From assembly GCA_019359695.1 (NCBI GenBank), contig JAHHGV010000001.1, positions 248,001-312,000 on the forward strand: a DNA stretch of 64,000 nucleotides. The letters run 5' to 3'. Below the pieces are notes generated by a model. It was not told the DNA's origin. It made no database searches and saw nothing but the letters and a program-made list of their open reading frames with translations. This document shows, one piece after another, positions 1 through 64,000 of the stretch; within the stretch, counting starts at the first letter, position 1, and each line of letters starts with the position of its first letter. The stretch comes from Brasilonema angustatum HA4187-MV1. GTDB lineage: Bacteria; Cyanobacteriota; Cyanobacteriia; Cyanobacteriales; Nostocaceae. A program made the position numbers and the translations under genes.

Positions 1-99
1 AAAAAATTAAACTTCACACTTTATTCTAATTCTATTGAGGGCTACTTCTCCCTACACCCCCACACCCGCTCCCCGAAGCGGGCTTGGTCAAATTTAAAA

Positions 100-172
100 C
101 GAGCGCGGCAGGGTTCGAACCTGCGACCAACGGATTAGAAATCCGTGGCTCTATCCACTGAGCTACGCGCCC
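100..172 (-). tRNA. tRNA-Arg (anticodon TCT)
   Basis: Read on the minus strand, the segment folds as a complete cloverleaf. The acceptor arms GGGCGCG and CGCGCTC pair with one G-U. The anticodon stem ACGGA/TCCGT encloses the loop TTTCTAA, giving anticodon TCT, and the T-arm carries GGTTCGAACC. No CCA is encoded, and the discriminator base is G. It decodes AGA codons. The 5' flank contains C-rich simple repeats (about 49-66). Confidence 0.96.
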
Positions 173-470
173 AATCAAAATAACTGCCTCGTTGGACAGT
201 CAGTTTTTACATTATATCTGTAAACCTAAGCAAAAGGCAATCTAAAATTATTGCAGATTTCACCTCGGCGAAGCTAAGATCCAAGTCGTCGCAAGAGTGA
301 GTTAATGAACAAACAGCGAAAACAAAGCAAATGGCATATTGGTTCGTCATGGGCGTGAGCTGAGTACCAGTTTTAGCTTGAAATTGACTGGTTTAGTTTT
401 ATCAGAACTGTCTTTTGAACTATTATTCAGCCAAAAAGCTGCAATGCCTGCATTTATACAGTAAAGTTCT
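173..470. other. Non-coding stretch upstream of the first ORF
   Basis: No open frame with coding character was seen between the tRNA and the membrane ORF. The sequence is AT-rich and holds no obvious hairpin. It may carry promoters for the tRNA (reading left) and for the downstream genes, but I could not identify them. Confidence 0.5.
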
Positions 471-1058
471 ATGAGTAGCGCTAACACCAAGTTACACCAT
501 CTCAAAACTATGTTCTCCACTCAAGGCATTGTCTGGGCTATCCTAAGTTGGGGTCTGCTGGCACTTCTACTATTTCTGGTGTTTAGTAGTATAATGTCAT
601 ATTCACTCTTGCTCCGAAAGCGTGCTGAGTGGGATGTTATTGGAACATATATTTTTGAGGTAATAGCTTATCTAGCTGCTGGTGTCTTATGCTTAAGAAA
701 TTGGCGCAGTCCACAAATACAAGAGTGGTTATAGTGTTTGGTTAGTCATCAGTATGGTTATGCTTTTATATTTCCTTGGAAAGATATTTGTCAGTTGTAC
801 AGAAATAGTCTTGCAAGAAGAACTTATGGTTTTCCTTGCTGTTCTGTTTTTTGTGATCACTGATTTTTTCCTGGGGATGGGCATGACCCGCTTTAAATGG
901 GCCACAAGTTGGGTTCGTAACTATCAAAATAGAGAGATATTTAGAGGTATTTTGGGCGTGAAGTGGAGTTTTATTTGGCATAGCCGCTGTTGGAAGAATA
1001 CGACGCATCATTCATCCGTTCGCGACGTGTCAGTGGAAGAAATACAGTTTAGAAATTT
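471..1058 (+). pseudogene. Small multi-spanning membrane protein gene, probably frameshifted
   Basis: Two short ORFs lie here in different frames. The first (471-734, 87 aa) has two hydrophobic segments, about residues 19-45 and 58-75, and ends at a TAG after the QIQEWL stretch. Just after that stop, another frame carries the hydrophobic stretch VWLVISMVMLLYFLG and then further membrane-like sequence (FLAVLFFVITDFFLGMGM). From about 900 on, the open frame loses membrane character. The continuity of the hydrophobic pattern across the frame change suggests one 4-5 TM protein broken by at least one indel, possibly with a second one near 900. From memory, cyanobacteria have a family with this layout, but I could not check it. 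The alternative is two small independent membrane proteins or a sequencing error. Confidence 0.45.
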
Positions 1059-2198
1059 GTGGTGTCTACCGTGAGAAAACTAACAGAACCAGATAAACAC
1101 GAAATTCTCAAATTATACCGCGAAACTGCCGAAACAACCTCAACTTTGGCAGAACGCTATGACGTGAGTAACTCGACGATTAGCCGCTTACTCAAAAGTA
1201 CTCTGCCAGAAGATGAGTATGAATACCTTGTGTCTTTAAAGCGTGCTGCAAGAACCCCTGAAGGAAGGGCACAAGTTAACTACGACAATCTGCCTGCTTT
1301 TAACAATCAGCCACAGGAAGACCAGAAACAAGAGCAAAAAATATTAGAGCCTGAAGTTTCGCAAACTGTCGTTGAGATTGCGCCCCTCCAAGTTCCCCAG
1401 ACGCCTAAGTCGTCAGATCCTCCAGCAGCAGTGGTCTTACCGCAAGAAGAACCTGTGGTGGCACAAAACTTACACCTTGTGGAAGTTGATGAGCCAAGTC
1501 ATGCTAGCAGACGAGTGAAGCGGCGCTCCTCAGCCGAGACAAAACCAATTTTACCAATTCGAGGTAAGCAATATGAGCAACCACATGAGCAACCAGTTGC
1601 TGAGCAATTGGAACTTCTAGAACAAAAACCCCCAGAAATAAAACCTCCAGAAATAAAACCTCCAGAAATAAAACCTTCAGAAATCACCAGCATTCCTAGT
1701 CCGCTTTTGGAAGATACACGTCCAGAGGCTAATGTCATAGCGGAAATGTTTGGGGAAGATTTGCTAGATGAGTCAGATGATTTGGAGGATTTGGAAGATG
1801 ATGATGATGATGATGACTATGATGAAGAAGACTTTGAACCAGCTGCACCTTTCGTCACAAGACCAAGATCGGGTGAGGCATTAGTAAGAGTTTTACCATT
1901 GTCATCAGCGGCTTTGCCCAAAACTTGCTATTTAGTTATAGATCGTTCCTCAGAATTAATCACTCGTCCACTGCGGGAATTTGGCGACTTGGGACAAATT
2001 CCTAGCTTGGAAACTCAACAAAGAACGCTACCAGTATTCGATAACCATCGAGTGGCAAAGCGCTTCTCAACCAAGCGCGATCGCGTGATTAAAATTCCTG
2101 ATACTAAAATGCTGCACAAGGCTCGTTATCATCTACAAGCAAAAGGAATCACTCGACTGTTAATAGATGGTCAAGTCTACTCCTTGTCTAGTGTTTAG
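1059..2198 (+). CDS. HTH DNA-binding-like protein with acidic and repeat regions
   Basis: The 379-residue product begins with a transposase/Hin-like helix-turn-helix (residues about 8-50), which includes TTSTLAERYDVSNSTISRLL. A long P/E/Q-rich linker follows, with four tandem PPEIK/PSEIK units (about 191-209, from 15-bp DNA repeats near 1630-1684). Then comes a very acidic run (DDLEDLEDDDDDDDYDEEDFE region, 240-260) and a basic C-terminal domain (about 265-379). The start is GTG. 1059, 1062 and 1071 are all possible, and 1071 keeps the conserved-looking RKLTE N-terminus. The architecture suggests a cyanobacterial DNA-binding or nucleoid-type regulator, but the target is unknown. It follows the broken membrane gene directly. 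Confidence 0.75.
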   Translation: MVSTVRKLTEPDKHEILKLYRETAETTSTLAERYDVSNSTISRLLKSTLPEDEYEYLVSLKRAARTPEGRAQVNYDNLPAFNNQPQEDQKQEQKILEPEVSQTVVEIAPLQVPQTPKSSDPPAAVVLPQEEPVVAQNLHLVEVDEPSHASRRVKRRSSAETKPILPIRGKQYEQPHEQPVAEQLELLEQKPPEIKPPEIKPPEIKPSEITSIPSPLLEDTRPEANVIAEMFGEDLLDESDDLEDLEDDDDDDDYDEEDFEPAAPFVTRPRSGEALVRVLPLSSAALPKTCYLVIDRSSELITRPLREFGDLGQIPSLETQQRTLPVFDNHRVAKRFSTKRDRVIKIPDTKMLHKARYHLQAKGITRLLIDGQVYSLSSV

Positions 2199-2565
2199 TC
2201 ATTAGCTTGATTTCAAAACAAGCCTCCCACTTTATTCAAAGGTGTTGTACAGCACAGTAGAGACAGATACACACACAATAAGTAATTTCTCTGTTGTTTG
2301 TCCGCACGGTTTGGTTGCATATTCAGGGGAACCCAACGCCAGTCGCTATCCTACAACAAGTTTTCTGGTGGGCGTCTAAGCCTGTGAAACTCTCCCGACG
2401 GCGCTGGTTCCCCAAAACACTCCCTGCCTTGCGCATCTGTGGTTTCAAGTAGCCCCAAATCTAATTGTTTTCCAAATCTAATGTGCCAGTTTTCTAAAAG
2501 ATAGCTAACTAAATCCATCAAATAGCTGACTATAAGTCCTTGCTATATAATTGAATAATGCTATC
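2199..2565. other. Intergenic stretch with a GC-rich imperfect inverted repeat
   Basis: No gene was seen. At 2326-2413 an imperfect inverted repeat (GGGGAACCCAACGCC against GGCGCTGGTTCCCC) bounds about 88 bp that contain GC-rich repeat modules. Related modules recur near 37430 and 56760 (ACCAGCGC and its complement). This looks like a miniature interspersed repeat rather than a gene. The AT-rich end (2500-2565) probably holds the promoter of the MarR gene. Confidence 0.45.
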
Positions 2566-2567
2566 TT

Positions 2568-2584
2568 AATATTACGCACACTAA
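2568..2584 (+). promoter_or_regulatory. Putative MarR operator box 1
   Basis: The 17-bp box AATATTACGCACACTAA lies 14 bp before the marR-type start codon. A copy matching at 15 of 17 positions lies at 3118-3134 in front of the hlyD-type gene. The position next to the start codon fits an autoregulatory operator or overlapping promoter element. The assignment to the MarR protein is inference from position. Confidence 0.5.
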
Positions 2585-2598
2585 GTTTTTTGTGAAAA

Positions 2599-3066
2599 AT
2601 GGTCTATAAACCCAACAAGTCTCAAGATTTGGAGTCATGGCAGCAAGTCCGTGCACCATACGGTTTAGGCTACCGGATTAAAATTCTCTCACAACTGTTA
2701 AGTCGCAAGTTGACTGAGCGGTTGGAGCCGTTTGGACTAACCCCCTTCCACTGGGTAGTGCTTTGCTGTTTATGGGAGGAAGACGGTTTACCAACTTCTA
2801 GTATTGGAGAAAAGCTGCAACAGGTGGGAGGTACGTTAACTGGCGTATTGGACAGAATGGAAGAAAGAGGTTTGATTCGCCGAGAACGTGACTGTCGCGA
2901 TCGCCGAATTTGGCGTATTTGGCTAACAGATGCAGGCAGAGAACTCGAAACAGTCTTGCCAGCTATTGCGGTAGAAATTCGCGAGCAAGCTATGCACGGT
3001 ATTTCTTACGCTGAACGAGAACAGTTTTCCCAACTTATGAATCAGGCAATCGAGAATTTATCCTAG
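2599..3066 (+). CDS. MarR-family transcriptional regulator
   Basis: This 155-residue protein has the MarR fold: an N-terminal dimerisation helix (about 22-42), a winged helix-turn-helix (about 48-110, with TSSIGEKLQQVGGTLTGVLD as the recognition region) and the family wing signature DCRDRRIWRIWLTDAG (about 98-113). The C-terminal helices complete the dimer interface. MarR proteins usually repress efflux or stress operons and are released by small ligands. Here the gene heads a same-strand cluster of hlyD- and MFS-type exporters, and the same 17-bp box precedes both this gene and the adaptor, so it is the likely local regulator. The ligand is unknown. Confidence 0.88.
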   Translation: MVYKPNKSQDLESWQQVRAPYGLGYRIKILSQLLSRKLTERLEPFGLTPFHWVVLCCLWEEDGLPTSSIGEKLQQVGGTLTGVLDRMEERGLIRRERDCRDRRIWRIWLTDAGRELETVLPAIAVEIREQAMHGISYAEREQFSQLMNQAIENLS

Positions 3067-3117
3067 AATCAATCATCCATTTGGGTGAGGTGCTTTGTTG
3101 GTTGTTTTCTCTAAAAT

Positions 3118-3134
3118 AATATTACGCATTCTAA
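3118..3134 (+). promoter_or_regulatory. Putative MarR operator box 2
   Basis: AATATTACGCATTCTAA matches box 1 at 15 of 17 positions and lies about 85 bp before the adaptor start. A degenerate partial copy (GCACTCTAAA, 3171-3180) lies closer to the start. The shared box suggests co-regulation of the regulator and the exporter genes. Confidence 0.5.
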
Positions 3135-3219
3135 ATAAATATCTATTAAATAATCTTCCCTAAACATTTAGCACTCTAAATATTACAACGGGCAAAAACG
3201 ATACTGGAGCTTAACTATC

Positions 3220-4743
3220 ATGGAACGCACAAACAACATCAACTCCAACGGACGTAACAAACACAAAACTGCAGTTCTGGAGAAAGAGCTTGTTAAAGAC
3301 ACAGAAACTTTGGAAGCTTTAACATCAGAAAATTTTACAAATAGAACTCTACCAGCACAAACAACTCCAGAAGCTGATGTGCATACTCAGGCTGAGACTG
3401 AGAACAAGCAAGTCAAACCCCAACCGCCGGAAACACCAAAGAAGAAAAAACCGATAGGTTTGATTTTGACAGCATTGGGTGTGGGTGCTGTAGTTGGTGG
3501 AGGTTTTGGTTACCACTGGTGGCAGTATGCTTCCACTCACCAAGAGACAGACAACGCTCAAGTTGCGGGACACTTACACCAAGTCAGTACTCGCATTCCC
3601 GGAACCATAAGTCAAGTCTTGGTGAATGATAACCAGGAGGTACAACCAGGACAATTGCTGGTAAAACTTGATCCACGGGATTATCAAAGCAAAGTGCAAC
3701 AAGCTGATGCAGCGCTACAAAATGCTCGTCGTCAGGCGCAAGCAGCACAAGCAAATATTAACTTAGCCTCAAAAACAACGAGTGCAAAAACAGTTCAAGC
3801 ACAGGGAGATGTTAGCGGTGCTGTCGCAGCGATTTCCACAGCGCAAGCCGCCGTACAGGAAGCACAAGCTGGGATTCCCGCTGCACAAGCTGAGGTGAAA
3901 CAGGCAGAAGCAGGAATTCCCGCCGCACAAGCCCAAGTTGCCCAAGCAAACGCCAATTTGCAAAAAGCGCAAGCTGATTACAACCGTTACAACACCTTGT
4001 CTCAACAAGGGGCAATTCCCCGTCAGCAATTAGATACTGCTAAGTCAGCGTATGATGTGGCTGTAGCCCAAAAGGATGCTGCGATTCAAGGAGTGAACCA
4101 AGCGCAAGCACGATTAGCCGCCGCCAGAGTTGGCGTAGCAAAAGCACAATCGCAACTAGCGCAAGCACAAGAAGGAGTAGTGAGTGCTCAAGCAAAACTA
4201 GCAGCATCCAAAGGTGGACTGCAACAAGCAACTGCAGGCGGTGAACAAACAACAGTCAACCGTAATCAATACGAAGCAGCCAAAGCAGCCATAGCTCAAG
4301 CAGATGCATCCTTGAAAGACGCCCAGTTGCAGTTATCCTACACCAACATTACTGCTCCTGCAGCCGGACGGGTAGGGCGCAAAACGGTGGAAGTTGGTAA
4401 CCGGGTACAAGCAGGAACACCTTTGATGGCGATCGTCAATGACGAATCTTGGGTTGTTGCCAACTTTAAAGAAACTCAGTTGGAAAACATGAAGCCAGGA
4501 GAGGAAGTGGAGATTAAAGTTGATGCTTTATCCCATCATCCCTTTAAGGGTCGCGTTGATAGTATTTCGCCAGCTTCCGGCGCACAGTTTGCCCTTTTAC
4601 CACCAGATAATGCTACAGGTAACTTTACGAAAATTGTACAACGTGTTCCTGTGAAAATTGTTTTCGATAAACAGAGCATCAAAGGCTACGAATCGCAAAT
4701 TGCACCAGGGATGTCCGCAGAAATCAGTGTAAAAGTCAAGTAG
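3220..4743 (+). CDS. HlyD/EmrA-family membrane fusion protein (efflux adaptor)
   Basis: The 507-residue protein is the periplasmic adaptor of a tripartite efflux pump. It has a charged cytoplasmic N-terminus (1-77), one membrane anchor (about 78-98), a lipoyl half-motif (ETDNAQVAGHLHQVSTRIPG, about 109-128), a very long Ala/Gln-rich coiled coil (about 155-370), the second lipoyl half (NITAPAAGRVGRKTVEVGNR) and a C-terminal beta-barrel with DESWVVANFKETQLENMKPG. EmrA-type adaptors pair with EmrB-type MFS pumps and an outer-membrane TolC-like channel. The EmrB-type gene lies two genes downstream, and no TolC homologue is in the window. The N-terminal extension is longer than in E. coli EmrA. 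The start ATG follows a weak purine-rich region. Confidence 0.9.
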   Translation: MERTNNINSNGRNKHKTAVLEKELVKDTETLEALTSENFTNRTLPAQTTPEADVHTQAETENKQVKPQPPETPKKKKPIGLILTALGVGAVVGGGFGYHWWQYASTHQETDNAQVAGHLHQVSTRIPGTISQVLVNDNQEVQPGQLLVKLDPRDYQSKVQQADAALQNARRQAQAAQANINLASKTTSAKTVQAQGDVSGAVAAISTAQAAVQEAQAGIPAAQAEVKQAEAGIPAAQAQVAQANANLQKAQADYNRYNTLSQQGAIPRQQLDTAKSAYDVAVAQKDAAIQGVNQAQARLAAARVGVAKAQSQLAQAQEGVVSAQAKLAASKGGLQQATAGGEQTTVNRNQYEAAKAAIAQADASLKDAQLQLSYTNITAPAAGRVGRKTVEVGNRVQAGTPLMAIVNDESWVVANFKETQLENMKPGEEVEIKVDALSHHPFKGRVDSISPASGAQFALLPPDNATGNFTKIVQRVPVKIVFDKQSIKGYESQIAPGMSAEISVKVK

Positions 4744-4891
4744 GACGAGGGGATAGGGTACAAGGAAAAATTTGTTACTAAAACCTCTTCCAAAAGCAAT
4801 GGTATTCTTTTCCACCTGTAGAGAGGCGTAATAAGGTGTCAGGTCAGATGATATTTATAAAAAGATATATAGTGGTATAAATCAGGCTTGA

Positions 4892-6169
4892 ATGAAGACA
4901 CAAGCAAATAGAAAGAGTCCGCTTTTACCGGCATTAAGGTCAAGAAATTACCGTCTGTTTTTTGCTGGACAAGGAATCTCTCTCATTGGGACATGGATGA
5001 CCCAAATTGCCACAATTTGGCTAGTTTATGACTTAACTAAATCGCCATTCATGCTGGGAGTTGTGGGATTTTCTAGTCAAATACCTAGTTTTTTTATTGC
5101 TCCCTTTGGTGGAGTTTTTATAGATCGCTTTTCCCGTCATCGCACTATTATTGGTACACAAATTCTGTCAATGATTCAGTCATTAACGCTAGCAATTCTA
5201 GCGTTGACTGGCGCGATTCAGATTTGGCATATTATTGCCTTAAGTTTGTTTCAAGGATTGATCAATGCTTTTGATGCACCAGCAAGACAAGCATTTGTAC
5301 CAGAGTTAGTAGAACACAGAGACGATTTAGCAAATGCCATTGCTATTAATTCGACAATGTTCAATGGTGCGCGATTAATTGGTCCAGCAATTGGAGGTTT
5401 GCTGATTGCTCACATTGGTACTGCATATTGTTTTTTAATTGATGGGTTAAGCTACATTGCTGTGATTTGTGGGTTATTAGCAATGGAGGTGAAGCCGTGG
5501 AAAATCGTAGTTATTGACACAAATGTCTTCCAGAGAGTCAAAGAGGGGTTTGACTATGCCTTTGGCTTTCCACCAATTCGTGCTATCTTGCTGCTCTCGG
5601 CTTTAGTCAGCCTTATGGGAATGCAGTATACGATTATCGTACCGATTTTTGCAGAAGAAATCTATAAAGGTGGTGCACAAACTCTAGGTTTTTTCATGGC
5701 AGCATCAGGAGTTGGAGCACTAGCAGGTGGAATTTATTTAGCGACACGCCAAACGGTAGTAGGACTTGGTAAATTGATTGCTTTAGCACCAGGTGTTTTA
5801 GGAATTGGTTTGATTGCTTTTTCCTTGTCACGCTTTCTACCATTTTCTTTGTTAGCACTGCTGTTAGTTGGTGTAGGAATAATCATTCAAGTTGCTGGAA
5901 GTAATACAGTATTACAAACAATTCTTGAAGATGATAAACGCGGACGAGTCATGAGTTTTTTCAACATGTCCTTTTTGGGAATTACACCTTTTGGGAATTT
6001 GTTAGGAGGTGCATTAGCAGATCGCATTGGTGCTACGAATACATTAATTCTTGACGGTATTGCTTGTATATTGGGTTATATCTTTTTCTCAAGACAATTA
6101 CCCCGTATAAGACAACTTGTTCACTCAATTTATGTAGAAAAGGGTATTTTGACGACTACACAACACTAG
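4892..6169 (+). CDS. MFS transporter (MFS_3 / EntS-like)
   Basis: This is a 425-residue inner-membrane carrier with about 12 predicted hydrophobic segments. The N-terminal block SRNYRLFFAGQGISLIGTW and the cytoplasmic loop GVFIDRFSRHRTIIGTQ (motif A type) are typical of the MFS_3 group, which includes siderophore exporters such as EntS. The Pro-containing stretch DAPARQAFVPELV is also characteristic. It lies 148 bp after the adaptor gene and before an EmrB-type carrier on the same strand, so it probably belongs to the same export cluster. The substrate cannot be predicted from sequence. Having two unrelated MFS carriers beside one adaptor is unusual. Confidence 0.87.
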   Translation: MKTQANRKSPLLPALRSRNYRLFFAGQGISLIGTWMTQIATIWLVYDLTKSPFMLGVVGFSSQIPSFFIAPFGGVFIDRFSRHRTIIGTQILSMIQSLTLAILALTGAIQIWHIIALSLFQGLINAFDAPARQAFVPELVEHRDDLANAIAINSTMFNGARLIGPAIGGLLIAHIGTAYCFLIDGLSYIAVICGLLAMEVKPWKIVVIDTNVFQRVKEGFDYAFGFPPIRAILLLSALVSLMGMQYTIIVPIFAEEIYKGGAQTLGFFMAASGVGALAGGIYLATRQTVVGLGKLIALAPGVLGIGLIAFSLSRFLPFSLLALLLVGVGIIIQVAGSNTVLQTILEDDKRGRVMSFFNMSFLGITPFGNLLGGALADRIGATNTLILDGIACILGYIFFSRQLPRIRQLVHSIYVEKGILTTTQH

Positions 6170-6188
6170 AAGGGGATAAAAAGTATGC

Positions 6189-6345
6189 TATAGCAATCCG
6201 ATCTGATTTTTGAGAATCACTCATGGAGATAAGAAACGCTTAACGCATAATTCCCTACACCCTTATACCATTCAGACGTTCGGCAAGCGGCGAAGCCCGT
6301 ACACTCGACATTTTGGGGCTTAAGCGTTAAGCCTCAACTTGACAT
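6189..6345. repeat. Diverged copy of an interspersed repeat
   Basis: TATAGCAATCCGATCTGA at 6189 resembles the TATAGGAATCCGGTTTGA ends found at 23472, 56648 and 56919 (complement). The following TCTGATTTTTGAGAATCACTC also tracks the other copies. AACGCTTAACGC follows, and an inverted GCGTTAAG motif appears near 6324. The segment lies in the 290-bp gap between the two MFS genes. Confidence 0.4.
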
Positions 6346-6460
6346 ATTGAAATATTTATTGGGGTCAAAATACTCGTCTACGCACTTTTAGTTTTAAAGT
6401 TAAAAATAAATATATCTTTTAATTTCAACATATCTCTATTTCTATACCTGGAGTACTGCT

Positions 6461-8065
6461 GTGGCTGAAACAAATGCAGTTGGCAACCAAGGGAATCAAG
6501 GTTCTAGCCAATCTTCCTCGAATCAACCCATACCGTTGAGAACCTGGATTGGCGTTATGGCAAGTATGCTAGGCGCATTCATGGCGGTGCTGGATATTCA
6601 GATAACTAATTCTTCACTACAAGATATTCAGGCGAGTTTGGCGGCGACTTTAGAAGAAGGTTCTTGGATTTCTACTGCTTATCTTGTGGCAGAAATTGTA
6701 GTTATTCCTTTAACCGGATGGTTATCGCGGGTATTTTCTCTCAAACGATATTTGTTAGTTAACACCGTTTTGTTTATCTTTTTTTCTGTATGCTGTGCTT
6801 CGTCATGGGATCTCAATTCCATGATTGTCTTCCGCGCCTTACAAGGCTTCACCGGAGGAGTTTTAATTCCCACTTCCATGACGGTTGTACTAACTACTTT
6901 ACCACCATCCAAGCAAGCAGTTGGGTTAGCTGCTTTTGCGATTACAGCGGTTTTTGCACCATCAATTGGTCCAACATTAGGAGGTTGGTTAACAGAAAAC
7001 TTCAGTTGGCACTACAGTTTTTACATAAATGTAGTTCCAGGGTTGTTGATGCTTGCCGGGGTTTGGTATGGAATTAAGCAAGAAAGACCCCAATTGCAAT
7101 TGCTAAAACAAGGCGACTGGTGGGGAATTATTTCAATGGCAATTGGGTTAGCTTCCCTGCAAGTTGTTTTAGAAGAAGGTAGCCGCAAAGATTGGTTTGG
7201 TTCAGAATTGATAGTGCGCTTGAGTATCTTAGCGGTGATTTTTATAACAATATTTTTCTGGATTGAATTAACTAGCAAACAGCCATTTATTAATTTGCGA
7301 CTTGTGCGATCTCGTAACTTTGGTTTAGCAAGTATTGTTAATGTTTCCTTGGGAGTGGGATTGTATGGTTCAATTTATATCTTGCCATTGTATCTCGCTC
7401 AAATTCAAGGATACAATGCACTGCAAATTGGTCAAGTGCTGATTTGGGCGGGAATTCCCCAATTGTTTATTATTCCCTTTCTTCCAAAAGTGATGCAACG
7501 CATTGATGTGCGGTTAATGGTTGCTGTGGGTGTGACTTTATTTTCTGTCAGTGCATTCATGAATTCCAAGATGACTTATCAAACAGGATATGACCAATTA
7601 ATTTGGTCGCAACTTGTTCGCGCAATGGGACAACCACTCATCATGGTACCACTGACATCTATTGCTACTGCAGGTTTGAGTCCGAAAGACGCAGGTTCAG
7701 CAAGCGGTTTATTTAATATGATGCGTAATATGGGTGGTTCTATGGGAATTGCAGCATTAGGTACTCTATTAACTAATAGAGAACAATTTCACTCCAATAG
7801 ATTAGGGGAATCAGTATCTTTATATAATCCAGCAACTCAAGAGAGAATCAACCAAATGACTCAATATTTTGTCAGTCGTGGTTCTGATTTGAGTACAGCA
7901 CAAGACCAAGCCATAAAAGCTATTGACAATATAGTGCGTCGTGAAGCTTTTGTTAACGCTTTTAATGATTGTTTCTACTTTATTGGAATTGCTTTGTTAC
8001 TTAGCGGTATTGCTATTTTATTCCTAAAAAAAGTCAAAGTAACGGGTGGTGCTGCTGCTCATTAA
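6461..8065 (+). CDS. EmrB/QacA-type MFS efflux pump (DHA2 family)
   Basis: The 534-residue product has about 14 hydrophobic segments. DHA2 hallmarks are the first-helix motif AVLDIQITNSSLQDIQASL, the motif SWISTAYLVAEIVVIPLTGW, and motif C in the region APSIGPTLGGWLTENFSWHY followed by SFYINV. It is a proton-driven drug exporter that normally works with a HlyD/EmrA adaptor, which is encoded upstream at 3220. The start is GTG at 6461, 9 bp after a CTGGAG ribosome-binding sequence. The gene closes the marR-hlyD-mfs-emrB cluster. A 290-bp gap with a repeat separates it from the preceding MFS gene, so it may have its own promoter. Confidence 0.9.
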   Translation: MAETNAVGNQGNQGSSQSSSNQPIPLRTWIGVMASMLGAFMAVLDIQITNSSLQDIQASLAATLEEGSWISTAYLVAEIVVIPLTGWLSRVFSLKRYLLVNTVLFIFFSVCCASSWDLNSMIVFRALQGFTGGVLIPTSMTVVLTTLPPSKQAVGLAAFAITAVFAPSIGPTLGGWLTENFSWHYSFYINVVPGLLMLAGVWYGIKQERPQLQLLKQGDWWGIISMAIGLASLQVVLEEGSRKDWFGSELIVRLSILAVIFITIFFWIELTSKQPFINLRLVRSRNFGLASIVNVSLGVGLYGSIYILPLYLAQIQGYNALQIGQVLIWAGIPQLFIIPFLPKVMQRIDVRLMVAVGVTLFSVSAFMNSKMTYQTGYDQLIWSQLVRAMGQPLIMVPLTSIATAGLSPKDAGSASGLFNMMRNMGGSMGIAALGTLLTNREQFHSNRLGESVSLYNPATQERINQMTQYFVSRGSDLSTAQDQAIKAIDNIVRREAFVNAFNDCFYFIGIALLLSGIAILFLKKVKVTGGAAAH

Positions 8066-8214
8066 ACTTGTTGCACTTACCTGCCCATATGTAAAGTTTT
8101 GTTGATTGCAGTATTATTAAGCTTGTTTCTTTAATACAAAGATATTTCAATATTTTCCGATGCAGTGATCATGAACAACAAATAGCTGTGGCGTGACGAA
8201 GTCAGAGGAAAACT

Positions 8215-8334
8215 ATGAAATTTAACAAGCTTCTTCCCAGCCTGTTACTGAGTGGCACAATCTTGGCGCTGATCACAACTCCTGCATTAAGTCAAGAGAA
8301 ATCAACAATTCACATCGTTTATCTTAAATTTTAA
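8215..8334 (+). CDS. Orphan signal-peptide ORF (39 aa), possibly a truncated gene
   Basis: An ATG preceded by AGAGGAAA opens a 39-residue frame. It reads as a classical signal peptide (MKFNKLLPSLLLSGTILALI, then TTPALSQ with an A-L-S cleavage-like site) followed by only about a dozen residues (EKSTIHIVYLKF) before TAA. This could be a secreted micro-peptide or the 5' stub of a lost exported-protein gene. No continuation in the other frames was seen in the next 300 bp. The gap from 8335 to 8679 holds nothing else I recognise. Confidence 0.45.
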   Translation: MKFNKLLPSLLLSGTILALITTPALSQEKSTIHIVYLKF

Positions 8335-8679
8335 ATATAATTACCGTTCTTATTTGTTATCTACTTACCTTCATACTTCTTGAGGATGAATGCAACTTCT
8401 CTCAAAGGCAAGATGGATAACCTGAAAAATTGCATGATAATTTTGAGTTAAGGATTTACTTGTGTTCCTGTGCTGTTGTTAAAAACACTATCGGGATTTC
8501 CAAGCCTACAATGGGCGTACAATAGGTCGCGATTTAACTGATATTGTTCCACAGGAAGCGCCCACATATTAAATAAAAATCGCTTGTTGAGAATCACATA
8601 AAGTCTTGCACTCAAGACCAAAAAAGGATAGAAAAAGACCACAACATAATTAAGCAAGGAAATAAAAAGGAGACAAGTC

Positions 8680-9048
8680 ATGGTAGACGACTTTTTGCGG
8701 AAGGCAACGGATTTTTTGGGTGGTCGGTCAAACGAAGATGATCGCGACGTTCGCCCAGCAAGTGAAGACCCCTACGGCGACCCTGCTGACCAGGGCTACG
8801 GTAACGCCATCCCAGCTAGCCAAGACCCCTATGGCGACCCTGCTGACCAGGGCTACGGTAACGCCATCCCAGCTAGCCAAGACCCCTATGGCGACCCTGC
8901 TGATAACTACGGCCAGTTTGGCGAGGTCCGCCCAGCAAGTGAAGATCCCTACGGTGACCCTGCTGACCAGGGCTACGGCCAGTTTGGCGAGGTCCGCCCA
9001 GCAAGTGAAGACCCCTATGGCGATCCTGCTGATGAAGGTTACCGTTAA
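8680..9048 (+). CDS. Tandem-repeat protein (PASxDPYGDPAD repeats)
   Basis: The 122-residue product starts with an amphipathic segment, MVDDFLRKATDFLGG, and then consists of five near-identical units with core PAS(E/Q)DPYGDPAD, spaced by QGYGNAI or NYGQFGEVR-type linkers. The composition is acidic, rich in Gly, Pro and Tyr, and without hydrophobic core, so it is probably disordered. There is no signal peptide. A strong ribosome-binding site (AAGGAG, 7 bp before the ATG) argues that it is expressed. The DNA repeats are nearly identical, which also opens a shadow frame at 8720-9073. I do not recognise a function. Regularly spaced Asp-Pro-Tyr motifs could bind metal or a partner, but that is speculation. 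Confidence 0.75.
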   Translation: MVDDFLRKATDFLGGRSNEDDRDVRPASEDPYGDPADQGYGNAIPASQDPYGDPADQGYGNAIPASQDPYGDPADNYGQFGEVRPASEDPYGDPADQGYGQFGEVRPASEDPYGDPADEGYR

Positions 9049-9120
9049 CGCGGAAATAACAAATCTCTGCTGATAACCAAAACTAGGGGTCTAAGGGCAA
9101 CGCCAAGGTGAGCGCGAGCG

Positions 9121-9245
9121 CCGAACGGTGTAGGGGAGCGACAAAAACATGCGCTTTTTTGTACACGCTAACCTAGAGCCATTTGGGTTCAAGCCCTTAC
9201 TAATTAATTTCCCCTACACCCCTTACACCTCTTTTTCTTGATTCC
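9121..9245. repeat. TGTAGGGG / CCCCTACA simple-sequence repeats
   Basis: The gap after the repeat protein contains GGTGTAGGGGAG (about 9127) and the opposite-strand CCCCTACACCCCTTACACC (about 9211-9229). The same words recur in many other gaps of this window (near 50, 6253, 37340, 37650, 47139, 47225 and 47408). Confidence 0.5.
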
Positions 9246-9286
9246 GCCTCTCCCCTTTCGGGGAGAATAAGGACAGGAGTTTGTTA

Positions 9287-10267
9287 TTACCGACTCACAG
9301 CAGCGAAAATTTCCTGTGCTCGGGTAATATTCTTGCGTACTTCATGCGCACAAGTATGTAAAGCGTTTATTTCTGCATCGGTAAGTTTTAATTCCATTAT
9401 TTCCTCAATTCCGCTAGAACCTAAGCGACAGGGAACACCAGTAAAAATATCGTTTAAACTGTATTCACCCTGAAGATACGCTGCCACTGGCAACAGGCGT
9501 GACTGATTTAGCAATATTGATTCCACCATCACGCAGGTAGAAGAGGCAGGAGTATAAAAAGCACTACCTGTCTGCATTAGTTCTACAATTTCTGCACCAC
9601 CGTTACGTGTACGTTGTACCAATCGCTCAATTGTGGCTGCATCCAGCAGTTCTGTAATCGGAATACCGTTAACAGTAGCATAACGCGGCAAGGGCACCAT
9701 TAAATCTCCGTGACTGCCCAGCACCATTGCTTTAACATCAAGGGAACAAACCCCTAGTTCCATCGCAATAAAGGTTTCAAAGCGTGCTGAGTCTAACACA
9801 CCAGCCATACCCATAATATGATCGCGTGGCAGTCCAGTTGCTTGCCATGCTAAATAAGTCATCACATCCAAGGGATTTGTGACAACTATGTATATGGCGT
9901 CGGGAGAATAACTGATTGATTTGTTTGCGGCTTCCATCACAATTTTTGCATTCGTCAAAAGCAAATCATCCCGAGTCATGCCCGGTTTGCGAGGAAAACC
10001 TGCTGTAATGACCACGATATCAGAACCACATGTCTCAGCGTAGTCAGTTGTACCGATAATCCGACGATTGTGCAGTTCAATTCCCCTTGCCTCCATCAAA
10101 TCTAGTGCCAGTCCTCGGGGCATACCCTCAACAACATCAAGCAACACGACATCTGCCAGATTTTTTTCAGCAATGCGCTGGGCTAAGGTACTACCAACTC
10201 TACCAGCACCGATAACGGTGACACGGGGTGAATGGCGCTTAATTTGGGAGAAAGGGGAATAGCTCAT
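9287..10267 (-). CDS. mdh: Malate dehydrogenase (LDH-like family)
   Basis: This cytosolic NAD-dependent enzyme interconverts malate and oxaloacetate. The Rossmann motif VTVIGAGRVGSTLAQ sits near the N-terminus. The active-site loop GFPRKPGMTRDDLL carries the Arg that selects dicarboxylic substrates (malate rather than lactate). The region VVTNPLDVMTYLAWQATGLP and the catalytic GSHGDLMVPLPRYATV (catalytic His) are intact. I chose ATG 10267 (MSYSPFSQ, 326 aa) because the longer frame begins at a TTG inside the end of ndhO. Only 19 bp separate it from ndhO upstream, so the two are probably co-transcribed. Confidence 0.93.
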   Translation of the reverse strand: MSYSPFSQIKRHSPRVTVIGAGRVGSTLAQRIAEKNLADVVLLDVVEGMPRGLALDLMEARGIELHNRRIIGTTDYAETCGSDIVVITAGFPRKPGMTRDDLLLTNAKIVMEAANKSISYSPDAIYIVVTNPLDVMTYLAWQATGLPRDHIMGMAGVLDSARFETFIAMELGVCSLDVKAMVLGSHGDLMVPLPRYATVNGIPITELLDAATIERLVQRTRNGGAEIVELMQTGSAFYTPASSTCVMVESILLNQSRLLPVAAYLQGEYSLNDIFTGVPCRLGSSGIEEIMELKLTDAEINALHTCAHEVRKNITRAQEIFAAVSR

Positions 10268-10286
10268 ATTTGCTAATGGTTGAGTG

Positions 10287-10502
10287 TTATTTAAATTCTT
10301 CAAGTTGATCTAGACGTAACCAAATATTTGGAGTTGGCACTTTCCCAAACTTCACAAGGGCATAGTCACCTTTGATATCTACGACTTCACCCTTGGTTTC
10401 AAACAGATAGGAAGGAAAACGAGAATCACTAGCTTGTGCTTCTAGACTGTTTTCCAGCTTTTCGCGGACAGCACGAACCATATTTCCTCTTTTTACAGCC
10501 AT
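10287..10502 (-). CDS. ndhO: NAD(P)H-quinone oxidoreductase subunit O
   Basis: This 71-residue protein matches NdhO, a small peripheral subunit specific to the cyanobacterial and chloroplast NDH-1 complex at the thylakoid membrane. NDH-1 takes part in cyclic electron flow and respiration. Recognisable blocks are [39 protein letters not shown] and the end [13 protein letters not shown]. The length is as in the family. The gene directly precedes mdh on the same strand. Confidence 0.95.
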
Positions 10503-10899
10503 GAGTTTCCCTCGTGAGTGTGTAAATTGTTTTCTTCAGGATTGTAGCTCGCAGGAAGTCTTTGTAGAGCCAAGAGTTATCTTTTCCCTATTTGTGTTGG
10601 GATATGTCTTTTACATTTTTTGCGTAGATATTCAGTTAGTTTTATGGCTGCTATGTTTAGATTCCTGAAACTTCCTACTGGTAGGAGCTTATTCAGAATC
10701 CAAAATTGCAACCGCATATGCACGCGGATGTACGCAAATAGTTTCTAGATAATTTTCTAGATAATTGTCTGCCCTCATCTGCGTTTATTCAAAATTTCGA
10801 ATCTAAAATCAAAATTGTATCAGAATAATACATTAATTTTTATACATTAGTATTTTCTATATTTAGTTGTAACTTTTTTCACTTTTTCTTTTATATTGC
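10503..10899. other. Non-coding stretch between mutM and ndhO
   Basis: About 400 bp of AT-rich DNA without a plausible gene. It should contain the promoter of the ndhO-mdh pair. A short direct duplication TTTCTAGATAATT occurs at about 10741-10765. Nothing else was recognised. Confidence 0.5.
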
Positions 10900-11751
10900 T
10901 TATCGTTGGCAGTGAACACAATAGTGGCTGGAACGCCCAGCTATCCGAATCCGTTGAATTGCTGTACCACAAACTCGACAGGGTTCTCCAGCACGGTTGT
11001 AAACCCAGGCAACACCACCGTAGTTACCGTTGACTCCCTTGACATTTAGGAAATTACTGAACGTAGTACCACCAGCTTCAATACTGGCTTTTAACACTTG
11101 AATGATCGAAGAGTGCAAACGCTCAATTTGCTCTGGTTGCAAATCTGTACATAAAGTTTGTGGCAAAACTCCACTCATAAATAGCGCTTCATCAGCATAG
11201 ATATTACCTAAACCCGCCACTACTGACTGATCTAGAAGTGCTGTCTTTATCGAACGGCGGCGGTTTCGCAATTTGAGTGCCAAATATTCAACAGTAAATT
11301 CCGGTGAAAAAGGGTCAACTGCTAGTTTTCCCAAACCTGTGATAATACTTTCCGGTGCAACTGTTGGAGGTACCCACCAGATTTGACCAAAGGTACGCTG
11401 ATCTACAAAGCGTAATTCGCGTTCATCTCCAAAAAATAATCTGACTCGTGTGTGCTTGGGTAACGGATCGTCTCGATCTAACCACAGAAGTTGACCTGTC
11501 ATTCGCAGATGAACCCCCAGCCAACCAGCTGACAAATTAGGGTCAGACAAGGAGAGTTCTGCCAGCAGATATTTGCCGCGCCGATGCCAAGTTACGATGA
11601 AACTCTCTTTAATTCCAATGAAAAACTCTTCTACAGAAAACGGGTGGGCAAGCGTGCGATGAAGCAGCACTTGGACACCCGTTATTTTTTGGTTAAGGGT
11701 CAATTGATTCAGACCCCGCCGGACTGTTTCAACCTCAGGCAGTTCAGGCAT
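10900..11751 (-). CDS. mutM: Formamidopyrimidine-DNA glycosylase
   Basis: This base-excision repair enzyme removes 8-oxoguanine and nicks the abasic site. The start is set at ATG 11751 because the mature N-terminus must expose the catalytic Pro: MPELPEVETVRRG gives Pro2 and Glu3. The longer frame to 11889 would bury this Pro and is rejected. Other signatures are the Lys-loop region (LLHRTLAHPF), HLRMTGQL, the H2TH region (DQSVVAGLGNIYADEALF) and a C-terminal zinc finger with CRVC and CVHC pairs. The length of 283 aa is normal. The gene is monocistronic here, with psaE upstream on the same strand. Confidence 0.96.
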   Translation of the reverse strand: MPELPEVETVRRGLNQLTLNQKITGVQVLLHRTLAHPFSVEEFFIGIKESFIVTWHRRGKYLLAELSLSDPNLSAGWLGVHLRMTGQLLWLDRDDPLPKHTRVRLFFGDERELRFVDQRTFGQIWWVPPTVAPESIITGLGKLAVDPFSPEFTVEYLALKLRNRRRSIKTALLDQSVVAGLGNIYADEALFMSGVLPQTLCTDLQPEQIERLHSSIIQVLKASIEAGGTTFSNFLNVKGVNGNYGGVAWVYNRAGEPCRVCGTAIQRIRIAGRSSHYCVHCQR

Positions 11752-11992
11752 CTTGTTTGAAAGACAGCAATATAAGGGGAATAGGGGGAACAGCATAACT
11801 GATGCAGCAAGGCTATAGAAGGGGAGCCATTGCGAACAAAGCGCTTCGGCTCTCCTTTGTTCACTTGCGTCTGGTAGAGGAGATAACAACTGGCGTGCTA
11901 CTCCTGTAGCTCAAACAGATGGGGTGAGTGGGGAAGCAACAGAAGTTTCCTCCCTTTGTCACTCCCTTTGCTGTTTCCCTTTGTCTTCTACC

Positions 11993-12205
11993 TTACTTCT
12001 TCGCTTTTGCTTTTGGAGCTTCAACCTCTAAGAGTTCTGCCTGAGCAAAGTTATTAGTGTTGACGCCAGCATAGTTTACTTTTTCAAAACGGACAATGAC
12101 TGGGTATTTAATACCGCTTTGGTCAACAGACGCCACGGTTCCTACATCTTGATACCAGTAGGATTCCCGGCGGAGAATACGCACTTTAGAACCACGTTGA
12201 ACCAT
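11993..12205 (-). CDS. psaE: Photosystem I reaction centre subunit IV
   Basis: This 70-residue stromal-side photosystem I subunit has an SH3-like fold. It helps ferredoxin docking and cyclic electron flow. The sequence begins [20 protein letters not shown], continues with [24 protein letters not shown] (split here as two blocks, [10 protein letters not shown] and [14 protein letters not shown]) and ends in a Lys/Ala tail (EAPKAKAKK), all typical of PsaE. The gene stands alone, well separated from psaF-psaJ-psaL, as is usual. A GGGAAGAAAC ribosome-binding region precedes the ATG. Confidence 0.97.
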
Positions 12206-12604
12206 GAGTTTCTTCCCTTTAAGTTATAAATTGCCAATACACAAGGCTAATTGATTTCACTCTACAACCAGGAGGGCTCACCAAGAAGCTTTGTTAAGTT
12301 ATTTATCTTGCCAAGGGTTCTTTAAGACATTACAGTGGTGATTCTGGGAGAAACTTGTACGATCAATTTTCGTCCTCTGGGGTAAATAGGGAGTAAGTTA
12401 CAGGGTCAAAAAAAGTTATCGGGTGTGGGGAATAGGTTACAGGAAAAGGTTACAAAGCATAGCTGATAAAGGTTTTTGACTCTCACCTACCACTTGTTAC
12501 CTAATTCTTTATTATTTTTATTCCACAAAAGTATGAAATAAACCTTGACAAAGTTCTTGAGATCGCATAATTTCATTGGTCGCAAGTACTTGTTTGGGAG
12601 GTTC
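12206..12604. other. Non-coding stretch upstream of psaE
   Basis: About 400 bp between psaE and the fibrillin gene (both minus strand) contains no credible ORF. It should hold the psaE promoter and leader. I could not assign elements with confidence. Confidence 0.5.
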
Positions 12605-13189
12605 TTATGCTTTAGTCAAAACAAACACGCTCCCCTCATTACCTCTACCAATACGCAAATTGTCATCTATGTAGGTGATATCCAGCCAGCCTTGCTGTTT
12701 GTCGCTGTTTAAAGAAAAATCAATTGCGGTGAGTTTTTTGCCAAGTTCAATTTGTTCGACCAAACTCTCAGGTGAGGTGTATCCTATTAACCGTTGTAAA
12801 CCGATAACAGACCGCTCAAATTTCACGTTGACGCGCCGATATGAAACTGGCTCAAATTTTGCAGCAACGCTGACTATGCCTTCAAAAAAAGGCAAGCCAT
12901 AAGTTTCAGCTATATTGTAAATGCTGTTAGTTTCTACGCGAATATACTGATAAATTTGACCGAGCTTGTACAATGGTAAATTATCAATATTTAGTAGAGC
13001 TTTGCTTGTGGTATATATTAATCGCCAGTTGCCATTGAGCAAGTGTGTTGCTTCAACTGGGGAAGATGTAGGATTTACATCTTCTAAATTTGTAATGGCT
13101 ATTAATATAGCCTGTTTATCTTGCTCAGTTGCAAGTAGTCCCCGATTTTTCCCAGCAATTGCTTCTAAAAGGGAAGCTTTTCTTAGCAT
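12605..13189 (-). CDS. PAP/fibrillin-family protein (plastid-lipid-associated type)
   Basis: The 194-residue protein matches the cyanobacterial fibrillin family, lipocalin-like proteins linked to thylakoids, lipid droplets and photoprotection. Signatures are LLNGNWRLIYTTSKALLNI near residues 49-67, the mid block YGLPFFEGIVSVAAKFEPVS and the C-terminal LDITYIDDNLRIGRGNEGSV ending FVLTK. There is no signal peptide, so it is probably peripheral to membranes. It is divergent from the DUF3134 gene across about 225 bp. Confidence 0.88.
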   Translation of the reverse strand: MLRKASLLEAIAGKNRGLLATEQDKQAILIAITNLEDVNPTSSPVEATHLLNGNWRLIYTTSKALLNIDNLPLYKLGQIYQYIRVETNSIYNIAETYGLPFFEGIVSVAAKFEPVSYRRVNVKFERSVIGLQRLIGYTSPESLVEQIELGKKLTAIDFSLNSDKQQGWLDITYIDDNLRIGRGNEGSVFVLTKA

Positions 13190-13415
13190 TGTTTTTCACC
13201 TCAAAAAACATCGTTCACTTCAGAAAATATTGATTAACTATGTATAGTGTCATACCGATAAATAGTAGGGTTTCACGTTTTCCAGTATCAATCATAAATA
13301 AAATTTTTTTTGTCGGATTTTTAAGCTAAGAGTTGAATTAACAAGTAAATAGTGCGGTATCAAGTGATAGACTCTTAGTGTCTAGTTACCTTCTCCTTAT
13401 ATTGTCTTCGTTGAT

Positions 13416-13655
13416 ATGCTAAATTCTCCGTTGCGTGAAGTACCCCGAAACCAGCGGGCGTCTGTTATTCCATTAAAGCAAGAGTCCTCGCTCTTGGACT
13501 GGTTACAATCAAGTGGTCGTCTCATAGCCCGTGATGTTCACGAGCAGGATTTTCAAGATGACGAAGAAGAGATAACAGAGTTTTTGAGTACTGAGGACGG
13601 GATTGGCGAATATGACTTTGATGATGACGATGATTCGGCTCCAGATGAGGAGTAA
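13416..13655 (+). CDS. DUF3134-family small acidic protein
   Basis: The 79-residue protein is conserved in cyanobacteria without a known function. The N-terminal half (LREVPRNQRASVIPLKQESS and LLDWLQSSGRLIARD) is the family core. The C-terminus is extremely acidic (EYDFDDDDDSAPDEE). It is probably cytosolic. It lies 82 bp before mraY on the same strand. Confidence 0.8.
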   Translation: MLNSPLREVPRNQRASVIPLKQESSLLDWLQSSGRLIARDVHEQDFQDDEEEITEFLSTEDGIGEYDFDDDDDSAPDEE

Positions 13656-13737
13656 ATAATCTGGGCTGAAGGTATATTACTGGCACAACTCGTCCCTATT
13701 GTTTAGTTTTGCAAGTGTGGAGTGAAGGGAAGTTTCC

Positions 13738-14838
13738 GTGGACGCAAAATTATCTCCTAACCAAGGGTTAAACATCATAAATGGCATAGGTCTGGTCTCT
13801 CTACTGGGTGTAGGTCTGGGTGTATCAGCACTAGTGTTAGATGGAATAGCGAATAGATTGCCTTGGCAAGGTATGTCGTTAACCTTGCCGTTTTTGTTCT
13901 GTGCACTCGCTTCAGCCGCCGTCGGTTTTTGGGTAGTACCGCTACTACAAGCACTGAAAACGGGTCAAATCATCCGTGAGGATGGTCCGGTGGCTCATCT
14001 GAAAAAAGCAGGTACACCAACGATGGGGGGCATATTCTTTGTTCCTGTGGCAGTGGTCACTGCCTGTGTGTGGTCTAACTTTACAACAGAGGTACTCGCA
14101 GTTTCTGCTTTGACCTTAAGCTACGGATTGATTGGCTGGATAGATGACTGGCAAATTCTGCGCCGCAAGTCTAATAAAGGTATATCTCCCCGGATGAAAC
14201 TAGCTTTGCAAATCGGTTTTGCACTAGCGTTCTGTCTGTGGCTCATTTTTACTCAACCTTTTGATATTACAAATATTGCTTTGCCTTTGGGTTTTTCTCT
14301 ACCCTTAGGATTACTATTTTGGCCTTTAGCGGGCTTTGTACTGGTGGCAGAAAGTAATGCCACGAACCTGACTGATGGTATTGATGGTTTGGCAGCAGGA
14401 ACGGTGGCGATCGCACTGCTAGCATTGGGTGCCCTTAGCGCTCCCTCCTCAACTGGATTGATGATTTTCTGCGCTTGTATGAGTGGCAGTTGTATAGGGT
14501 TTTTGGCTCATAACCGTAACCCAGCGCGTGTTTTTATGGGTGATACTGGCTCCTTGGCTTTAGGAGGCGCTTTGGCTGCAGTGGGCTTGCTGACTAACAG
14601 TTTAGTCGCACTGTTCATTCTCAGCGGAATCTTCTTCGTGGAAACCCTTTCGGTAATGGCGCAGGTTAGCTACTACAAAGCTACCAAAGGTTCTGATGGC
14701 AAAGGCAAGCGCTTATTCAAGATGGCACCATTACACCATCACCTGGAACTCTCTGGTTGGTCAGAACTGCAAGTTGTTGCGGTCTTCTACATAGTTTGCG
14801 CTATTTTGGCTGTCATCAGCCTGACGATTAGTCTGTGA
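13738..14838 (+). CDS. mraY: Phospho-N-acetylmuramoyl-pentapeptide transferase
   Basis: MraY forms lipid I from UDP-MurNAc-pentapeptide and undecaprenyl phosphate at the inner membrane. The 366-residue protein has about ten hydrophobic segments. Motifs seen are EDGPVAHLKKAGTPTMGG, the Asp pair in LIGWIDDWQIL, NATNLTDGIDGLAAG, GDTGSLALGG and the family-specific MAPLHHHLELSGWSE. The start is GTG, and the N-terminus before the first helix is longer than in E. coli. It is not in a dcw cluster here. A hairpin with a T-run follows at 14871. Confidence 0.97.
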   Translation: MDAKLSPNQGLNIINGIGLVSLLGVGLGVSALVLDGIANRLPWQGMSLTLPFLFCALASAAVGFWVVPLLQALKTGQIIREDGPVAHLKKAGTPTMGGIFFVPVAVVTACVWSNFTTEVLAVSALTLSYGLIGWIDDWQILRRKSNKGISPRMKLALQIGFALAFCLWLIFTQPFDITNIALPLGFSLPLGLLFWPLAGFVLVAESNATNLTDGIDGLAAGTVAIALLALGALSAPSSTGLMIFCACMSGSCIGFLAHNRNPARVFMGDTGSLALGGALAAVGLLTNSLVALFILSGIFFVETLSVMAQVSYYKATKGSDGKGKRLFKMAPLHHHLELSGWSELQVVAVFYIVCAILAVISLTISL

Positions 14839-14870
14839 TGATTGCATAAATTACCGCAATCAAATATAAT

Positions 14871-14900
14871 ATCCTCCTCAACTAGAGGGGGTTATTTTTT
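14871..14900 (+). terminator. Rho-independent terminator after mraY
   Basis: The GC-containing hairpin CCTCCTC / GAGGGGG with a short loop is followed by TTATTTTTTATTT. It begins about 30 bp after the mraY stop and overlaps the end of the convergent moaB gene. Confidence 0.7.
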
Positions 14901-15402
14901 ATTTGTGCAACTGTCCAACTAGATGAACAAGTTCTGGCAAAATGAGTTTTTCCATTGCCAGTCGTACTGCATTACTAGAGCCTGGAAGGGAAAAGATGAG
15001 TTTGCGCTTGTACACACCAGCAACAGATCTAGATGTCATCGCTCGCGAACCAATTTCTTGATAACTTAAAAAGCGGAATAACTCACCAAACCCAGGCAGG
15101 GTTTTTTCTAGCAATTCTATAATTGTATCATATGTGTTATCTCTTGGTGCAATCCCTGTACCACCATTGAAAATCACGACATCCAGACTTGGATACTGAC
15201 TCAGTTGTTCTATTTGCTCTTGAATTTGGACAGGTTCATCCTTGACAATCGCGTAAGCTTCTATGGCATGATTGGCATTGCGGAGTAATTCTTGAATCAA
15301 CTGACCACTTTTATCAGTTTGTTTTGAGCGTGTGTCGCTAACAGTTACGATCGCGCAACTTACTGTTATGCCTGGGGTGTCTGGGTGAGGGATGTGCGTC
15401 AT
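14899..15402 (-). CDS. moaB: Molybdenum cofactor biosynthesis protein B (MoaB/Mog family)
   Basis: The 167-residue protein has the MoaB/Mog fold, which binds molybdopterin and takes part in its adenylylation or molybdate insertion. Motifs are VSDTRSKQTDKSGQLI, the core VVIFNGGTGIAPRDNTYDTI and GSRAMTSRSVAGVYKRKLIF, followed by SLPGSSNAVRLAMEKLILPE. The length is normal for MoaB. It is convergent with mraY and divergent from the ABC transporter gene. No other molybdenum genes are in the window. Confidence 0.92.
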   Translation of the reverse strand: MTHIPHPDTPGITVSCAIVTVSDTRSKQTDKSGQLIQELLRNANHAIEAYAIVKDEPVQIQEQIEQLSQYPSLDVVIFNGGTGIAPRDNTYDTIIELLEKTLPGFGELFRFLSYQEIGSRAMTSRSVAGVYKRKLIFSLPGSSNAVRLAMEKLILPELVHLVGQLHK

Positions 15403-15733
15403 AAGGAAACTATAGACTTTTTGTCATTGCTCATCTGTGCATTTTGTTGTGTTAGTTGTTAGTTATTGTTTTTTTACTAACCGCTAACTTGTAGTCCACT
15501 ACAGAGAGTATCACAGTTAAAGCTGTAAAAGTGCATTCATAATTTAATGTAGATTTGGTCAGATAATAAATTTTAGTATTTCTTCAAGAAGAATTGTTCT
15601 GTTTGAAGAGTTTGTCTCATTTTTGCAAACACCTGATTAATATAGAGTTTTAAGTTTGACATGAATTCTTCAAATTGGGGTAATGATCATGTTGGAGAAT
15701 GATAAACTGTTTACCTCAATAATTATCAATTTT

Positions 15734-17224
15734 ATGAAGAAAAGAAAAGTATGGTTCTTAACCGTCCTGTTTACACCAATACTAATGATTAGTCTGATCA
15801 CAGGTTCTAGTCATTCTTTAAAAGCAGCCTCATCTTTAGGCAAAGACACGCTCACGATGATTACTTCCCCAGATTATCCGCCTTATGAGTTTTATAATAC
15901 TGAAAAGGGTGACAGGCAAATTGTTGGTTTTGATGTAGATATAGCCAAAACTGTTGCTCAAGAACTAAGATTTAAACTCAAGATTGTGGAATCCGATTTT
16001 AATGGACTAATTCCAGCACTCCAAACAAATCGGGCTGATTTTGCTATGGCTGGGATGACTCCCACTCCAGAACGTAAGAAAAATATTGACTTTTCAATTA
16101 TTTATTACCAAGCAAAAGATACAATTGTCGCTCCCAAAAATAGCAACCTAAAACAGCCCCAAGATTTAGCTCTTAAAAAAGTTGGAGTACAACTAGGAAC
16201 TATCCAAGAGCAAAATGCTAAAAAAATTGCCCAAAAAGTTACAGGGATTCAGCTAAAGCAGCTCAATAAAGTAGCAGAAATTATTCAGGAAATTAAATCA
16301 GGGCGAATTGATGCAGCAATAGTTGAGGATGCTGTTGCTAAGGGATTCGTCCAAGCCAATCCAGAATTAAGTTTTAACGTTATTACCTCAGAAAAGGCGA
16401 GTGGATCGGCGATCGCTTTTCCTAAAGGTTCCTCTTTTGTAGAACCTTTTAATAAAGTCCTGCAACAAATGAAGGATAAAGGAGAATTAGAAAAATTAGC
16501 AACCAAATGGTTTTCCCAAACAACCTCAACCACTACCGTATCTTCATCTCCTTCTAAAGGCGGACTGAATTTAGACTTTTCTAGAATTATCCCAGATATT
16601 CCTTTTATCCTCAAAGGCATTCCTCTGACGTTGTTATTTACGCTGTTGTCAGTATTTCTAGGATTAATTTGGGGTACAGTTCTCTCTTTATGCAAAATTA
16701 CTGGTATTAAGCCCCTTGTCTGGCTTGCTAACGCCTATACCTCCGTATTTCGAGGCACACCTTTGTTGTTACAGTTAGCTTTGGTTTACTATGCGACACC
16801 CCAGCTGAGCGGGTATAATATTTCGGCTTTAGAAGCAGGGGTGCTAACTTTTACCCTTAACTCTGGGGCTTATATGTCGGAAACTATCCGGGGTGGAATT
16901 CAAGCTGTAGATAAAGGACAAGCTGAGGCGGCTATGTCTATGGGTATTCCTTACTCGTTGATGATGTGGGACATAATTTTGCCGCAAGCATTGAAGAATA
17001 TTCTACCAGCATTAGTAAATGAAACTATTGGATTATTGAAAGACTCAGCTTTGGTATCAACAATTGGTGTAGTGGAAATATTACGCAGTGCCCAAATTGT
17101 TGGTGCAAATAAATATATTTACTTTGAGCCTCTGCTGTTCGCGGGGTTAATTTACTATCTTTTAGTTATGGGTATGACTAAGAGTGCATCCGTTTTAGAA
17201 AACAGGTTAAAACAAAGCGAGTAA
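15734..17224 (+). CDS. Amino-acid ABC transporter: substrate-binding domain fused to permease
   Basis: The protein joins a type-3 periplasmic binding domain (about residues 35-260, with SPDYPPYEFYN and VGFDVDIAKTVAQELRFKL) to an HisM/GlnP-type permease (about 285-495). The permease carries the EAA loop QAEAAMSMGIPYSLMMWDII, which contacts the ATPase. Such fusions import polar or basic amino acids or glutamine in cyanobacteria (BgtB-like). I start at ATG 15734 (MKKRKVWFLTV), which gives a proper signal/anchor helix. The frame extends upstream to 15683. No ATPase gene is adjacent, so it must be encoded elsewhere. Confidence 0.88.
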   Translation: MKKRKVWFLTVLFTPILMISLITGSSHSLKAASSLGKDTLTMITSPDYPPYEFYNTEKGDRQIVGFDVDIAKTVAQELRFKLKIVESDFNGLIPALQTNRADFAMAGMTPTPERKKNIDFSIIYYQAKDTIVAPKNSNLKQPQDLALKKVGVQLGTIQEQNAKKIAQKVTGIQLKQLNKVAEIIQEIKSGRIDAAIVEDAVAKGFVQANPELSFNVITSEKASGSAIAFPKGSSFVEPFNKVLQQMKDKGELEKLATKWFSQTTSTTTVSSSPSKGGLNLDFSRIIPDIPFILKGIPLTLLFTLLSVFLGLIWGTVLSLCKITGIKPLVWLANAYTSVFRGTPLLLQLALVYYATPQLSGYNISALEAGVLTFTLNSGAYMSETIRGGIQAVDKGQAEAAMSMGIPYSLMMWDIILPQALKNILPALVNETIGLLKDSALVSTIGVVEILRSAQIVGANKYIYFEPLLFAGLIYYLLVMGMTKSASVLENRLKQSE

Positions 17225-17225
17225 A

Positions 17226-17455
17226 GTCAATCAATTTTGGATTTAGGATTTTAGATTTTGGATTAACTCCACCCTAAAAGTGCTCTGCTTGGAGCGGAGG
17301 GAAACGAAGCCTAGATTTTTAAATTTACAATTTTGGATTAATTGGGTCAATCAATTTTGGATTTAGGATTTTAGATTTTGGATTAATTCCATTTTAGAAA
17401 GACGGGGCTTATACCGAAAATCCCCAATCTCAAATCTAAAATTTAAAATCTAAAA
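17226..17455. repeat. Direct 41-bp duplication with an inverted partial copy
   Basis: An identical 41-bp AT-rich unit, beginning GTCAATCAATTTTGGATTTA, occurs at 17226-17266 and 17346-17386. A shorter similar piece lies at about 17315-17343, and an inverted counterpart (AATCTAAAATTTAAAATC) at about 17431-17450. The area lies between the transporter and the acetyltransferase genes. Confidence 0.7.
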
Positions 17456-17489
17456 TTGTTTCGGTCATAATTGGTATATTGGGTTGAGC

Positions 17490-18065
17490 ATGGAGATCAT
17501 TACCAAAAGATTTTTGCTGCGCGAGTTTATTGAGGAAGATGAGCCTGCGTTTATTGCCTATCATGCCGATCCACGGTATGCGGAGTTTTGTGCACCAGAA
17601 GAGGTAACACCTGAGTATGCACGATCGCTTCTGGGGCTTTTCGGTCAATGGGCAGTCGAACAGCCACGTAGCAATTATCAGTTTGCGATCGCTCACCTCC
17701 AGAACCCCCAGGAAATATTTGGCTGCTGCGGTCTGCGCCGTGAAGGCTATGGCCCTGACAAAGCGGAACTAGGAATCGAACTAGCACCACAGTGCTGGGG
17801 TCGTTACGGCTACGCAATTGAGGTTGCTAGGGCGCTCATCGAGTTTGGGTTCCGCGAACTCGGGTTGAAAGAGATTCGAGGAATTTCTGTTAGTGCGAAT
17901 TCACGGGTGGAACGCTTGGCGCGCCGATATGGGTTTGTAGCAGTTGGGACACGCCCAGGTGCACCTTGGATGCAAACGCGAGGATGGAGTCAAACTGAAT
18001 GGCAACTTACACGGGAAACATGGGAGGGTAACGAGCGAGCGGGCGGACGAACTCTCAAACGCTGA
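17490..18065 (+). CDS. GNAT N-acetyltransferase (RimJ/RimL type)
   Basis: The 191-residue product carries the N-terminal ITKRFLLREFIEEDEPAF strand-helix block of RimJ/RimL-like acetyltransferases. It also has the acetyl-CoA region GIELAPQCWGRYGYAIEVAR and the C-terminal SANSRVERLARRYGFVAVG. Such enzymes acetylate protein N-termini or small amines, but the substrate is unknown here. The start at ATG 17490 is preferred over TTG 17484. Its base composition is somewhat more GC-rich than the AT-rich repeats beside it. It is convergent with ppk1. Confidence 0.85.
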   Translation: MEIITKRFLLREFIEEDEPAFIAYHADPRYAEFCAPEEVTPEYARSLLGLFGQWAVEQPRSNYQFAIAHLQNPQEIFGCCGLRREGYGPDKAELGIELAPQCWGRYGYAIEVARALIEFGFRELGLKEIRGISVSANSRVERLARRYGFVAVGTRPGAPWMQTRGWSQTEWQLTRETWEGNERAGGRTLKR

Positions 18066-18118
18066 CTTCTTTTGGGGAAACTCTGCACTCCGTGCAGAGT
18101 CAGCCACAGGGTACTTAA

Positions 18119-20281
18119 TTAATTCGCATTTGAGTTTAAAGCCATTGACATGAGAATTTTTTGTGAACTTGCTTCTGGAACGTCTTCACCAGGGCGTCTT
18201 TGAATATAACTACCATCTGGCTGCAACTCCCAAGCTTGACGGTTATCTGCCAACATAATTCCTAAGATTTCTTGCAAATCTTTAGCAATGTCTGCATCTA
18301 AGATTGGGGTAATAACTTCTACCCGACGATCTAAATTACGTCGCATCCAATCGGCACTACCGATGTAAATTTCCTCCTGCCCATTGTTATGAAAATAAAA
18401 AATGCGGGAGTGTTCCAAAAAGCGACCAACAATACTAATCACGCGAATATTTTCACTAATATCTTTTAGTCCAGGGCGTAAACAGCAAATTCCACGCACA
18501 ATTAAGTCAATTTGCACGCCAGCGCGGGAAGCTTCGTATAAATGGCAGATGATTTCCGGATCTACCAATGAATTCATTTTGGCAACAATCCGCCCAGTCA
18601 AGTTATTACGAACATTTTCAATTTCTCGCTGAATCATAGAAAGGAAGCGATCGCGCATCGTGACAGGTGCAACCAAAAGTTTTCGGTATGACTTTTGCCG
18701 CGAGTATCCTGTCAAGAAATTGAAAACATCTGTAACATCCGCTCCCAACTCTTCATTGCAACTAAATAATCCCAAATCTGTGTACAATCGTGCCGTTTTA
18801 TGATTATAGTTACCAGTCCCAATATGTACATAGCGAGAAATACGGTCTTGTTCGCGCCGAACGACCATAATAATTTTACTGTGAGTTTTTAGACCGACTA
18901 AACCGTAAACTACGTGAATTCCAACCCTTTCCAACCGCTTCGCCCAGTAGATATTATTCTCTTCATCAAACCGTGCCTTGAGTTCTACCAATACAGAAAC
19001 CTGCTTACCATTTTCAGCAGCTGCAATTAAGGCATTTATTATCGGTGAGTCAGAAGAAGTCCGATAAAGAGTCATCTTAATTGCCAGCACATTCGGATCA
19101 TGGGCAGCATAGACAATAAAGTTCACCACAGAACTTGAAAAGGATTGATAGGGATGGTGTACAAATAAATCCTTTTCTCGAATAACTGTAAAAAAATCTT
19201 TTCCTTCTTCTATCTCTTCTAGCTCTGGATTTAGATTTGGGTTTTTAATCCTTTGTAAGCGAGGATGTACAACAGCTTGCCACGGTTCGTCTTTGAGTTC
19301 TGGGACGGGTAAAGACATGAAGTACATCATATCTTTCAGTCCGATAATACCATCTACTTCGTAAACATCATTTTCCTCTAATTCTAAATCCTCCAACAGT
19401 CGTTGTTTGATAAATTCAGGAGTTTGAGAATGTATTTCTAACCGCAAAGGACTTCCACCAACGCGGCGTTTTCGCAGTTCTTGCTCAATAGCCAACAGCA
19501 AATCATCGGCTTCATCTTCTTTTAATCCCAAGTCAGCGTCACGGGTTATACGGAAGATATGGTATTCTTGTATATTCATTCCTGGGAAGAGGGACTCCAA
19601 GTTATGGGCGATCGCCTGTTCCAAAGGAACCCCTGTCCACACTGCTGGTTTGCCATTATTTTGAATTCCCAAATCTGGCGGTAAAGCCAAAAATCGTGGC
19701 AAAACTGTTGGGACTTTGACTCTGGCAAACAATTCTTCTTCTGTCTCCGGGTTTTTGACAACAACAGCCAAATTCAAACTGAGATTGGAAATATAGGGAA
19801 AAGGATGGCTGGGGTCAACAGCAAGAGGAGTCACGACGGGAAAGACTTGCTCTTCGTAGTATTTGTCTAAATATTTTCTCTGTTTTTCGGTTAAATCTAT
19901 GTAATCTAAAATATGTATGCCATGCTCGGTAAGTTGAGGTCGTAAGACTTTCTCAAATTGTTCATGCTCTTTGGCGACTAACGGACGCAGCATAGAGGTA
20001 ATTTCGTCTAACTGTTGTTGTGGCGTGCGAGCATCAGAAGCTAACACGCTAACCTTTGCTTCTACTTGCTGCTTAAGTGCTGCAACGCGCACCATAAAGA
20101 ACTCATCCAGGTTAGAACTCCATATTGCCAAAAACTTAAGCCGTTCTAGCAAAGGGGTTCGTGAGTCGCAGGCTTCATGTAACACCCTTTTATTAAACTC
20201 TAGCCAGCTTAACTCTCGGTTGAGATAGTATTGAGGATCGTTGAGATTGATTTGATGAGCGGCCTTCTTTGATTTTGGCAT
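18119..20281 (-). CDS. ppk1: Polyphosphate kinase 1
   Basis: PPK1 reversibly makes polyphosphate from ATP and provides phosphate and energy storage. The 720-residue protein has the N domain (NRELSWLEFNKRVLHEA), the head domain with PFPYISNLSLNLAV, and the two PLD-like catalytic domains with VGLKTHSKIIMVVRRE (catalytic His region), RYVHIGTGNYNHKTARLYTD and SADWMRRNLDRRVEV. The length is normal. ATG 20281 (MPKSKK) is preferred to the upstream GTG at 20290. It is divergent from the secreted hydrolase gene over about 440 bp. phoD at 45.2 kb is another phosphate gene in this window. Confidence 0.97.
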   Translation of the reverse strand: MPKSKKAAHQINLNDPQYYLNRELSWLEFNKRVLHEACDSRTPLLERLKFLAIWSSNLDEFFMVRVAALKQQVEAKVSVLASDARTPQQQLDEITSMLRPLVAKEHEQFEKVLRPQLTEHGIHILDYIDLTEKQRKYLDKYYEEQVFPVVTPLAVDPSHPFPYISNLSLNLAVVVKNPETEEELFARVKVPTVLPRFLALPPDLGIQNNGKPAVWTGVPLEQAIAHNLESLFPGMNIQEYHIFRITRDADLGLKEDEADDLLLAIEQELRKRRVGGSPLRLEIHSQTPEFIKQRLLEDLELEENDVYEVDGIIGLKDMMYFMSLPVPELKDEPWQAVVHPRLQRIKNPNLNPELEEIEEGKDFFTVIREKDLFVHHPYQSFSSSVVNFIVYAAHDPNVLAIKMTLYRTSSDSPIINALIAAAENGKQVSVLVELKARFDEENNIYWAKRLERVGIHVVYGLVGLKTHSKIIMVVRREQDRISRYVHIGTGNYNHKTARLYTDLGLFSCNEELGADVTDVFNFLTGYSRQKSYRKLLVAPVTMRDRFLSMIQREIENVRNNLTGRIVAKMNSLVDPEIICHLYEASRAGVQIDLIVRGICCLRPGLKDISENIRVISIVGRFLEHSRIFYFHNNGQEEIYIGSADWMRRNLDRRVEVITPILDADIAKDLQEILGIMLADNRQAWELQPDGSYIQRRPGEDVPEASSQKILMSMALNSNAN

Positions 20282-20726
20282 GATGACCACAGAAAGGGAG
20301 AGCTTAACACAACTCGGACAGCATACTAAACATAGTAGAGGAAAAAAGCCATCACTTTTATCTCAAGGCAAAGAGAAAGGAAAATTTGCAGACGGATGTG
20401 GAAAGTTGTGTTGCACGATAGGGACACCCGAGTCAAAACGGTTAGACGGGCAGGGTTTACTAAGTTAAAATACTTACTGTATTGGTTGAAAACTTTGCGG
20501 CAATAACCTCAATTCTGGAGAGCGATCGCTTTTTGTTGAAAATTCATCATCAAATAATCCATATTCAAAAAATGGCGTTACTGAATTGAGAAATAATTTG
20601 TATAATTTTGCTAGTCATTTTCCCTTACCTTTTCAAAAGAGCTATTTATTATCCAAATCTTTTTTAACATTGCTGGAAAGTAGACTGAAGAATGATTAAC
20701 TGAACTAAAACCAAGGAGTCATTGTT
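20282..20726. other. Divergent promoter region
   Basis: About 445 bp between ppk1 (minus) and the secreted hydrolase (plus). It includes a GCGATCGC octamer (about 20521). No credible ORF was seen, and a 62-aa frame at its left edge lacks any signal of coding. Promoters of both genes should lie here. Confidence 0.5.
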
Positions 20727-21815
20727 GTGACTACATGTCAAGTCCTGTTAGTAGCTTTTTTGAGTACAGCTTTAATGGTACTGAATATAGGGAAAGCTGC
20801 TGCTGTAACTTATAGTGATGCTCCATTGTTTCAAGATGTTGCTAGCTACACGACATCTATCACAGCTAATAACGATTTAGCTGATATCTACTACCCCAAT
20901 CCATCAAATTTAAAAACTAGCAATTATTCATTCCCCCTGGTAATTTTGTTGCAAGGTGCAAATATTGATAAATCAAATTACTCCAATTACGCTAACTTAG
21001 TAGCCCGCTACGGATTTGTGGTAGTTGTACCCAATCACCTCAGAACTTCACCACAGACTGGTAGGACAGGACTTTTACCTGAACCCTCACAAATCAATGC
21101 TGTTTTGTCACAGATAAAAACTGATTCGGAAAATCCTACAACGCCAGTGAGTGGTATTGTTGATACGCAAAAATTAGGCTTGCTTGGTCATTCTGCGGGA
21201 GGCTATGCCGGATTAGCTGCGATCGCAAACGCTTGTCTTCCCTTTTTTTGTGAAGATTCTTTCAGCCGACCACAAGAACTGAAAGCAGGAGCGTTTTTCG
21301 GTTCTTTTCTACGAAATTTATCAACTCAAGAGTTCCTCCCTATCAATAATTCAGGAATTCCTGTTGCCTTATTACACGGAACGCTTGATAGCATAAATAC
21401 TATTGAAACAGCAAAGTTAACTTACGAGCAAATTCAAGAGCCGCCCAAATTCTTTGTCACCATTGATGGTGCCAACCACTACGGGATTACGAATATCAAT
21501 GACCCTTCAAAGTCTGGATCTGAAAAAAACACACCTACCATAGATCAAGATGTAGCAACTGAAACTATCGCCCGTTGGAGTGGATTGTTTTTACGTGCCA
21601 GCATTCTTGGTGACAAAAGTGCTTTTGATTACGTCTATTTTACAGGCGATATGAAAGATGCAAATGTCAGTGTCACCAAACAAATAAAGCCTATTCCTGA
21701 AGCACCCTTAACATTGGGAGTGGTGGCAATAAGTACCTGGAGTGTCTTATGGCGATTGAAAAAATGGTTATCAATAAAGACAAGTAGCGAAGTCACCACT
21801 GATTGCTGGCGATAA
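20727..21815 (+). CDS. Secreted alpha/beta hydrolase with a PEP-CTERM-like tail
   Basis: The 362-residue protein starts with a signal peptide (VLLVAFLSTALMVLNIGKAAA). An alpha/beta hydrolase of the chlorophyllase/dienelactone hydrolase type follows: nucleophile elbow LLGHSAGGYAGLAAI (Ser about 156), an acid-region segment ALLHGTLDSI and a likely catalytic His in DGANHYGITNI. The C-terminus has a PEP-CTERM-like sorting signal: IPEAPLTLG, a hydrophobic stretch (VVAISTWSVLW) and a basic end RLKKW. This suggests processing by an exosortase and surface display or release. Initiation is at GTG 20727 after CAAGGAG. The natural substrate is unknown. Confidence 0.8.
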   Translation: MTTCQVLLVAFLSTALMVLNIGKAAAVTYSDAPLFQDVASYTTSITANNDLADIYYPNPSNLKTSNYSFPLVILLQGANIDKSNYSNYANLVARYGFVVVVPNHLRTSPQTGRTGLLPEPSQINAVLSQIKTDSENPTTPVSGIVDTQKLGLLGHSAGGYAGLAAIANACLPFFCEDSFSRPQELKAGAFFGSFLRNLSTQEFLPINNSGIPVALLHGTLDSINTIETAKLTYEQIQEPPKFFVTIDGANHYGITNINDPSKSGSEKNTPTIDQDVATETIARWSGLFLRASILGDKSAFDYVYFTGDMKDANVSVTKQIKPIPEAPLTLGVVAISTWSVLWRLKKWLSIKTSSEVTTDCWR

Positions 21816-22318
21816 ACAAAGCGGGGCTAATAGTACCAAAAGTGGGTAGGATTGCGCAAAGCCAGAGACGCCTTTAGGCATGTCGCAAAAGTCCAAAGAA
21901 GAACAGCAGCTGATACAAAAAGAAATCACCAGAGATCACAGCACCAACACCTAAACTCTACAAAAGGAAAGAATCAGCGCCTCTTTTTAGTTGCCGCTGC
22001 CTTAAATAATTTTTGGGAACATTTTTATACGAGATAATTTCTCTTAATTTTTGCATGAATACACTTATGCTCATCTGTAGCATATGTATTCTGTTGTTGG
22101 ACTTGCTATCAGAAATTTTCTAATGAACTATTACAATTGCAGTAGGATGAGTTATGACTTAAATCGTTATGTAAACTGACATATAAAATATTTTTTCCAA
22201 GAATTTTTTATAAAAGTCCAAGTCATCGCAGACAGAAGTAATTGTGCCCAAAAGCACATACTTGTCTAAAAGAAAAAATCGATATGCCATCCAAGAATTT
22301 TACTGTCGTCTACGGTTT
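21816..22318. other. Non-coding stretch after the secreted hydrolase
   Basis: About 500 bp with no gene that I can support. A 61-aa frame (21852-22037) is Lys/Arg/Gln-rich and has no family-like features. Nothing else was recognised. Confidence 0.45.
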
Positions 22319-22423
22319 TATAGCGGTTCTCATTTGAATCACATACACCACCACGAATAATGTAGAGCACGTAAATGCTACGTCTCTACAGCTGTGTATT
22401 GCACGCAACTGAGAAGCGCTATA
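22319..22423. repeat. MITE-like element of about 105 bp
   Basis: Imperfect terminal inverted repeats TATAGCGGTTCTCA (left) and TGAGAAGCGCTATA (right) bound the element. An internal palindromic core, GTAGAGCACGTA...TACGTCTCTAC, lies at 22362-22388. No ORF is present. Non-autonomous elements with this kind of core are common in Nostocales genomes. Confidence 0.65.
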
Positions 22424-22571
22424 GATAGGAAGAAGTCATTTTTCAAAAAAGACACTGCCTTTTCTACTGCATAAGTCGATTTCGCCTACATCTATATATA
22501 AATTAGACCACTAAGTTACACTCTAGTGGCTTTCTAGGCGTGAAAACTTCTCTAAAAACTTGTTAAATCAT

Positions 22572-23453
22572 ATGAATATTAAACTACAGCCCATATCTGA
22601 TAGCATAGGTCAAGAAATTATTAATCTCGGTCATATCAATATTCTAGAATTAGACCAAGAAGAAATTATTAGTTTGTTTAAATCTTATGGAATATTACTT
22701 TTTAGAGGATTTAACACTGATACTGATAATTTTAGAAACTTTACAAATTTATTAAGTATTAATTTTAGAAATTATGCAGGTGGCGCATTCACGAGAAAGG
22801 TAATTAATGGAGATCAGACTCTTTTGAGTGTAAATGATTTTAAGTCTGAGATTAAGTTGCATGGAGAAATGTATTATCAGCAAAATATTCCACTTATGCT
22901 ATGGTTTTTCTGTGCTAATCCGCCACTTAAAGATGGTGAAACTACGGTATGTGATGGCAGACAGTTTTTTAATGAAATGAGTTGTTTCATCAAAGAATTA
23001 TTCAGCAAAAAGAAACTAAAGTTTACTGTTCGGATTCCTCAAGAGGCATGGCAGAAGAAATACCAAACAGATAACTTGAATAGGGTTAAAGAAATGTGTA
23101 AACAGAATAATACACGTCTGACAGTGTACGATGATCACTCAATTTTGCTGGAATACATTTGTTCAGCAATTATTCCCAGCCGATGTGGAAAGTATCAGGT
23201 ATTTATTAATAGCCTATTGCCGACGAAGCAGTTAAGTCCAAATATTCTTAAGTTTGAGGATGATTCTGATATACCTGATGAAGTCGTATCTGAACTTAAT
23301 GAAATAGCTGAAAAAATAACCACAGAAATTAAGTGGAAAAAAGGGGATATTCTCATGGTTGATAACACAAGAATACTTCACGGTAGAAGAGCTTTTGTTG
23401 ATGATCAAAGAGATATTTATATAAGGTTATGTTCCCCAGCTTTTCCTTTCTAA
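22572..23453 (+). CDS. TauD/TfdA-family Fe(II)/2-oxoglutarate dioxygenase
   Basis: The 293-residue protein has the early block IISLFKSYGILLFRGFNTDT, the metal pair of the H-x-(D/E) motif in KLHGEMYYQ (His97, Glu99), the distal His in NTRILHGRRAF (about His270) and a following Arg for 2-oxoglutarate in DQRDIYIRLCSP. Such enzymes hydroxylate small molecules, and many act on natural products or amino acids bound to carriers. No biosynthetic genes adjoin it, so the substrate is unknown. The gene is visibly AT-rich. Initiation is placed at ATG 22572, and the frame also allows TTG 22560. Confidence 0.82.
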   Translation: MNIKLQPISDSIGQEIINLGHINILELDQEEIISLFKSYGILLFRGFNTDTDNFRNFTNLLSINFRNYAGGAFTRKVINGDQTLLSVNDFKSEIKLHGEMYYQQNIPLMLWFFCANPPLKDGETTVCDGRQFFNEMSCFIKELFSKKKLKFTVRIPQEAWQKKYQTDNLNRVKEMCKQNNTRLTVYDDHSILLEYICSAIIPSRCGKYQVFINSLLPTKQLSPNILKFEDDSDIPDEVVSELNEIAEKITTEIKWKKGDILMVDNTRILHGRRAFVDDQRDIYIRLCSPAFPF

Positions 23454-23471
23454 GTAAAAGTGTCTATCTTA

Positions 23472-23590
23472 TATAGGAATCCGGTTTGATTTCTGAATTG
23501 ACTCGTAGAGGTAGGGAACGCTTAACAGGGAATAGGGAACAGGGAACACCCAAACGCTTAACATCAACTGTACTGAATTCCGTTAAAAAA
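23472..23590. repeat. Interspersed repeat copy (TATAGGAATCCGGTTTGA family)
   Basis: The end TATAGGAATCCGGTTTGA at 23472 is followed by TTTCTGAATTGACTCGTAGA and by AACGCTTAACAGGGAA-type units. The same order is found in the complement of 56850-56919. It lies 19 bp after the dioxygenase stop. The rest of the gap up to the kinase contains no other gene. Confidence 0.6.
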
Positions 23591-23862
23591 TAAAATAGAA
23601 TCTTATAGCTACCATCTTGACAATTATATTATTAGCTGAAGTCAGTATCGTTGGTCTTGACAGTGCGATAGCCTACGCTGAAAAATCAATTTTCAAATGA
23701 AATCCTTTAGATGTATTCTTGACAGTAACCCAATCGGTACTGAAAATTGTCTCATCAGTATCCATATACTTAACTCTTTATTTCCAAAGCATTTTTTGCC
23801 ACAACAGCAAGGTTATTGTTGAAATTATAAATCTTACTGTTATTTTTCAGTCGCAAGCATCT

Positions 23863-25296
23863 ATGTTTCAAGCCACTCGTCGCCGTCTTGCCCTATGGTA
23901 CACTGCTGTGACAGCTGTGTTACTGCTGCTGTTTGCAAGTGGGGTGTATTTGTATGTACGTAGTACCTTGATTGAGCGGATTGACGATACTTTGAATCAT
24001 GTGGTGGAGGTAGTAGAGCGATCGCTCGTCATTGAGTCAGTTAACTCAGATTTTGGTCAATCCCGTATCAATATAGATGCCACTTTTCGCGATAATACGG
24101 ACACCGCAGAAGATGACCACATCGATCTTGAATGGTTTAGCCCCACTGGTGAATTACTTTGGTCTACTTTGTCACAACCTCTGAACATTCCATTGCATGC
24201 GAACCGTACAGGTGAGACTGTCAAAGTTTTTAGGAACCAAGACAAATCAATTCAAAATGTTGAATATTCCTCCACTCCCCCACTCCTCCTGAGACAAGTG
24301 ACAGAACGGGTACAAATTGGTCGGCAGGTTTTAGGATATTTGCGTGTTAGTCATCCGTGGTTTGAAGTCACAAAACCCAGTCGTCAATTAATTTTTGATT
24401 TAGCACTGGGTATTGGATTGATGGTATTTTCTGTTGCAGCAAGTGGCTGGTTTCTTTCAGGTAAAGCGATGGAACCAGTACATGAATCATATCAACGTCT
24501 TAAACAGTTTACCGCTGATGCTTCTCACGAATTAAGAAGTCCAATTACGTTGATTCAAACTAATGTGCAAGTCGCTTTGAGTGAGTTGGAATTATCCGAA
24601 GCAGACAGTTCTATTCCATCACACTATCGGCAACAATTAAAAGTGGTCGAACGACTCACGCAACGTTTGGGCAAGTTAGTCAATGATTTACTGTTTCTCG
24701 CAAGACAGGATAGTGGTATCAGCAAAGAAATTTTTTCTCCCTGTCCTGTTGATGCTTTGTTAATGGAAGTGGTTGAAGAACAACAACTGTTAGCGACAGA
24801 AAAAAATATTATTTTCTCTCTAGATTTGGTTGATCCTCCTGTTTGCGAAACAGATCCCGAATTACTTGACAATTGGTTTACAGTTGTTGGCAACTGGGAT
24901 CAACTGGTACGGTTATTCACAAATTTGATTGGCAATGCTTTACAATATACTCCTTCTGGAGGATGCGTAAATATAGAATTAGCAGGCTTTGAGGCAACAA
25001 ATCGCGTTTCTGGATTGCGTTACAACAGTGGCCAGTTAGTCTTTAAGGTGAAAGACACTGGTATTGGTATTCCTGCTGAGGCGCTACCCCGTTTATTTGA
25101 CCGTTTTTACAGAGTAGATCCAGCGCGTACTCATACGGCGAAAGGTACAGTAACACAAAGTGCGACTGGTTCGGGATTGGGGCTGGCGATCGCCCAAGCC
25201 ATAGTCGAGAACCACCAAGGGCAAATTTATGTAGAAAGTACTCTAGGCAGTGGGACTACTGTCACCGTTACTTTACCCGTTACTTTTGATTCTTAA
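23863..25296 (+). CDS. Membrane-bound sensor histidine kinase (orphan)
   Basis: The 477-residue protein has two membrane helices (about 12-34 and 168-190) around a periplasmic sensor domain. It then has the dimerisation/phosphoacceptor box FTADASHELRSPITLIQTN, the N-box LIGNALQYTPSGG, the G1 box DTGIGIPAEALPRLFDRFYR and the G2 box GSGLGLAIAQAIVENHQG. It autophosphorylates on the His of the H-box and passes phosphate to a response regulator. No response regulator gene is adjacent, so it is an orphan here. I chose ATG 23863 (MFQATRRRLALWY), because the frame up to 23719 adds 48 residues of poor quality. Confidence 0.88.
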   Translation: MFQATRRRLALWYTAVTAVLLLLFASGVYLYVRSTLIERIDDTLNHVVEVVERSLVIESVNSDFGQSRINIDATFRDNTDTAEDDHIDLEWFSPTGELLWSTLSQPLNIPLHANRTGETVKVFRNQDKSIQNVEYSSTPPLLLRQVTERVQIGRQVLGYLRVSHPWFEVTKPSRQLIFDLALGIGLMVFSVAASGWFLSGKAMEPVHESYQRLKQFTADASHELRSPITLIQTNVQVALSELELSEADSSIPSHYRQQLKVVERLTQRLGKLVNDLLFLARQDSGISKEIFSPCPVDALLMEVVEEQQLLATEKNIIFSLDLVDPPVCETDPELLDNWFTVVGNWDQLVRLFTNLIGNALQYTPSGGCVNIELAGFEATNRVSGLRYNSGQLVFKVKDTGIGIPAEALPRLFDRFYRVDPARTHTAKGTVTQSATGSGLGLAIAQAIVENHQGQIYVESTLGSGTTVTVTLPVTFDS

Positions 25297-25519
25297 TAGA
25301 TTAAGGTTAAGAAATGTTTCTTGTGACAGATGCACTGAAGTAACTTTACTTAATAAGTTAAAAGTGATGCTTGTTGAATTAAGCAAGAAAGTTCTAGCAG
25401 TTTGAGATCACTACTTATACAACATTTATAAGTAGTTTTAGAAATTGCTAGATTTTTAGTGGAAAAATTCACTTATGGCGTCAGCAATTATAGAAAAACT
25501 GATGTTATCAGGAGGATAA

Positions 25520-26071
25520 ATGACAAATACTCCAGAATCTTTAGATGAAAAACAACCATCTGCTGTTCCAGAATCTTCAGATGCCAAAAAATCATCTCCT
25601 ATCGACTCAAAAGATATCCCTTTTTTAGAGAAGATAAAGGCTAAAGCGGGCCTAGAGGACATTTACGACGCTAGGGATTTTACGGAAGTGGTGTTCCGTG
25701 TGATGCGTGACCTCATGACCACCGAAGCCGCAGACCGAGTTGCTGAGGAACTACAAGGTAAGCCAGCTGAAATCACTGATGAAAAAGCACTGCAAAATGA
25801 TATCGTAGAGCTTTGGAAAGACACAAATCCAATTGTGGGCTTCCTGAGTCGGGTTCGTCCACCTTGGCAAGGTCCTGGAATTTTTAAGATTGATTCTGAC
25901 CGCTTTTTATTCCGAGTCGCAAATGAAGGTGGATTGTCACGCAATGTAGACCGAGAAGAAGCTGTTAAGGCTGTATTCTCTGCTACAAAAGAAGAATTAT
26001 CTCCAGAAAGAATTCAAGAGATTGCTAGTTGGTTGCCTGATAGAGTTCTTCAACTTTGGGAAGAAGCTTAA
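25520..26071 (+). CDS. DUF2267-domain protein
   Basis: The 183-residue protein has a disordered N-terminus (about 1-38, Ser/Pro/Asp-rich). A DUF2267 domain follows, with the alpha-helical blocks ARDFTEVVFRVMRDLMTTEA and ADRVAEELQGKPAEI and later SRNVDREEAVKAVFSATKEE. The function is unknown. The family is widespread and is sometimes found with stress-related genes. A strong ribosome-binding site (AGGAGG, 5 bp before the ATG) supports this start. A hairpin follows at 26089. Confidence 0.82.
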   Translation: MTNTPESLDEKQPSAVPESSDAKKSSPIDSKDIPFLEKIKAKAGLEDIYDARDFTEVVFRVMRDLMTTEAADRVAEELQGKPAEITDEKALQNDIVELWKDTNPIVGFLSRVRPPWQGPGIFKIDSDRFLFRVANEGGLSRNVDREEAVKAVFSATKEELSPERIQEIASWLPDRVLQLWEEA

Positions 26072-26088
26072 CAAATCTTCCTGATTAA

Positions 26089-26128
26089 GAGGCTCTGATC
26101 GGGGATGGATGACTTGAACCAGAGCCTC
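26089..26128 (+). terminator. Hairpin after the DUF2267 gene
   Basis: The perfect 9-bp arms GAGGCTCTG and CAGAGCCTC enclose a 22-bp loop, 18 bp after the stop codon. No long T-run follows, so this is a possible terminator or an mRNA-stabilising hairpin. Confidence 0.5.
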
Positions 26129-26380
26129 AATATACCTATTTATGTAGTACTGGTGGCATAAAACTCTATCTCACCGAGTACAAGTTTTCATATCTATAGT
26201 TAGAGTACGAATTAATTACTAATTGTTATAGTTTGATTATTAATGAATTTAAAAAACTTTTAAAAAACAAGCATAACCAAGCGACAAGTAAATAATCTTG
26301 TATGTTGCCTTAAAAAAGCAACTTGTAGCAAGAGTTTTGACATCATTCAAAGATTTCAATCTTTTACATAGGAGGTCAGT

Positions 26381-27262
26381 ATGAACCAACAATACCAAAA
26401 ACTCAGTCGAACTACTAAATTTTTAGGAGCTATTTGTGGTGGATTACTAATTGGCTTGCCAGCCATTCCCCAAGCAATGGCTCAGCAATCTGTACTTCAG
26501 CAACCCCCGCAACAAACTAACTCCAAAACTAACCCTTGTCCGAGTATTTTCTACCAAGAGCCTCACAACAGTAGAGTCTTGGTTCCCCAGGGATGTCCAC
26601 CCAACGCACTCACTCGACAACTACAAGAGCAAGGACGTGTGACTCCAGGGAGTGTTTCTAATCAACCAACACCTTCACAAGAACAAATGAGGCAGGGTGT
26701 AGGCGGTGAAACACCATACAACAACCGTTCTGATAATAGCTCCGAAAGTTACAGCAGCCAGACACAGTCAACAACAACGAGTACTGGACAAGATACAAAT
26801 AGTTCCTCATCGGAAGTTCGGACTTACAGCAGTAGTGGACCAACAGGTAACTCCACCGTCAGGACATACTCTCAATCTGGCGGTAATCCTAGTAGTCAAC
26901 AAAGACAAAATTCAGTCGTAGTACCCACCTCATCACAACAAGGCCAAAGCCCGATTGCTCTGGTTACTCCTAGCAATGGCAAAGTTTCTGTAAGATTGAA
27001 AAATAACACAAATGCTCGAATCAGTTATGAAGCAATCGGGTACACGGGGCAGCGGATTCTTTCTGGTCGTCAAGAAGTTGTACTGCAAAACCTGCCACTC
27101 CCTGTGAGTATCAGCACCATTCGTCAAGATAAGGGTTTTGTAAAAGTTACTCCAATATCTACCAAGCCAGGAATGATAGAGCTTTCTTTGAGTGAACAAA
27201 GAAATGCTAATAATCAGGGTGTAGTGAGAATTCGAGAAGATGGTAAGGTCTTTTTGAATTAG
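26381..27262 (+). CDS. Secreted Ser/Thr/Gln-rich protein with a C-terminal beta domain
   Basis: The 293-residue product has a clear signal peptide (FLGAICGGLLIGLPAIPQAMA, cut into view as FLGAICGGLL and IGLPAIPQAMA). A low-complexity Ser/Thr/Gln region (about 80-195) and a beta-rich C-terminal domain (SPIALVTPSNGKVSVRLKNN to the end) follow. It has no enzymatic motif that I recognise. It is probably a periplasmic or cell-surface protein of cyanobacterial-specific type. AGGAGG lies 6 bp before the ATG. The terminator at 27288 follows. Confidence 0.75.
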   Translation: MNQQYQKLSRTTKFLGAICGGLLIGLPAIPQAMAQQSVLQQPPQQTNSKTNPCPSIFYQEPHNSRVLVPQGCPPNALTRQLQEQGRVTPGSVSNQPTPSQEQMRQGVGGETPYNNRSDNSSESYSSQTQSTTTSTGQDTNSSSSEVRTYSSSGPTGNSTVRTYSQSGGNPSSQQRQNSVVVPTSSQQGQSPIALVTPSNGKVSVRLKNNTNARISYEAIGYTGQRILSGRQEVVLQNLPLPVSISTIRQDKGFVKVTPISTKPGMIELSLSEQRNANNQGVVRIREDGKVFLN

Positions 27263-27287
27263 GCTTCTACAATCTTCACTTAGTTAG

Positions 27288-27318
27288 GCAGCCATTTGCT
27301 CAGTAGGTAAATGGCTGC
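27288..27318. terminator. Terminator between convergent genes
   Basis: The 10-bp perfect hairpin GCAGCCATTT / AAATGGCTGC is followed on the plus strand by CATGTTTTTC. It lies between the secreted protein gene (plus) and the sigma-like gene (minus) and may serve the former. Confidence 0.7.
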
Positions 27319-27352
27319 AACATGTTTTTCTCAAACATATGAAATTGCCTTT

Positions 27353-27994
27353 TTAGGCACTTCCAGGTTGAAGAACATTTTCACCTAGATAGATAGTGCG
27401 GATATCTGTTGGTAATTTCTCTTCCATCATACGATAACCTTCTTGAAGAAAATGTACTATCTCGTTTGGGTTGATAGTTTCTCCTTCAGCTTGCAGGTAA
27501 GCAGCAATTCTAGTTTCGCTCCAACGAAAGGTTTGAGCCATCAAAACCATTAATCGCAAAATGGGTGGCAATTGGTCTAATGCTTGTTCCACATAACACA
27601 ACAATGGTGGAGAAGTCGTCTTGAGAGAATAATGAATTGCTTCTGTCGGAGGGAGTTGAATATCGTTAATACAGTAAGCTGTCATATTAATCAGCCAATT
27701 TTGCATAGTCAGACCATCTTTGGCAAATTGGCTGCTGTTTAAATCAACTCCAACGAGTTCGTAATAAATATGTCGCCAGGTGAGCGCAAAAAGATAATCA
27801 GCTTGCACAGGCGATCGCGCAGAATGCCGAATCAAGGTGTAGACTATCGGGTTATAGCGACAAAAAATCGCTGTGAAGTATCTACCTGCATCAGGGTTTT
27901 GCTGAACAAGAGTCACCAGTTCGTTGTCAGTGTGATAGAACAGTGACTTTATTAATGGGTGATGAGCTTCCGCGAAAGAAGGAATTTGCACCAT
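27353..27994 (-). CDS. Sigma-70/ECF-like protein, divergent
   Basis: The 213-residue protein has the two-domain helical layout of a small sigma factor. The N-terminal part (FYHTDNELVTLVQQNPDAGR and YFTAIFCRYNPIVYTLIR) resembles sigma region 2. The C-terminal part (LDQLPPILRLMVLMAQTFRW and SETRIAAYLQAEGETI) resembles region 4, with its HTH. The spacing and the 'queue-like' D-x-L-V-x-x-V pattern support this, but key region-2 aromatic residues are not obvious. It could be a degenerate sigma or an unrelated helical regulator. It is divergent from the VOC-like gene. Confidence 0.5.
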   Translation of the reverse strand: MVQIPSFAEAHHPLIKSLFYHTDNELVTLVQQNPDAGRYFTAIFCRYNPIVYTLIRHSARSPVQADYLFALTWRHIYYELVGVDLNSSQFAKDGLTMQNWLINMTAYCINDIQLPPTEAIHYSLKTTSPPLLCYVEQALDQLPPILRLMVLMAQTFRWSETRIAAYLQAEGETINPNEIVHFLQEGYRMMEEKLPTDIRTIYLGENVLQPGSA

Positions 27995-28373
27995 CCGAAT
28001 GACTAATTATGAGTGGTAGGAACGTTTTTTGAATAAAACTGAAACAATGGGTCGCTGGGTGCAAACGCGCTTTGAGCGGAAAATTTGCGTGTTCTATTGA
28101 TGATTCAATTATCTGCTACATAATCTGAGTTGTTATCTATTGTTTTTATTTTTACATTATACGTATCAACAAGGTACTGGCTGTGTGACTCCTACAGGTA
28201 TATTTTAGAGCAACCTTCTGTTATGCTTCCCATATTACTAGACCAATCAGACTTGCTGGCTGGTAGAATTTGAGATTTAGGAGTCATATTTTATTGGTCT
28301 TGATACACTATAAACATAGACTTAAACTTAAAAGCTGAAAGAGCGAATCTCTTTATACATTAGCTGATTATTC
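27995..28373. other. Divergent intergenic region
   Basis: About 380 bp between the sigma-like gene (minus) and the VOC-like gene (plus). It is AT-rich with no ORF worth reporting, and presumably carries promoters for both. Confidence 0.5.
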
Positions 28374-28970
28374 ATGGTTATAGCAGTTAGCATGTCACAG
28401 TTCCTAATCGAGCCTTTCATCCTAGGTTCTTTTTTGCCATCCCTGCCGTTAGATAGCCTTTTCTCCACCCAAGGTATCATGGTGATGCTACTAGCAGCCT
28501 ATGCTGGTGCGATGTGGATGTTTCTTACCAGTGCTCCAAAAGTACACACTGTTATGGTGTCAGATTTGGAGGTGGCACGACAGTTGTATGAAGGACTGCT
28601 AGATTTGCCAGCGGCTGAAGTGCCTTTACACTACTATTACAACTACGAGCAAACTTTAGGCGCAACGGGAGTTGATCCGCTTTACCTGTCTAGCACTCCC
28701 TCCTTTTCCGGCAGCAGAATGAGCAATGCTAGCGAGGGGCTTTGGTATCAGCTAAAGAAAAATACTCAGCTGCACATTATTATGGGAGCAAGTCTAGGCA
28801 ATAAAAATCAGCAACGCCACGTTTGCTTTGACCGCGATTGCCTAGAAATGATTTTAATGCGAGTGGAAACGCGGGGGTTGAAATTCAAGATTCGCAGCGA
28901 GAAGCCATTAAATTTTCTGGTTAAGGACTACGAAGGGCGCATTATTGAAATGGCTGAAGTCGCCAGTTAG
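28374..28970 (+). CDS. VOC/glyoxalase-like protein with an N-terminal hydrophobic segment
   Basis: The 198-residue protein opens with a hydrophobic stretch (about 30-52, IMVMLLAAYAGAMWMFLTSA). It then has a glyoxalase-type beta-alpha-beta unit: HTVMVSDLEVARQLYEGLLD, and at the end HVCFDRDCLEMILMRVETRG and FLVKDYEGRIIEMAEV. The terminal 'D-x-x-G-x-x-I-E' is typical of the VOC superfamily. A complete set of metal ligands is not evident, so the catalytic activity is uncertain. The ATG at 28392 is an alternative start. Confidence 0.65.
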   Translation: MVIAVSMSQFLIEPFILGSFLPSLPLDSLFSTQGIMVMLLAAYAGAMWMFLTSAPKVHTVMVSDLEVARQLYEGLLDLPAAEVPLHYYYNYEQTLGATGVDPLYLSSTPSFSGSRMSNASEGLWYQLKKNTQLHIIMGASLGNKNQQRHVCFDRDCLEMILMRVETRGLKFKIRSEKPLNFLVKDYEGRIIEMAEVAS

Positions 28971-29033
28971 TCAAGCTTAGTGCAATCGTATTCCACATTC
29001 TGCACTTAGTAATCTACGGCATTAATTTTGAAA

Positions 29034-29078
29034 TATAATCAAATTCCCGACTTCGCAGAAGTCGGGAATTTGATTATA
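29034..29078. repeat. Perfect 21-bp palindrome with a 3-base loop
   Basis: Arms of 21 bp (core CAAATTCCCGACTTC and GAAGTCGGGAATTTG) enclose the loop GCA. The structure lies about 65 bp after the VOC-like gene. It may act as a terminator, but the length and the CCCGACTTC core also fit an interspersed palindrome. Confidence 0.65.
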
Positions 29079-29465
29079 GTCACATCTTGCATCAATAATA
29101 ATGGATTGTATTTAGCTACTCAGTATTCTAGTCAAAGTCCTTGATTTAGCGATAATTTAGCGATAAAAGCTAACAAAAATAATGTAGCTTTATCGCGTCG
29201 CGGATTATTTTGTGTTGTACGGTTTTGTACAGAGAAGTACAAGATCTGAGCCTATAGGATTTTAGTTTTTCGCCAGAAACATCTTTCAAGGCGAAATTGC
29301 ACTGCCCTACTTTTCGCACAAATTTGGCAAGTTTGATATTCGCGTTGGGTCTGTGGTCATCATGCTTGGGGTTGTTGAGGCCGGGATACAAACTCTTGCG
29401 TTATATCACCTTTTGGTAAACTACACGAAGGTATCGGGTCATTTCTTGCGCGAAAGGTAACTCCA
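29079..29465. other. Non-coding stretch before the GC-rich antiporter
   Basis: No gene was supported. A 73-aa minus-strand frame (29170-29391) has no family-like features. The composition shifts from AT-rich to GC-rich near the right end, next to the antiporter, which may mark the left edge of transferred DNA. Confidence 0.45.
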
Positions 29466-30644
29466 ATGCACAACACGACAGAGATTCTATTCAGTCTGTT
29501 TATTGTCTTTGTAGCCGCGCAAATCGGCGCGGAAATCGCCGGACGCCTGAAACTTCCCGCCGTCGTCGGCGAGATCGCGGTGGGCTGCGTCGTTGGTTCC
29601 TCTGCATTGGGTTGGGTGCATCTCAATGAGCCGCTGGAAGTGCTAGCGGAGATCGGGGCGGTGTTGCTCCTGTTTTCGGCGGGCTTGGAAACCCGCGTAG
29701 CCGATCTTCGCAAAGTGGGGAAAGTCGCGGGGCTAGTTGGTGTTTTCGGTGTCATTGTGCCGTTTCTTTTGGGCTTGGCTTCGGCGAAGTTTGCGGGGTT
29801 TGCGACACCGAAAGCCCTGTTCTTCGCGGCGGCGTTTGTCGCTACCTCTGCCGGAATCACGGCACGGGTATTGCAGGATATGAAGGTGTTGGGGCGGATC
29901 GAAAGCCGTATTATTTTGGGCGCGGCGGTGATTGACGACATTCTTGCGATGCTCTTGCTAAGCACGGTAACGGCGCTGCAAGGCGGGGGCGGCGTGGACG
30001 TGGCGAAACTTGCCGTAGTTCTGGTGCAGGCGGTGGGTTTCGTGGTCGTTATTGCGTTAGTTGGCACAAAGATCATGCAGAAAAATTCTTCCCTGCTCGA
30101 TGCGCCCATTAATCCGCTCTCGCCGCTTACCCTCTCCCTCGCGCTCTGCCTGGGGTTGGCTGCATCCGCCTCCCAAATCGGCTTAGCCGCAATTATTGGC
30201 GCATTTCTGGCAGGTATGGTGGTGGCGGAAAGCAGCCAGCGTCATATTCTGGAAAAGCAGATTCAACCGCTCATGGCATTCCTTGTGCCGTTTTTCTTTG
30301 TTGTCACCGGTGCGCAAGTGAACCTAAGAGAATTGGCAAGCCTGTCCGTACTTGGAACGCTCCTGCTGGTGACGCTGCTCGCAGTCATAGGCAAACTTGT
30401 CGGCTGTGGATTAGGCGCTCGCTCGCTCGGCAAGAAGTCTGCCCTTATCGTGGGGATGGGGATGGTTCCGCGTGGAGAGGTTGGTATCATCGTGGCAAGT
30501 CTGGGCAAACAGGCACAGGTATTCTCCGGCACGACTTACGCGATCATCATTGCTATGTCATTGCTCACATCGGTTATCGCGCCTCCGGCGCTGAAAGTCA
30601 TGCTTGCTGACTCACCGCCTGAAGAACCGGAAATTTTGGAATAG
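29466..30644 (+). CDS. Cation/proton antiporter (CPA2, Kef/NapA type), probably acquired
   Basis: The 392-residue membrane protein has about 12-13 hydrophobic segments. CPA2 features are AGRLKLPAVVGEIAVGCVVG near the start, the Asp pair in GAAVIDDILAMLLLS (ion-binding Asp-Asp), AAIIGAFLAGMVVAES and the late block GMGMVPRGEVGIIVASLG. It exchanges Na+ or K+ for protons. It lacks the C-terminal RCK/TrkA regulatory domain found in many Kef proteins. The DNA is strikingly GC-rich: 40 of 60 bases in 29521-29580, against 28 of 60 in 28621-28680. Codon choice (GCG, GGC, CTG) differs from the neighbours. Confidence 0.9.
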   Translation: MHNTTEILFSLFIVFVAAQIGAEIAGRLKLPAVVGEIAVGCVVGSSALGWVHLNEPLEVLAEIGAVLLLFSAGLETRVADLRKVGKVAGLVGVFGVIVPFLLGLASAKFAGFATPKALFFAAAFVATSAGITARVLQDMKVLGRIESRIILGAAVIDDILAMLLLSTVTALQGGGGVDVAKLAVVLVQAVGFVVVIALVGTKIMQKNSSLLDAPINPLSPLTLSLALCLGLAASASQIGLAAIIGAFLAGMVVAESSQRHILEKQIQPLMAFLVPFFFVVTGAQVNLRELASLSVLGTLLLVTLLAVIGKLVGCGLGARSLGKKSALIVGMGMVPRGEVGIIVASLGKQAQVFSGTTYAIIIAMSLLTSVIAPPALKVMLADSPPEEPEILE

Positions 30645-30705
30645 GCACTTGGAATAGGCTTTCTGCGTTAGCTCTGACCATACTTAACCTCATTCCAGAA
30701 GAAAA

Positions 30706-32124
30706 CTACTGCTTTGGCGAACCTGCTAACTTCAAAGCTTCCTGAGCTGAGACTCCTTCGCTTTGAGTACCGAAATACGATAAAACAGCAGCAGCCTCAA
30801 CACGCGTGACTGATTTCTTAGGCTGAAATAGGGTTGTATAACCAAAGACTCGACGAATATTCGATTTTTCACCACTTTGGAAATCTGCCAGAACTGCCCG
30901 TAATGCTTTCGGGTCAATTTTCCCAGCATCTTGAAAACCCCAGGTTTGCTTAACTGCTTCTAAAGAAGCAGAGGGTAAAGCTTGACGTGTGTCAAGGGGA
31001 ACTTTCCAAAGAATCAACTGCTCGCGTGTTAAAGGTGCATCAGGTTGAAACAATACAGCTGTAGAATCTCCAGATAGAGAACTGGGAATTAATCCGGCCT
31101 CAGCTAATCCCTGAATTGCCCGAAAATCAGGGTCAGTTTTTGGCACATCCCGAAATGTTGGTTGAGAGCTTTCTGATGCCAAACGAATCTGCTTTGCTGG
31201 GTTATTGGCATACATCGCATTGTTAGCAGTAACTAGCCAATGGGCAAATTGCCGATGAGTCACGACTTTACCTGGTTCAAACTGGTTGGTTGTGGTACTA
31301 TTGCCCTTAAGCGCATTTGATTCTACATTGAAAACTCCTAATGCTGCCAAATCTTGAATATATTGCCGGAATTCTTGAGGTATTTTGTTCAAATCGCTGA
31401 ATTCTTGAGATTTGGACCCAGAACTGGGAGTGGATGTAGGGTTTTTGTTATCTAACGTACCACTTGGTTGTGTTGTCGAGTCTTGTGATGGCACCGGACT
31501 AACCAACTGCGACTCACCAGATTGCACACTATTGTCAGTAGCTTGAGGAGTTGGAGTTGGGTTAGCTTGTGGTGTTTGAGTGGATAATGGTGAGTATGAA
31601 ATGTCTATTTCAGTTGATGTTTGTGGTTGATTGGGTGCAGCGTTGGTAACTGTTTTCGGTTGAACGGAAACTTTTAGTTGTATATCATTGCCGCGCGCTT
31701 CAAAAGAGCTTTTCGCCTCATCTGTGGAAGCTTTTTGCACAATCTGCCACTTGTTTGCCTGAAACTGTTGGCGATAATAGCTAACAATAAAATTGCTGGG
31801 ATCAGAACTGAGCCAGCGACTGGATACAGTGGGATTCTCATTGCTTAATGGTGTCACCTCTTGTAGGGTGGCATTAGGATACAACGGGATCTGTTTGGGA
31901 AAATCACTTGGCAATTGAACTGTCGCCTGAGGGGTTTGTGGTTGTTGGCTAGTGCGCACCTCTTGAGCACCAAAGGTGGCTGGGTTATTCTTTAGTTTGG
32001 GGTCAGCCGCCAAAGACTGCTCAATGTTTTTGGCAGATCGACTGTTGGCACAAGCTGTCAAACAGGTGAGTAAAACAGCCAAACTCACTAATACAACTGG
32101 ATGTTTAAAGCGCACCACAAGCAA
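30706..32124 (-). CDS. SLH-domain lipoprotein
   Basis: The 472-residue protein starts with a lipoprotein signal (VLVSLAVLLTCLTAC, lipobox L-T-A-C). A conserved globular segment (about 70-165, LPSDFPKQIPLYPNATLQEV) and a Pro/Thr/Ser/Gln-rich linker (about 170-240) follow. The C-terminus has S-layer-homology-type repeats (EFSDLNKIPQEFRQYIQDLA; FRDVPKTDPDFRAIQGLAEA; TTLFQPKKSVTRVEAAAVLS). SLH domains bind secondary cell-wall polymers or peptidoglycan, so it probably bridges the outer membrane (or inner membrane) and the wall. The first codon is TTG at 32124, and the GTG codons at 32118 or 32115 are also possible. Confidence 0.82.
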   Translation of the reverse strand: MLVVRFKHPVVLVSLAVLLTCLTACANSRSAKNIEQSLAADPKLKNNPATFGAQEVRTSQQPQTPQATVQLPSDFPKQIPLYPNATLQEVTPLSNENPTVSSRWLSSDPSNFIVSYYRQQFQANKWQIVQKASTDEAKSSFEARGNDIQLKVSVQPKTVTNAAPNQPQTSTEIDISYSPLSTQTPQANPTPTPQATDNSVQSGESQLVSPVPSQDSTTQPSGTLDNKNPTSTPSSGSKSQEFSDLNKIPQEFRQYIQDLAALGVFNVESNALKGNSTTTNQFEPGKVVTHRQFAHWLVTANNAMYANNPAKQIRLASESSQPTFRDVPKTDPDFRAIQGLAEAGLIPSSLSGDSTAVLFQPDAPLTREQLILWKVPLDTRQALPSASLEAVKQTWGFQDAGKIDPKALRAVLADFQSGEKSNIRRVFGYTTLFQPKKSVTRVEAAAVLSYFGTQSEGVSAQEALKLAGSPKQ

Positions 32125-33064
32125 TTACAATTCGAGTGTCAATTCCTACACTAGCAAAAGACTATCGAAAGAACGCACCAACTCAGGATTCATGAGAGTT
32201 GTAACGAAAAATCTCTGAAAATTGCAGGCACTGAGTCACCTTGCAGGCATCCGAAAACCTTGGAGAACTTTATTATCAAGCAACATCAGGTGGTTATCAT
32301 CAACTACCATTAGTGTTAAGCTGAAAGTAAATCCTTTGTTTACCTCACTCAAGAACAGAATAAAGATAGTGCAAAGGGCAGCCTCCTAAAAAGGCGATGA
32401 AGGTAAAGTGTCCGTCCTAGACGGCTTACAAACTTTCACATGCTGCCAATTTTGGATAGTCTCTATTAAATAAATATAAGCTGAATATGGCAACACTTGG
32501 AAAACTTCAGTGTTGGATTTTGAAGAGAGTTGGCATAAGCAACGCTGTTCTTAAGTGTCGAGGTTATAGATAAAGTGGTGTAACGCCTCTGCGGTTTCCT
32601 TCAAGTCTTGAGATTTCGTTTCACAAAGGGAATGGTGTTGTGGCTTTGGCTATCAGTTGCCTAAGCTTTTGTTGGTGCAGCAACCCGTGTTGCACCTCGA
32701 CTGGTTTACCCCGGAAGAAACTTTTTGCAGAAGGTAATGAATTACAGGAAGCTTCCGGACTGTTGTACTGGTGCTTGAAATAATTTTTGATCGTCAAGCA
32801 GCCGCTCTAGAAAAACTTTCATTTGAATTTGACTAATGATTTATCAACACCAATATTGCAACTTAGCTTCAGTGGAAAGTCTCTTTCAAAGGAGCAATTT
32901 CCATCTCCAAAAGAACCAAAATGCTAAAAACAATTGATCTCATTTCAAAAACCTATATATGTTAGGAGTCTGAAAAATCTAAAATAGATATTAAAGAAAA
33001 AACACAACGACCATCCCATCGACAACCGCCAGTCAATTTTTACTTTCTGTAAAGCGTCGTCGGT
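32125..33064. other. Long non-coding region upstream of sasA (940 bp)
   Basis: No credible ORF was seen on either strand. The segment around 32370-32750 is less AT-rich than the rest and contains short inverted motifs (for example GTGCAGCAACCCGTGTTGCAC at 32675-32695, arms GTGCA and TGCAC). It could hold an untranslated leader, a small RNA or old coding DNA. I could not match it to any RNA family. Confidence 0.4.
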
Positions 33065-33091
33065 TTGTTACCAGTGCTGAAACACGATTAC

Positions 33092-34276
33092 ATGCAAGTT
33101 TCCCAGGATCAGCCTATTTCTTCTGAGGCTCCACTACAACTGTTACTTTTTGTCGATGGACGACCAAAGTCCAAACAAGAAGTACAGCGAATTCGCTCTT
33201 ACTTAAAAGAGTTGGAAGCTGACTACAATTTTCAACTTCAGATTGTTGATGTTGGTCAACAACCCTATTTAGCGGAACATTTTAAACTGGTAGCAACGCC
33301 AGCTTTAATCAAAGTTCATCCAGAGCCAAGAGAAATCTTGGCTGGTAGTAATATAACTGGTCAATTAAAAGCTTGGTGGCCTCGGTGGCAAGCCGCTATA
33401 GATGCCTACTTACAATTAGAGAGTGATTTACACGAACACGATCACAACGGTCGTGTCAAAGAACCTAAGTCCTCTATCGGTTCTGTTGCTGTTTCAGCCG
33501 AACTTATGAGACTATCAGATGAAGTCTTTCGCCTCAAACAGGAAACAGAGAAACTCCAACAGCAAATCCAGTTTAAAGACCGGGTGATAGCTATGTTAGC
33601 TCATGACCTCCGCAATCCGCTAACTGCAGCTTCTATCGCCATAGACACCTTACAATCTAATTACAACATAGAAAAAGGTGAATTTGAGCGTCTGACACCA
33701 AAAATGACGCTGCATTTGTTCAAGCAAGCCCGTAGCCAAACAAAGACAATAGACCGTATGATTACTGACCTTTTACGGGTAGGTCGTGGTCAAGACAGGG
33801 AATTTTTTATTCAACCGCAAAAGGTAGACATCGGCAAACTTTGTCTTGAGGTTCTAGAGGAATTGCGCGATCGCTACACCGCCAAATTTCACAAAGTAAA
33901 CAAAGACATTCCCAAAGACTTACCCAATGTTTATGCAGATCCAGAACGCATACGCCAGGTGCTGATAAACTTGCTGGATAACGCTATCAAATACACACAG
34001 GAAGGTGGGGATATCAGTGTTTGTGGACTTCACCGTACTAGCCAGAAAATTCAATTCAGTATTGGCGATACTGGTCCTGGTATACCTGAAGAAAACCGCG
34101 ATCGCATCTTTGAAAACCACTACCGCTTGGAGCGTGATCAAGGTAAAGAAGGCTACGGCATTGGTCTGTCTTTATGCCAGCGCATTATCCTAGCCCACTA
34201 CGGTCAAATATGGGTAGAAACCGCCTCTCATGGTGGAGCATGGTTCCATTTTACGTTACCAGTGTATCCAAATTGA
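33092..34276 (+). CDS. sasA: Circadian sensor kinase SasA
   Basis: SasA reads the KaiC clock state and phosphorylates RpaA. The N-terminal KaiB-like domain is present ([19 protein letters not shown], and later [20 protein letters not shown]). It is followed by a coiled linker, the H-box [20 protein letters not shown] with the phosphoacceptor His, the N-box [14 protein letters not shown], the G1 box [20 protein letters not shown] and the G2 box [15 protein letters not shown] prefer ATG 33092 ([11 protein letters not shown]). The frame also offers GTG 33074 and TTG 33065. kaiABC and rpaA are not in the window. Confidence 0.95.
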
Positions 34277-34283
34277 CTAATAT

Positions 34284-34703
34284 TTAAGACTTTCCTACTT
34301 CGGGTTGTAAAACAGCAATAATTTGAGTATTTGCCTCAGGAAAAGTATACTGCCCTAACTCATCCAAACTGACCCAGCGAATTTCTTCACATTCAATTGG
34401 TTGAGGAACACCTGCCACATAGCGGCAATGATGTACTATGAGGGTTACGCGCAAGTGCGTATAGGTGTGGTCGATAGTGATTAAATGCTCTCCCACTTCA
34501 ATTTCTATTGCGAGTTCTTCAGAAATTTCCCGTTTAATACACTCTTCGATACTTTCACTCCTTTCAACTTTACCTCCAGGAAATTCCCACAAACCACCCA
34601 TCAAACCTTCCGAACGACGGCGATCAATGAGAATTTGTCCTTGATCGTTCCAAATGACAGCAACCCCAATGATTTTATGAGGTAGAACAGCAGTTTCACT
34701 CAT
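34284..34703 (-). CDS. Nudix hydrolase, MutT-like
   Basis: The 139-residue protein has a full Nudix box: GGKVERSESIEECIKREISE followed by ELAI, with the G-x5-E-x7-R-E-x2-E-E pattern. The N-terminal IGVAVIWNDQGQILIDRRRS and GLMGGLWEFPGGK resemble 8-oxo-dGTP diphosphatases (MutT). It is probably an oxidised-nucleotide sanitising enzyme, consistent with mutM elsewhere in the window. It is convergent with sasA, with only 7 bp between the stops. Confidence 0.88.
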   Translation of the reverse strand: MSETAVLPHKIIGVAVIWNDQGQILIDRRRSEGLMGGLWEFPGGKVERSESIEECIKREISEELAIEIEVGEHLITIDHTYTHLRVTLIVHHCRYVAGVPQPIECEEIRWVSLDELGQYTFPEANTQIIAVLQPEVGKS

Positions 34704-34805
34704 GCTTGTTTTTAAAAGAGTGGCATAAATGTGAAAAAAACTTACAGTAGTTTTCTGTAAGGTGTTGTCTATTCAGATGAAAAGCACTGTATAAATTATA
34801 ACAAA

Positions 34806-34836
34806 ACTCGGCAAGCTATCTTAATGTTTGCCGAGT
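34806..34836 (-). terminator. Hairpin between the DUF760 gene and the Nudix gene
   Basis: The arms ACTCGGCAA and TTGCCGAGT are perfect over 9 bp. The structure lies 52 bp beyond the DUF760 gene's 3' end and before the Nudix gene. On the minus strand AT-rich sequence (TTTTGTTATAAT) follows, compatible with termination of DUF760 transcription. Confidence 0.6.
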
Positions 34837-34888
34837 CTGTATTGTATGATGGATTGCAAGATTTTTTCGTTTTTTTCAGCACAAACCG

Positions 34889-35239
34889 CTAACCAGCATC
34901 ACTATTGTTAGTTTCTGAACCTTGCAGTGCAACTTCAAAGTTCATTCTCTGTTCAGCATTACGCAGGAAATAACCGCTGATCATGGCAGAAGCAAGAAGA
35001 CGACCCAAACTTTCTCTGTTCGTGCTGATACTGACACCAAAGTTTTCAGAAGGTAGGTTACCCAAAAGCCCTACAATATTACGCTCCATGACTTGAAAAA
35101 CTTCGGGCGAAGTGGGTTTAGATAGCTGGGTCACTGTTTCAGGACTTAATGATTTTACATACTGCCACAGCAAATCACCAGTTTCTGACTCACTGTTAAA
35201 AAATTCTGATTCTGAAACTCGATTGGATGGGTTACTCAC
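34889..35239 (-). CDS. DUF760-family protein
   Basis: The 116-residue protein has the conserved cyanobacterial/plastid DUF760 core: LLWQYVKSLSPETVTQLSKP, FQVMERNIVGLLGNLPSENF and GRLLASAMISGYFLRNAEQR. The function is not established, and plant homologues are plastid-located. The start codon is GTG at 35239, preceded by AGGAGATATAAC. It lies downstream of the sigma factor gene on the same strand, with 254 bp between. Confidence 0.85.
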   Translation of the reverse strand: MSNPSNRVSESEFFNSESETGDLLWQYVKSLSPETVTQLSKPTSPEVFQVMERNIVGLLGNLPSENFGVSISTNRESLGRLLASAMISGYFLRNAEQRMNFEVALQGSETNNSDAG

Positions 35240-35493
35240 GTTATATCTCCTTGACTACTATAACTGCGGTCGATATGACTTGCGCCGTAAATATCTTTCG
35301 TCTGTAAGACAACACTTTAGCTTTTTTGTATTCCTACGGACTAATGTAACAGCTTGGTTACAATGTAGAAGTGGGTGTAACCGTACCAAAAGCAACGGAT
35401 TGTTTCACCTGATTGTTATTTGTCGTACCTTACGGCAAGCAGAAGGTGTTTTTGTCATTTGTCATTTACCAATGACAAATGACAAATCACTAA

Positions 35494-36450
35494 CTAGCTA
35501 GCTAGATATTCATTTATATCGGCTTTGATTTTACGCAGTTTAGTTAAGGCTTCCCGCTCAATTTGCCGCACTCGTTCACGGCTAATATTGAGGAGTTGAC
35601 CGATACTCGCCAGAGTGTGTGCTTGCCCATCATTTAAACCAAAGCGCAGAGATATAACTTCCCTTTGTTGTGGAGTCAGTTCCCCCATCAGACGCTCTAA
35701 ATCAAATGATAGGGAAGATTGGGCAACAAATTCTTCTGGAGAAACTCCTGGATCCTCCAACATTTCCCCTAGTTCTGTATCGTAGTTATCTCCCAAGCGC
35801 AAATCCAAAGATAGCGGTACACGCGCTTTTTCCATATATTCTCGCACTTGTCTGGGAGTCAATTCTAATTCTTGAGCTAACTCAATAGCTGTAGGAGCTC
35901 GTCCTAGATTCTGAGAGAGTTGTCGCTGTGCCTTCTTGATTTTATTTAATTTTTCTGTTATGTGGATAGGCAAGCGGATGGTGCGACCTTTTTCGGCGAT
36001 CGCCCGAGTAATAGCTTGACGAATCCACCAGTACGCATAGGTTGAAAACCTGTATCCTTTGGTCGGGTCAAACTTTTCTACACCCCGCTGCATCCCTATG
36101 CTACCTTCCTGAATCAAGTCGAGTAAATCTACGTTACGCTTGATGTACTTTTTAGCAACAGACACAACCAGTCGCAAATTGGCTTCTACCATCTTGCGCT
36201 TGGCTATTTCACCCTCTGCAATTGCTTCATTCAACTCTTTTGGCTCTAACTCTGTCGCTTTTGCCCACTCTTCTAGAGTCGGTTGACGACTCAACTGAAT
36301 GGCAAGAGACTCCCTTACTTCCTGCAGAATCGTTGCACGTTGCACCTGTTTGCCATAATGTATTTCCTCTTCATGGGATAAAAGTGGCACACGGCCAATC
36401 TCACGCAGGTAAGTCCGCACGAGGTCTGTGGCTGTCTGAGCGGTCTTCAT
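35494..36450 (-). CDS. Group 2 RpoD-family sigma factor
   Basis: The 318-residue protein is a primary-like but non-essential-type sigma factor. It lacks region 1.1. It has region 1.2 ([20 protein letters not shown]), region 2 with [19 protein letters not shown] and the -10-recognition helix [19 protein letters not shown], region 3 ([20 protein letters not shown]) and region 4 with [19 protein letters not shown] and the -35 [21 protein letters not shown]. Cyanobacteria have several such paralogues (SigB to SigE), used for nutrient, light and stress responses. I do not assign a letter. Confidence 0.95.
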
Positions 36451-37310
36451 AGCACTACTCTTCGGTATCGACGGGTTTGACAGAACGGTAAGCGGGCTGA
36501 TAGATGCCTTTTTTGGATGTCCACCCAGTTAGACTGGGAACCCATGCTGTATTTCACGACTTTCGCGCTCCATAAACAAGGGCGGCTAATGGTCTGGAAA
36601 TTTTATTCCTAATTGCTAGAAGTTACAGGTTTTTTCCCCTTTTCTCAAGTATCTACGGTTAGATAGAAGGTAACCAGTTGAACATTATTCTTATTGCTAT
36701 TTTGTTAAAAATTGTAACATTTATGAGGGATGTTTGACTAGCTCTCAGGCACTCATTTTATAGCGGCTGGATGTGATTTTAGCTTTATTTACTTTTAGAG
36801 ATTTTTAATAAACCTATTTCATAACTTTATATGGAAAAAGAAACTTTTCTAAGAATTCTTAAAATAAATCAACAATAACTATAATCATTTTGTGCTGTGT
36901 AGACTCGTTTATTTAACGTTGACGTTTTTGCAGTGGCGACTATATGAAGCTCGCCATGAAAATTTAAGTATCAAAAAAAACATTGAAGTCCATCTTCATT
37001 CTGGAGAATAATACGTCACAGATGTACTTGTTAAAGTCTGCAAGCCGTCGATAACATTGGGCGACATTGAACCTGTTGTGAAGCACTTCAATCAAACCAC
37101 TTATAAAGTTTAAAAAAAATATTACTTTGTTTGATCCGAGGATTGCGAATCAACAGGTTCCTTCATTGCCTCCCACACCCAGGCGACTGGTGTTATACCA
37201 TTTCACGAAATCCTTGATACAAATGATTAGTCTCTAATTCTTTCTCCCCTGCTCCTCTGCTCCTCTGCTCCTCTGCTGCCTATTTGTATCAACCTTAAAG
37301 TGAAACGGTG
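36451..37310. other. Non-coding region upstream of the sigma factor gene
   Basis: No gene was seen in about 860 bp. The proximal 250 bp are AT-rich and should hold the sigma gene promoter. A short tandem array of TGCTCCTC-type units occurs at about 37248-37277. Confidence 0.5.
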
Positions 37311-37677
37311 TTAGCCGTCAACGCCGCAACGGGTGCGGGTGTAAGGGGGTAAGGGTGTAGGGGAGCCACTGCCGTGCGCGCAGCGTGGCACTTTGTGCCA
37401 TAGTCCTTGTTTCCCGACAGAGGTATCTGGTGAAACCAGCGCTCTTTGGAGGTGACGACAACCGGCTGCGGGAGGATCTCCCTCCGCAGGCATCTAGCGT
37501 AGCACGTTAGCTCCGGCCCCCTTAGGGGCTAGCGGAACCGGAGGTTCTCCCCGATAGCCGTAAGGCGTGGCGGAGCGCCATAGGGGTTTCCCGACAGAGG
37601 CGACGGGCCCCGATAGCCGTAAGGCGTGGCGGAGCGCCATAGGGCGTGTGTAGGGGAATCCTTACCCCCTTACACCC
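37311..37677. repeat. GC-rich modular repeat block
   Basis: The segment is built from recurring words. GATAGCCGTAAGGCGTGG plus CGGAGCGCCATAGGG occurs twice (about 37552-37588 and 37611-37645). TTTCCCGACAGAGG occurs at about 37409 and 37587. ACCAGCGCTC, CTCCGCAGGCATCTAG and TGTAGGGG units are also present. GGCATCTGG, CCGTAAGGCGTGG and AGCGCTGGT recur near 56700-56790, and GGCATCTGGCG near 61700. A 60-aa minus-strand frame across it is not credible. It ends at the stop of the sulfate-binding protein gene. Confidence 0.6.
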
Positions 37678-38886
37678 CTAATTGTTGACACTGCGTAGAA
37701 TCTTGGCAAAAATGGCGTTGTCACTAAAAAACTTTTTCTGAATAACAGCCCAACCGCCATAATCATTAGTTGTTGCCAAAGTTTTGACCTGAGGGTATTT
37801 ATCAACGAACTCTTTTGCTTGCGCTACACCCGGATCAATTGGTCGGTAACCAGTTTGGGCAAATATTTGTTGAGCTTCTGGGGTGTACAAATATTGAATA
37901 AACGCTTTTGCCACTTCACGGGTGCCGTGCTTGTCCACATTTTTATCGACAATCGCAACTGGGTTATCAATCGAGAAATTGACATCCGGAACAACGTATA
38001 AAGGTTTTTCACCATTGAGAGCTTTCAGGTAAACTTCATTTTCGTAACTGATCAGAGCATCCCCTTTGCCCCCCTTGAAAAAAGCATCAGTTGCCTCACG
38101 GGCGCTTTCAGGCAAGATGGGAACATTTTTATAGACATTAGTGACAAACTCTATTGCCTTAGACTCATTACCTCCGGCTTTGGTTGCTGCATTCCATAAT
38201 GCGAGGAAGTTCCAGCGTGCGCTACCAGATGTTATCGGGTTCGGCGTAATCACACTGACTCCATTTTTTGCTAAGTCTACCCATGTTTTGATCCCTTTGG
38301 GATTGCCTTTACGAGTCACAATTGCAGCTACAGACTTGCTGACGATACTGTTGTTAGAAAATTCTTTTTCCCAACCTGGTTGAATCAATCCTGCTGTCTC
38401 AATCTTTTGAATATCTGGAGCGAGGGATAAATGTACCACATCAGCTTCTATTCCTCCTTGAATCACTGTAAGAGCTTGAGGGCTAGAAGCGCCATAACTC
38501 TGTTTAAAGGTGATATTTTGGTTATGCTCTTTTTTCCACTTTTCTACAAATCTGGGAATAATCTTGTCGTGGGCAGCTTTCGTAACAGAAAAGGAAACGA
38601 GGTTAAGTTCAATATTTTTCTGCTGAGCAACAAGGCTGGGATGTTTTCCAGAATCAGTCCCTCTTGAAGTATCGCTACTACTTGCGGCATAAGCAGCGAT
38701 CGCCAAGCTCAAGCTGATCCCTACCAAAAAAAGGCACACAAAGCCTTGCAGAGAATGCCTTTTAGACCAACTTTTTATTGATCTATTGCTCCACTGTTTA
38801 ATTCCTTGCCAGACTTGAACAACGTAAGTCTGAATTTTCTCAATCGAGTATGCCTCTGATTTTTTTGTATATTGCCACTTGCTCAT
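37678..38886 (-). CDS. Sulfate ABC transporter substrate-binding protein
   Basis: The 402-residue protein is a periplasmic sulfate/thiosulfate-binding receptor. It has the mature start block IELNLVSFSVTKAAHDKIIP, the ligand region KQSYGASSPQALTVIQGG, DVVHLSLAPDIQKIE and the signature NPITSGSARWNFLALWNA. The hydrophobic export segment (GFVCLFLVGISLSLAIAAYA) begins only around residue 48, so an unusually long basic N-terminal region precedes it. An internal Met may be the true start, but none lies close to the signal. The membrane permease and ATPase genes are not adjacent. Confidence 0.92.
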   Translation of the reverse strand: MSKWQYTKKSEAYSIEKIQTYVVQVWQGIKQWSNRSIKSWSKRHSLQGFVCLFLVGISLSLAIAAYAASSSDTSRGTDSGKHPSLVAQQKNIELNLVSFSVTKAAHDKIIPRFVEKWKKEHNQNITFKQSYGASSPQALTVIQGGIEADVVHLSLAPDIQKIETAGLIQPGWEKEFSNNSIVSKSVAAIVTRKGNPKGIKTWVDLAKNGVSVITPNPITSGSARWNFLALWNAATKAGGNESKAIEFVTNVYKNVPILPESAREATDAFFKGGKGDALISYENEVYLKALNGEKPLYVVPDVNFSIDNPVAIVDKNVDKHGTREVAKAFIQYLYTPEAQQIFAQTGYRPIDPGVAQAKEFVDKYPQVKTLATTNDYGGWAVIQKKFFSDNAIFAKILRSVNN

Positions 38887-39001
38887 TAAAATTCTCCGAC
38901 TTAATTACGGAATATTTTTAGATAAACCGTATTTTAGCGGCATTATAGGTGAGTTAAGCAGTGGTTTTACCGAGTATTCATCTTTCTTTAAGTGAGCCAC
39001 T

Positions 39002-39026
39002 CCGCCCTGTTTGAAAATCAGGGCGG
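39002..39026. repeat. GC-rich hairpin
   Basis: CCGCCCTG and CAGGGCGG pair perfectly around a 9-base loop, followed by GGGGAGTTCATGAA. The context resembles a subterminal hairpin of an IS200/IS605-type element, but no transposase is present. It may also be a transcription-related hairpin in the gap between carB and the sulfate-binding gene. Confidence 0.4.
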
Positions 39027-39129
39027 GGGAGTTCATGAAATGGGGTCAAAATAACGTCAGATAAGAGTTTGAACATTCAATAATGCTCTGTTCGCTCACC
39101 GCTTTTCCTCTGACTGCCCAAAGGTGCGA

Positions 39130-42100
39130 TTAATTTACAGTTGTATATTCTTGGATGACTTTTACATCTAAAGTTGTATTTTGTAAAGAACGGATAGCAG
39201 CGACAATCGCTTTTGCTCCAGCAATTGTGGTAGTGATGGGAATTTTGTAAGCCAATGCTGTGCGACGAATCAGTCTACCATCACTTTGCGCTTCTTCCCC
39301 AGAAGGCGTGTTGATAATCAATTGAACTCTATGGTTCTTAATTGCGTCTAACACGTGAGGACGACCTTCATGCAGTTTCAGCACCAACTCTACATCTAAA
39401 CCATGCTCTTGGAGAACACGACGTGTACCATCTGTCGCCATCACAGCAAAGCCCAAATTGATAAATTCCTGAACAACTGGAACTGCAGCCGTTTTATCGC
39501 GATCGTTCATGGAGAAGAATACTGTACCACTTAAGGGAAAACGCTCTCCAGCACCCAATGCTGCTTTGGCAAAGGCGCGTCCAAAATCGTTGTCAATACC
39601 CATCACCTCACCAGTAGAGCGCATCTCCGGCCCTAAGATGATATCAGTACCAGGAAATTTGTTAAATGGTAAGACGGCTTCTTTAACGGCAATGTGGTCT
39701 GGAATGACTTCTTGGGTAAAGTTTAGCTCCTCCAAAGTTTTACCCGACATAATTAAGGATGCGAGTTTTGCCAGTGGCACACCAGTTGCTTTAGACACAA
39801 ATGGTACTGTGCGAGAAGCACGAGGGTTGGCTTCTAGAATGTAAACCTGGGGTGAATAACCTTGCGTGCCAACAACAGCAAACTGAATATTCATCAACCC
39901 GACAACATTGAGTGCCCTTGCCAACTGCACAGTCCAACTACGAATTTTTTCTAAAACGATTGGTGGTAGAGAAATCGAAGGTATTGTGCAGGCAGAATCC
40001 CCAGAGTGAATTCCTGCTTGTTCGATGTGTTCCATAATACCACCAATCACGACACGTCCGGTGTGGTCGGCGATCGCATCCACATCGACCTCAATGGCAT
40101 TTTCCAAAAACTTATCAATCAGAATTGGGTGTTCTGGTTCCACCTGCACGGCATAAGTCATGTAACGTTCTAGTTCAGCATCGGAGTAGACAATTTCCAT
40201 TGCCCTTCCCCCCAACACATAACTAGGACGCACCACCACTGGATAACCAATGCGTTGAGCAACAACCAAAGCATCTTCGTAGGTACGAGCGATACCATTC
40301 GGTGGTTGAGTAATATTCAACTCTTGAAGAATTTTCTCAAACCGCTCCCGGTCTTCTGCTGTGTCGATGGAGTCGGGAGGAGTCCCCCAAATTTGGGTAT
40401 GGGTGGTGAGAGCTTTTTGGAGAGGAACGGACAGTTTTAACGGAGTCTGCCCACCAAACTGAACAATGATTCCAACTGGGTTTTCTGCTTCGATAATATT
40501 CAGGACATCTTCTTTGGTCAGTGGCTCAAAGTACAGGCGATCGCTCGTATCATAATCCGTCGAAACTGTCTCAGGGTTCGAGTTAACCATAATTGTCTCA
40601 TACCCCGCGTCTTTTAAAGCAAAAGCAGCGTGACAACAACAGTAATCAAACTCGATACCTTGCCCAATGCGGTTGGGACCACCTCCCAAAATCATCACCT
40701 TGGGTTTGCTGGTTGGAAGAACCTCTGTTTCTTCTTCGTAAGTCGAATAGTGATAAGGAGTAAATGCCTCAAATTCCGCTGCACAGGTATCTACCGTTTT
40801 GTACACTGGAATCACATCCAGTTGTTTGCGATATTGCCGAACTTCATCTTCGGTGGTTTTGGTGGCGTAGGCAATTTGGCGATCGCTAAATCCCTGGCGT
40901 TTCACTTCATACATCCGCTCTTTTGTCAACTGCGGCAATGGTGTCCGCTTCAGAAACTTCTCCACCTCCAGCAGTTCCTGCATCTTATCCAAGAACCACG
41001 GATCAATACCCGTTAACTCGTAGATTTCCTCAACAGTCATTCCCAGTAGCATGGCATGACGCACAGCAAATATACGGTCAGGGTTTGGTGTCCGCAGATG
41101 GGCGCGAATTTGGTCACCGCTGGGTAATTTTTCTCTTTTGTCACAACCCCATCCAGCACGTCCGGTTTCCAGGGAACGCAATGCCTTTTGGAAAGACTCG
41201 TTAAAAGTTCGCCCAATCGCCATCGCTTCTCCTACCGACTTCATTTGTGTTGTCAGCACTTCTTCCGCACCGGGGAACTTTTCAAAAGCGAAGCGGGGAA
41301 TTTTTGTGACTACATAATCAATCGTCGGTTCAAAAGATGCTGGAGTTTTTTTGGTGATATCATTTTTAATCTCATCCAGCGTGTAGCCAACGGCAAGCTT
41401 AGCCGCCATCTTGGCGATCGGGAAACCTGTCGCTTTGGAAGCCAAAGCTGAAGAACGAGAAACACGGGGATTCATTTCAATGACAATCACATCTCCATCG
41501 ACGGGATTAACGGCAAACTGGATATTGGAACCTCCAGTTTCCACGCCAATCTCGCGGATAATTTTAATTGCCATATCCCGTAACCGTTGGTACTCTTTAT
41601 CGGTGAGGGTTTGAGCTGGGGCAACGGTGATAGAGTCTCCAGTGTGGATACCCATCGGGTCAAGGTTTTCGATGGAACAGATAATCACAACGTTATCTGC
41701 TAAGTCGCGCATCACCTCTAACTCAAATTCTTTCCAACCGAGGAGAGATTGATCGATAAGAATTTGTGAAACGGGACTCGCATCTATACCTGCTTGCGCC
41801 ATTTCTGCAAATTCTTCTTCGTTGTAAGCAATACCGCCTCCGGTACCACCCATTGTGAAAGCCGGACGGATGATCAGGGGATAGGTGCCAATTTGTTTGG
41901 CGATCGCCTTGGCGTCTTCCAAAGATGAAGCTGTCCCACTAGGACACATCTTCACTCCGATCTTTGTCATCGCTTCGTTAAAAAGTTTCCTGTCTTCGGC
42001 TTTCTCAATTGCTGGTAGTTTAGCGCCAATTAACTCAACATTGTATTTCTCCAGCACTCCACTTTTCGCCAAACTTACGGCAATATTCAAGGCAGTTTGC

Positions 42101-42375
42101 CCGCCCATCGTCGGTAGTAGGGCGTCTGGACGTTCTTTAGCGATGACTTTTTCAACCAGTTCCGGTATCAGCGGTTCGATGTAGGTACGATTAGCTGTTT
42201 CCGGGTCAGTCATAATTGTGGCAGGATTCGAGTTGACCAGCACCACTTCATAACCTTCTTCTCGCAGCGCTTTACAAGCTTGGGTGCCAGAATAGTCAAA
42301 CTCGCAGGCTTGTCCAATAACGATTGGACCAGATCCGAGTAGCAGAATCTTTCTGATATCGTCACGACGGGGCAT
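39130..42375 (-). CDS. carB: Carbamoyl-phosphate synthase large subunit
   Basis: CarB makes carbamoyl phosphate from bicarbonate, ATP and ammonia delivered by CarA, for arginine and pyrimidine synthesis. The 1081-residue protein has the expected duplication. The first ATP-grasp half begins [20 protein letters not shown] and contains [19 protein letters not shown]. The second half begins [20 protein letters not shown] and contains [19 protein letters not shown]. The C-terminal MGS-like allosteric domain ([20 protein letters not shown]) is intact. The length is normal. The gene stands alone; carA is not here. Confidence 0.98.
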
Positions 42376-42768
42376 AGTTCTTGGTTTGGAGTAAAAAAAT
42401 ATAAATCTTGATTATTTTAAGGGTCTTCACCCATGACTTACTTTGTTTATTATCAACTTTTGTTAGTTCTTTTATAGACCAGGAGGTAAAGGGCAGGTTA
42501 CAGGTTACAGGTTTTTATTTTGGTTCTATCCCTGTCCGGTGTTTTCTGTTCCCCTTTCTTTAGAGGTTTGATTTTATTTATTTATCATCAGGTATTTCAA
42601 AATTGTTTGCAACTATTTTTCATTTAGATTAAAGATCTTTCTCAACAATTAAGTAATCAATTTTTACAAACATCTTCAGATTTTTTTAAGAAAAATAATT
42701 ACTAACTATTTTTTCTAACAATCCTAAAGATTAAAGATTATATTTTTTTGTTGACTGACTTACATGAA
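42376..42768. other. Non-coding stretch upstream of carB
   Basis: About 390 bp of AT-rich DNA without a credible ORF. It should include the carB promoter. The words GTTACAGGTTACAGG form a short tandem repeat near 42497-42511. Confidence 0.45.
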
Positions 42769-42807
42769 AAATGGCAGAGAGATAAACAATCCTTCTCTCT
42801 GCCATTT
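42769..42807 (-). terminator. Rho-independent terminator of the dps gene
   Basis: The perfect 13-bp arms AAATGGCAGAGAG and CTCTCTGCCATTT surround a 13-base loop. Read on the minus strand, the hairpin is followed by TTTTTCATG. It lies about 90 bp past the dps stop codon. Confidence 0.75.
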
Positions 42808-42894
42808 CTTATAGTTTCTTAAGAATCAGTGCTTACAGCTTTTTTCTAGTCTAGTTAAACTACTCTCTATTTCTGAGAGTATGAGTCGAGTCTG

Positions 42895-43449
42895 TTAGTT
42901 TGAAGCAGGTTGAACAAATCCCAAAGTTAAACTATCCTTGGCAAGGAAGTGACCCAAGTGGTAAGCTCTTTCTTCTGTTTTTAACAGGATTTTTTCGTAT
43001 AAATAGCGAGTAGCACGATCACCCAAACTCTCTGCCTGTGCGGCTTGGCGACGAATAACGCCAAGAATTGTCTGTTCTGCCTTCAGGTCATTTTCTACCA
43101 TTTGACGGGAAGAGTAGACACCATCAGGTTCTTGCTCAACAACAGATAATTCTACCAATTTACGTAAGTTAGCAACGGGTACTCCACCCAATCCATCCAG
43201 ACGTTCTCCAATGTCATGGATGTGTTCTTGAACTTCGTTATAACCTTCGTTAAAAAACTCATGCAGAGAGTAGAATTCTGCACCTTCAACAACAAAATGA
43301 TGCTTTTGGTACTGTAAGTAAAGTGCCTGGAAACTAGCTAATACAACATTAAATCCTTCACAGACTGGCTCGGTTACACTTTTGTCCAAAAGGATAGGGT
43401 TGTCATATACTTGACCAAAATTTCGTAACAAAGTTTGCGTTTCAGACAT
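42895..43449 (-). CDS. Dps-family ferritin-like protein
   Basis: The 184-residue protein is a DNA-protection/iron-storage protein of the Dps group. It oxidises Fe2+ with peroxide inside a dodecamer. The ferroxidase region [20 protein letters not shown] and [20 protein letters not shown] carries the expected His, Asp and Glu ligands, and YLQYQKHH precedes it. The C-terminal helix is complete. Heterocystous cyanobacteria hold several such paralogues. A terminator follows at 42769-42807. Confidence 0.92.
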
Positions 43450-43950
43450 TGTGCTTCTCCTAGCTTCTGGTAGATATAGTTGCTAACTTCTTAGTCTCTA
43501 CATCTTAACATCGAAAAAATGATAACAAGCTCGATCTATATCACGATTTTTTGACCTTTTTGTGAAAAAAAAGCGATAACTTTCATTCCTTTTGAGAGAT
43601 TTTCACACAAATATTGCAAAATGTTATAAACAGTATTGACACTATTTTGTAAATGTGTATGTATAAAATTTGAACATAATATAGTTTAAAAATCTTTATT
43701 ACTCTAATTTTTTTTCCAAAATTACTGAGAAAACTTTGCACTTAGGTTATTCTTATGTAAGAGGCTAAACACACGTCACCATAAAATGGGTTCGGAATTG
43801 GGTTAAAAGATAATTAATTTCCCTGTTTCATACATTTGATTTCCGAACCCTAATTAATGATGAGTTGTGCTCAGTTCCGATTGAAGAAAAAATCATGGGA
43901 GTCAAAGGGCACACTTACTGCAAAGCGATTGCACTTTTAGGGGGATTGTT
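43450..43950. other. Non-coding stretch with a hairpin
   Basis: The stretch is AT-rich upstream of dps. At 43788-43850 the arms GGGTTCGGAA and TTCCGAACCC form a perfect 10-bp inverted repeat around 43 bases. No ORF was seen. The last 60 bp include the leader of the next small gene. Confidence 0.5.
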
Positions 43951-44199
43951 TTGAAACCGTCAATTGTTAAACCGCAAGTAAAATACACTGTTGAGCTAAA
44001 CTGGGCAGACAGGTGGCAAATATATCAACGCTTACAGGAACTAGACATTCCTTGTTGGTGTCAGACGAACCAGCCGTTAACAGTTGAAATTAGCAATCCT
44101 ACAGCAGCCATACAACTTTGGAGTGTTGTGCAGCAATTTACAATTTGCCGCAAAGACTCGATTAGGAATCTCAAGAAATGTTGGCAATATCGCAGTTAA
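43951..44199 (+). CDS. Conserved small cyanobacterial protein of unknown function
   Basis: The 82-residue protein is compact, with YTVELNWADRWQIYQRLQEL and IPCWCQTNQPLTVEISNPTA as its central part, and a Cys pair in CWC. Initiation is at TTG 43951, backed by an AGGGGG ribosome-binding site 6 bp upstream. It lies 43 bp before the 2Fe-2S protein gene on the same strand and may be co-transcribed with it. I do not know its function. Confidence 0.65.
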   Translation: MKPSIVKPQVKYTVELNWADRWQIYQRLQELDIPCWCQTNQPLTVEISNPTAAIQLWSVVQQFTICRKDSIRNLKKCWQYRS

Positions 44200-44242
44200 T
44201 GCTTAGTGTTGCCACAACACAAGTTAATAATTGGTCAAAAAA

Positions 44243-44917
44243 ATGAGTAAATCCTACAAAACCGACGTTTCAGAATTCTGCCTTGAGGGAAAGTTTCTCG
44301 ATTTCGTCATCAAAGATGGTTATAAGCTCAAAGGCTTACGACTGGAAACTGCTGAAGGGGAATGCTACATCAAACTGGCTAAACATTTACGCGCCGCTTT
44401 TGACTTACGGTTACCACCAGGTACACGGTTGCAAGTTACAGGCGAGAAAAAGTTTGACTTGAAAACGGGAGAAGTGAAATTAAAAGCACAGCAAGTGATG
44501 GCGGCTCGTATTCTTGATAAAGATAAGGAGATTGGGAGATTGGCAGATGCTGACAAAGCAGTCACCGCATCACCCAATCACCCGATCACCCCAGCCATTA
44601 ATAACGCCAAGCCCAAAAAAGCTACTATATTAATCTGTCAAAAGTCTGATTGCATCAAACGCGGTGGCAAAGAGGTTTGTCAAGCTTTGGAAGCGGCTTT
44701 GAGTGCTCGTGGTTTGGAATCAGAAGTCACAATAAAAGGAACTGGCTGCATGAAAGACTGCAAAGCAGGACCAAACTTGGTGATGCCTGATAAAACTCGC
44801 TACAGCCGGATAAAAGCTGCACAAGTTCCTGGACTTATGGATAAACATTTTGCTGTTAACAGTAATAATGCCAAGCAGGATAAGGGAAGTGAAGTCACTA
44901 CGTCTATAGAAGACTGA
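44243..44917 (+). CDS. Two-domain protein with a thioredoxin-like 2Fe-2S ferredoxin domain
   Basis: The 224-residue product has an N-terminal beta-rich domain (about 1-95, with FCLEGKFLDFVIKDGYKLKG). A linker and a thioredoxin-fold 2Fe-2S domain (about 127-205) follow. The cluster ligands are Cys132 and Cys137 in LICQKSDCIKRGG, and Cys169 and Cys173 in GTGCMKDCKAGPN. This pattern matches the shethna-type or NuoE/HoxE-like ferredoxin fold. It is soluble, and its electron partner is unknown. ATG 44243 is preferred over TTG 44231. Confidence 0.85.
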   Translation: MSKSYKTDVSEFCLEGKFLDFVIKDGYKLKGLRLETAEGECYIKLAKHLRAAFDLRLPPGTRLQVTGEKKFDLKTGEVKLKAQQVMAARILDKDKEIGRLADADKAVTASPNHPITPAINNAKPKKATILICQKSDCIKRGGKEVCQALEAALSARGLESEVTIKGTGCMKDCKAGPNLVMPDKTRYSRIKAAQVPGLMDKHFAVNSNNAKQDKGSEVTTSIED

Positions 44918-45073
44918 GGTGTAATAGCACTTGTGTCACTATTTTTTAATGGGAAGATCTACTAAGAATTTTATTACTGTTTTTGTTCAAATTTTGACTC
45001 GTTATTTTTGCAAATTTTTTGGAGTGATCAGTTATCAAACAACTGATCACTGATCTTTTGAGTTTATTTGCGT
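44918..45073. other. Short intergenic region
   Basis: An AT-rich spacer with an inverted motif ATCAGTTATCAAACAACTGATCACTGAT (in parts: GATCAGTT and AACTGATC at about 45025-45047). It lies between the 2Fe-2S gene and the convergent GMC remnant and may help terminate transcription. Confidence 0.5.
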
Positions 45074-45220
45074 TCAACTTTTCCGGTTGAGAAAGTGATC
45101 CATGCTCAGTTCCGCTAAAGCCGCGATAGTGAGCGAGGGGTTAGTGCAGGCTGTCGAGCCTGGGATGAGCGAACCATCAATAACAAATAAGTTACGATCG
45201 CCGTGAACCTGCTGGGCTCT
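45074..45220 (-). pseudogene. Remnant of a GMC-family oxidoreductase C-terminus
   Basis: On the minus strand, the frame ending at TGA 45076-45074 reads QQVHGDRNLFVIDGS, then LIPGSTACTNPSLTIAALAE. This is the C-terminal signature of glucose-methanol-choline oxidoreductases (consensus NLFVxDGSxxP...NPxLTIxALA). Only about 46 residues remain, and the FAD-binding N-terminus and most of the protein are missing. The left part touches phoD (stop at 45245) with no start codon of its own. It is a gene relic, probably from a deletion that brought phoD next to the tail of a GMC gene. Confidence 0.75.
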
Positions 45221-45244
45221 TTTCAACGAAAAGCAGCAATTCTT

Positions 45245-46831
45245 CTAGATTTTCTGTATTCCAGGACGACCGTTTTCAACGACAAATGAAGCACGGTTAC
45301 TGATAGTGCCAGATTGGGTTGTCACGTTTGATAAGACTAGAAAATCTGACTGCCAGGTTTCGGGAGTCACCACACAACGGACATATCCTCGTTGACCGTT
45401 GTAAAATTTAATGTGGGGGTTGTCTGGCAAATACGCTTCAACTGTAGGACTTGAGTCTGCCCCATCTCCACCGGAAGTAATTGAGGTACAAACAAATTCA
45501 CTGCCAACGGTAGCGGATTCTGGTTTATTAAAGTCAGCTTTGAGATCCATTGCCCAGTTGGAATGGATATCGCCTGACAAGACGACTGGATTAAATGGTT
45601 TGCGTTGTTCTAGAAAACTCATTAGGCGATCGCGCGAAGCCAAATATCCATCCCACTTATCCATGCTGAAAGTTGCGCCTTCTCCTGCTTTCATATCTAT
45701 CTGAGCAACAACAACTTGCTGTGCCAGGATATTCCAACGAGCCGTAGAGCGATCTAAACCTTGGTATAGCCAATTTTCTTGACGTTTACCAGTAATCGTT
45801 GCATTGGGATCAAAATTTTCTGGACAACGTTCTTTAGTACCATCTCCACAAGGCTGATCTGTGCGATATTGACGGGTATCTAGTACATGGAAGGTCGCCA
45901 AATTGCCGAAGGAAAGCCGACGGAAAAGTTGCATATCTGGTCCTTCTGGCTTTGACAAGGGTCGTAACGGCATATGCTCGTAGTAAGCTTGATAAGCAGC
46001 TGCCCGACGTTGTAGGAAGATTTGAGGGTCTTGATCCGGTTCATCATCGATTTCTGAAGTGGCATTGGCGTAGTTGTTTTCCACCTCGTGGTCATCCCAA
46101 GTGACAATCCAGGGAAATGCTGCATGAGTTGCTTGCAGATTTGAATCGGTTTTGTAAAGGGCGTGACGATTGCGATAATCTTCCAGAGTCACAATTTCAG
46201 GACTATTGTGTTGTCTAGGACGATTTGCTGTAATTCCTCCCTCGTAGATGTAGTCGCCAACATGCACCACCAAGCTTAAGTCTTCCTGCGCCAAATATTT
46301 GTATGCTGTGTAGTACCCTTGCTCGTAGTGCTGACAGGAAACAAATGCAAAGGCAAATTTACTTAGGTCGCTACCTGGCTGAGGAGCGGTACGAGTGCGA
46401 CCAATTGGGCTTTCTTCCGTACCGGAGATGAATCGATACCAATACCATGTATTTGGTTTGAGTTTATTTACAACCACTCTCACTGAGTGAGCTAATTCTG
46501 GGATGGCAATTTCAGTGCCTTTTGCTACTACATTTCTCATGTTGGGATCAGTTGCCACTTCCCAACGAATTGGCACATTCACAGATGGCATTCCACCCCC
46601 TTGTAAAGGATTGGGAGCCAGACGAGTCCACAGTACCACGCTATTTGGATAAGGATCACCCGACGCCACACCAAGCGTGAAGGGATAACTGGAAAATGGG
46701 ACTTGGGCGATCGCTCGTTGATTGAATTGGTTAGCGATCGCCAAACCAGTCAATACCCCAGCCCCAATAATTAAGTTCCGTCGCTTGATACGGCTGCACA
46801 AAAATCGCTCAAAATTCTGGTAATCTAACAT
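45245..46831 (-). CDS. phoD: PhoD-family alkaline phosphatase
   Basis: The 528-residue protein is an exported phosphatase/phosphodiesterase that releases phosphate from organic esters. A Tat signal with a twin-Arg motif (RIKRRNLIIGAG) opens it, and FTLGVASGDPYPNSVVLWTR is the N-terminal domain mark. Metal/active-site motifs include FAFVSCQHYEQGYYTAYKYL, VVHVGDYIYEGG, WDDHEVENNYAN and PVVLSGDIHSNWAMDLK. PhoD enzymes use Ca2+ and Fe3+ and are Pho-regulated. No Pho box was located by eye. The GMC remnant lies immediately downstream. Confidence 0.93.
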   Translation of the reverse strand: MLDYQNFERFLCSRIKRRNLIIGAGVLTGLAIANQFNQRAIAQVPFSSYPFTLGVASGDPYPNSVVLWTRLAPNPLQGGGMPSVNVPIRWEVATDPNMRNVVAKGTEIAIPELAHSVRVVVNKLKPNTWYWYRFISGTEESPIGRTRTAPQPGSDLSKFAFAFVSCQHYEQGYYTAYKYLAQEDLSLVVHVGDYIYEGGITANRPRQHNSPEIVTLEDYRNRHALYKTDSNLQATHAAFPWIVTWDDHEVENNYANATSEIDDEPDQDPQIFLQRRAAAYQAYYEHMPLRPLSKPEGPDMQLFRRLSFGNLATFHVLDTRQYRTDQPCGDGTKERCPENFDPNATITGKRQENWLYQGLDRSTARWNILAQQVVVAQIDMKAGEGATFSMDKWDGYLASRDRLMSFLEQRKPFNPVVLSGDIHSNWAMDLKADFNKPESATVGSEFVCTSITSGGDGADSSPTVEAYLPDNPHIKFYNGQRGYVRCVVTPETWQSDFLVLSNVTTQSGTISNRASFVVENGRPGIQKI

Positions 46832-46920
46832 CTTTTTCCCCTGAGTAACTCACAAATCAAGGCAGAGGAACAGATGATCCAAGGCATCCAGGGTAAGAAT
46901 TAACAAACCACTAAACCAGT

Positions 46921-47121
46921 ATGTCAATCGTCGATATCACACTCTTTTACAGCGAGCGCCTTTTTTTGTGCCTAAATCAACCCGTCGAACTCACGTTAAT
47001 TCAAAGAACACCAGACGATCAAATTTTCCTGCTGCTTCAAGGTATCAACTGTTGCAAAGCCCGAGTTCAATTTACCACTCAGACATTAATTCCTAGCAAA
47101 GGAACAGTTAAGGCTGTTTGA
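46921..47121 (+). CDS. Hypothetical 66-residue ORF
   Basis: The frame reads as a compact protein (ELTLIQRTPDDQIFLLLQG, CCKARVQFTTQ) with amphipathic character and normal codon use, divergent from phoD. No clear ribosome-binding site precedes the ATG, and I know no family. It may be a real small gene or chance. Confidence 0.35.
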   Translation: MSIVDITLFYSERLFLCLNQPVELTLIQRTPDDQIFLLLQGINCCKARVQFTTQTLIPSKGTVKAV

Positions 47122-47444
47122 TTGAGCAAAATTCAGGGTGTAGGGGTTCTTTGGTAATTGGTTTTTTGAAAATCACCGAGTCCCTATGCCTAACGGCACG
47201 CTACGCTATCGGGACGGAAGTAAGGGTGTAGGGGTGTAGGGGTGTAGGGGAAACCCGTCCCGAATATTGGTTAGAAGCCTCCCCTTTTAAGGGGAAGAGA
47301 AAAAAAATGTGTTTTAAGACGGCGTTTGGCGCGTTCGCGGAGCGTGCCCGAAGGGCTTAAAAACACGGTGTCCTTGTTTCAAACTCCATCTCTAATGGGT
47401 GGAGTCCCCTACACCCTTATACCCCTATTCCCCTACACCCCTAG
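47122..47444. repeat. Repeat-rich gap
   Basis: The gap contains three tandem GTGTAGGGG units at about 47223-47250. The words CGGCACGCTACGCTATCGG (about 47189) and GCGTTCGCGGAGCGTGCCCG (about 47331-47350) belong to GC-rich interspersed repeats. The opposite-strand array CTACACCC / CCCCTACACCCC lies at about 47408-47443. No gene is present. Confidence 0.6.
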
Positions 47445-48077
47445 TTATCTAAAGATATCTATTTTCGTTGCACCTTGTCGTAAAACTTGCCAATTGTTTC
47501 CAGTCCATTTCACAACAGTCGAAGGAACACCATCTCCGTGTACCTCGTCTTTTAATTCTGTCGCCGCCAAAGTCAAGACATCAGGAAACTGTGCCGAAAT
47601 TTCTCCCATTGTTTGTAAAGGAGGTTGACCTGATAAATTGGCGCTGGTGGTTACAAGAGGACCTGTTTGTGCCAAGATAGTCTGGGCAATTCTACAATTA
47701 GGCACTCGAATTCCAATTGTCCTGTCAGGAGTAAGCTTATCCTTTTGAGAGGCTGAATCTCCATCAGAAATAGAAATTATTTCTTGTGGTACTAGTTCGG
47801 AGGCAGGCAACACCAAAGTCAGTGTTCCTGGCCAATATTTCTTGGCAACTCTGTGCCAAATTTCATACTCTTCGTCACTACCCGTGGTGAAAGACCAGAT
47901 TTCTTCAGCAGTCGCTGCCATTAAGATTAAGGGTTTATCTCGACTGCGCTGCTTAGCTGCGTAAATTAACTCTCCTTGTTCTGATAAAGCTGCCAATGCC
48001 GGAACAGTATCTGTAGGAAAGCTGACTAATTTACCAGCACGTGCGCCTAAGATAAGGGTGTCTAGGGAAACTTGCAT
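47445..48077 (-). CDS. tsaC: L-threonylcarbamoyladenylate synthase (YrdC/Sua5 family)
   Basis: TsaC makes threonylcarbamoyl-AMP, the first step of the universal t6A37 tRNA modification. The 210-residue protein has the YrdC core: LVSFPTDTVPALAALSEQGE, AAKQRSRDKPLILMAATAEE, GTLTLVLPASE and TIGIRVPNCRIAQTILAQTG followed by LVTTSANLSGQPP. It lies 106 bp downstream of prmC on the same strand, a pairing seen in many bacteria. tsaD, which uses the product, lies at 52.7 kb. Confidence 0.92.
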   Translation of the reverse strand: MQVSLDTLILGARAGKLVSFPTDTVPALAALSEQGELIYAAKQRSRDKPLILMAATAEEIWSFTTGSDEEYEIWHRVAKKYWPGTLTLVLPASELVPQEIISISDGDSASQKDKLTPDRTIGIRVPNCRIAQTILAQTGPLVTTSANLSGQPPLQTMGEISAQFPDVLTLAATELKDEVHGDGVPSTVVKWTGNNWQVLRQGATKIDIFR

Positions 48078-48183
48078 GAACAGAACTCAGAATTGCGAAC
48101 TTAAAACTCAGAATTGAGTTATCAGTTATCAGTGATCAATTCACTGTTGACTGTACTGAGTTCTGAGTTTTTACTTGGTGATG

Positions 48184-49098
48184 TTAGCTCTTTCTATATG
48201 CCAGAGCAAAGCGCTCAATGCCAGCTAAATCTTTATGAATCTGAATGTTACAGTAACTCCCTTGATTGTGCAACATTTCTCCCACAGCATCTGCCTGTCC
48301 TTTCATCATCTCAATCAACCAAACCCCACCAGAGCGTAAATAGGTGGAAGAAATTTCTACCAAATGGCGGATGCAATCTAAACCATCTATGCCACCGTCT
48401 AAAGCTAGATGTGGTTCATGCTTAACAACTTCAAGCTGTAGGGTAGGTATGATGTTAGTGGGAATATAGGGCGGGTTAGATACCATTCCGCTGAATTGAC
48501 CTTTGAGCAATGCTAAAGGTTCCCACCAAGAACCTTGGTAAAATTGAATACGCTCGCCAAAACCCAAATTTTGAGCGTTTGCCTTTGCAACCACTAGCGC
48601 CTCATGACTGTAGTCAACAGCGTGAATGATTGCTGTGGTGAAAACGTCTGCTAATCCAATGGCGATCGCCCCACTACCAGTTCCCAAATCAGCCCAGTGT
48701 CCTTGCTCTAAAGACGGTGTCACCGTACTGTTTCTCGCCGCAGCGACAGCTAAATCTATCAAGTACTCTGTTTCTGGTCTGGGAATCAAAACCGCGTTTG
48801 ACACAGCTATTTTATACTTTCGCCAAGGAGTTGCTCCTGCAACATATTGTACTGGCAAGTGTTCATTTAAGCGCTGCTGCCAGAGTTTGTCTAAATCCTC
48901 TAAAGATAATTTCAAACAAATCTCAGCCTGGTTTTTGTATGATTCCAAGCGCAATGCCAAGCGATCTAATCCAGCGACTTCTTGTAGTAACCAATCGACT
49001 TCAGTAGGTAAAATAGCAGTGGCATTAGCAGCTTGAATTGCCACCTTACGCCACTGCCAAAGTTGTAAACCAGTTACTGATAACTGCTTATCTGCCAT
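48184..49098 (-). CDS. prmC: Peptide chain release factor N5-glutamine methyltransferase
   Basis: PrmC (HemK) methylates the Gln of the GGQ motif in release factors RF1 and RF2. The 304-residue SAM-dependent enzyme has the N-terminal helical domain, the family block LIPRPETEYLIDLAVAAARN, the SAM-binding ADLGTGSGAIAIGLADVF and the catalytic NPPY in GMVSNPPYIPTN. The length is typical. It is followed by tsaC on the same strand. Confidence 0.96.
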   Translation of the reverse strand: MADKQLSVTGLQLWQWRKVAIQAANATAILPTEVDWLLQEVAGLDRLALRLESYKNQAEICLKLSLEDLDKLWQQRLNEHLPVQYVAGATPWRKYKIAVSNAVLIPRPETEYLIDLAVAAARNSTVTPSLEQGHWADLGTGSGAIAIGLADVFTTAIIHAVDYSHEALVVAKANAQNLGFGERIQFYQGSWWEPLALLKGQFSGMVSNPPYIPTNIIPTLQLEVVKHEPHLALDGGIDGLDCIRHLVEISSTYLRSGGVWLIEMMKGQADAVGEMLHNQGSYCNIQIHKDLAGIERFALAYRKS

Positions 49099-49122
49099 GC
49101 CTCTATACTATCAGGCATAAGT

Positions 49123-49941
49123 TTATTTCTTTTTGGGAGAGAGGTTTTGATTTGGAGCACCACTTCGCTTGCTAACGACATACTGCATGCTCTCAGTAGA
49201 TGGTACTATGGCGACTTGGCTGAGCCAAGTGTCATTTTTCTCTTTCAAAGTTTTAATGACTCCATCTATGTCTACAACCTGAATATCAGCCTTGGGAACT
49301 TGTTGCTTAACCTGGGTTAATAAATTTTGGGCGTCTTTTTGACTCAAGAACAAAGGAATAACTTCCTTGTTGTCAGTCTTCCGTTTGACGGATACATATC
49401 CCTTATCCGGAGATCTAACAATAAAAACAGGCACACTTGGGAACTGCTTAACTTCTTTACCGCTTTGGCGCAGCAATGTAACTGCTCCTTCTAAATCTTG
49501 TTTTCCAGGATTAAAAGCAAACACTAGGTTGTTTGGTTTCTTAGCATTTTCTTGAAGTTTCTGATAAATCATCCCCAAAGGTACTGGCGTCACTTGCAGG
49601 CTTTTTAACATATCTGCCATTTTTGGATCTTTACCTTTGACATTTCGCAGTTCGTTAATAAAAGCCTGAGCTTCCTGCCCACTCATAAAAACGTCTGTCA
49701 CCGTAGCTTGTTTATTTTGAGCGTTTTGAGCGTTTTGCCCATTTTGGGTATTGTTAGGCACTGTACGAGTGAGAGGCACACCCTGGTTGTTAGTAATCAA
49801 AAACACTGGTACTGGATCTAATTTTTCTTTAATTTGTTGTTCTGTCAATGCCAGCACTGGAGCATTTCCGCTAAAAACTGTTGTTAGCAGAGTACTCCCA
49901 ACCAAAGTCAATGTTGTGCCCCAGCGAACTAATAAATTCAT
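49123..49941 (-). CDS. Tic22-family protein
   Basis: The 272-residue protein has a signal peptide (LLVRWGTTLTLVGSTLLTTV, A-L-A-type cleavage near residue 32). It contains two Tic22-type repeats: VPVFLITNNQGVPLTRTV with DVFMSGQEAQAFINEL, and VPVFIVRSPDKGYVSVKR with PLFLSQKDAQNLLTQVKQQ. Cyanobacterial Tic22 is periplasmic or lumenal and is linked to outer-membrane biogenesis. ATG 49941 is preferred over the TTG/ATG region up to 49983, since it starts the signal peptide. A Gln/Asn-rich insert (NTQNGQNAQNAQNKQ) is distinctive. It lies 24 bp upstream of prmC and may be co-transcribed with it. Confidence 0.88.
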   Translation of the reverse strand: MNLLVRWGTTLTLVGSTLLTTVFSGNAPVLALTEQQIKEKLDPVPVFLITNNQGVPLTRTVPNNTQNGQNAQNAQNKQATVTDVFMSGQEAQAFINELRNVKGKDPKMADMLKSLQVTPVPLGMIYQKLQENAKKPNNLVFAFNPGKQDLEGAVTLLRQSGKEVKQFPSVPVFIVRSPDKGYVSVKRKTDNKEVIPLFLSQKDAQNLLTQVKQQVPKADIQVVDIDGVIKTLKEKNDTWLSQVAIVPSTESMQYVVSKRSGAPNQNLSPKKK

Positions 49942-50558
49942 AACTACTCCTCGCATCAATTTCTCTAAAATCAAGTCTGACAATATAGTTGGATTTGCAC
50001 AGTATTAACCAGTTCTAGATATATTACCTTCTTTGCTCATTAACTGTGCTGTTTTTGGTATTTCAATTTCGCCCTACTAAACAATTGCACTCGAACGGTA
50101 GATGATTGCTGTAATTAACAAAGGCGAAAAATGTGCTTTTTACTTCAAGGGTGTCTTCTGCCATTTTATTGGCTTTTTCAGCTATGGTTGACGACAATAA
50201 ATATGAGATCGTTCCTTCTAAATTTGTCGTAAAATGTCTCAAGGTTTACAGATTTCCTCTCTTGTGGCCTTCTTCAATGCTTGGAATTTATTTTGTCTAA
50301 TAGAAAAGAAGAAATAGCAAAGCAACATGATTAGTGCTTCTAGGAAAATATGCAATTTCAGTGTACATTGTCTGACAAATCAAACAAATAGTTGCAGCAT
50401 AATCCAGTTTTGACTTTTTGATTTAATTTTTTGATGGTATCTCCAAAAAATAATGGAAGTCATTTATGTATGCTTGAGTCATTTGCACGCTCAACCTAAG
50501 GTAACAGAATTTGAAGCGATATCCTGTTTGCTTGCGCTAATTGGTTGCACTATATAAA
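49942..50558. other. Non-coding stretch between tic22 and tRNA-Pro
   Basis: About 615 bp, AT-rich, with no credible ORF. The right part lies downstream of the tRNA. The region must contain the promoter of tic22. Nothing else was recognised. Confidence 0.45.
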
Positions 50559-50592
50559 TAAACCCTAAACCTGTATTCAGATCTAGGGTTTA
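50559..50592 (-). terminator. Terminator of the tRNA-Pro gene
   Basis: Arms of 9 bp (TAAACCCTA and TAGGGTTTA) form a perfect hairpin about 17 bp beyond the tRNA 3' end. On the minus strand the sequence TTTATATAG follows. Confidence 0.65.
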
Positions 50593-50608
50593 CTATTCAT
50601 CTATAAGA

Positions 50609-50682
50609 TCGGGATGACAGGATTTGAACCTGCGGCATCCTGCTCCCAAAGCAGGCGCGCTACCAAGCTGCGCTACATCCCG
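50609..50682 (-). tRNA. tRNA-Pro (anticodon TGG)
   Basis: On the minus strand, the acceptor arms CGGGATG and CATCCCG pair fully. The anticodon stem CCTGC/GCAGG encloses TTTGGGA, giving anticodon TGG, and the T-arm has GGTTCAAATCC. The discriminator base is A, and no CCA is encoded. It reads CCN codons. Confidence 0.96.
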
Positions 50683-50857
50683 ATTAACTTGTTATTTTAA
50701 CTTAGTTGTTGCTTTTTGGCGACAATCAATAGCTCATTTAAGATTCTACTTGATATATTGCCAAATATTCATCCACATCATATCATGCTTTGTTGCTTTT
50801 TGTAAACTGTTGCCTTCCCTATACATAGACTTATAACAGTAATGTCTCTGTTAAAAA

Positions 50858-51409
50858 TTAATGAGGGTACCAAAACATACCTTTGATGCCTTCTGGGTCG
50901 GACATAAACCCCAAACCCCGATAAAAATCTAAGACATGGGGGTCAGCAAATAGAGTCACATTACTAATTTCTTCGCTCCTGAGTTTTTTGAGTACATATT
51001 TCATAAGTGCCTTTCCCAGTCCTTTTGCTTGAAAGTCTGGGTGAACTACCACATCCCAAATTGTGGCATTAAAGGCATGATCTGACGTCGCACGGGCAAA
51101 ACCAATAAGTCGCCTTTTGTTTCCTCGTACTTGCCACATAGAGGCGACAAGAAAACTATGCTCAATAGCTTTTTTGACTTTTCGCAAAGGACGACGCGAC
51201 CAACCGACTGAATCGCATAGTTCCTCTAGTTCATACAGGTCAATATCTCGCTCGGTACTAAAAACTATACGAGTTTCCTGCTGATTAACTTCGGCAACAC
51301 CATTAGAGCCTGAGTTACCTACAGTTTCAACTGCATACTCTTCTGAGGGTGTTGTCCTAGTTGTTGAGTTAGCTTCTGATGTACTAAACCAAGTTTTCCA
51401 AAAACCCAT
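50858..51409 (-). CDS. GNAT acetyltransferase (Ycf52 / plastid NSI-like)
   Basis: The 183-residue protein matches the cyanobacterial homologue of plastid Ycf52. The distinctive block [18 protein letters not shown] ([14 protein letters not shown] in this copy) is followed by [17 protein letters not shown], the acetyl-CoA motif [20 protein letters not shown] and the end [20 protein letters not shown]. Plastid relatives acetylate proteins and amines such as serotonin, but the substrate here is unknown. ATG 51409 ([11 protein letters not shown]) is chosen because family members start there. The frame extends to 51469. Confidence 0.88.
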
Positions 51410-51733
51410 GCCAACGTGGTTCAGGTAGTATATACGAGGTGGTTTTGACTGATAAGAGTGCTGATTCACTTGTGATTAAACTACCGACGTTGTATCCCGC
51501 AACACATACAGTTGTTTTGTCTGTTGGCGGAATTTTCCGATGACAGTAGTCATTAAGCGTGCATCTTACACTAGTCTTTTTCAACTTTAGCATTTTGTTG
51601 TGGAGCTAAGAAGAAATTAGCTAAAACGGAAACATTTAAGAATAAATTGTGTATGACACCAGAATTCATGTCCCCCCATTTTCCCATCTCCTTACCTTGC
51701 CAACTCCCGAAGTGAACGGGGTACGATAGAAAT

Positions 51734-52663
51734 ATGGCAACCATCGAAATCTTGGGCGTTCCACACGCATACGAACTCACAGCTCCTACTTCCTACCCCC
51801 AGACCTTAGTTTTTATCCACGGATGGCTCAATAGCCGTGGATATTGGCAACCTGTAATTTCTCGGTTGTCAGATGATTTTCAGTGTCTGTCTTATGATTT
51901 AAGAGGTTTTGGGGAGTCGCAACGTAAATTAAAAACTGATTTTAGTCAAGAACAGAATTATTTCACCCAAAATACTAAATCTAGTCGTGCCGTTGTTGAT
52001 CCCTTTGATTCTGTGTATACTCCGGCTGCCTATACTCAAGATTTAGCAGATCTTCTCAAACAGCTAAACGTCAAGAGTGCTTGGTTGATTGGTCACTCTT
52101 TGGGAGGCATGATCGCCCTTTGGGGTGCTGCCCATATGCCGGAATGTGTCAAAGGAGTTATTTGCATTAACTCTGGTGGTGGAATTTACCTCAAGGAAGC
52201 TTTTGAGCAGTTTCGTTCAGCAGGTCAGCGGTTTTTGCAAGTTCGCCCTAAATGGCTTGGGCAATTGCCTCTGATTGATTTATTGTTTACTAGAGCGAGT
52301 GTAGCACGTCCTTTGGAGCGTAATTGGGCACGGCAGCGGGTTATTGATTTTGTTGTTGCCGATCCAGAAGCTGCTTTGGGAGCGTTGCTAGATTCTACAA
52401 CAGAGGAAGAAATTAACTATTTGCCCCAGCTGGTTGCTCAACTTAAGCAACCAATTTATTTCTTAGCTGGTGCGGAAGACAAGGTTATGGAACCTAAGTA
52501 TGTCCGTCATTTAGCTAGCTTTCACCCTCTTTTTTCTTACTGTGGTGACAATGTGATCGAAATTCCTGATTGCGGACACTTAGCAATGTTGGAACAGCCG
52601 GATGCAGTTGCTACTCATATTCGCTCTGTCGTCAAGAATCAATCGTCAGTCGTCAATTGTTAA
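51734..52663 (+). CDS. Alpha/beta hydrolase
   Basis: The 309-residue protein is a standard alpha/beta hydrolase. It has the oxyanion region LVFIHGWLNSRGYWQPVI, the strand DLRGFGESQR, the nucleophile elbow WLIGHSLGGMIALWGAA (Ser), a late acid segment YFLAGAEDKVMEPKY and the catalytic His in IPDCGHLAMLEQPDAV. There is no signal peptide. The substrate is unknown (esterase, haloalkane dehalogenase or C-C hydrolase types are possible). It is convergent with tsaD (10 bp between stops). Confidence 0.88.
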   Translation: MATIEILGVPHAYELTAPTSYPQTLVFIHGWLNSRGYWQPVISRLSDDFQCLSYDLRGFGESQRKLKTDFSQEQNYFTQNTKSSRAVVDPFDSVYTPAAYTQDLADLLKQLNVKSAWLIGHSLGGMIALWGAAHMPECVKGVICINSGGGIYLKEAFEQFRSAGQRFLQVRPKWLGQLPLIDLLFTRASVARPLERNWARQRVIDFVVADPEAALGALLDSTTEEEINYLPQLVAQLKQPIYFLAGAEDKVMEPKYVRHLASFHPLFSYCGDNVIEIPDCGHLAMLEQPDAVATHIRSVVKNQSSVVNC

Positions 52664-52673
52664 TAGAGTCAAG

Positions 52674-53732
52674 TTAAAGATTATCTGTACCAGTTTTATA
52701 CAACTCCATAACTTGGCTCAGCGCTAACCTAGAGTGAACGCCTAAGGTCAGAGGCGAAGTATGACCTCTGTTGAGGTGGTCAGCAGCAGTACAACCAATC
52801 ATAGCGGCATTATCGGTACAAAATTTTAGGGGAGGGAATAGCACGCGTAGGTTATGAGTTTGTGCTGCTTGTTGTAAATGTTGTCTTAACCCACTGTTGG
52901 CTGCTACGCCTCCACCAATGGCAATGGTGGAAAGACCATAATCTAGAGCACAAGTTATTGCCCTTTTGGTGAGGGAGCGTGCTACAGTTTCCTGAAAACT
53001 AGCCGCCACATCTTTTGTTGGTAAAAACTGTCCATCTTTCTCAAATTGCTGTACCAACCGCAACACTGCTGTTTTTAACCCACTAAAACTTGCATCATAC
53101 CGATGATATCCACCACCTGGTAGAGAAACTTTCCCCTCTGGTAGTGTAAAAGCTTGCGGATTTCCCTGCAATGCTTGCTTGTCAATTGCTGGCCCGCCGG
53201 GATATCCCAAATTCAATAAACGTGCCACTTTATCAAACGCTTCACCAGCTGCATCATCACGAGTTTCTCCTAAGGTCTCATACACACCACAATCTTTGAC
53301 GTAAATTAAGCTTGTATGACCACCAGAAACTAGTAAGCTAAGGAAAGGAGGCTCTAAGGTTGGCTCACTTAAATAAGTAGCGTAAATGTGACCTTCGAGA
53401 TGATGAACACCCAAAAATGGCTTTTTATGTACCATTGCTAAGGTTTTGGCGGCAGTTAACCCGACCAATAACGCCCCAACCAACCCAGGAGCACAAGTCG
53501 CCGCAATGCCGTCAATTTTACCCCAATCTACTTCTGCTTGTTCCATGGCTTGGGCGATCGCCCCATTTATCGTTTCTAGATGCTGCCGGGATGCGACTTC
53601 CGGCACAACTCCACCATACTGCTGATGAACTGGAATTTGCGAAGCAATAATACTACTACAAACTTGACGATTGTTTACAATTGCTACGGCAGTTTCATCA
53701 CAGCTCGTTTCTATTGCTAAAACAGTTGCCAT
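52674..53732 (-). CDS. tsaD: tRNA N6-adenosine threonylcarbamoyltransferase
   Basis: TsaD (Gcp/Kae1) transfers threonylcarbamoyl from the TsaC product to A37 of ANN-decoding tRNAs. The 352-residue ASKHA-fold enzyme has [19 protein letters not shown], the metal-binding HxxxH in [34 protein letters not shown], and [13 protein letters not shown]-type sequence ([13 protein letters not shown]). The length is normal. The gene lies beside, and divergent from, psaF, a neighbourhood commonly conserved in cyanobacteria. Confidence 0.96.
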
Positions 53733-54037
53733 TGCTACAATAAAATGGTAAGTACAAAGGAGCTATTCGGCTACAGGTGTTTCTCTTGCACAAAAGGCAG
53801 TAGGTTACTGAGTGCCCGGTTGTGAGTAAAATTCTGGAAAAATTTTACTTATAACTGACTTGCGAACTCAGAACTTCATAAGAACTGGTTTGAGAAGCTT
53901 TAACTTTTATTTACTTCAACTTTACTCGGTTCACGCGCAAGAGTATCATGACATCCTAGTTCTACAAATCAAGATTGTACAAGCCGCTTCGTTTTGTACA
54001 AAAAACTTTTTGTTTCGTAATAAAAGGAAACAATTCC
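53733..54037. other. Promoter and leader region of psaF
   Basis: About 305 bp between tsaD and psaF (divergent). A long untranslated leader is likely. Frames that run through it (53860 and 53975) do not fit PsaF, whose natural start is ATG 54038. Confidence 0.5.
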
Positions 54038-54535
54038 ATGCGTCGCTTGTTTGCTTTAGTTCTAGCTATTTGTGTTTGGTTCAACTTTTCCCCACCAGCT
54101 TTAGCGCTTGGGGAGAATCTTGTACCATGTGCTGAATCCCCTAGCTTTCAGGAGAGAGCAGCATCTGCCCGGAATACAACAGCTGACCCCGAATCTGGGA
54201 AAAAGCGGTTTGAGCGCTATTCTCAAGCCCTGTGCGGACCAGAAGGTTTACCTCATCTCATAGTAGATGGTCGCTTAGATCGCGCTGGTGACTTTCTGAT
54301 TCCTAGCATTCTTTTTCTCTACATCGCTGGCTGGATTGGCTGGGTAGGTCGTACCTACCTACAGGTCATTAAAAAACAAGGGAGCGATGTTGAACAAAAA
54401 GAAATTCAGATTGATGTTGCTCTAGCGCTTCCAATTATGGCATCAGGCTTCGCTTGGCCTGCAGCAGCGGTACAACAACTACTGTCTGGTCAACTAACAG
54501 CCAAAGATGAAGAAATCCCCATTTCGCCGCGTTAA
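54038..54535 (+). CDS. psaF: Photosystem I reaction centre subunit III
   Basis: PsaF docks electron donors (cytochrome c6 or plastocyanin) at the lumenal side of photosystem I. From ATG 54038 the 165-residue precursor has a signal peptide ([23 protein letters not shown] cleavage near residue 24), the Cys-containing domain [14 protein letters not shown] and [20 protein letters not shown], and the transmembrane segment [28 protein letters not shown] lies 7 bp upstream. It heads a psaF-psaJ-psaL run. Confidence 0.97.
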
Positions 54536-54574
54536 TTCAACATCAGTCATTCACACATTTTGGAGTATAGATTA

Positions 54575-54709
54575 ATGAACCAAAATCATTTTGTGAAGTT
54601 TCTTTCCACAGCACCAGTCATAACTACCATATGGTTGTTTATCACTGCTGGCATTTTGATTGAATTTAATCGCTTTTTCCCTGATTTACTTTTCCATCCT
54701 ATGCCGTAA
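54575..54709 (+). CDS. psaJ: Photosystem I reaction centre subunit IX
   Basis: This 44-residue single-span membrane protein stabilises PsaF in photosystem I. The sequence starts [20 protein letters not shown] and ends [14 protein letters not shown], the classical PsaJ pattern, with one hydrophobic helix (about 13-32). TGGAG lies 10 bp before the ATG. It sits 39 bp after psaF and 47 bp before psaL. Confidence 0.95.
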
Positions 54710-54756
54710 ATTACGGAGAACACTGCCAACACTTTATTGAGAGGCACACAGAAAAT

Positions 54757-55272
54757 ATGCAAGCAGTAGATGCATCAAAAAATCTTGCCAGCGATCCTAG
54801 GAATCGCGAAGTTGTTTTCCCTGAATTGCGTGATCCACAACGGGGCAACTTAGAAACACCGGTTAATTCTTCTCCCTTGGTTAAGTGGTTCATCAGTAAT
54901 TTGCCCGCCTATCGCCCAGGACTAACTCCATTCAGGAGAGGACTAGAAGTTGGTATGGCTCATGGTTACTGGGTTTTTGGTCCATTTGCCAAACTCGGTC
55001 CCCTGCGCGATACGCCTAATGCCAACTTAGCGGGATTACTGTCAACCTTGGGCTTCATAGTCCTTATGACTGGAGTCATATCTCTATATGCTGCTAGCAA
55101 TCCTCCTGAACCAAGCGTGACTGTTACTGCACCCAATCCTCCTAATGCTTTTAAATCTGGTGAAGGTTGGAATGGCTTTGCCAGTGCTTTGTTAATCGGT
55201 GGTATTGGTGGTGGAGTAGTCGCTTACTTTTTAACTAGTAATATCACTCTGATTCAAGGTTTGTTTGGCTAA
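54757..55272 (+). CDS. psaL: Photosystem I reaction centre subunit XI
   Basis: PsaL forms the contact between photosystem I monomers in trimers or tetramers. The 171-residue protein starts MQAVDASKNLASDPRNREVV. It has TPVNSSPLVKWFISNLPAYR, RGLEVGMAHGYWVFGPFAKL, GPLRDTPNANLAGLLSTLGF and two further hydrophobic helices (about 101-118 and 144-162). The placement directly after psaF-psaJ is the order associated with heterocyst-forming cyanobacteria and relatives, and with tetrameric photosystem I. A hairpin terminator follows. Confidence 0.97.
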   Translation: MQAVDASKNLASDPRNREVVFPELRDPQRGNLETPVNSSPLVKWFISNLPAYRPGLTPFRRGLEVGMAHGYWVFGPFAKLGPLRDTPNANLAGLLSTLGFIVLMTGVISLYAASNPPEPSVTVTAPNPPNAFKSGEGWNGFASALLIGGIGGGVVAYFLTSNITLIQGLFG

Positions 55273-55337
55273 TAAGTGTTCTGAGGCATGAGGTCATAAT
55301 ACCTCTATCAAAAAGCCGCCAGACAGATTACAAAAGA

Positions 55338-55385
55338 TAAAGGACGCAAGGAAAAGGTTTACGTAACTTTTTCTTGCGTCCTTTA
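55338..55385 (+). terminator. Hairpin terminator after psaL
   Basis: The long hairpin has the arms TAAAGGACGCAAG and CTTGCGTCCTTTA, extended by AAAAGGTT/AACTTTTT pairs around ACG-like loop bases. It lies 66 bp after the psaL stop. It probably ends the psaF-psaJ-psaL transcript and also separates it from gmk. Confidence 0.75.
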
Positions 55386-55431
55386 GTTATGACTTTACCT
55401 CCAACAGCGTCGAGGGTTTTACCAACGAGCG

Positions 55432-56031
55432 TTAACTCAGTATGGCTGCTTCTATGGAATTGAGAGCGCTTTCAAAATCGTCATTAACAATTTGAATATC
55501 AAACTCATCAGCAGCATTTATTTCTTCTTGAGCACAGCGCAGACGACGGGCGATCGCCTCGTCTGAATCCTGTGCCCGACCACGTATTCGTTTTTCTAAT
55601 TCACTTATAGAAGGCGGCAAAATGAAAATGCTGAGGGCGCTAGGATAAGAAGTCCGAATTTGTCGTGCTCCTTTTAGCTCAATTTCTAGCACAACCCTTT
55701 TGTCAGAGCGAATTTGGTTCATTACGGCTTCTCGCGGAGTGCCGTAATAATTACCAGCAAATTCTGCCCACTCTAATAATTCCCCTGTAGCAACCAATTC
55801 TTCAAACTCTCTACGGCTGACGAAATAATAGTCTTTGCCGTTCGTTTCCCCTGGACGAGGAGAACGAGTCGTCACGGATACAGAATAATGTAGTTGGGGA
55901 TGACGCTGTAAGAGCGATCGCATTAGAGTGCCTTTGCCAACTCCACTTGGACCAGTCAAGATAATTAGCTTGCCTGTTGGCGGGCATTCCTTAGTAGTAG
56001 CACCACTTTTAGTGCTTATAACTTGCATCAT
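55432..56031 (-). CDS. gmk: Guanylate kinase
   Basis: Gmk converts GMP to GDP. The 199-residue protein has the P-loop [19 protein letters not shown], the GMP-binding [37 protein letters not shown] and the lid [20 protein letters not shown]. The start is ATG 56031 or 56028. It is downstream of remA on the same strand, a widely conserved pair. Confidence 0.95.
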
Positions 56032-56195
56032 CCGTTTAACCTGTGAATTGATTCAGTAGATACTATTCATTAGCCATGAGTCTGACGACTCCTGACTAAC
56101 GAAATTTTGTAGCCTGGGTGACATAAAACCACTGTTATTCACATGTTACTGCTGGTATGGCGCAAATAGACGTGGGACTATAGACCTACCTTTAG

Positions 56196-56465
56196 TCAAT
56201 TATCTACAGCTTGATGGTGATCACGTGTGATCACAAAGCGATTCGCTACCGTTTCCGGTTGAATCGCCGAAAGAATAACGTGACTGGAATCAGTGATGAT
56301 AACAGCCCTAGTACGGCGACCGTAAGTTGCGTCGATCAGTTGACCGCGATCGCGCGCATCGGTGATGATCCGCTTAATCGGGGCAGACTCTGGACTGACA
56401 ATGGCAACTACTCGGTTGGCAGACACGATGTTGCCAAAGCCGATGTTGATTAACTGAATGTCCAT
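56196..56465 (-). CDS. remA: RemA/DUF370-family DNA-binding regulator
   Basis: The 89-residue protein matches DUF370 (RemA), oligomeric DNA-binding proteins that regulate matrix genes in Bacillus. Signatures are [40 protein letters not shown] and [23 protein letters not shown] 56465 is chosen, since the extension to 56528 is not family-like. It lies 164 bp upstream of gmk, a context found across many phyla. Its targets in cyanobacteria are not established. Confidence 0.88.
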
Positions 56466-56647
56466 AAAAAAACTGACGCTAAACGCGGTGAGAGAAGCTT
56501 TTAAAGAACTATTCTTTATGTTATCCACAAAAAATAGGAGTTACAACGCTTATACTCACGTCAGTCTTCGTTTTTAAGTTCATCAATCCCTTTTTTAGCT
56601 ATTTCTGAGCGAAGAATACTAAAAATCTACCTAAAGGAATAGGCTCA

Positions 56648-56919
56648 TATAGGAATCCGGTTTGATTTGGCGAGACCAGTGCGAATGACGGCTTTCCCGA
56701 CCTAGGCATCTGGCGGAGCTAACGCGCTCCGCCAGAGCCGGCACGAGGAAAACCCTACCAAGAGCGCTGGTCTCACCGTAAGGCGTGGCCGTTCCCACTA
56801 GGGTGAATCACAAAGTAGAGACCCTTAACAGGGAGCTGTACCTAGTTTCCTGTTCCTTGTTAAGCGTTCCCTGTTAAGGGTCTCTACGAGTAATTCAGAA
56901 GTCAAACCGGATTCCTATA
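56648..56919. repeat. 272-bp nested inverted-repeat element
   Basis: The ends TATAGGAATCCGGTTTGA (56648) and its complement TCAAACCGGATTCCTATA (56902-56919) form terminal inverted repeats. Inside, GTAGAGACCCTTAACAGGG (56815) pairs with its perfect complement at 56869-56887. A hairpin of CTGGCGGAGC and GCTCCGCCAG lies at about 56709-56734. The element carries no ORF. Related ends occur at 23472 and 6189. The rest of the gap to 57157 holds no gene. Confidence 0.75.
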
Positions 56920-57157
56920 GGAATTCTATATGAATTAAAAAAATAATTGCAATTTTTGTATTTTAGCTACAATGCATTAACCCAACGCCTACAATGCTTG
57001 TAAAAGTTGGGTTGGGTTTTGCATTGTTCTAGCCAATCTACGCATCTTTGTATTTGGAAATCATTTCTGAACTCAAAGAAAATCACGTGCTAGCTATTGC
57101 CCGTGCAGTACAACTCGAAGTCACAAGGCCATATACAATTTTATAATGTTAAGTTTA

Positions 57158-57814
57158 TCAACTCAAAACTTTGAAGGAGGAGTGTATCTTTTCAAAAATA
57201 GGTATATAGTTTGAATTGTTTCTTGTGTAAAAAGTAGTAATACAAGCGGTATTGTTATCTTTATAAGGTAATAAAGTAATCATTGTTTCTGTCTCTCCAC
57301 TAGAGTACCACATCCTCATACCATTTTTACCATCCACATTAATATTTTCCTTTTTAACTAGCCTCTCTCCATTTTCTTCTGAATAGCTGAGGTTTTCAGT
57401 GAAAGTTGTTTGAATTTTTTCGGAAATAATTTGAACATCAGTTTTAATAAAATTTTGGGGAATTTTTCCTCCACCTCTTATTGCCATTTTTAGATTCGTA
57501 ATATAAGCTAATTCACTACAGCTTCTTGTGAAAAACCACCCTAGTGGATAAGAAATTGAATATACTTTGTTTTCTACATAGGTTTGAAAATTTGTGAAAA
57601 CTGAATTAATTTGAGACGCTATAACAGTAGAAGGGTTAAGTTTTCTGGTTATCTGTTGATCAGTAGAGAGTGATTGCCCTGTCGTCATTTGAGAATATGG
57701 CGTATCAAGATGCTGCTTGAGCTTTGTAGTAGCTAAAGTTTGATTAGCGAAAGTCTGAACACTTACAAGTGTAACTGTGAGCAGAAAAGTGTCTACCCAT
57801 TTAACTACTTTCAT
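57158..57814 (-). CDS. Secreted protein, PsbP-like domain possible
   Basis: The 218-residue protein has a signal peptide (about 1-30, FLLTVTLVSVQTFANQTLA). Its mature part contains NKVYSISYPLGWFFTRSC, a 'Y-x-I-x-YP-x-GW' pattern known from PsbP-type and related stress proteins. Later segments are KTDVQIISEKIQTTFTENLS and MRMWYSSGETETMITLLPYK. I cannot confirm the family. It is probably periplasmic. The gene stands alone, AT-rich, with repeats on its 3' side. Confidence 0.6.
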   Translation of the reverse strand: MKVVKWVDTFLLTVTLVSVQTFANQTLATTKLKQHLDTPYSQMTTGQSLSTDQQITRKLNPSTVIASQINSVFTNFQTYVENKVYSISYPLGWFFTRSCSELAYITNLKMAIRGGGKIPQNFIKTDVQIISEKIQTTFTENLSYSEENGERLVKKENINVDGKNGMRMWYSSGETETMITLLPYKDNNTACITTFYTRNNSNYIPIFEKIHSSFKVLS

Positions 57815-58775
57815 AATTTTTGAGCCTCAATCTTTGGGTTGAAAAAATGAATAATTGCTAATAAGATTGAATCTTTTCTTTGAATCATCAAAGCTGTTGG
57901 GTTTGCAAAATCCTAATTGGATTGTCATTAGCTTGTGACAAAGAAACGCATGACTTTGCCAGTATTCTTATCAAGACGTTCCTTATGAACTGGATAACAC
58001 TTCCACTTGCCTAGCGTTTTCAGTCATAGCTTTTAAGGAAGCGAAATCTGATGCTCTCGTCTAGAGATTTGAATAACCTGAACACTCCTCTTTACCTTGT
58101 TAGAGTGCCCAGTGAAAGTGTTGGCTAAAGTCAAGTTGAGCAGAGATTTATTTGATACTCTAAGGTGCTTTCACAATTTGTCCGTTAGTGTATTGATTTT
58201 CTTTTTGAAGAGGTTGGCTAAAAGCAAGCAAATAGTTTTTTATACAAAGTTATTTAAATAACACAACGATGACAAGTAAACGGGTATCACTTGTAAATGA
58301 CACTCTAATATCAATGCATCTATATAGATTTTTACTTTGTTATCAAGGAATAAAAAAGTAGAAAATATAACAAAAATTAGGATAAATTCAAGAGCGTACT
58401 AATCAGAGGATTCTCCCCCATCAAGTGATAAAACAATACCGTTGTTGTTAAAGATGGTTTTTGGAGATTTCAGAGGTGTAAAACTCAAGGGATGCAACGT
58501 AATATGGGAGCATCCCAATTTTGTAAAAAAGAAGGGTATGGTGTGCATCTTGATCCCTACTTTATTACCAAAGGGGGCAAGATCCCCCCACTACAAAATC
58601 AAATTAGTTTACACATTTAGGATGCTCTCCAGAAGATTGCATTAGTTATTATTCTTGTAAATTATCTTATCAGCAACCGTTCTGAACACTCTGTTTGGGT
58701 TATAAAAATCCCCCGCAAGGTAAAGCCAAACGGAGGAAAAACGACACATTCTTTGTAAAAATGGAAATAATGCGA
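57815..58775. other. Long non-coding region (960 bp)
   Basis: AT-rich DNA without a supported gene. A 67-aa frame at 58442-58645 has low-quality sequence, and the stretch GGGGGCAAGATCCCCCC (58575-58591) inside it is a GC-rich palindrome-like word. It could contain a degenerate element. Confidence 0.45.
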
Positions 58776-60689
58776 CTAACCAATAAGTTCCTTAACTTTA
58801 CTGATGATGCCTTCAGGGTCAATTCCTTGATGGGGGTACTGTTCCCATAAACCACCACATCCCTCTTTGTGAGTTCCTAAGTGAGCAAATTTTGGTGTCA
58901 GTCCACGCTCAAGTAACCAAGTACCAAAGCGGCTACCCAATCCTGTGCGGCGGTTGAAAGATTCAACAACCAATACAAACGGGGCTTTACCAACTTTTGC
59001 CAGCATTTGTTCATCAATAACGTTGAGTGTTGGCTTATTAATTAAGCCGACATCAATTCCTTGCTGTTTGAGACGTTCCACGGCGTCAACTGCGCGGTAT
59101 AGTGCTTCACCAAAGCTGATGATATAACCAGCAGTTCCTTCACGCACAACTTCATCTTTACCCGGAGTAAAGGTGTAGCCTTCGCCGTGTAAGTCTTTGC
59201 CATTGGCATCGAGAATATTCGGCGTTTTAGACCGGGTGGAGAAAATAAATCTGAGTCCCTGGTCAAAAAATACTGCTTCAACACAAGCTTTCATTTGAGC
59301 TGCGTCAGCGGGGAAATACAGTCGCGTTTCGTAGCCGTCATCTAAGCCATTATCGGCAAAGAAATTGTTTAAACCGAAGTGACAGGTATTATCCGCCATG
59401 TCATCTACGCCAGAGTGAGAGAAGTGACATAGGACGTTGGAGTAGTTCAGCCGCGCCATTGTAATTTCGGAAACGCACATCTCCAGAAATGCGCTGAAGG
59501 TGCCGAAAATACCCTGCTTACCTTTTTCCATACCGAAACCAGCAGCTGCGGAGAAATTTCCTCGCTCCATAATGCCAGAACTCACGAAGATTTCTGGGTG
59601 AGCGTCGTGAATCTTGTTCAGTCCACAGGATCCTTCCAGGTCACTATCGATACACATGACCTTTTCTTTACGCTCGGTTTCACTCAAGCGATCAAGGACG
59701 GACACCACAGCTTCGCCAAACACGGTGCGGTTGGAACCCAACTTATCGCCAGAACCGATGAAGGTATAGTTATTTTTGGGTTTTTGAATACTTTTGAGAT
59801 ATCTAACGGCTTCAGTGAGTCCGCGCTTTTCCAAGTAGGCGATCGCCTTATCAGCTGGAATCACATCATGACCATGAGTCGAACCTTCGATACCTTCAAT
59901 TCCCACAGCCATCTTGCGCTTGTTCACCAAAGCTACTGGTCCATCACTCGTCACTGCTTGACAGATACGACGATACAAATCATCCAAATCTTCGCCGTCT
60001 CCTTCATTAACGCTGAGTCCGTGACCAGCTAATGTCTTAGCGACACTAAATCCTGGTAAGTATTCCGAAGGATGTCCGGCGATTGTGACATCATTATCAT
60101 CGATAATGAGCTTGACATTAAGATTCTTGGCAACTGCTAAACGTGCTGCTTCCGCATCGTTACCTTCCTGTTGGGAACCGTCAGAGCCGAGACAGAAAAC
60201 CACCTTATTCGGATTTGCCAGTGCGACACCATTGATGTAAGGCCAAATGTGTCCCAGGCGTCCGGAACTGAACTTAACTCCTGGAGTTAAGCCGAGTTCG
60301 GGGTGTCCAGGTAGTTTTGCACCAGCTTGGCGGTAATGAACAAGTTGTTCAGCACTTAACTCACCATGCAACACAGCCATAAGGTACTGGGTAGCAACGC
60401 GGTGTCCAGCTTCATCAAAGAAAATTGGTACGAATTTATCTGGTGCCCCCCGGAATAAGGCATCGAGGATAACGACTTCTGGTACTGTATCGTAAGGACC
60501 GCCAGTATGACCGCCTACACCGCTAGCAGCTCCTGTGGCTGTGAAGAAAACAATTGCATCACGACAGAGTTGAATATTGGCTTTGAGTGTCTCCCGTTGC
60601 TCATCGCTCAGAGTTGGATTGGCAGGGTTCAGTGCTATTTGCTTATAAGCACCAAGGTTTATAGGAAACGTAGCTGTAGCAACAGTCAT
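58776..60689 (-). CDS. Transketolase-family protein, non-classical
   Basis: The 637-codon frame from ATG 60689 (MTVATATFPINLGAYKQ) encodes a thiamine-diphosphate enzyme. It has the N-terminal TPP domain (GVGGHTGGPYDTVPEVVILD, and the TPP/Mg motif from LGSDGSQQEGNDAEAARLAV to LIIDDNDV), a pyrimidine domain (MERGNFSAAAGFGMEKGKQG, FSHSGVDDMADNTCHFGLN) and a C-terminal transketolase domain (TAGYIISFGEALYRAVDAV). It differs from the Calvin-cycle transketolase, which starts near SIRFLAVDAVEKAKSGHPG in cyanobacteria. It may act on another ketose or in a special condition. The upstream extension to 60755 is rejected. Confidence 0.8.
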   Translation of the reverse strand: MTVATATFPINLGAYKQIALNPANPTLSDEQRETLKANIQLCRDAIVFFTATGAASGVGGHTGGPYDTVPEVVILDALFRGAPDKFVPIFFDEAGHRVATQYLMAVLHGELSAEQLVHYRQAGAKLPGHPELGLTPGVKFSSGRLGHIWPYINGVALANPNKVVFCLGSDGSQQEGNDAEAARLAVAKNLNVKLIIDDNDVTIAGHPSEYLPGFSVAKTLAGHGLSVNEGDGEDLDDLYRRICQAVTSDGPVALVNKRKMAVGIEGIEGSTHGHDVIPADKAIAYLEKRGLTEAVRYLKSIQKPKNNYTFIGSGDKLGSNRTVFGEAVVSVLDRLSETERKEKVMCIDSDLEGSCGLNKIHDAHPEIFVSSGIMERGNFSAAAGFGMEKGKQGIFGTFSAFLEMCVSEITMARLNYSNVLCHFSHSGVDDMADNTCHFGLNNFFADNGLDDGYETRLYFPADAAQMKACVEAVFFDQGLRFIFSTRSKTPNILDANGKDLHGEGYTFTPGKDEVVREGTAGYIISFGEALYRAVDAVERLKQQGIDVGLINKPTLNVIDEQMLAKVGKAPFVLVVESFNRRTGLGSRFGTWLLERGLTPKFAHLGTHKEGCGGLWEQYPHQGIDPEGIISKVKELIG

Positions 60690-61367
60690 GGTTGATATTC
60701 CTGTATGTAGATAAATGACACAAACAGAACCGTCTTCTTCGACGGTACACTGCAACGGTAAACTATATTGTTATGGTTGATTGCAACAAACACTTTGTGA
60801 ACACTTTTGAATGGTATGAAACGCCGCGATTCTCCAAATAAAATAACAAGTTTTATTTAAGTATAAATGCTTATGATACTTCTGGAACAAGAAAAATAAA
60901 GAAAATAAAAAATTTTCACGCTATACAGCCAAGTAGGGCATGACAAATGTTTATCTCTAAATATGCACGCTTTTGAACTTCCGTCAATTAGACTTTAGAC
61001 GTGAATTAAAAATTTATGATAAAGATTTTTGCTCATAAAGATAAAAGCTTCATGAAGTTAGAAATAAATTGACATTTTCGGTAGAAAAAGGTGCAAATAA
61101 TATTTAAGGTGCATACTTTCAAAAAACAACTTCAGCTTTTAAAGCTTCATCAGAGTAAGAGCAAAGAGTGTTAAAAGTTCTTTGACAGTATCAAGCGAGA
61201 AAATTAAAAAACTTGCTTGCCTAGAGTAAATCGACTGAATAACGGGTGTCTACCAAAAGCTAAGCAACTCATGCTTCTTGATCGCTGAAATACTAATGCA
61301 ACGTACAGGTGCTTAGTGTTGTGTAAGTCAAGTATCTGCAGCAAACCCGTAATCACAAGAATTTACT
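60690..61367. other. Non-coding region upstream of the transketolase-like gene
   Basis: About 680 bp of AT-rich DNA. It should include promoters for the divergent genes on both sides. No ORF or RNA gene was recognised. Confidence 0.45.
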
Positions 61368-61622
61368 ATGTACAGCCAAATGCTTCAGGCTTTCACTAGA
61401 AATACCCCAATGTTGAGTGAGTCTCAACTAGTAAAGGTTCCTTTGCTGATTAAAGGCATGACACCAAAAGCCGAGATGATTGTCTTGAACACTACACACA
61501 ATAAAAACGCACAAGTTGCTAAAGTGTTCATTCCACATTTCAATCTTTCTGGTGTCTCTATTTCCCATCAACAACTAAAAACTCAGCAATTAGGGACAGC
61601 GAAATTCAACAAACAAATCTGA
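61368..61622 (+). CDS. Hypothetical 84-residue protein
   Basis: The frame reads as a small soluble protein, with QLVKVPLLIKGMTPKAEMIV and AQVAKVFIPHFNLSGVSISH as the most ordered parts. It has normal codon use and an ATG start, but no clear ribosome-binding site. I recognise no family. It may be a lineage-specific small gene. Confidence 0.45.
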   Translation: MYSQMLQAFTRNTPMLSESQLVKVPLLIKGMTPKAEMIVLNTTHNKNAQVAKVFIPHFNLSGVSISHQQLKTQQLGTAKFNKQI

Positions 61623-62240
61623 AATAAAAACCACTCTGCCTCTTAAACCAGTGAACAGTGAACAGTGAGTCCAGTGCTGCAGGAGGGTTTCCCTCCGTAG
61701 GCATCTGGCGAACCCGAAGGGTGAACAGTGACCAGTACCAGCGGCAGTGAACAAGGGGTGGACTCGTCCGTTTCCTAGCCTGATAACTGATAACTGATAA
61801 CTGTTAACTGTTAACAAGAGTAGGCAAGAGTTTCAATATCAGAGGCAAGTACCAGACTCTATGGTAACTCTGTTCGTGCTAAGGGTGACTAGATCCACCC
61901 TTGAGCAACGCTCTTGCTTGAGTTAACTAGAGTCAAGAGCGCAACTATCGGTAATGACATAATCAGCGCGTCTATATGAGGTGCAACTCATATGATCATG
62001 CCTATCAGGTCATGGTCAGAAGGTTGTTGTCTATCGGAACATATCAAGGACCGATAGGTGTTTTACCTACATCTGGATCACTTTGTCATTGTTCATAAGT
62101 TATTTGTGGGGATTTACGCACGCGCTACTAAAAACAGTGGGTTGCGATTGCTTCCCAGAGGTTGCAATGACTATGGTTACGTTGTTCGTGCGTAAGTCCT
62201 GATTTGGTCAAGACAAACAACAAACAAGGATTGATAGAAC
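61623..62240. repeat. Gap with tandem GATAACT/GTTAACT and interspersed repeats
   Basis: The tandem words CTGATAACTGATAACTG and TGTTAACTGTTAAC lie at about 61781-61815. GTGAACAGTGAACAGTGA lies at about 61650. The GC-rich module GTAGGCATCTGGCGAACC (about 61697) matches modules near 37480 and 56704. The right part (61850-62240) includes ACGCTCTTGC and a near-inverted AAGAGCGC. No gene was seen. Confidence 0.5.
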
Positions 62241-64000
62241 ATGAGTACTATTAACGTGACGTCTAATGCTGACAATGGTGCTGGTTCTCTTAGAGAAGCG
62301 ATCGCTCAAGCAAAATCAGGTGATACCATTCAATTTGGCTCTAACCTCGCCAATCAAACAATTAACCTTACCTCAGGTGAACTCACAGTTGACAAAAACC
62401 TGACAGTTGATGGTGCAGGTACTAGTGGTCTAACCATTAGTGGCAATAATGCCAGCCGAATTTTCGATGTCACAACACCAGGCTCAAGTTTTACGTTGCG
62501 AAATTTGACCCTTGCCAATGGAAAATCCAGTGGTGAAGGTGAAAATGGTGCCGGAGGTGCAATTCGGACAGTGACTAGTGATAAGCTCACCACTCTTAAC
62601 GTAGAGAATAGCAAATTTATAAATAACGCCTCTTCAGGAAATGGAGGAGGTGCAATTTGGGCAGGGTTTAATACAGCCAACACCATCACTAACAGTCTGT
62701 TTGAGGGTAACGATGGTACTGCTGGTAAAAGCGAACGCGGTGGCGGAGCGATCGCAGTTAATACTAACAGTACTCTCACGGTCAAAGGTAGTGAGTTCGA
62801 TAATAACAAGGGAACCAATGGCGGTGCAATCAACACTGTCTTGAGTACACTCACAGTAGAAGACTCTACTTTCCACAATAATGACTCAACTGCTGGAGGT
62901 CCGATCGGTCCTAATACCATAGGTTACGGTGGAGCCATCTATACTGATGGAGCGAATGCCTCTGGAGCGAATTTCGATCATGGTTCTGTAGGCGGCACAA
63001 TTACCATTCGCAACAGCAAATTTGAGGGTAACAAAGGTGCTGGACAAGGGGGAGGACTTTTTCTGTATGCTTATCCCCCAGACAAGATCATCGTTGACAA
63101 TTCCACAATTACTAAAAATGAGGTCGTTCTGGATAGTCAAGGTGATTCACTCGGCGGTGGTTTGCGAATTGGTAATGGTGAGTTTACTATCAACAACACC
63201 ACCTTCACAGATAATCGGGCACTGGAGCAAGGTGGTGGTTTGTGGGTAGGAGAACAATCGCCAGGTACCATCACCGAGAGTACGTTCTCTGGTAATCGAG
63301 CCGAGAGTACTGACGGCAAAAATGGGATGGGTGGAGCGATCGCTTTAGCTAATGGCTCTAATGCCGTCACTGTCGATGGTACGACTGTTGCTAACAACTA
63401 CGCTGGGTGGCAAGGTGGAGGCATTTCTGGAGGAGGTTCGTCCACTACTCTTAAAAACTCAACCTTTGCAAATAACGTTGCTTATAATGGTGGTAACAAT
63501 TGGAACATTAAAAACCAAGTTACTGATCAACTCAGCGATGGTGGGGGAAATACTCAATGGCCAGCTAAGAACTCAAATGACCCCACTGACATCAATGTCA
63601 CAGCATCTATTAATATTGCACAGCCTGATTTGAGTAATTTGCAGAACACCAGCCAAAACGTAAGCAATTCTGTGACTGACAATAGTTCTAATCTGGCTAC
63701 AGCCATTACCCCAGCATCTGTAAGTGACAATAGCTCAACTAAAGGTACCCCTGTAGACGCCACAGGTAATACCTCCAACAATAATCCTAATGATAGCCTT
63801 ACCCCTGTCGCTGTTAATGGAAATAGCTCTAGCAATGCTTCGGATGGTAGTCTTACTCAAGTGCCCGGTAACGATAGATCCAGCAGCAGTACCCCTATAT
63901 TCACTGTCAGTGGTGATAAGCTACTGTGTGGTAATATTACTCAGGCTGATCATCTCTACAGTGGTCTTAGCCAGGACACTCTCACACAAGGCAAGGGAAT
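62241..64000 (+). CDS. 5' part of a beta-helix/RTX-type surface protein gene (runs off the window)
   Basis: From ATG 62241 a single frame stays open for all 1760 bases to the edge (at least 586 residues). It has no signal peptide. The start NADNGAGSLREAIAQAKSGD is the LREA-type entry of Pmp/right-handed beta-helix domains. Repeated Gly/Asn/Thr-rich rungs follow (SGGGAIxxx, NSKFxxN, TVDxSTI patterns), with GGGG-like turns to about residue 445. A Ser/Asn/Thr linker comes next, then a degenerate RTX-like end (SGDKLLCGNITQADHLYSGL). It is probably exported by a type I system, with calcium-binding repeats beyond the window, acting as a cell-surface or matrix protein. Confidence 0.85.
   Translation, partial: MSTINVTSNADNGAGSLREAIAQAKSGDTIQFGSNLANQTINLTSGELTVDKNLTVDGAGTSGLTISGNNASRIFDVTTPGSSFTLRNLTLANGKSSGEGENGAGGAIRTVTSDKLTTLNVENSKFINNASSGNGGGAIWAGFNTANTITNSLFEGNDGTAGKSERGGGAIAVNTNSTLTVKGSEFDNNKGTNGGAINTVLSTLTVEDSTFHNNDSTAGGPIGPNTIGYGGAIYTDGANASGANFDHGSVGGTITIRNSKFEGNKGAGQGGGLFLYAYPPDKIIVDNSTITKNEVVLDSQGDSLGGGLRIGNGEFTINNTTFTDNRALEQGGGLWVGEQSPGTITESTFSGNRAESTDGKNGMGGAIALANGSNAVTVDGTTVANNYAGWQGGGISGGGSSTTLKNSTFANNVAYNGGNNWNIKNQVTDQLSDGGGNTQWPAKNSNDPTDINVTASINIAQPDLSNLQNTSQNVSNSVTDNSSNLATAITPASVSDNSSTKGTPVDATGNTSNNNPNDSLTPVAVNGNSSSNASDGSLTQVPGNDRSSSSTPIFTVSGDKLLCGNITQADHLYSGLSQDTLTQGKG

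Follow-up and report, generated by a model that had tools for sequence, protein, structure and literature searches.

Gene content and layout of the locus

The window analysed here, meaning the whole stretch of 64,000 nucleotides, belongs to an 8.5-Mb Brasilonema genome. Two convergent genes enclose a compact group of features. The left flanking gene (28374-28970, + strand) encodes 198 aa that match no model of Pfam or NCBIfam at E<=0.001, and the right one (30706-32124, - strand) encodes 472 aa with an S-layer homology domain. Between them lies a perfect 21-bp inverted repeat (29034-29078), followed directly by an insert that spans 29079-30678. When the end rule of the repeat described below is applied to both sides, the insert measures 1600 bases in this genome and 1582 in that of Brasilonema sp. 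CT11. Proposed copies of a target duplication border it at 29075-29078 on the left and at 30679-30682 on the right.

The insert is organised into four parts, all annotated on the + strand. A MITE-like non-coding repeat (29079-29250) starts at its left edge and has the ends GTCACATCTTGCAT and GTACAAGATCTGAG. A leader (29251-29465; G+C content 43.7% over 29253-29465) holds a 64-codon open stretch for which no relative was recognised. The single gene of the insert (29466-30644) encodes a NapA-like CPA2 Na+/H+ antiporter of 392 aa, which consists of a transmembrane domain only. A short tail (30645-30678) closes the insert, and its last 14 bp match the right end of the repeat at 9 of 14 positions (10 of 14 in CT11). 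Upstream of the antiporter gene, the preliminary description had noted a long empty stretch. Few open reading frames indeed occur there: among those of at least 70 aa, 28971-29465 contains a single 73-aa frame (29170-29391, - strand) and the end of an antisense frame. Part of this apparently empty DNA, however, is the MITE-like repeat.

The leader was searched for relatives at several levels. A by-eye suggestion that it represents a remnant of another transporter was discarded, as no Pfam match appeared at E<=1. No match was obtained in 148 cyanobacterial genomes beyond its own. The same result came from 291 genomes of the Armatimonadota phylum, where an empty answer from this type of search shows nothing. 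Across the nine genomes of the loci compared, the leader matched only Brasilonema CT11 and, weakly (E 0.24), one metagenome-assembled genome (MAG).

Promoter-like consensus matches were also recorded. Three of them lie on the plus strand at 29052-29156, within and just before the repeat, and the region holds five on both strands against 1.4 expected. Judged from these motifs, the antiporter gene might draw a promoter from the repeat.

Composition and codon usage

The antiporter gene stands out from the window in base composition. Its G+C content is 56.2%, with values of 0.64/0.42/0.63 at the three codon positions over the whole gene. The comparison set comprised the non-overlapping open reading frames of at least 150 aa in the window (41 including the antiporter gene). 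The other 40 average 43.3% G+C (sd 3.8, maximum 52.9) and 36.1% at third positions (sd 4.9, maximum 49.7). Recalculation reproduced exactly the contrast from which the preliminary description had started, namely 66.7% in 29521-29580 versus 46.7% in 28621-28680. Its remark on codon choice also holds. Scored under the window's own usage, the antiporter gene has the lowest mean log codon probability of all 41 frames and is therefore the most atypical of them.

The long shadow frames on the other strand, which had been listed as a further sign of transfer, do exist (a 249-aa frame at 29360-30109), and 258 antisense codons inside the gene are free of stops. Such a run is not unusual under codon shuffling. 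Shuffling of the synonymous codons within the gene gave an antisense run at least as long in 235 of 1000 cases, and drawing the codons instead from six neighbours did so in 62 of 1000. Since shuffling so often yields an equally long stop-free run, the antisense frame carries no information, and the shadow frames were dismissed both as genes and as evidence of transfer.

Two other reading frames deserve mention for their own composition. The frame at 17484-18065, a GNAT acetyltransferase by Pfam, ranks second in G+C content among the 41 (52.9%) and is possibly foreign too. Second in atypical codon usage is the frame at 62354-62920 (- strand); it has no Pfam match and may not be a real gene.

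Filled and empty sites in Brasilonema

Comparison with related genomes defines the insertion site. Both flanking genes are present in all seven Brasilonema genomes searched and are neighbours of each other at this site in every one. A close copy of the antiporter gene occurs in two, namely our own genome (G000) and that of Brasilonema sp. CT11 (G004). It is cleanly absent from the site in the other five (G001, G002, G003, G005 and G006). The flanking-gene matches are about 1.7 kb apart in the two filled genomes and about 107-197 bp apart in the five empty ones. Presence of the gene at this position in all close relatives had been named beforehand as the observation that would speak against transfer; five of the seven genomes instead lack it, with the flanking genes adjacent. 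A second assembly, that of CT11, carries this insert at the corresponding position, which argues against contamination.

The empty sites also place the edges of the insert. Similarity to them resumes from about 30679-30682, and those of G001 and G003 have a single TATA where the filled sites have two edge copies. The 8-mer TGACTATA of the empty site recurs on both sides of the insert, with one change per copy. Within the window, 31 of 63,992 8-mers lie within one mismatch of this sequence, both flanking copies included.

The palindrome at 29034-29078 had been proposed as a landmark of the insertion. It is real and adjoins the insert. Gap alignment, however, showed that the empty sites of G001, G002 and G003 carry a form of it and that the gaps of G005 and G006 do not. 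Its presence at the empty sites of three relatives indicates that it is older than the insertion, and for the same reason it was ruled out as an end of the inserted DNA. The terminator scan did not list the palindrome, and a terminator role for it would be conjectural. As for the idea of a transferred island, transfer itself is supported, but the size has to be revised: the DNA in question is no large island but a 1.6-kb single-gene cassette that has a short repeat at its start. In the gap of G002 (L106), an additional palindromic stretch, GTAGAGACGTTGCATGCAACGTCTCTAC, is found that is missing from the gaps of the other six genomes; small insertions may have occurred here on more than one occasion.

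A MITE-like repeat at the left edge

MITEs are non-autonomous elements bounded by terminal inverted repeats. The sequence at 29079-29250 has inverted ends and dispersed copies, and at 172 bases it is longer than the other full copies (153-160 bp; 155 in CT11). At E<=1e-5, with partial copies included and up to 40 candidates scored per genome, 18 matches were counted in our genome and 21-24 in each of three Brasilonema relatives. Exact 4-bp direct repeats flank 11 of 25 other copies, against a mean of 0.7 and a maximum of 5 when flanks were paired by shuffling (2000 trials). These 25 copies were drawn from 31 places examined; the partial copies L157, L178 and L179, the insert itself (in the window and as L168), and L169, the flanks of which are nearly the same as those of L155, were left out.

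In these properties, including a length of about 155 bp and the 4-bp target duplications, the family resembles bacterial MITEs. It differs from them in that this copy is followed by a foreign gene and in that the ends and open reading frames listed for nine regions near additional end sites revealed no parent insertion sequence. Only more short relatives with the same ends were recognised in these regions. The repeat was also the only part of the insert to match plasmid DNA, with two hits, both in Nostoc and about 70% identical.

Other members of the family show features of their own. On other contigs of our genome, L183-L191 are short repeats with the common ends CTCANATCTTGCAC and GTGCAAGATNTGAG, several of them close together, and the bases next to their ends suggest that their interiors differ. 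On contig 1 of G001 (903917-904307), two partial matches (query 5-85 and 116-159) are separated by 265 bases where about 30 were expected, perhaps through another insertion within a repeat copy.

Route of insertion

Arrival of the gene within a cassette of roughly 1600 bp that entered the narrow gap separating the convergent genes, directly beyond the older palindrome, would account for the layout described above. Insertion of this cassette by mobile-element machinery is likely, and it would be the foremost route because the left end is made up of the MITE-like repeat and there seems to be a duplication of target bases. Two other routes were considered and set aside. Carriage by a plasmid or virus found no counterpart: nothing in the plasmid collection matched the protein at E<=1e-40, and viral contigs yielded no relative of it. 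Integration at a tRNA gene was rejected because the two tRNA genes of the window sit at 99-173 and 50607-50683.

How closely the repeat was involved is a separate matter. From the terminal bases, a cassette with MITE ends on both sides is possible. The left end is clear; the right end matches the repeat terminus at 9-10 of 14 positions, and the edges read TATA/CATA in our genome and TGTA/TATA in CT11. Within the window, a right-end match of this quality has a frequency of 0.2% for 9 of 14 (our genome) and 0.03% for 10 of 14 (CT11). The corresponding 14 bp of the empty sites, which served as a control, already score 7 (G003) and 8 (G001), so that the target sequence accounts for most of the match. 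We hold only tentatively, at less than an even chance, that the insert was one transposing unit in which a foreign gene between MITE-like ends was moved by a putative transposase that recognises those ends.

A contender with a standing just short of even is that illegitimate or microhomology-driven recombination integrated the cassette and that the MITE-like repeat reached the left edge independently. The modest score of the right end, set beside those of the two empty sites, is what such a history would leave, as is the finding that the repeat copy at 29079-29250 is not itself flanked by a clean 4-bp duplication. Independent arrival sits less well with the outer end of the repeat, which coincides with the insert boundary, and with the near-copies of TGACTATA on both sides, given how few 8-mers of the window come that close. 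The insert may also have a two-step history. Mobile-element insertion of the cassette, with the repeat as its left end, is the reading that we carry forward.

Identity of the antiporter

The protein was assigned at the level of family and of structure. PF00999 (Na_H_Exchanger) covers residues 19-380, which is nearly the full length (E 1.3e-65). Of five NCBIfam models matched, the best is TIGR00932 (CPA2; residues 16-286, E 3.9e-53), with 180.7 bits against a curated cut-off of 238.3, which is a threshold for naming and not a defining trait of the CPA2 superfamily. More specific assignments were rejected by score. The potassium efflux models KefB, KefC and YbaL reached 65.5, 72.6 and 76.2 bits against equivalog cut-offs of 804, 752 and 700, respectively, and the iron transporter model MagA (NF045626) reached 92.2 bits against 700.

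The nearest solved structure by sequence is NapA of Thermus thermophilus (4bwz; query 5-383, E 3.8e-79). Residues D157, D158 and K310 align with positions 156, 157 and 305 of the 4bwz chain, as counted on the alignment. Two publications link these two aspartates and the lysine to antiporters of the group that are electrogenic (PMC6181914, PMC8850199). The NapA match together with these residues suggests electrogenic Na+(Li+)/H+ exchange, and the NapA-like CPA2 antiporter would probably expel Na+ (or Li+) in exchange for protons. Its near full-length match and aligned aspartate pair and lysine thus tie the Brasilonema protein to NapA (4BWZ, CPA2 NapA-type); unlike NapA, it is the product of a transferred single gene in a cyanobacterium, and the likeness is one of sequence.

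Our own genome contains seven further, much weaker matches to the antiporter, two of which are neighbouring pieces on contig C84. The antiporter gene hence adds to an existing set.

Relatives of the protein and likely origin

The closest relatives outside Brasilonema belong to another phylum. Among the best 80 of 200 matches, the first two are from the Chthonomonadaceae MAG SKYG99 (76% identity) and the Armatimonadota MAG ES-bin-147 (75%), in both cases over nearly the whole length. Next in the same set come other Armatimonadota and three Chloroflexota at 68-72%, followed by Rhodanobacteraceae at about 59-64%. Other cyanobacteria reach at most 40% identity among the matches listed. Clustering with cyanobacterial orthologues, which had been put forward as an argument against transfer, is contradicted by this gap between 75-76% in Armatimonadota and at most 40% among the listed cyanobacterial CPA2 matches. 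CPA2 relatives as such occur in 40 of 40 genomes of the cyanobacterial search (own included), the best outside G000 and G004 at E 1e-51. A match at E<=1e-80 was found in 1 of 386 sampled cyanobacterial genomes, our own. The family is patchy in Armatimonadota too: 19 of 291 genomes of that phylum have a match at E<=1e-100.

Gene neighbourhoods and DNA similarity were compared as well. The two nearest Armatimonadota copies have neighbours that differ from each other and from those in the window, with epimerase and methyltransferase genes beside one and leucine-rich-repeat and AdoHcyase genes beside the other. DNA similarity to these two loci sets in some 30 bp into the gene, so that neither leader nor repeat is covered by it.

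Phylogenetic trees place the protein with less precision than the identities. A first, maximum-likelihood tree of 54 rows, which included 16 of the 80 loci of the outside-match list and all 19 Armatimonadota matches, put the Brasilonema pair among Armatimonadota, in a set of 25 rows from Armatimonadota, Chloroflexota and Pseudomonadota with support of 98/93. From the second tree, five long rows (L003, L004, L005, L142 and L144) were dropped; from the third, these and 14 cyanobacterial rows. The second tree grouped the pair with the two nearest Armatimonadota at 48/78. The 25-row set, starred in the first tree, did not reappear as starred in either of these reduced trees; of the starred sets reported for them, a single one includes the pair, and it consists of just these two proteins. 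Alternative placements were not rejected by AU tests, either with distant cyanobacterial rows (second tree, p 0.111) or with more distant Armatimonadota rows (third tree, p 0.445 and 0.294). We read these non-rejections as failures of placement due to very long outgroup branches, because the pair shares 76% identity with its nearest Armatimonadota match and no more than 40% with the cyanobacterial matches listed.

Taken with composition and the empty sites, these data make it very probable that the gene was horizontally acquired and encodes a NapA-like CPA2 antiporter, a joint statement that does not extend to the mechanism of insertion. The source would lie outside cyanobacteria, most likely in an Armatimonadota-like donor. 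As the highest outside identity is just 76%, the true donor is presumably unsampled.

That the donor was instead a member of Chloroflexota or of another unsampled bacterial group, with Armatimonadota themselves as recipients, is unlikely, though it deserves attention. The patchy distribution within Armatimonadota, the presence of the family in Chloroflexota and Rhodanobacteraceae and the weak support for the nearest branching would all allow it. In G+C content, moreover, the antiporter gene (56%) resembles the copies of three Chloroflexota (56.5-57.5%) more than those of the two nearest Armatimonadota (63%). The ranking of identities, in which both top matches are Armatimonadota and the three Chloroflexota follow, weighs in the other direction. 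Vertical inheritance of an old cyanobacterial gene that was lost nearly everywhere and drifted in composition might appeal to the AU result for the long cyanobacterial branch, but it is highly improbable in view of the single close copy among 386 cyanobacteria, the short gap in five relatives, a third-position G+C content of 63% where the other frames average 36%, and the very many independent losses needed.

Evolution after arrival and wider relevance

A transferred antiporter alone is an ordinary kind of event. The wider interest lies in the small repeat at its edge. The locus is a clear example of an ion-transport gene of foreign origin in a filamentous cyanobacterium, and filled and empty sites are both known for it. 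If the repeat carried the gene, common and supposedly passive small repeats would be linked to gene acquisition; should the insert have moved as one transposing unit, these small repeats, abundant in Brasilonema and present in Nostoc plasmids too, would represent a general entry route for foreign genes into such chromosomes. Titles and opening lines of abstracts on horizontal transfer in Brasilonema, on antiporter transfer between Armatimonadetes and cyanobacteria, and on MITEs of cyanobacteria and Nostoc do not name the antiporter gene. Likewise, the terms 'antiporter', 'transposase' and 'Armatimonad' are absent from the main text of a paper on Brasilonema octagenarum (PMC7261140).

The antiporter gene is under purifying selection. 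Between our genome and CT11, it differs by 18 synonymous and 9 non-synonymous changes, which correspond to a dS of 0.060, a dN of 0.0105 and a dN/dS of 0.177. The recipient was probably the common ancestor of the two Brasilonema lineages, from which the gene would have passed on vertically under purifying selection. One acquisition in that ancestor, followed by vertical inheritance under constraint, fits the divergence of the surroundings: the neighbouring genes have dS values of 0.080 and 0.142 between the same two genomes, and the lower value of the antiporter gene agrees with a single shared acquisition.
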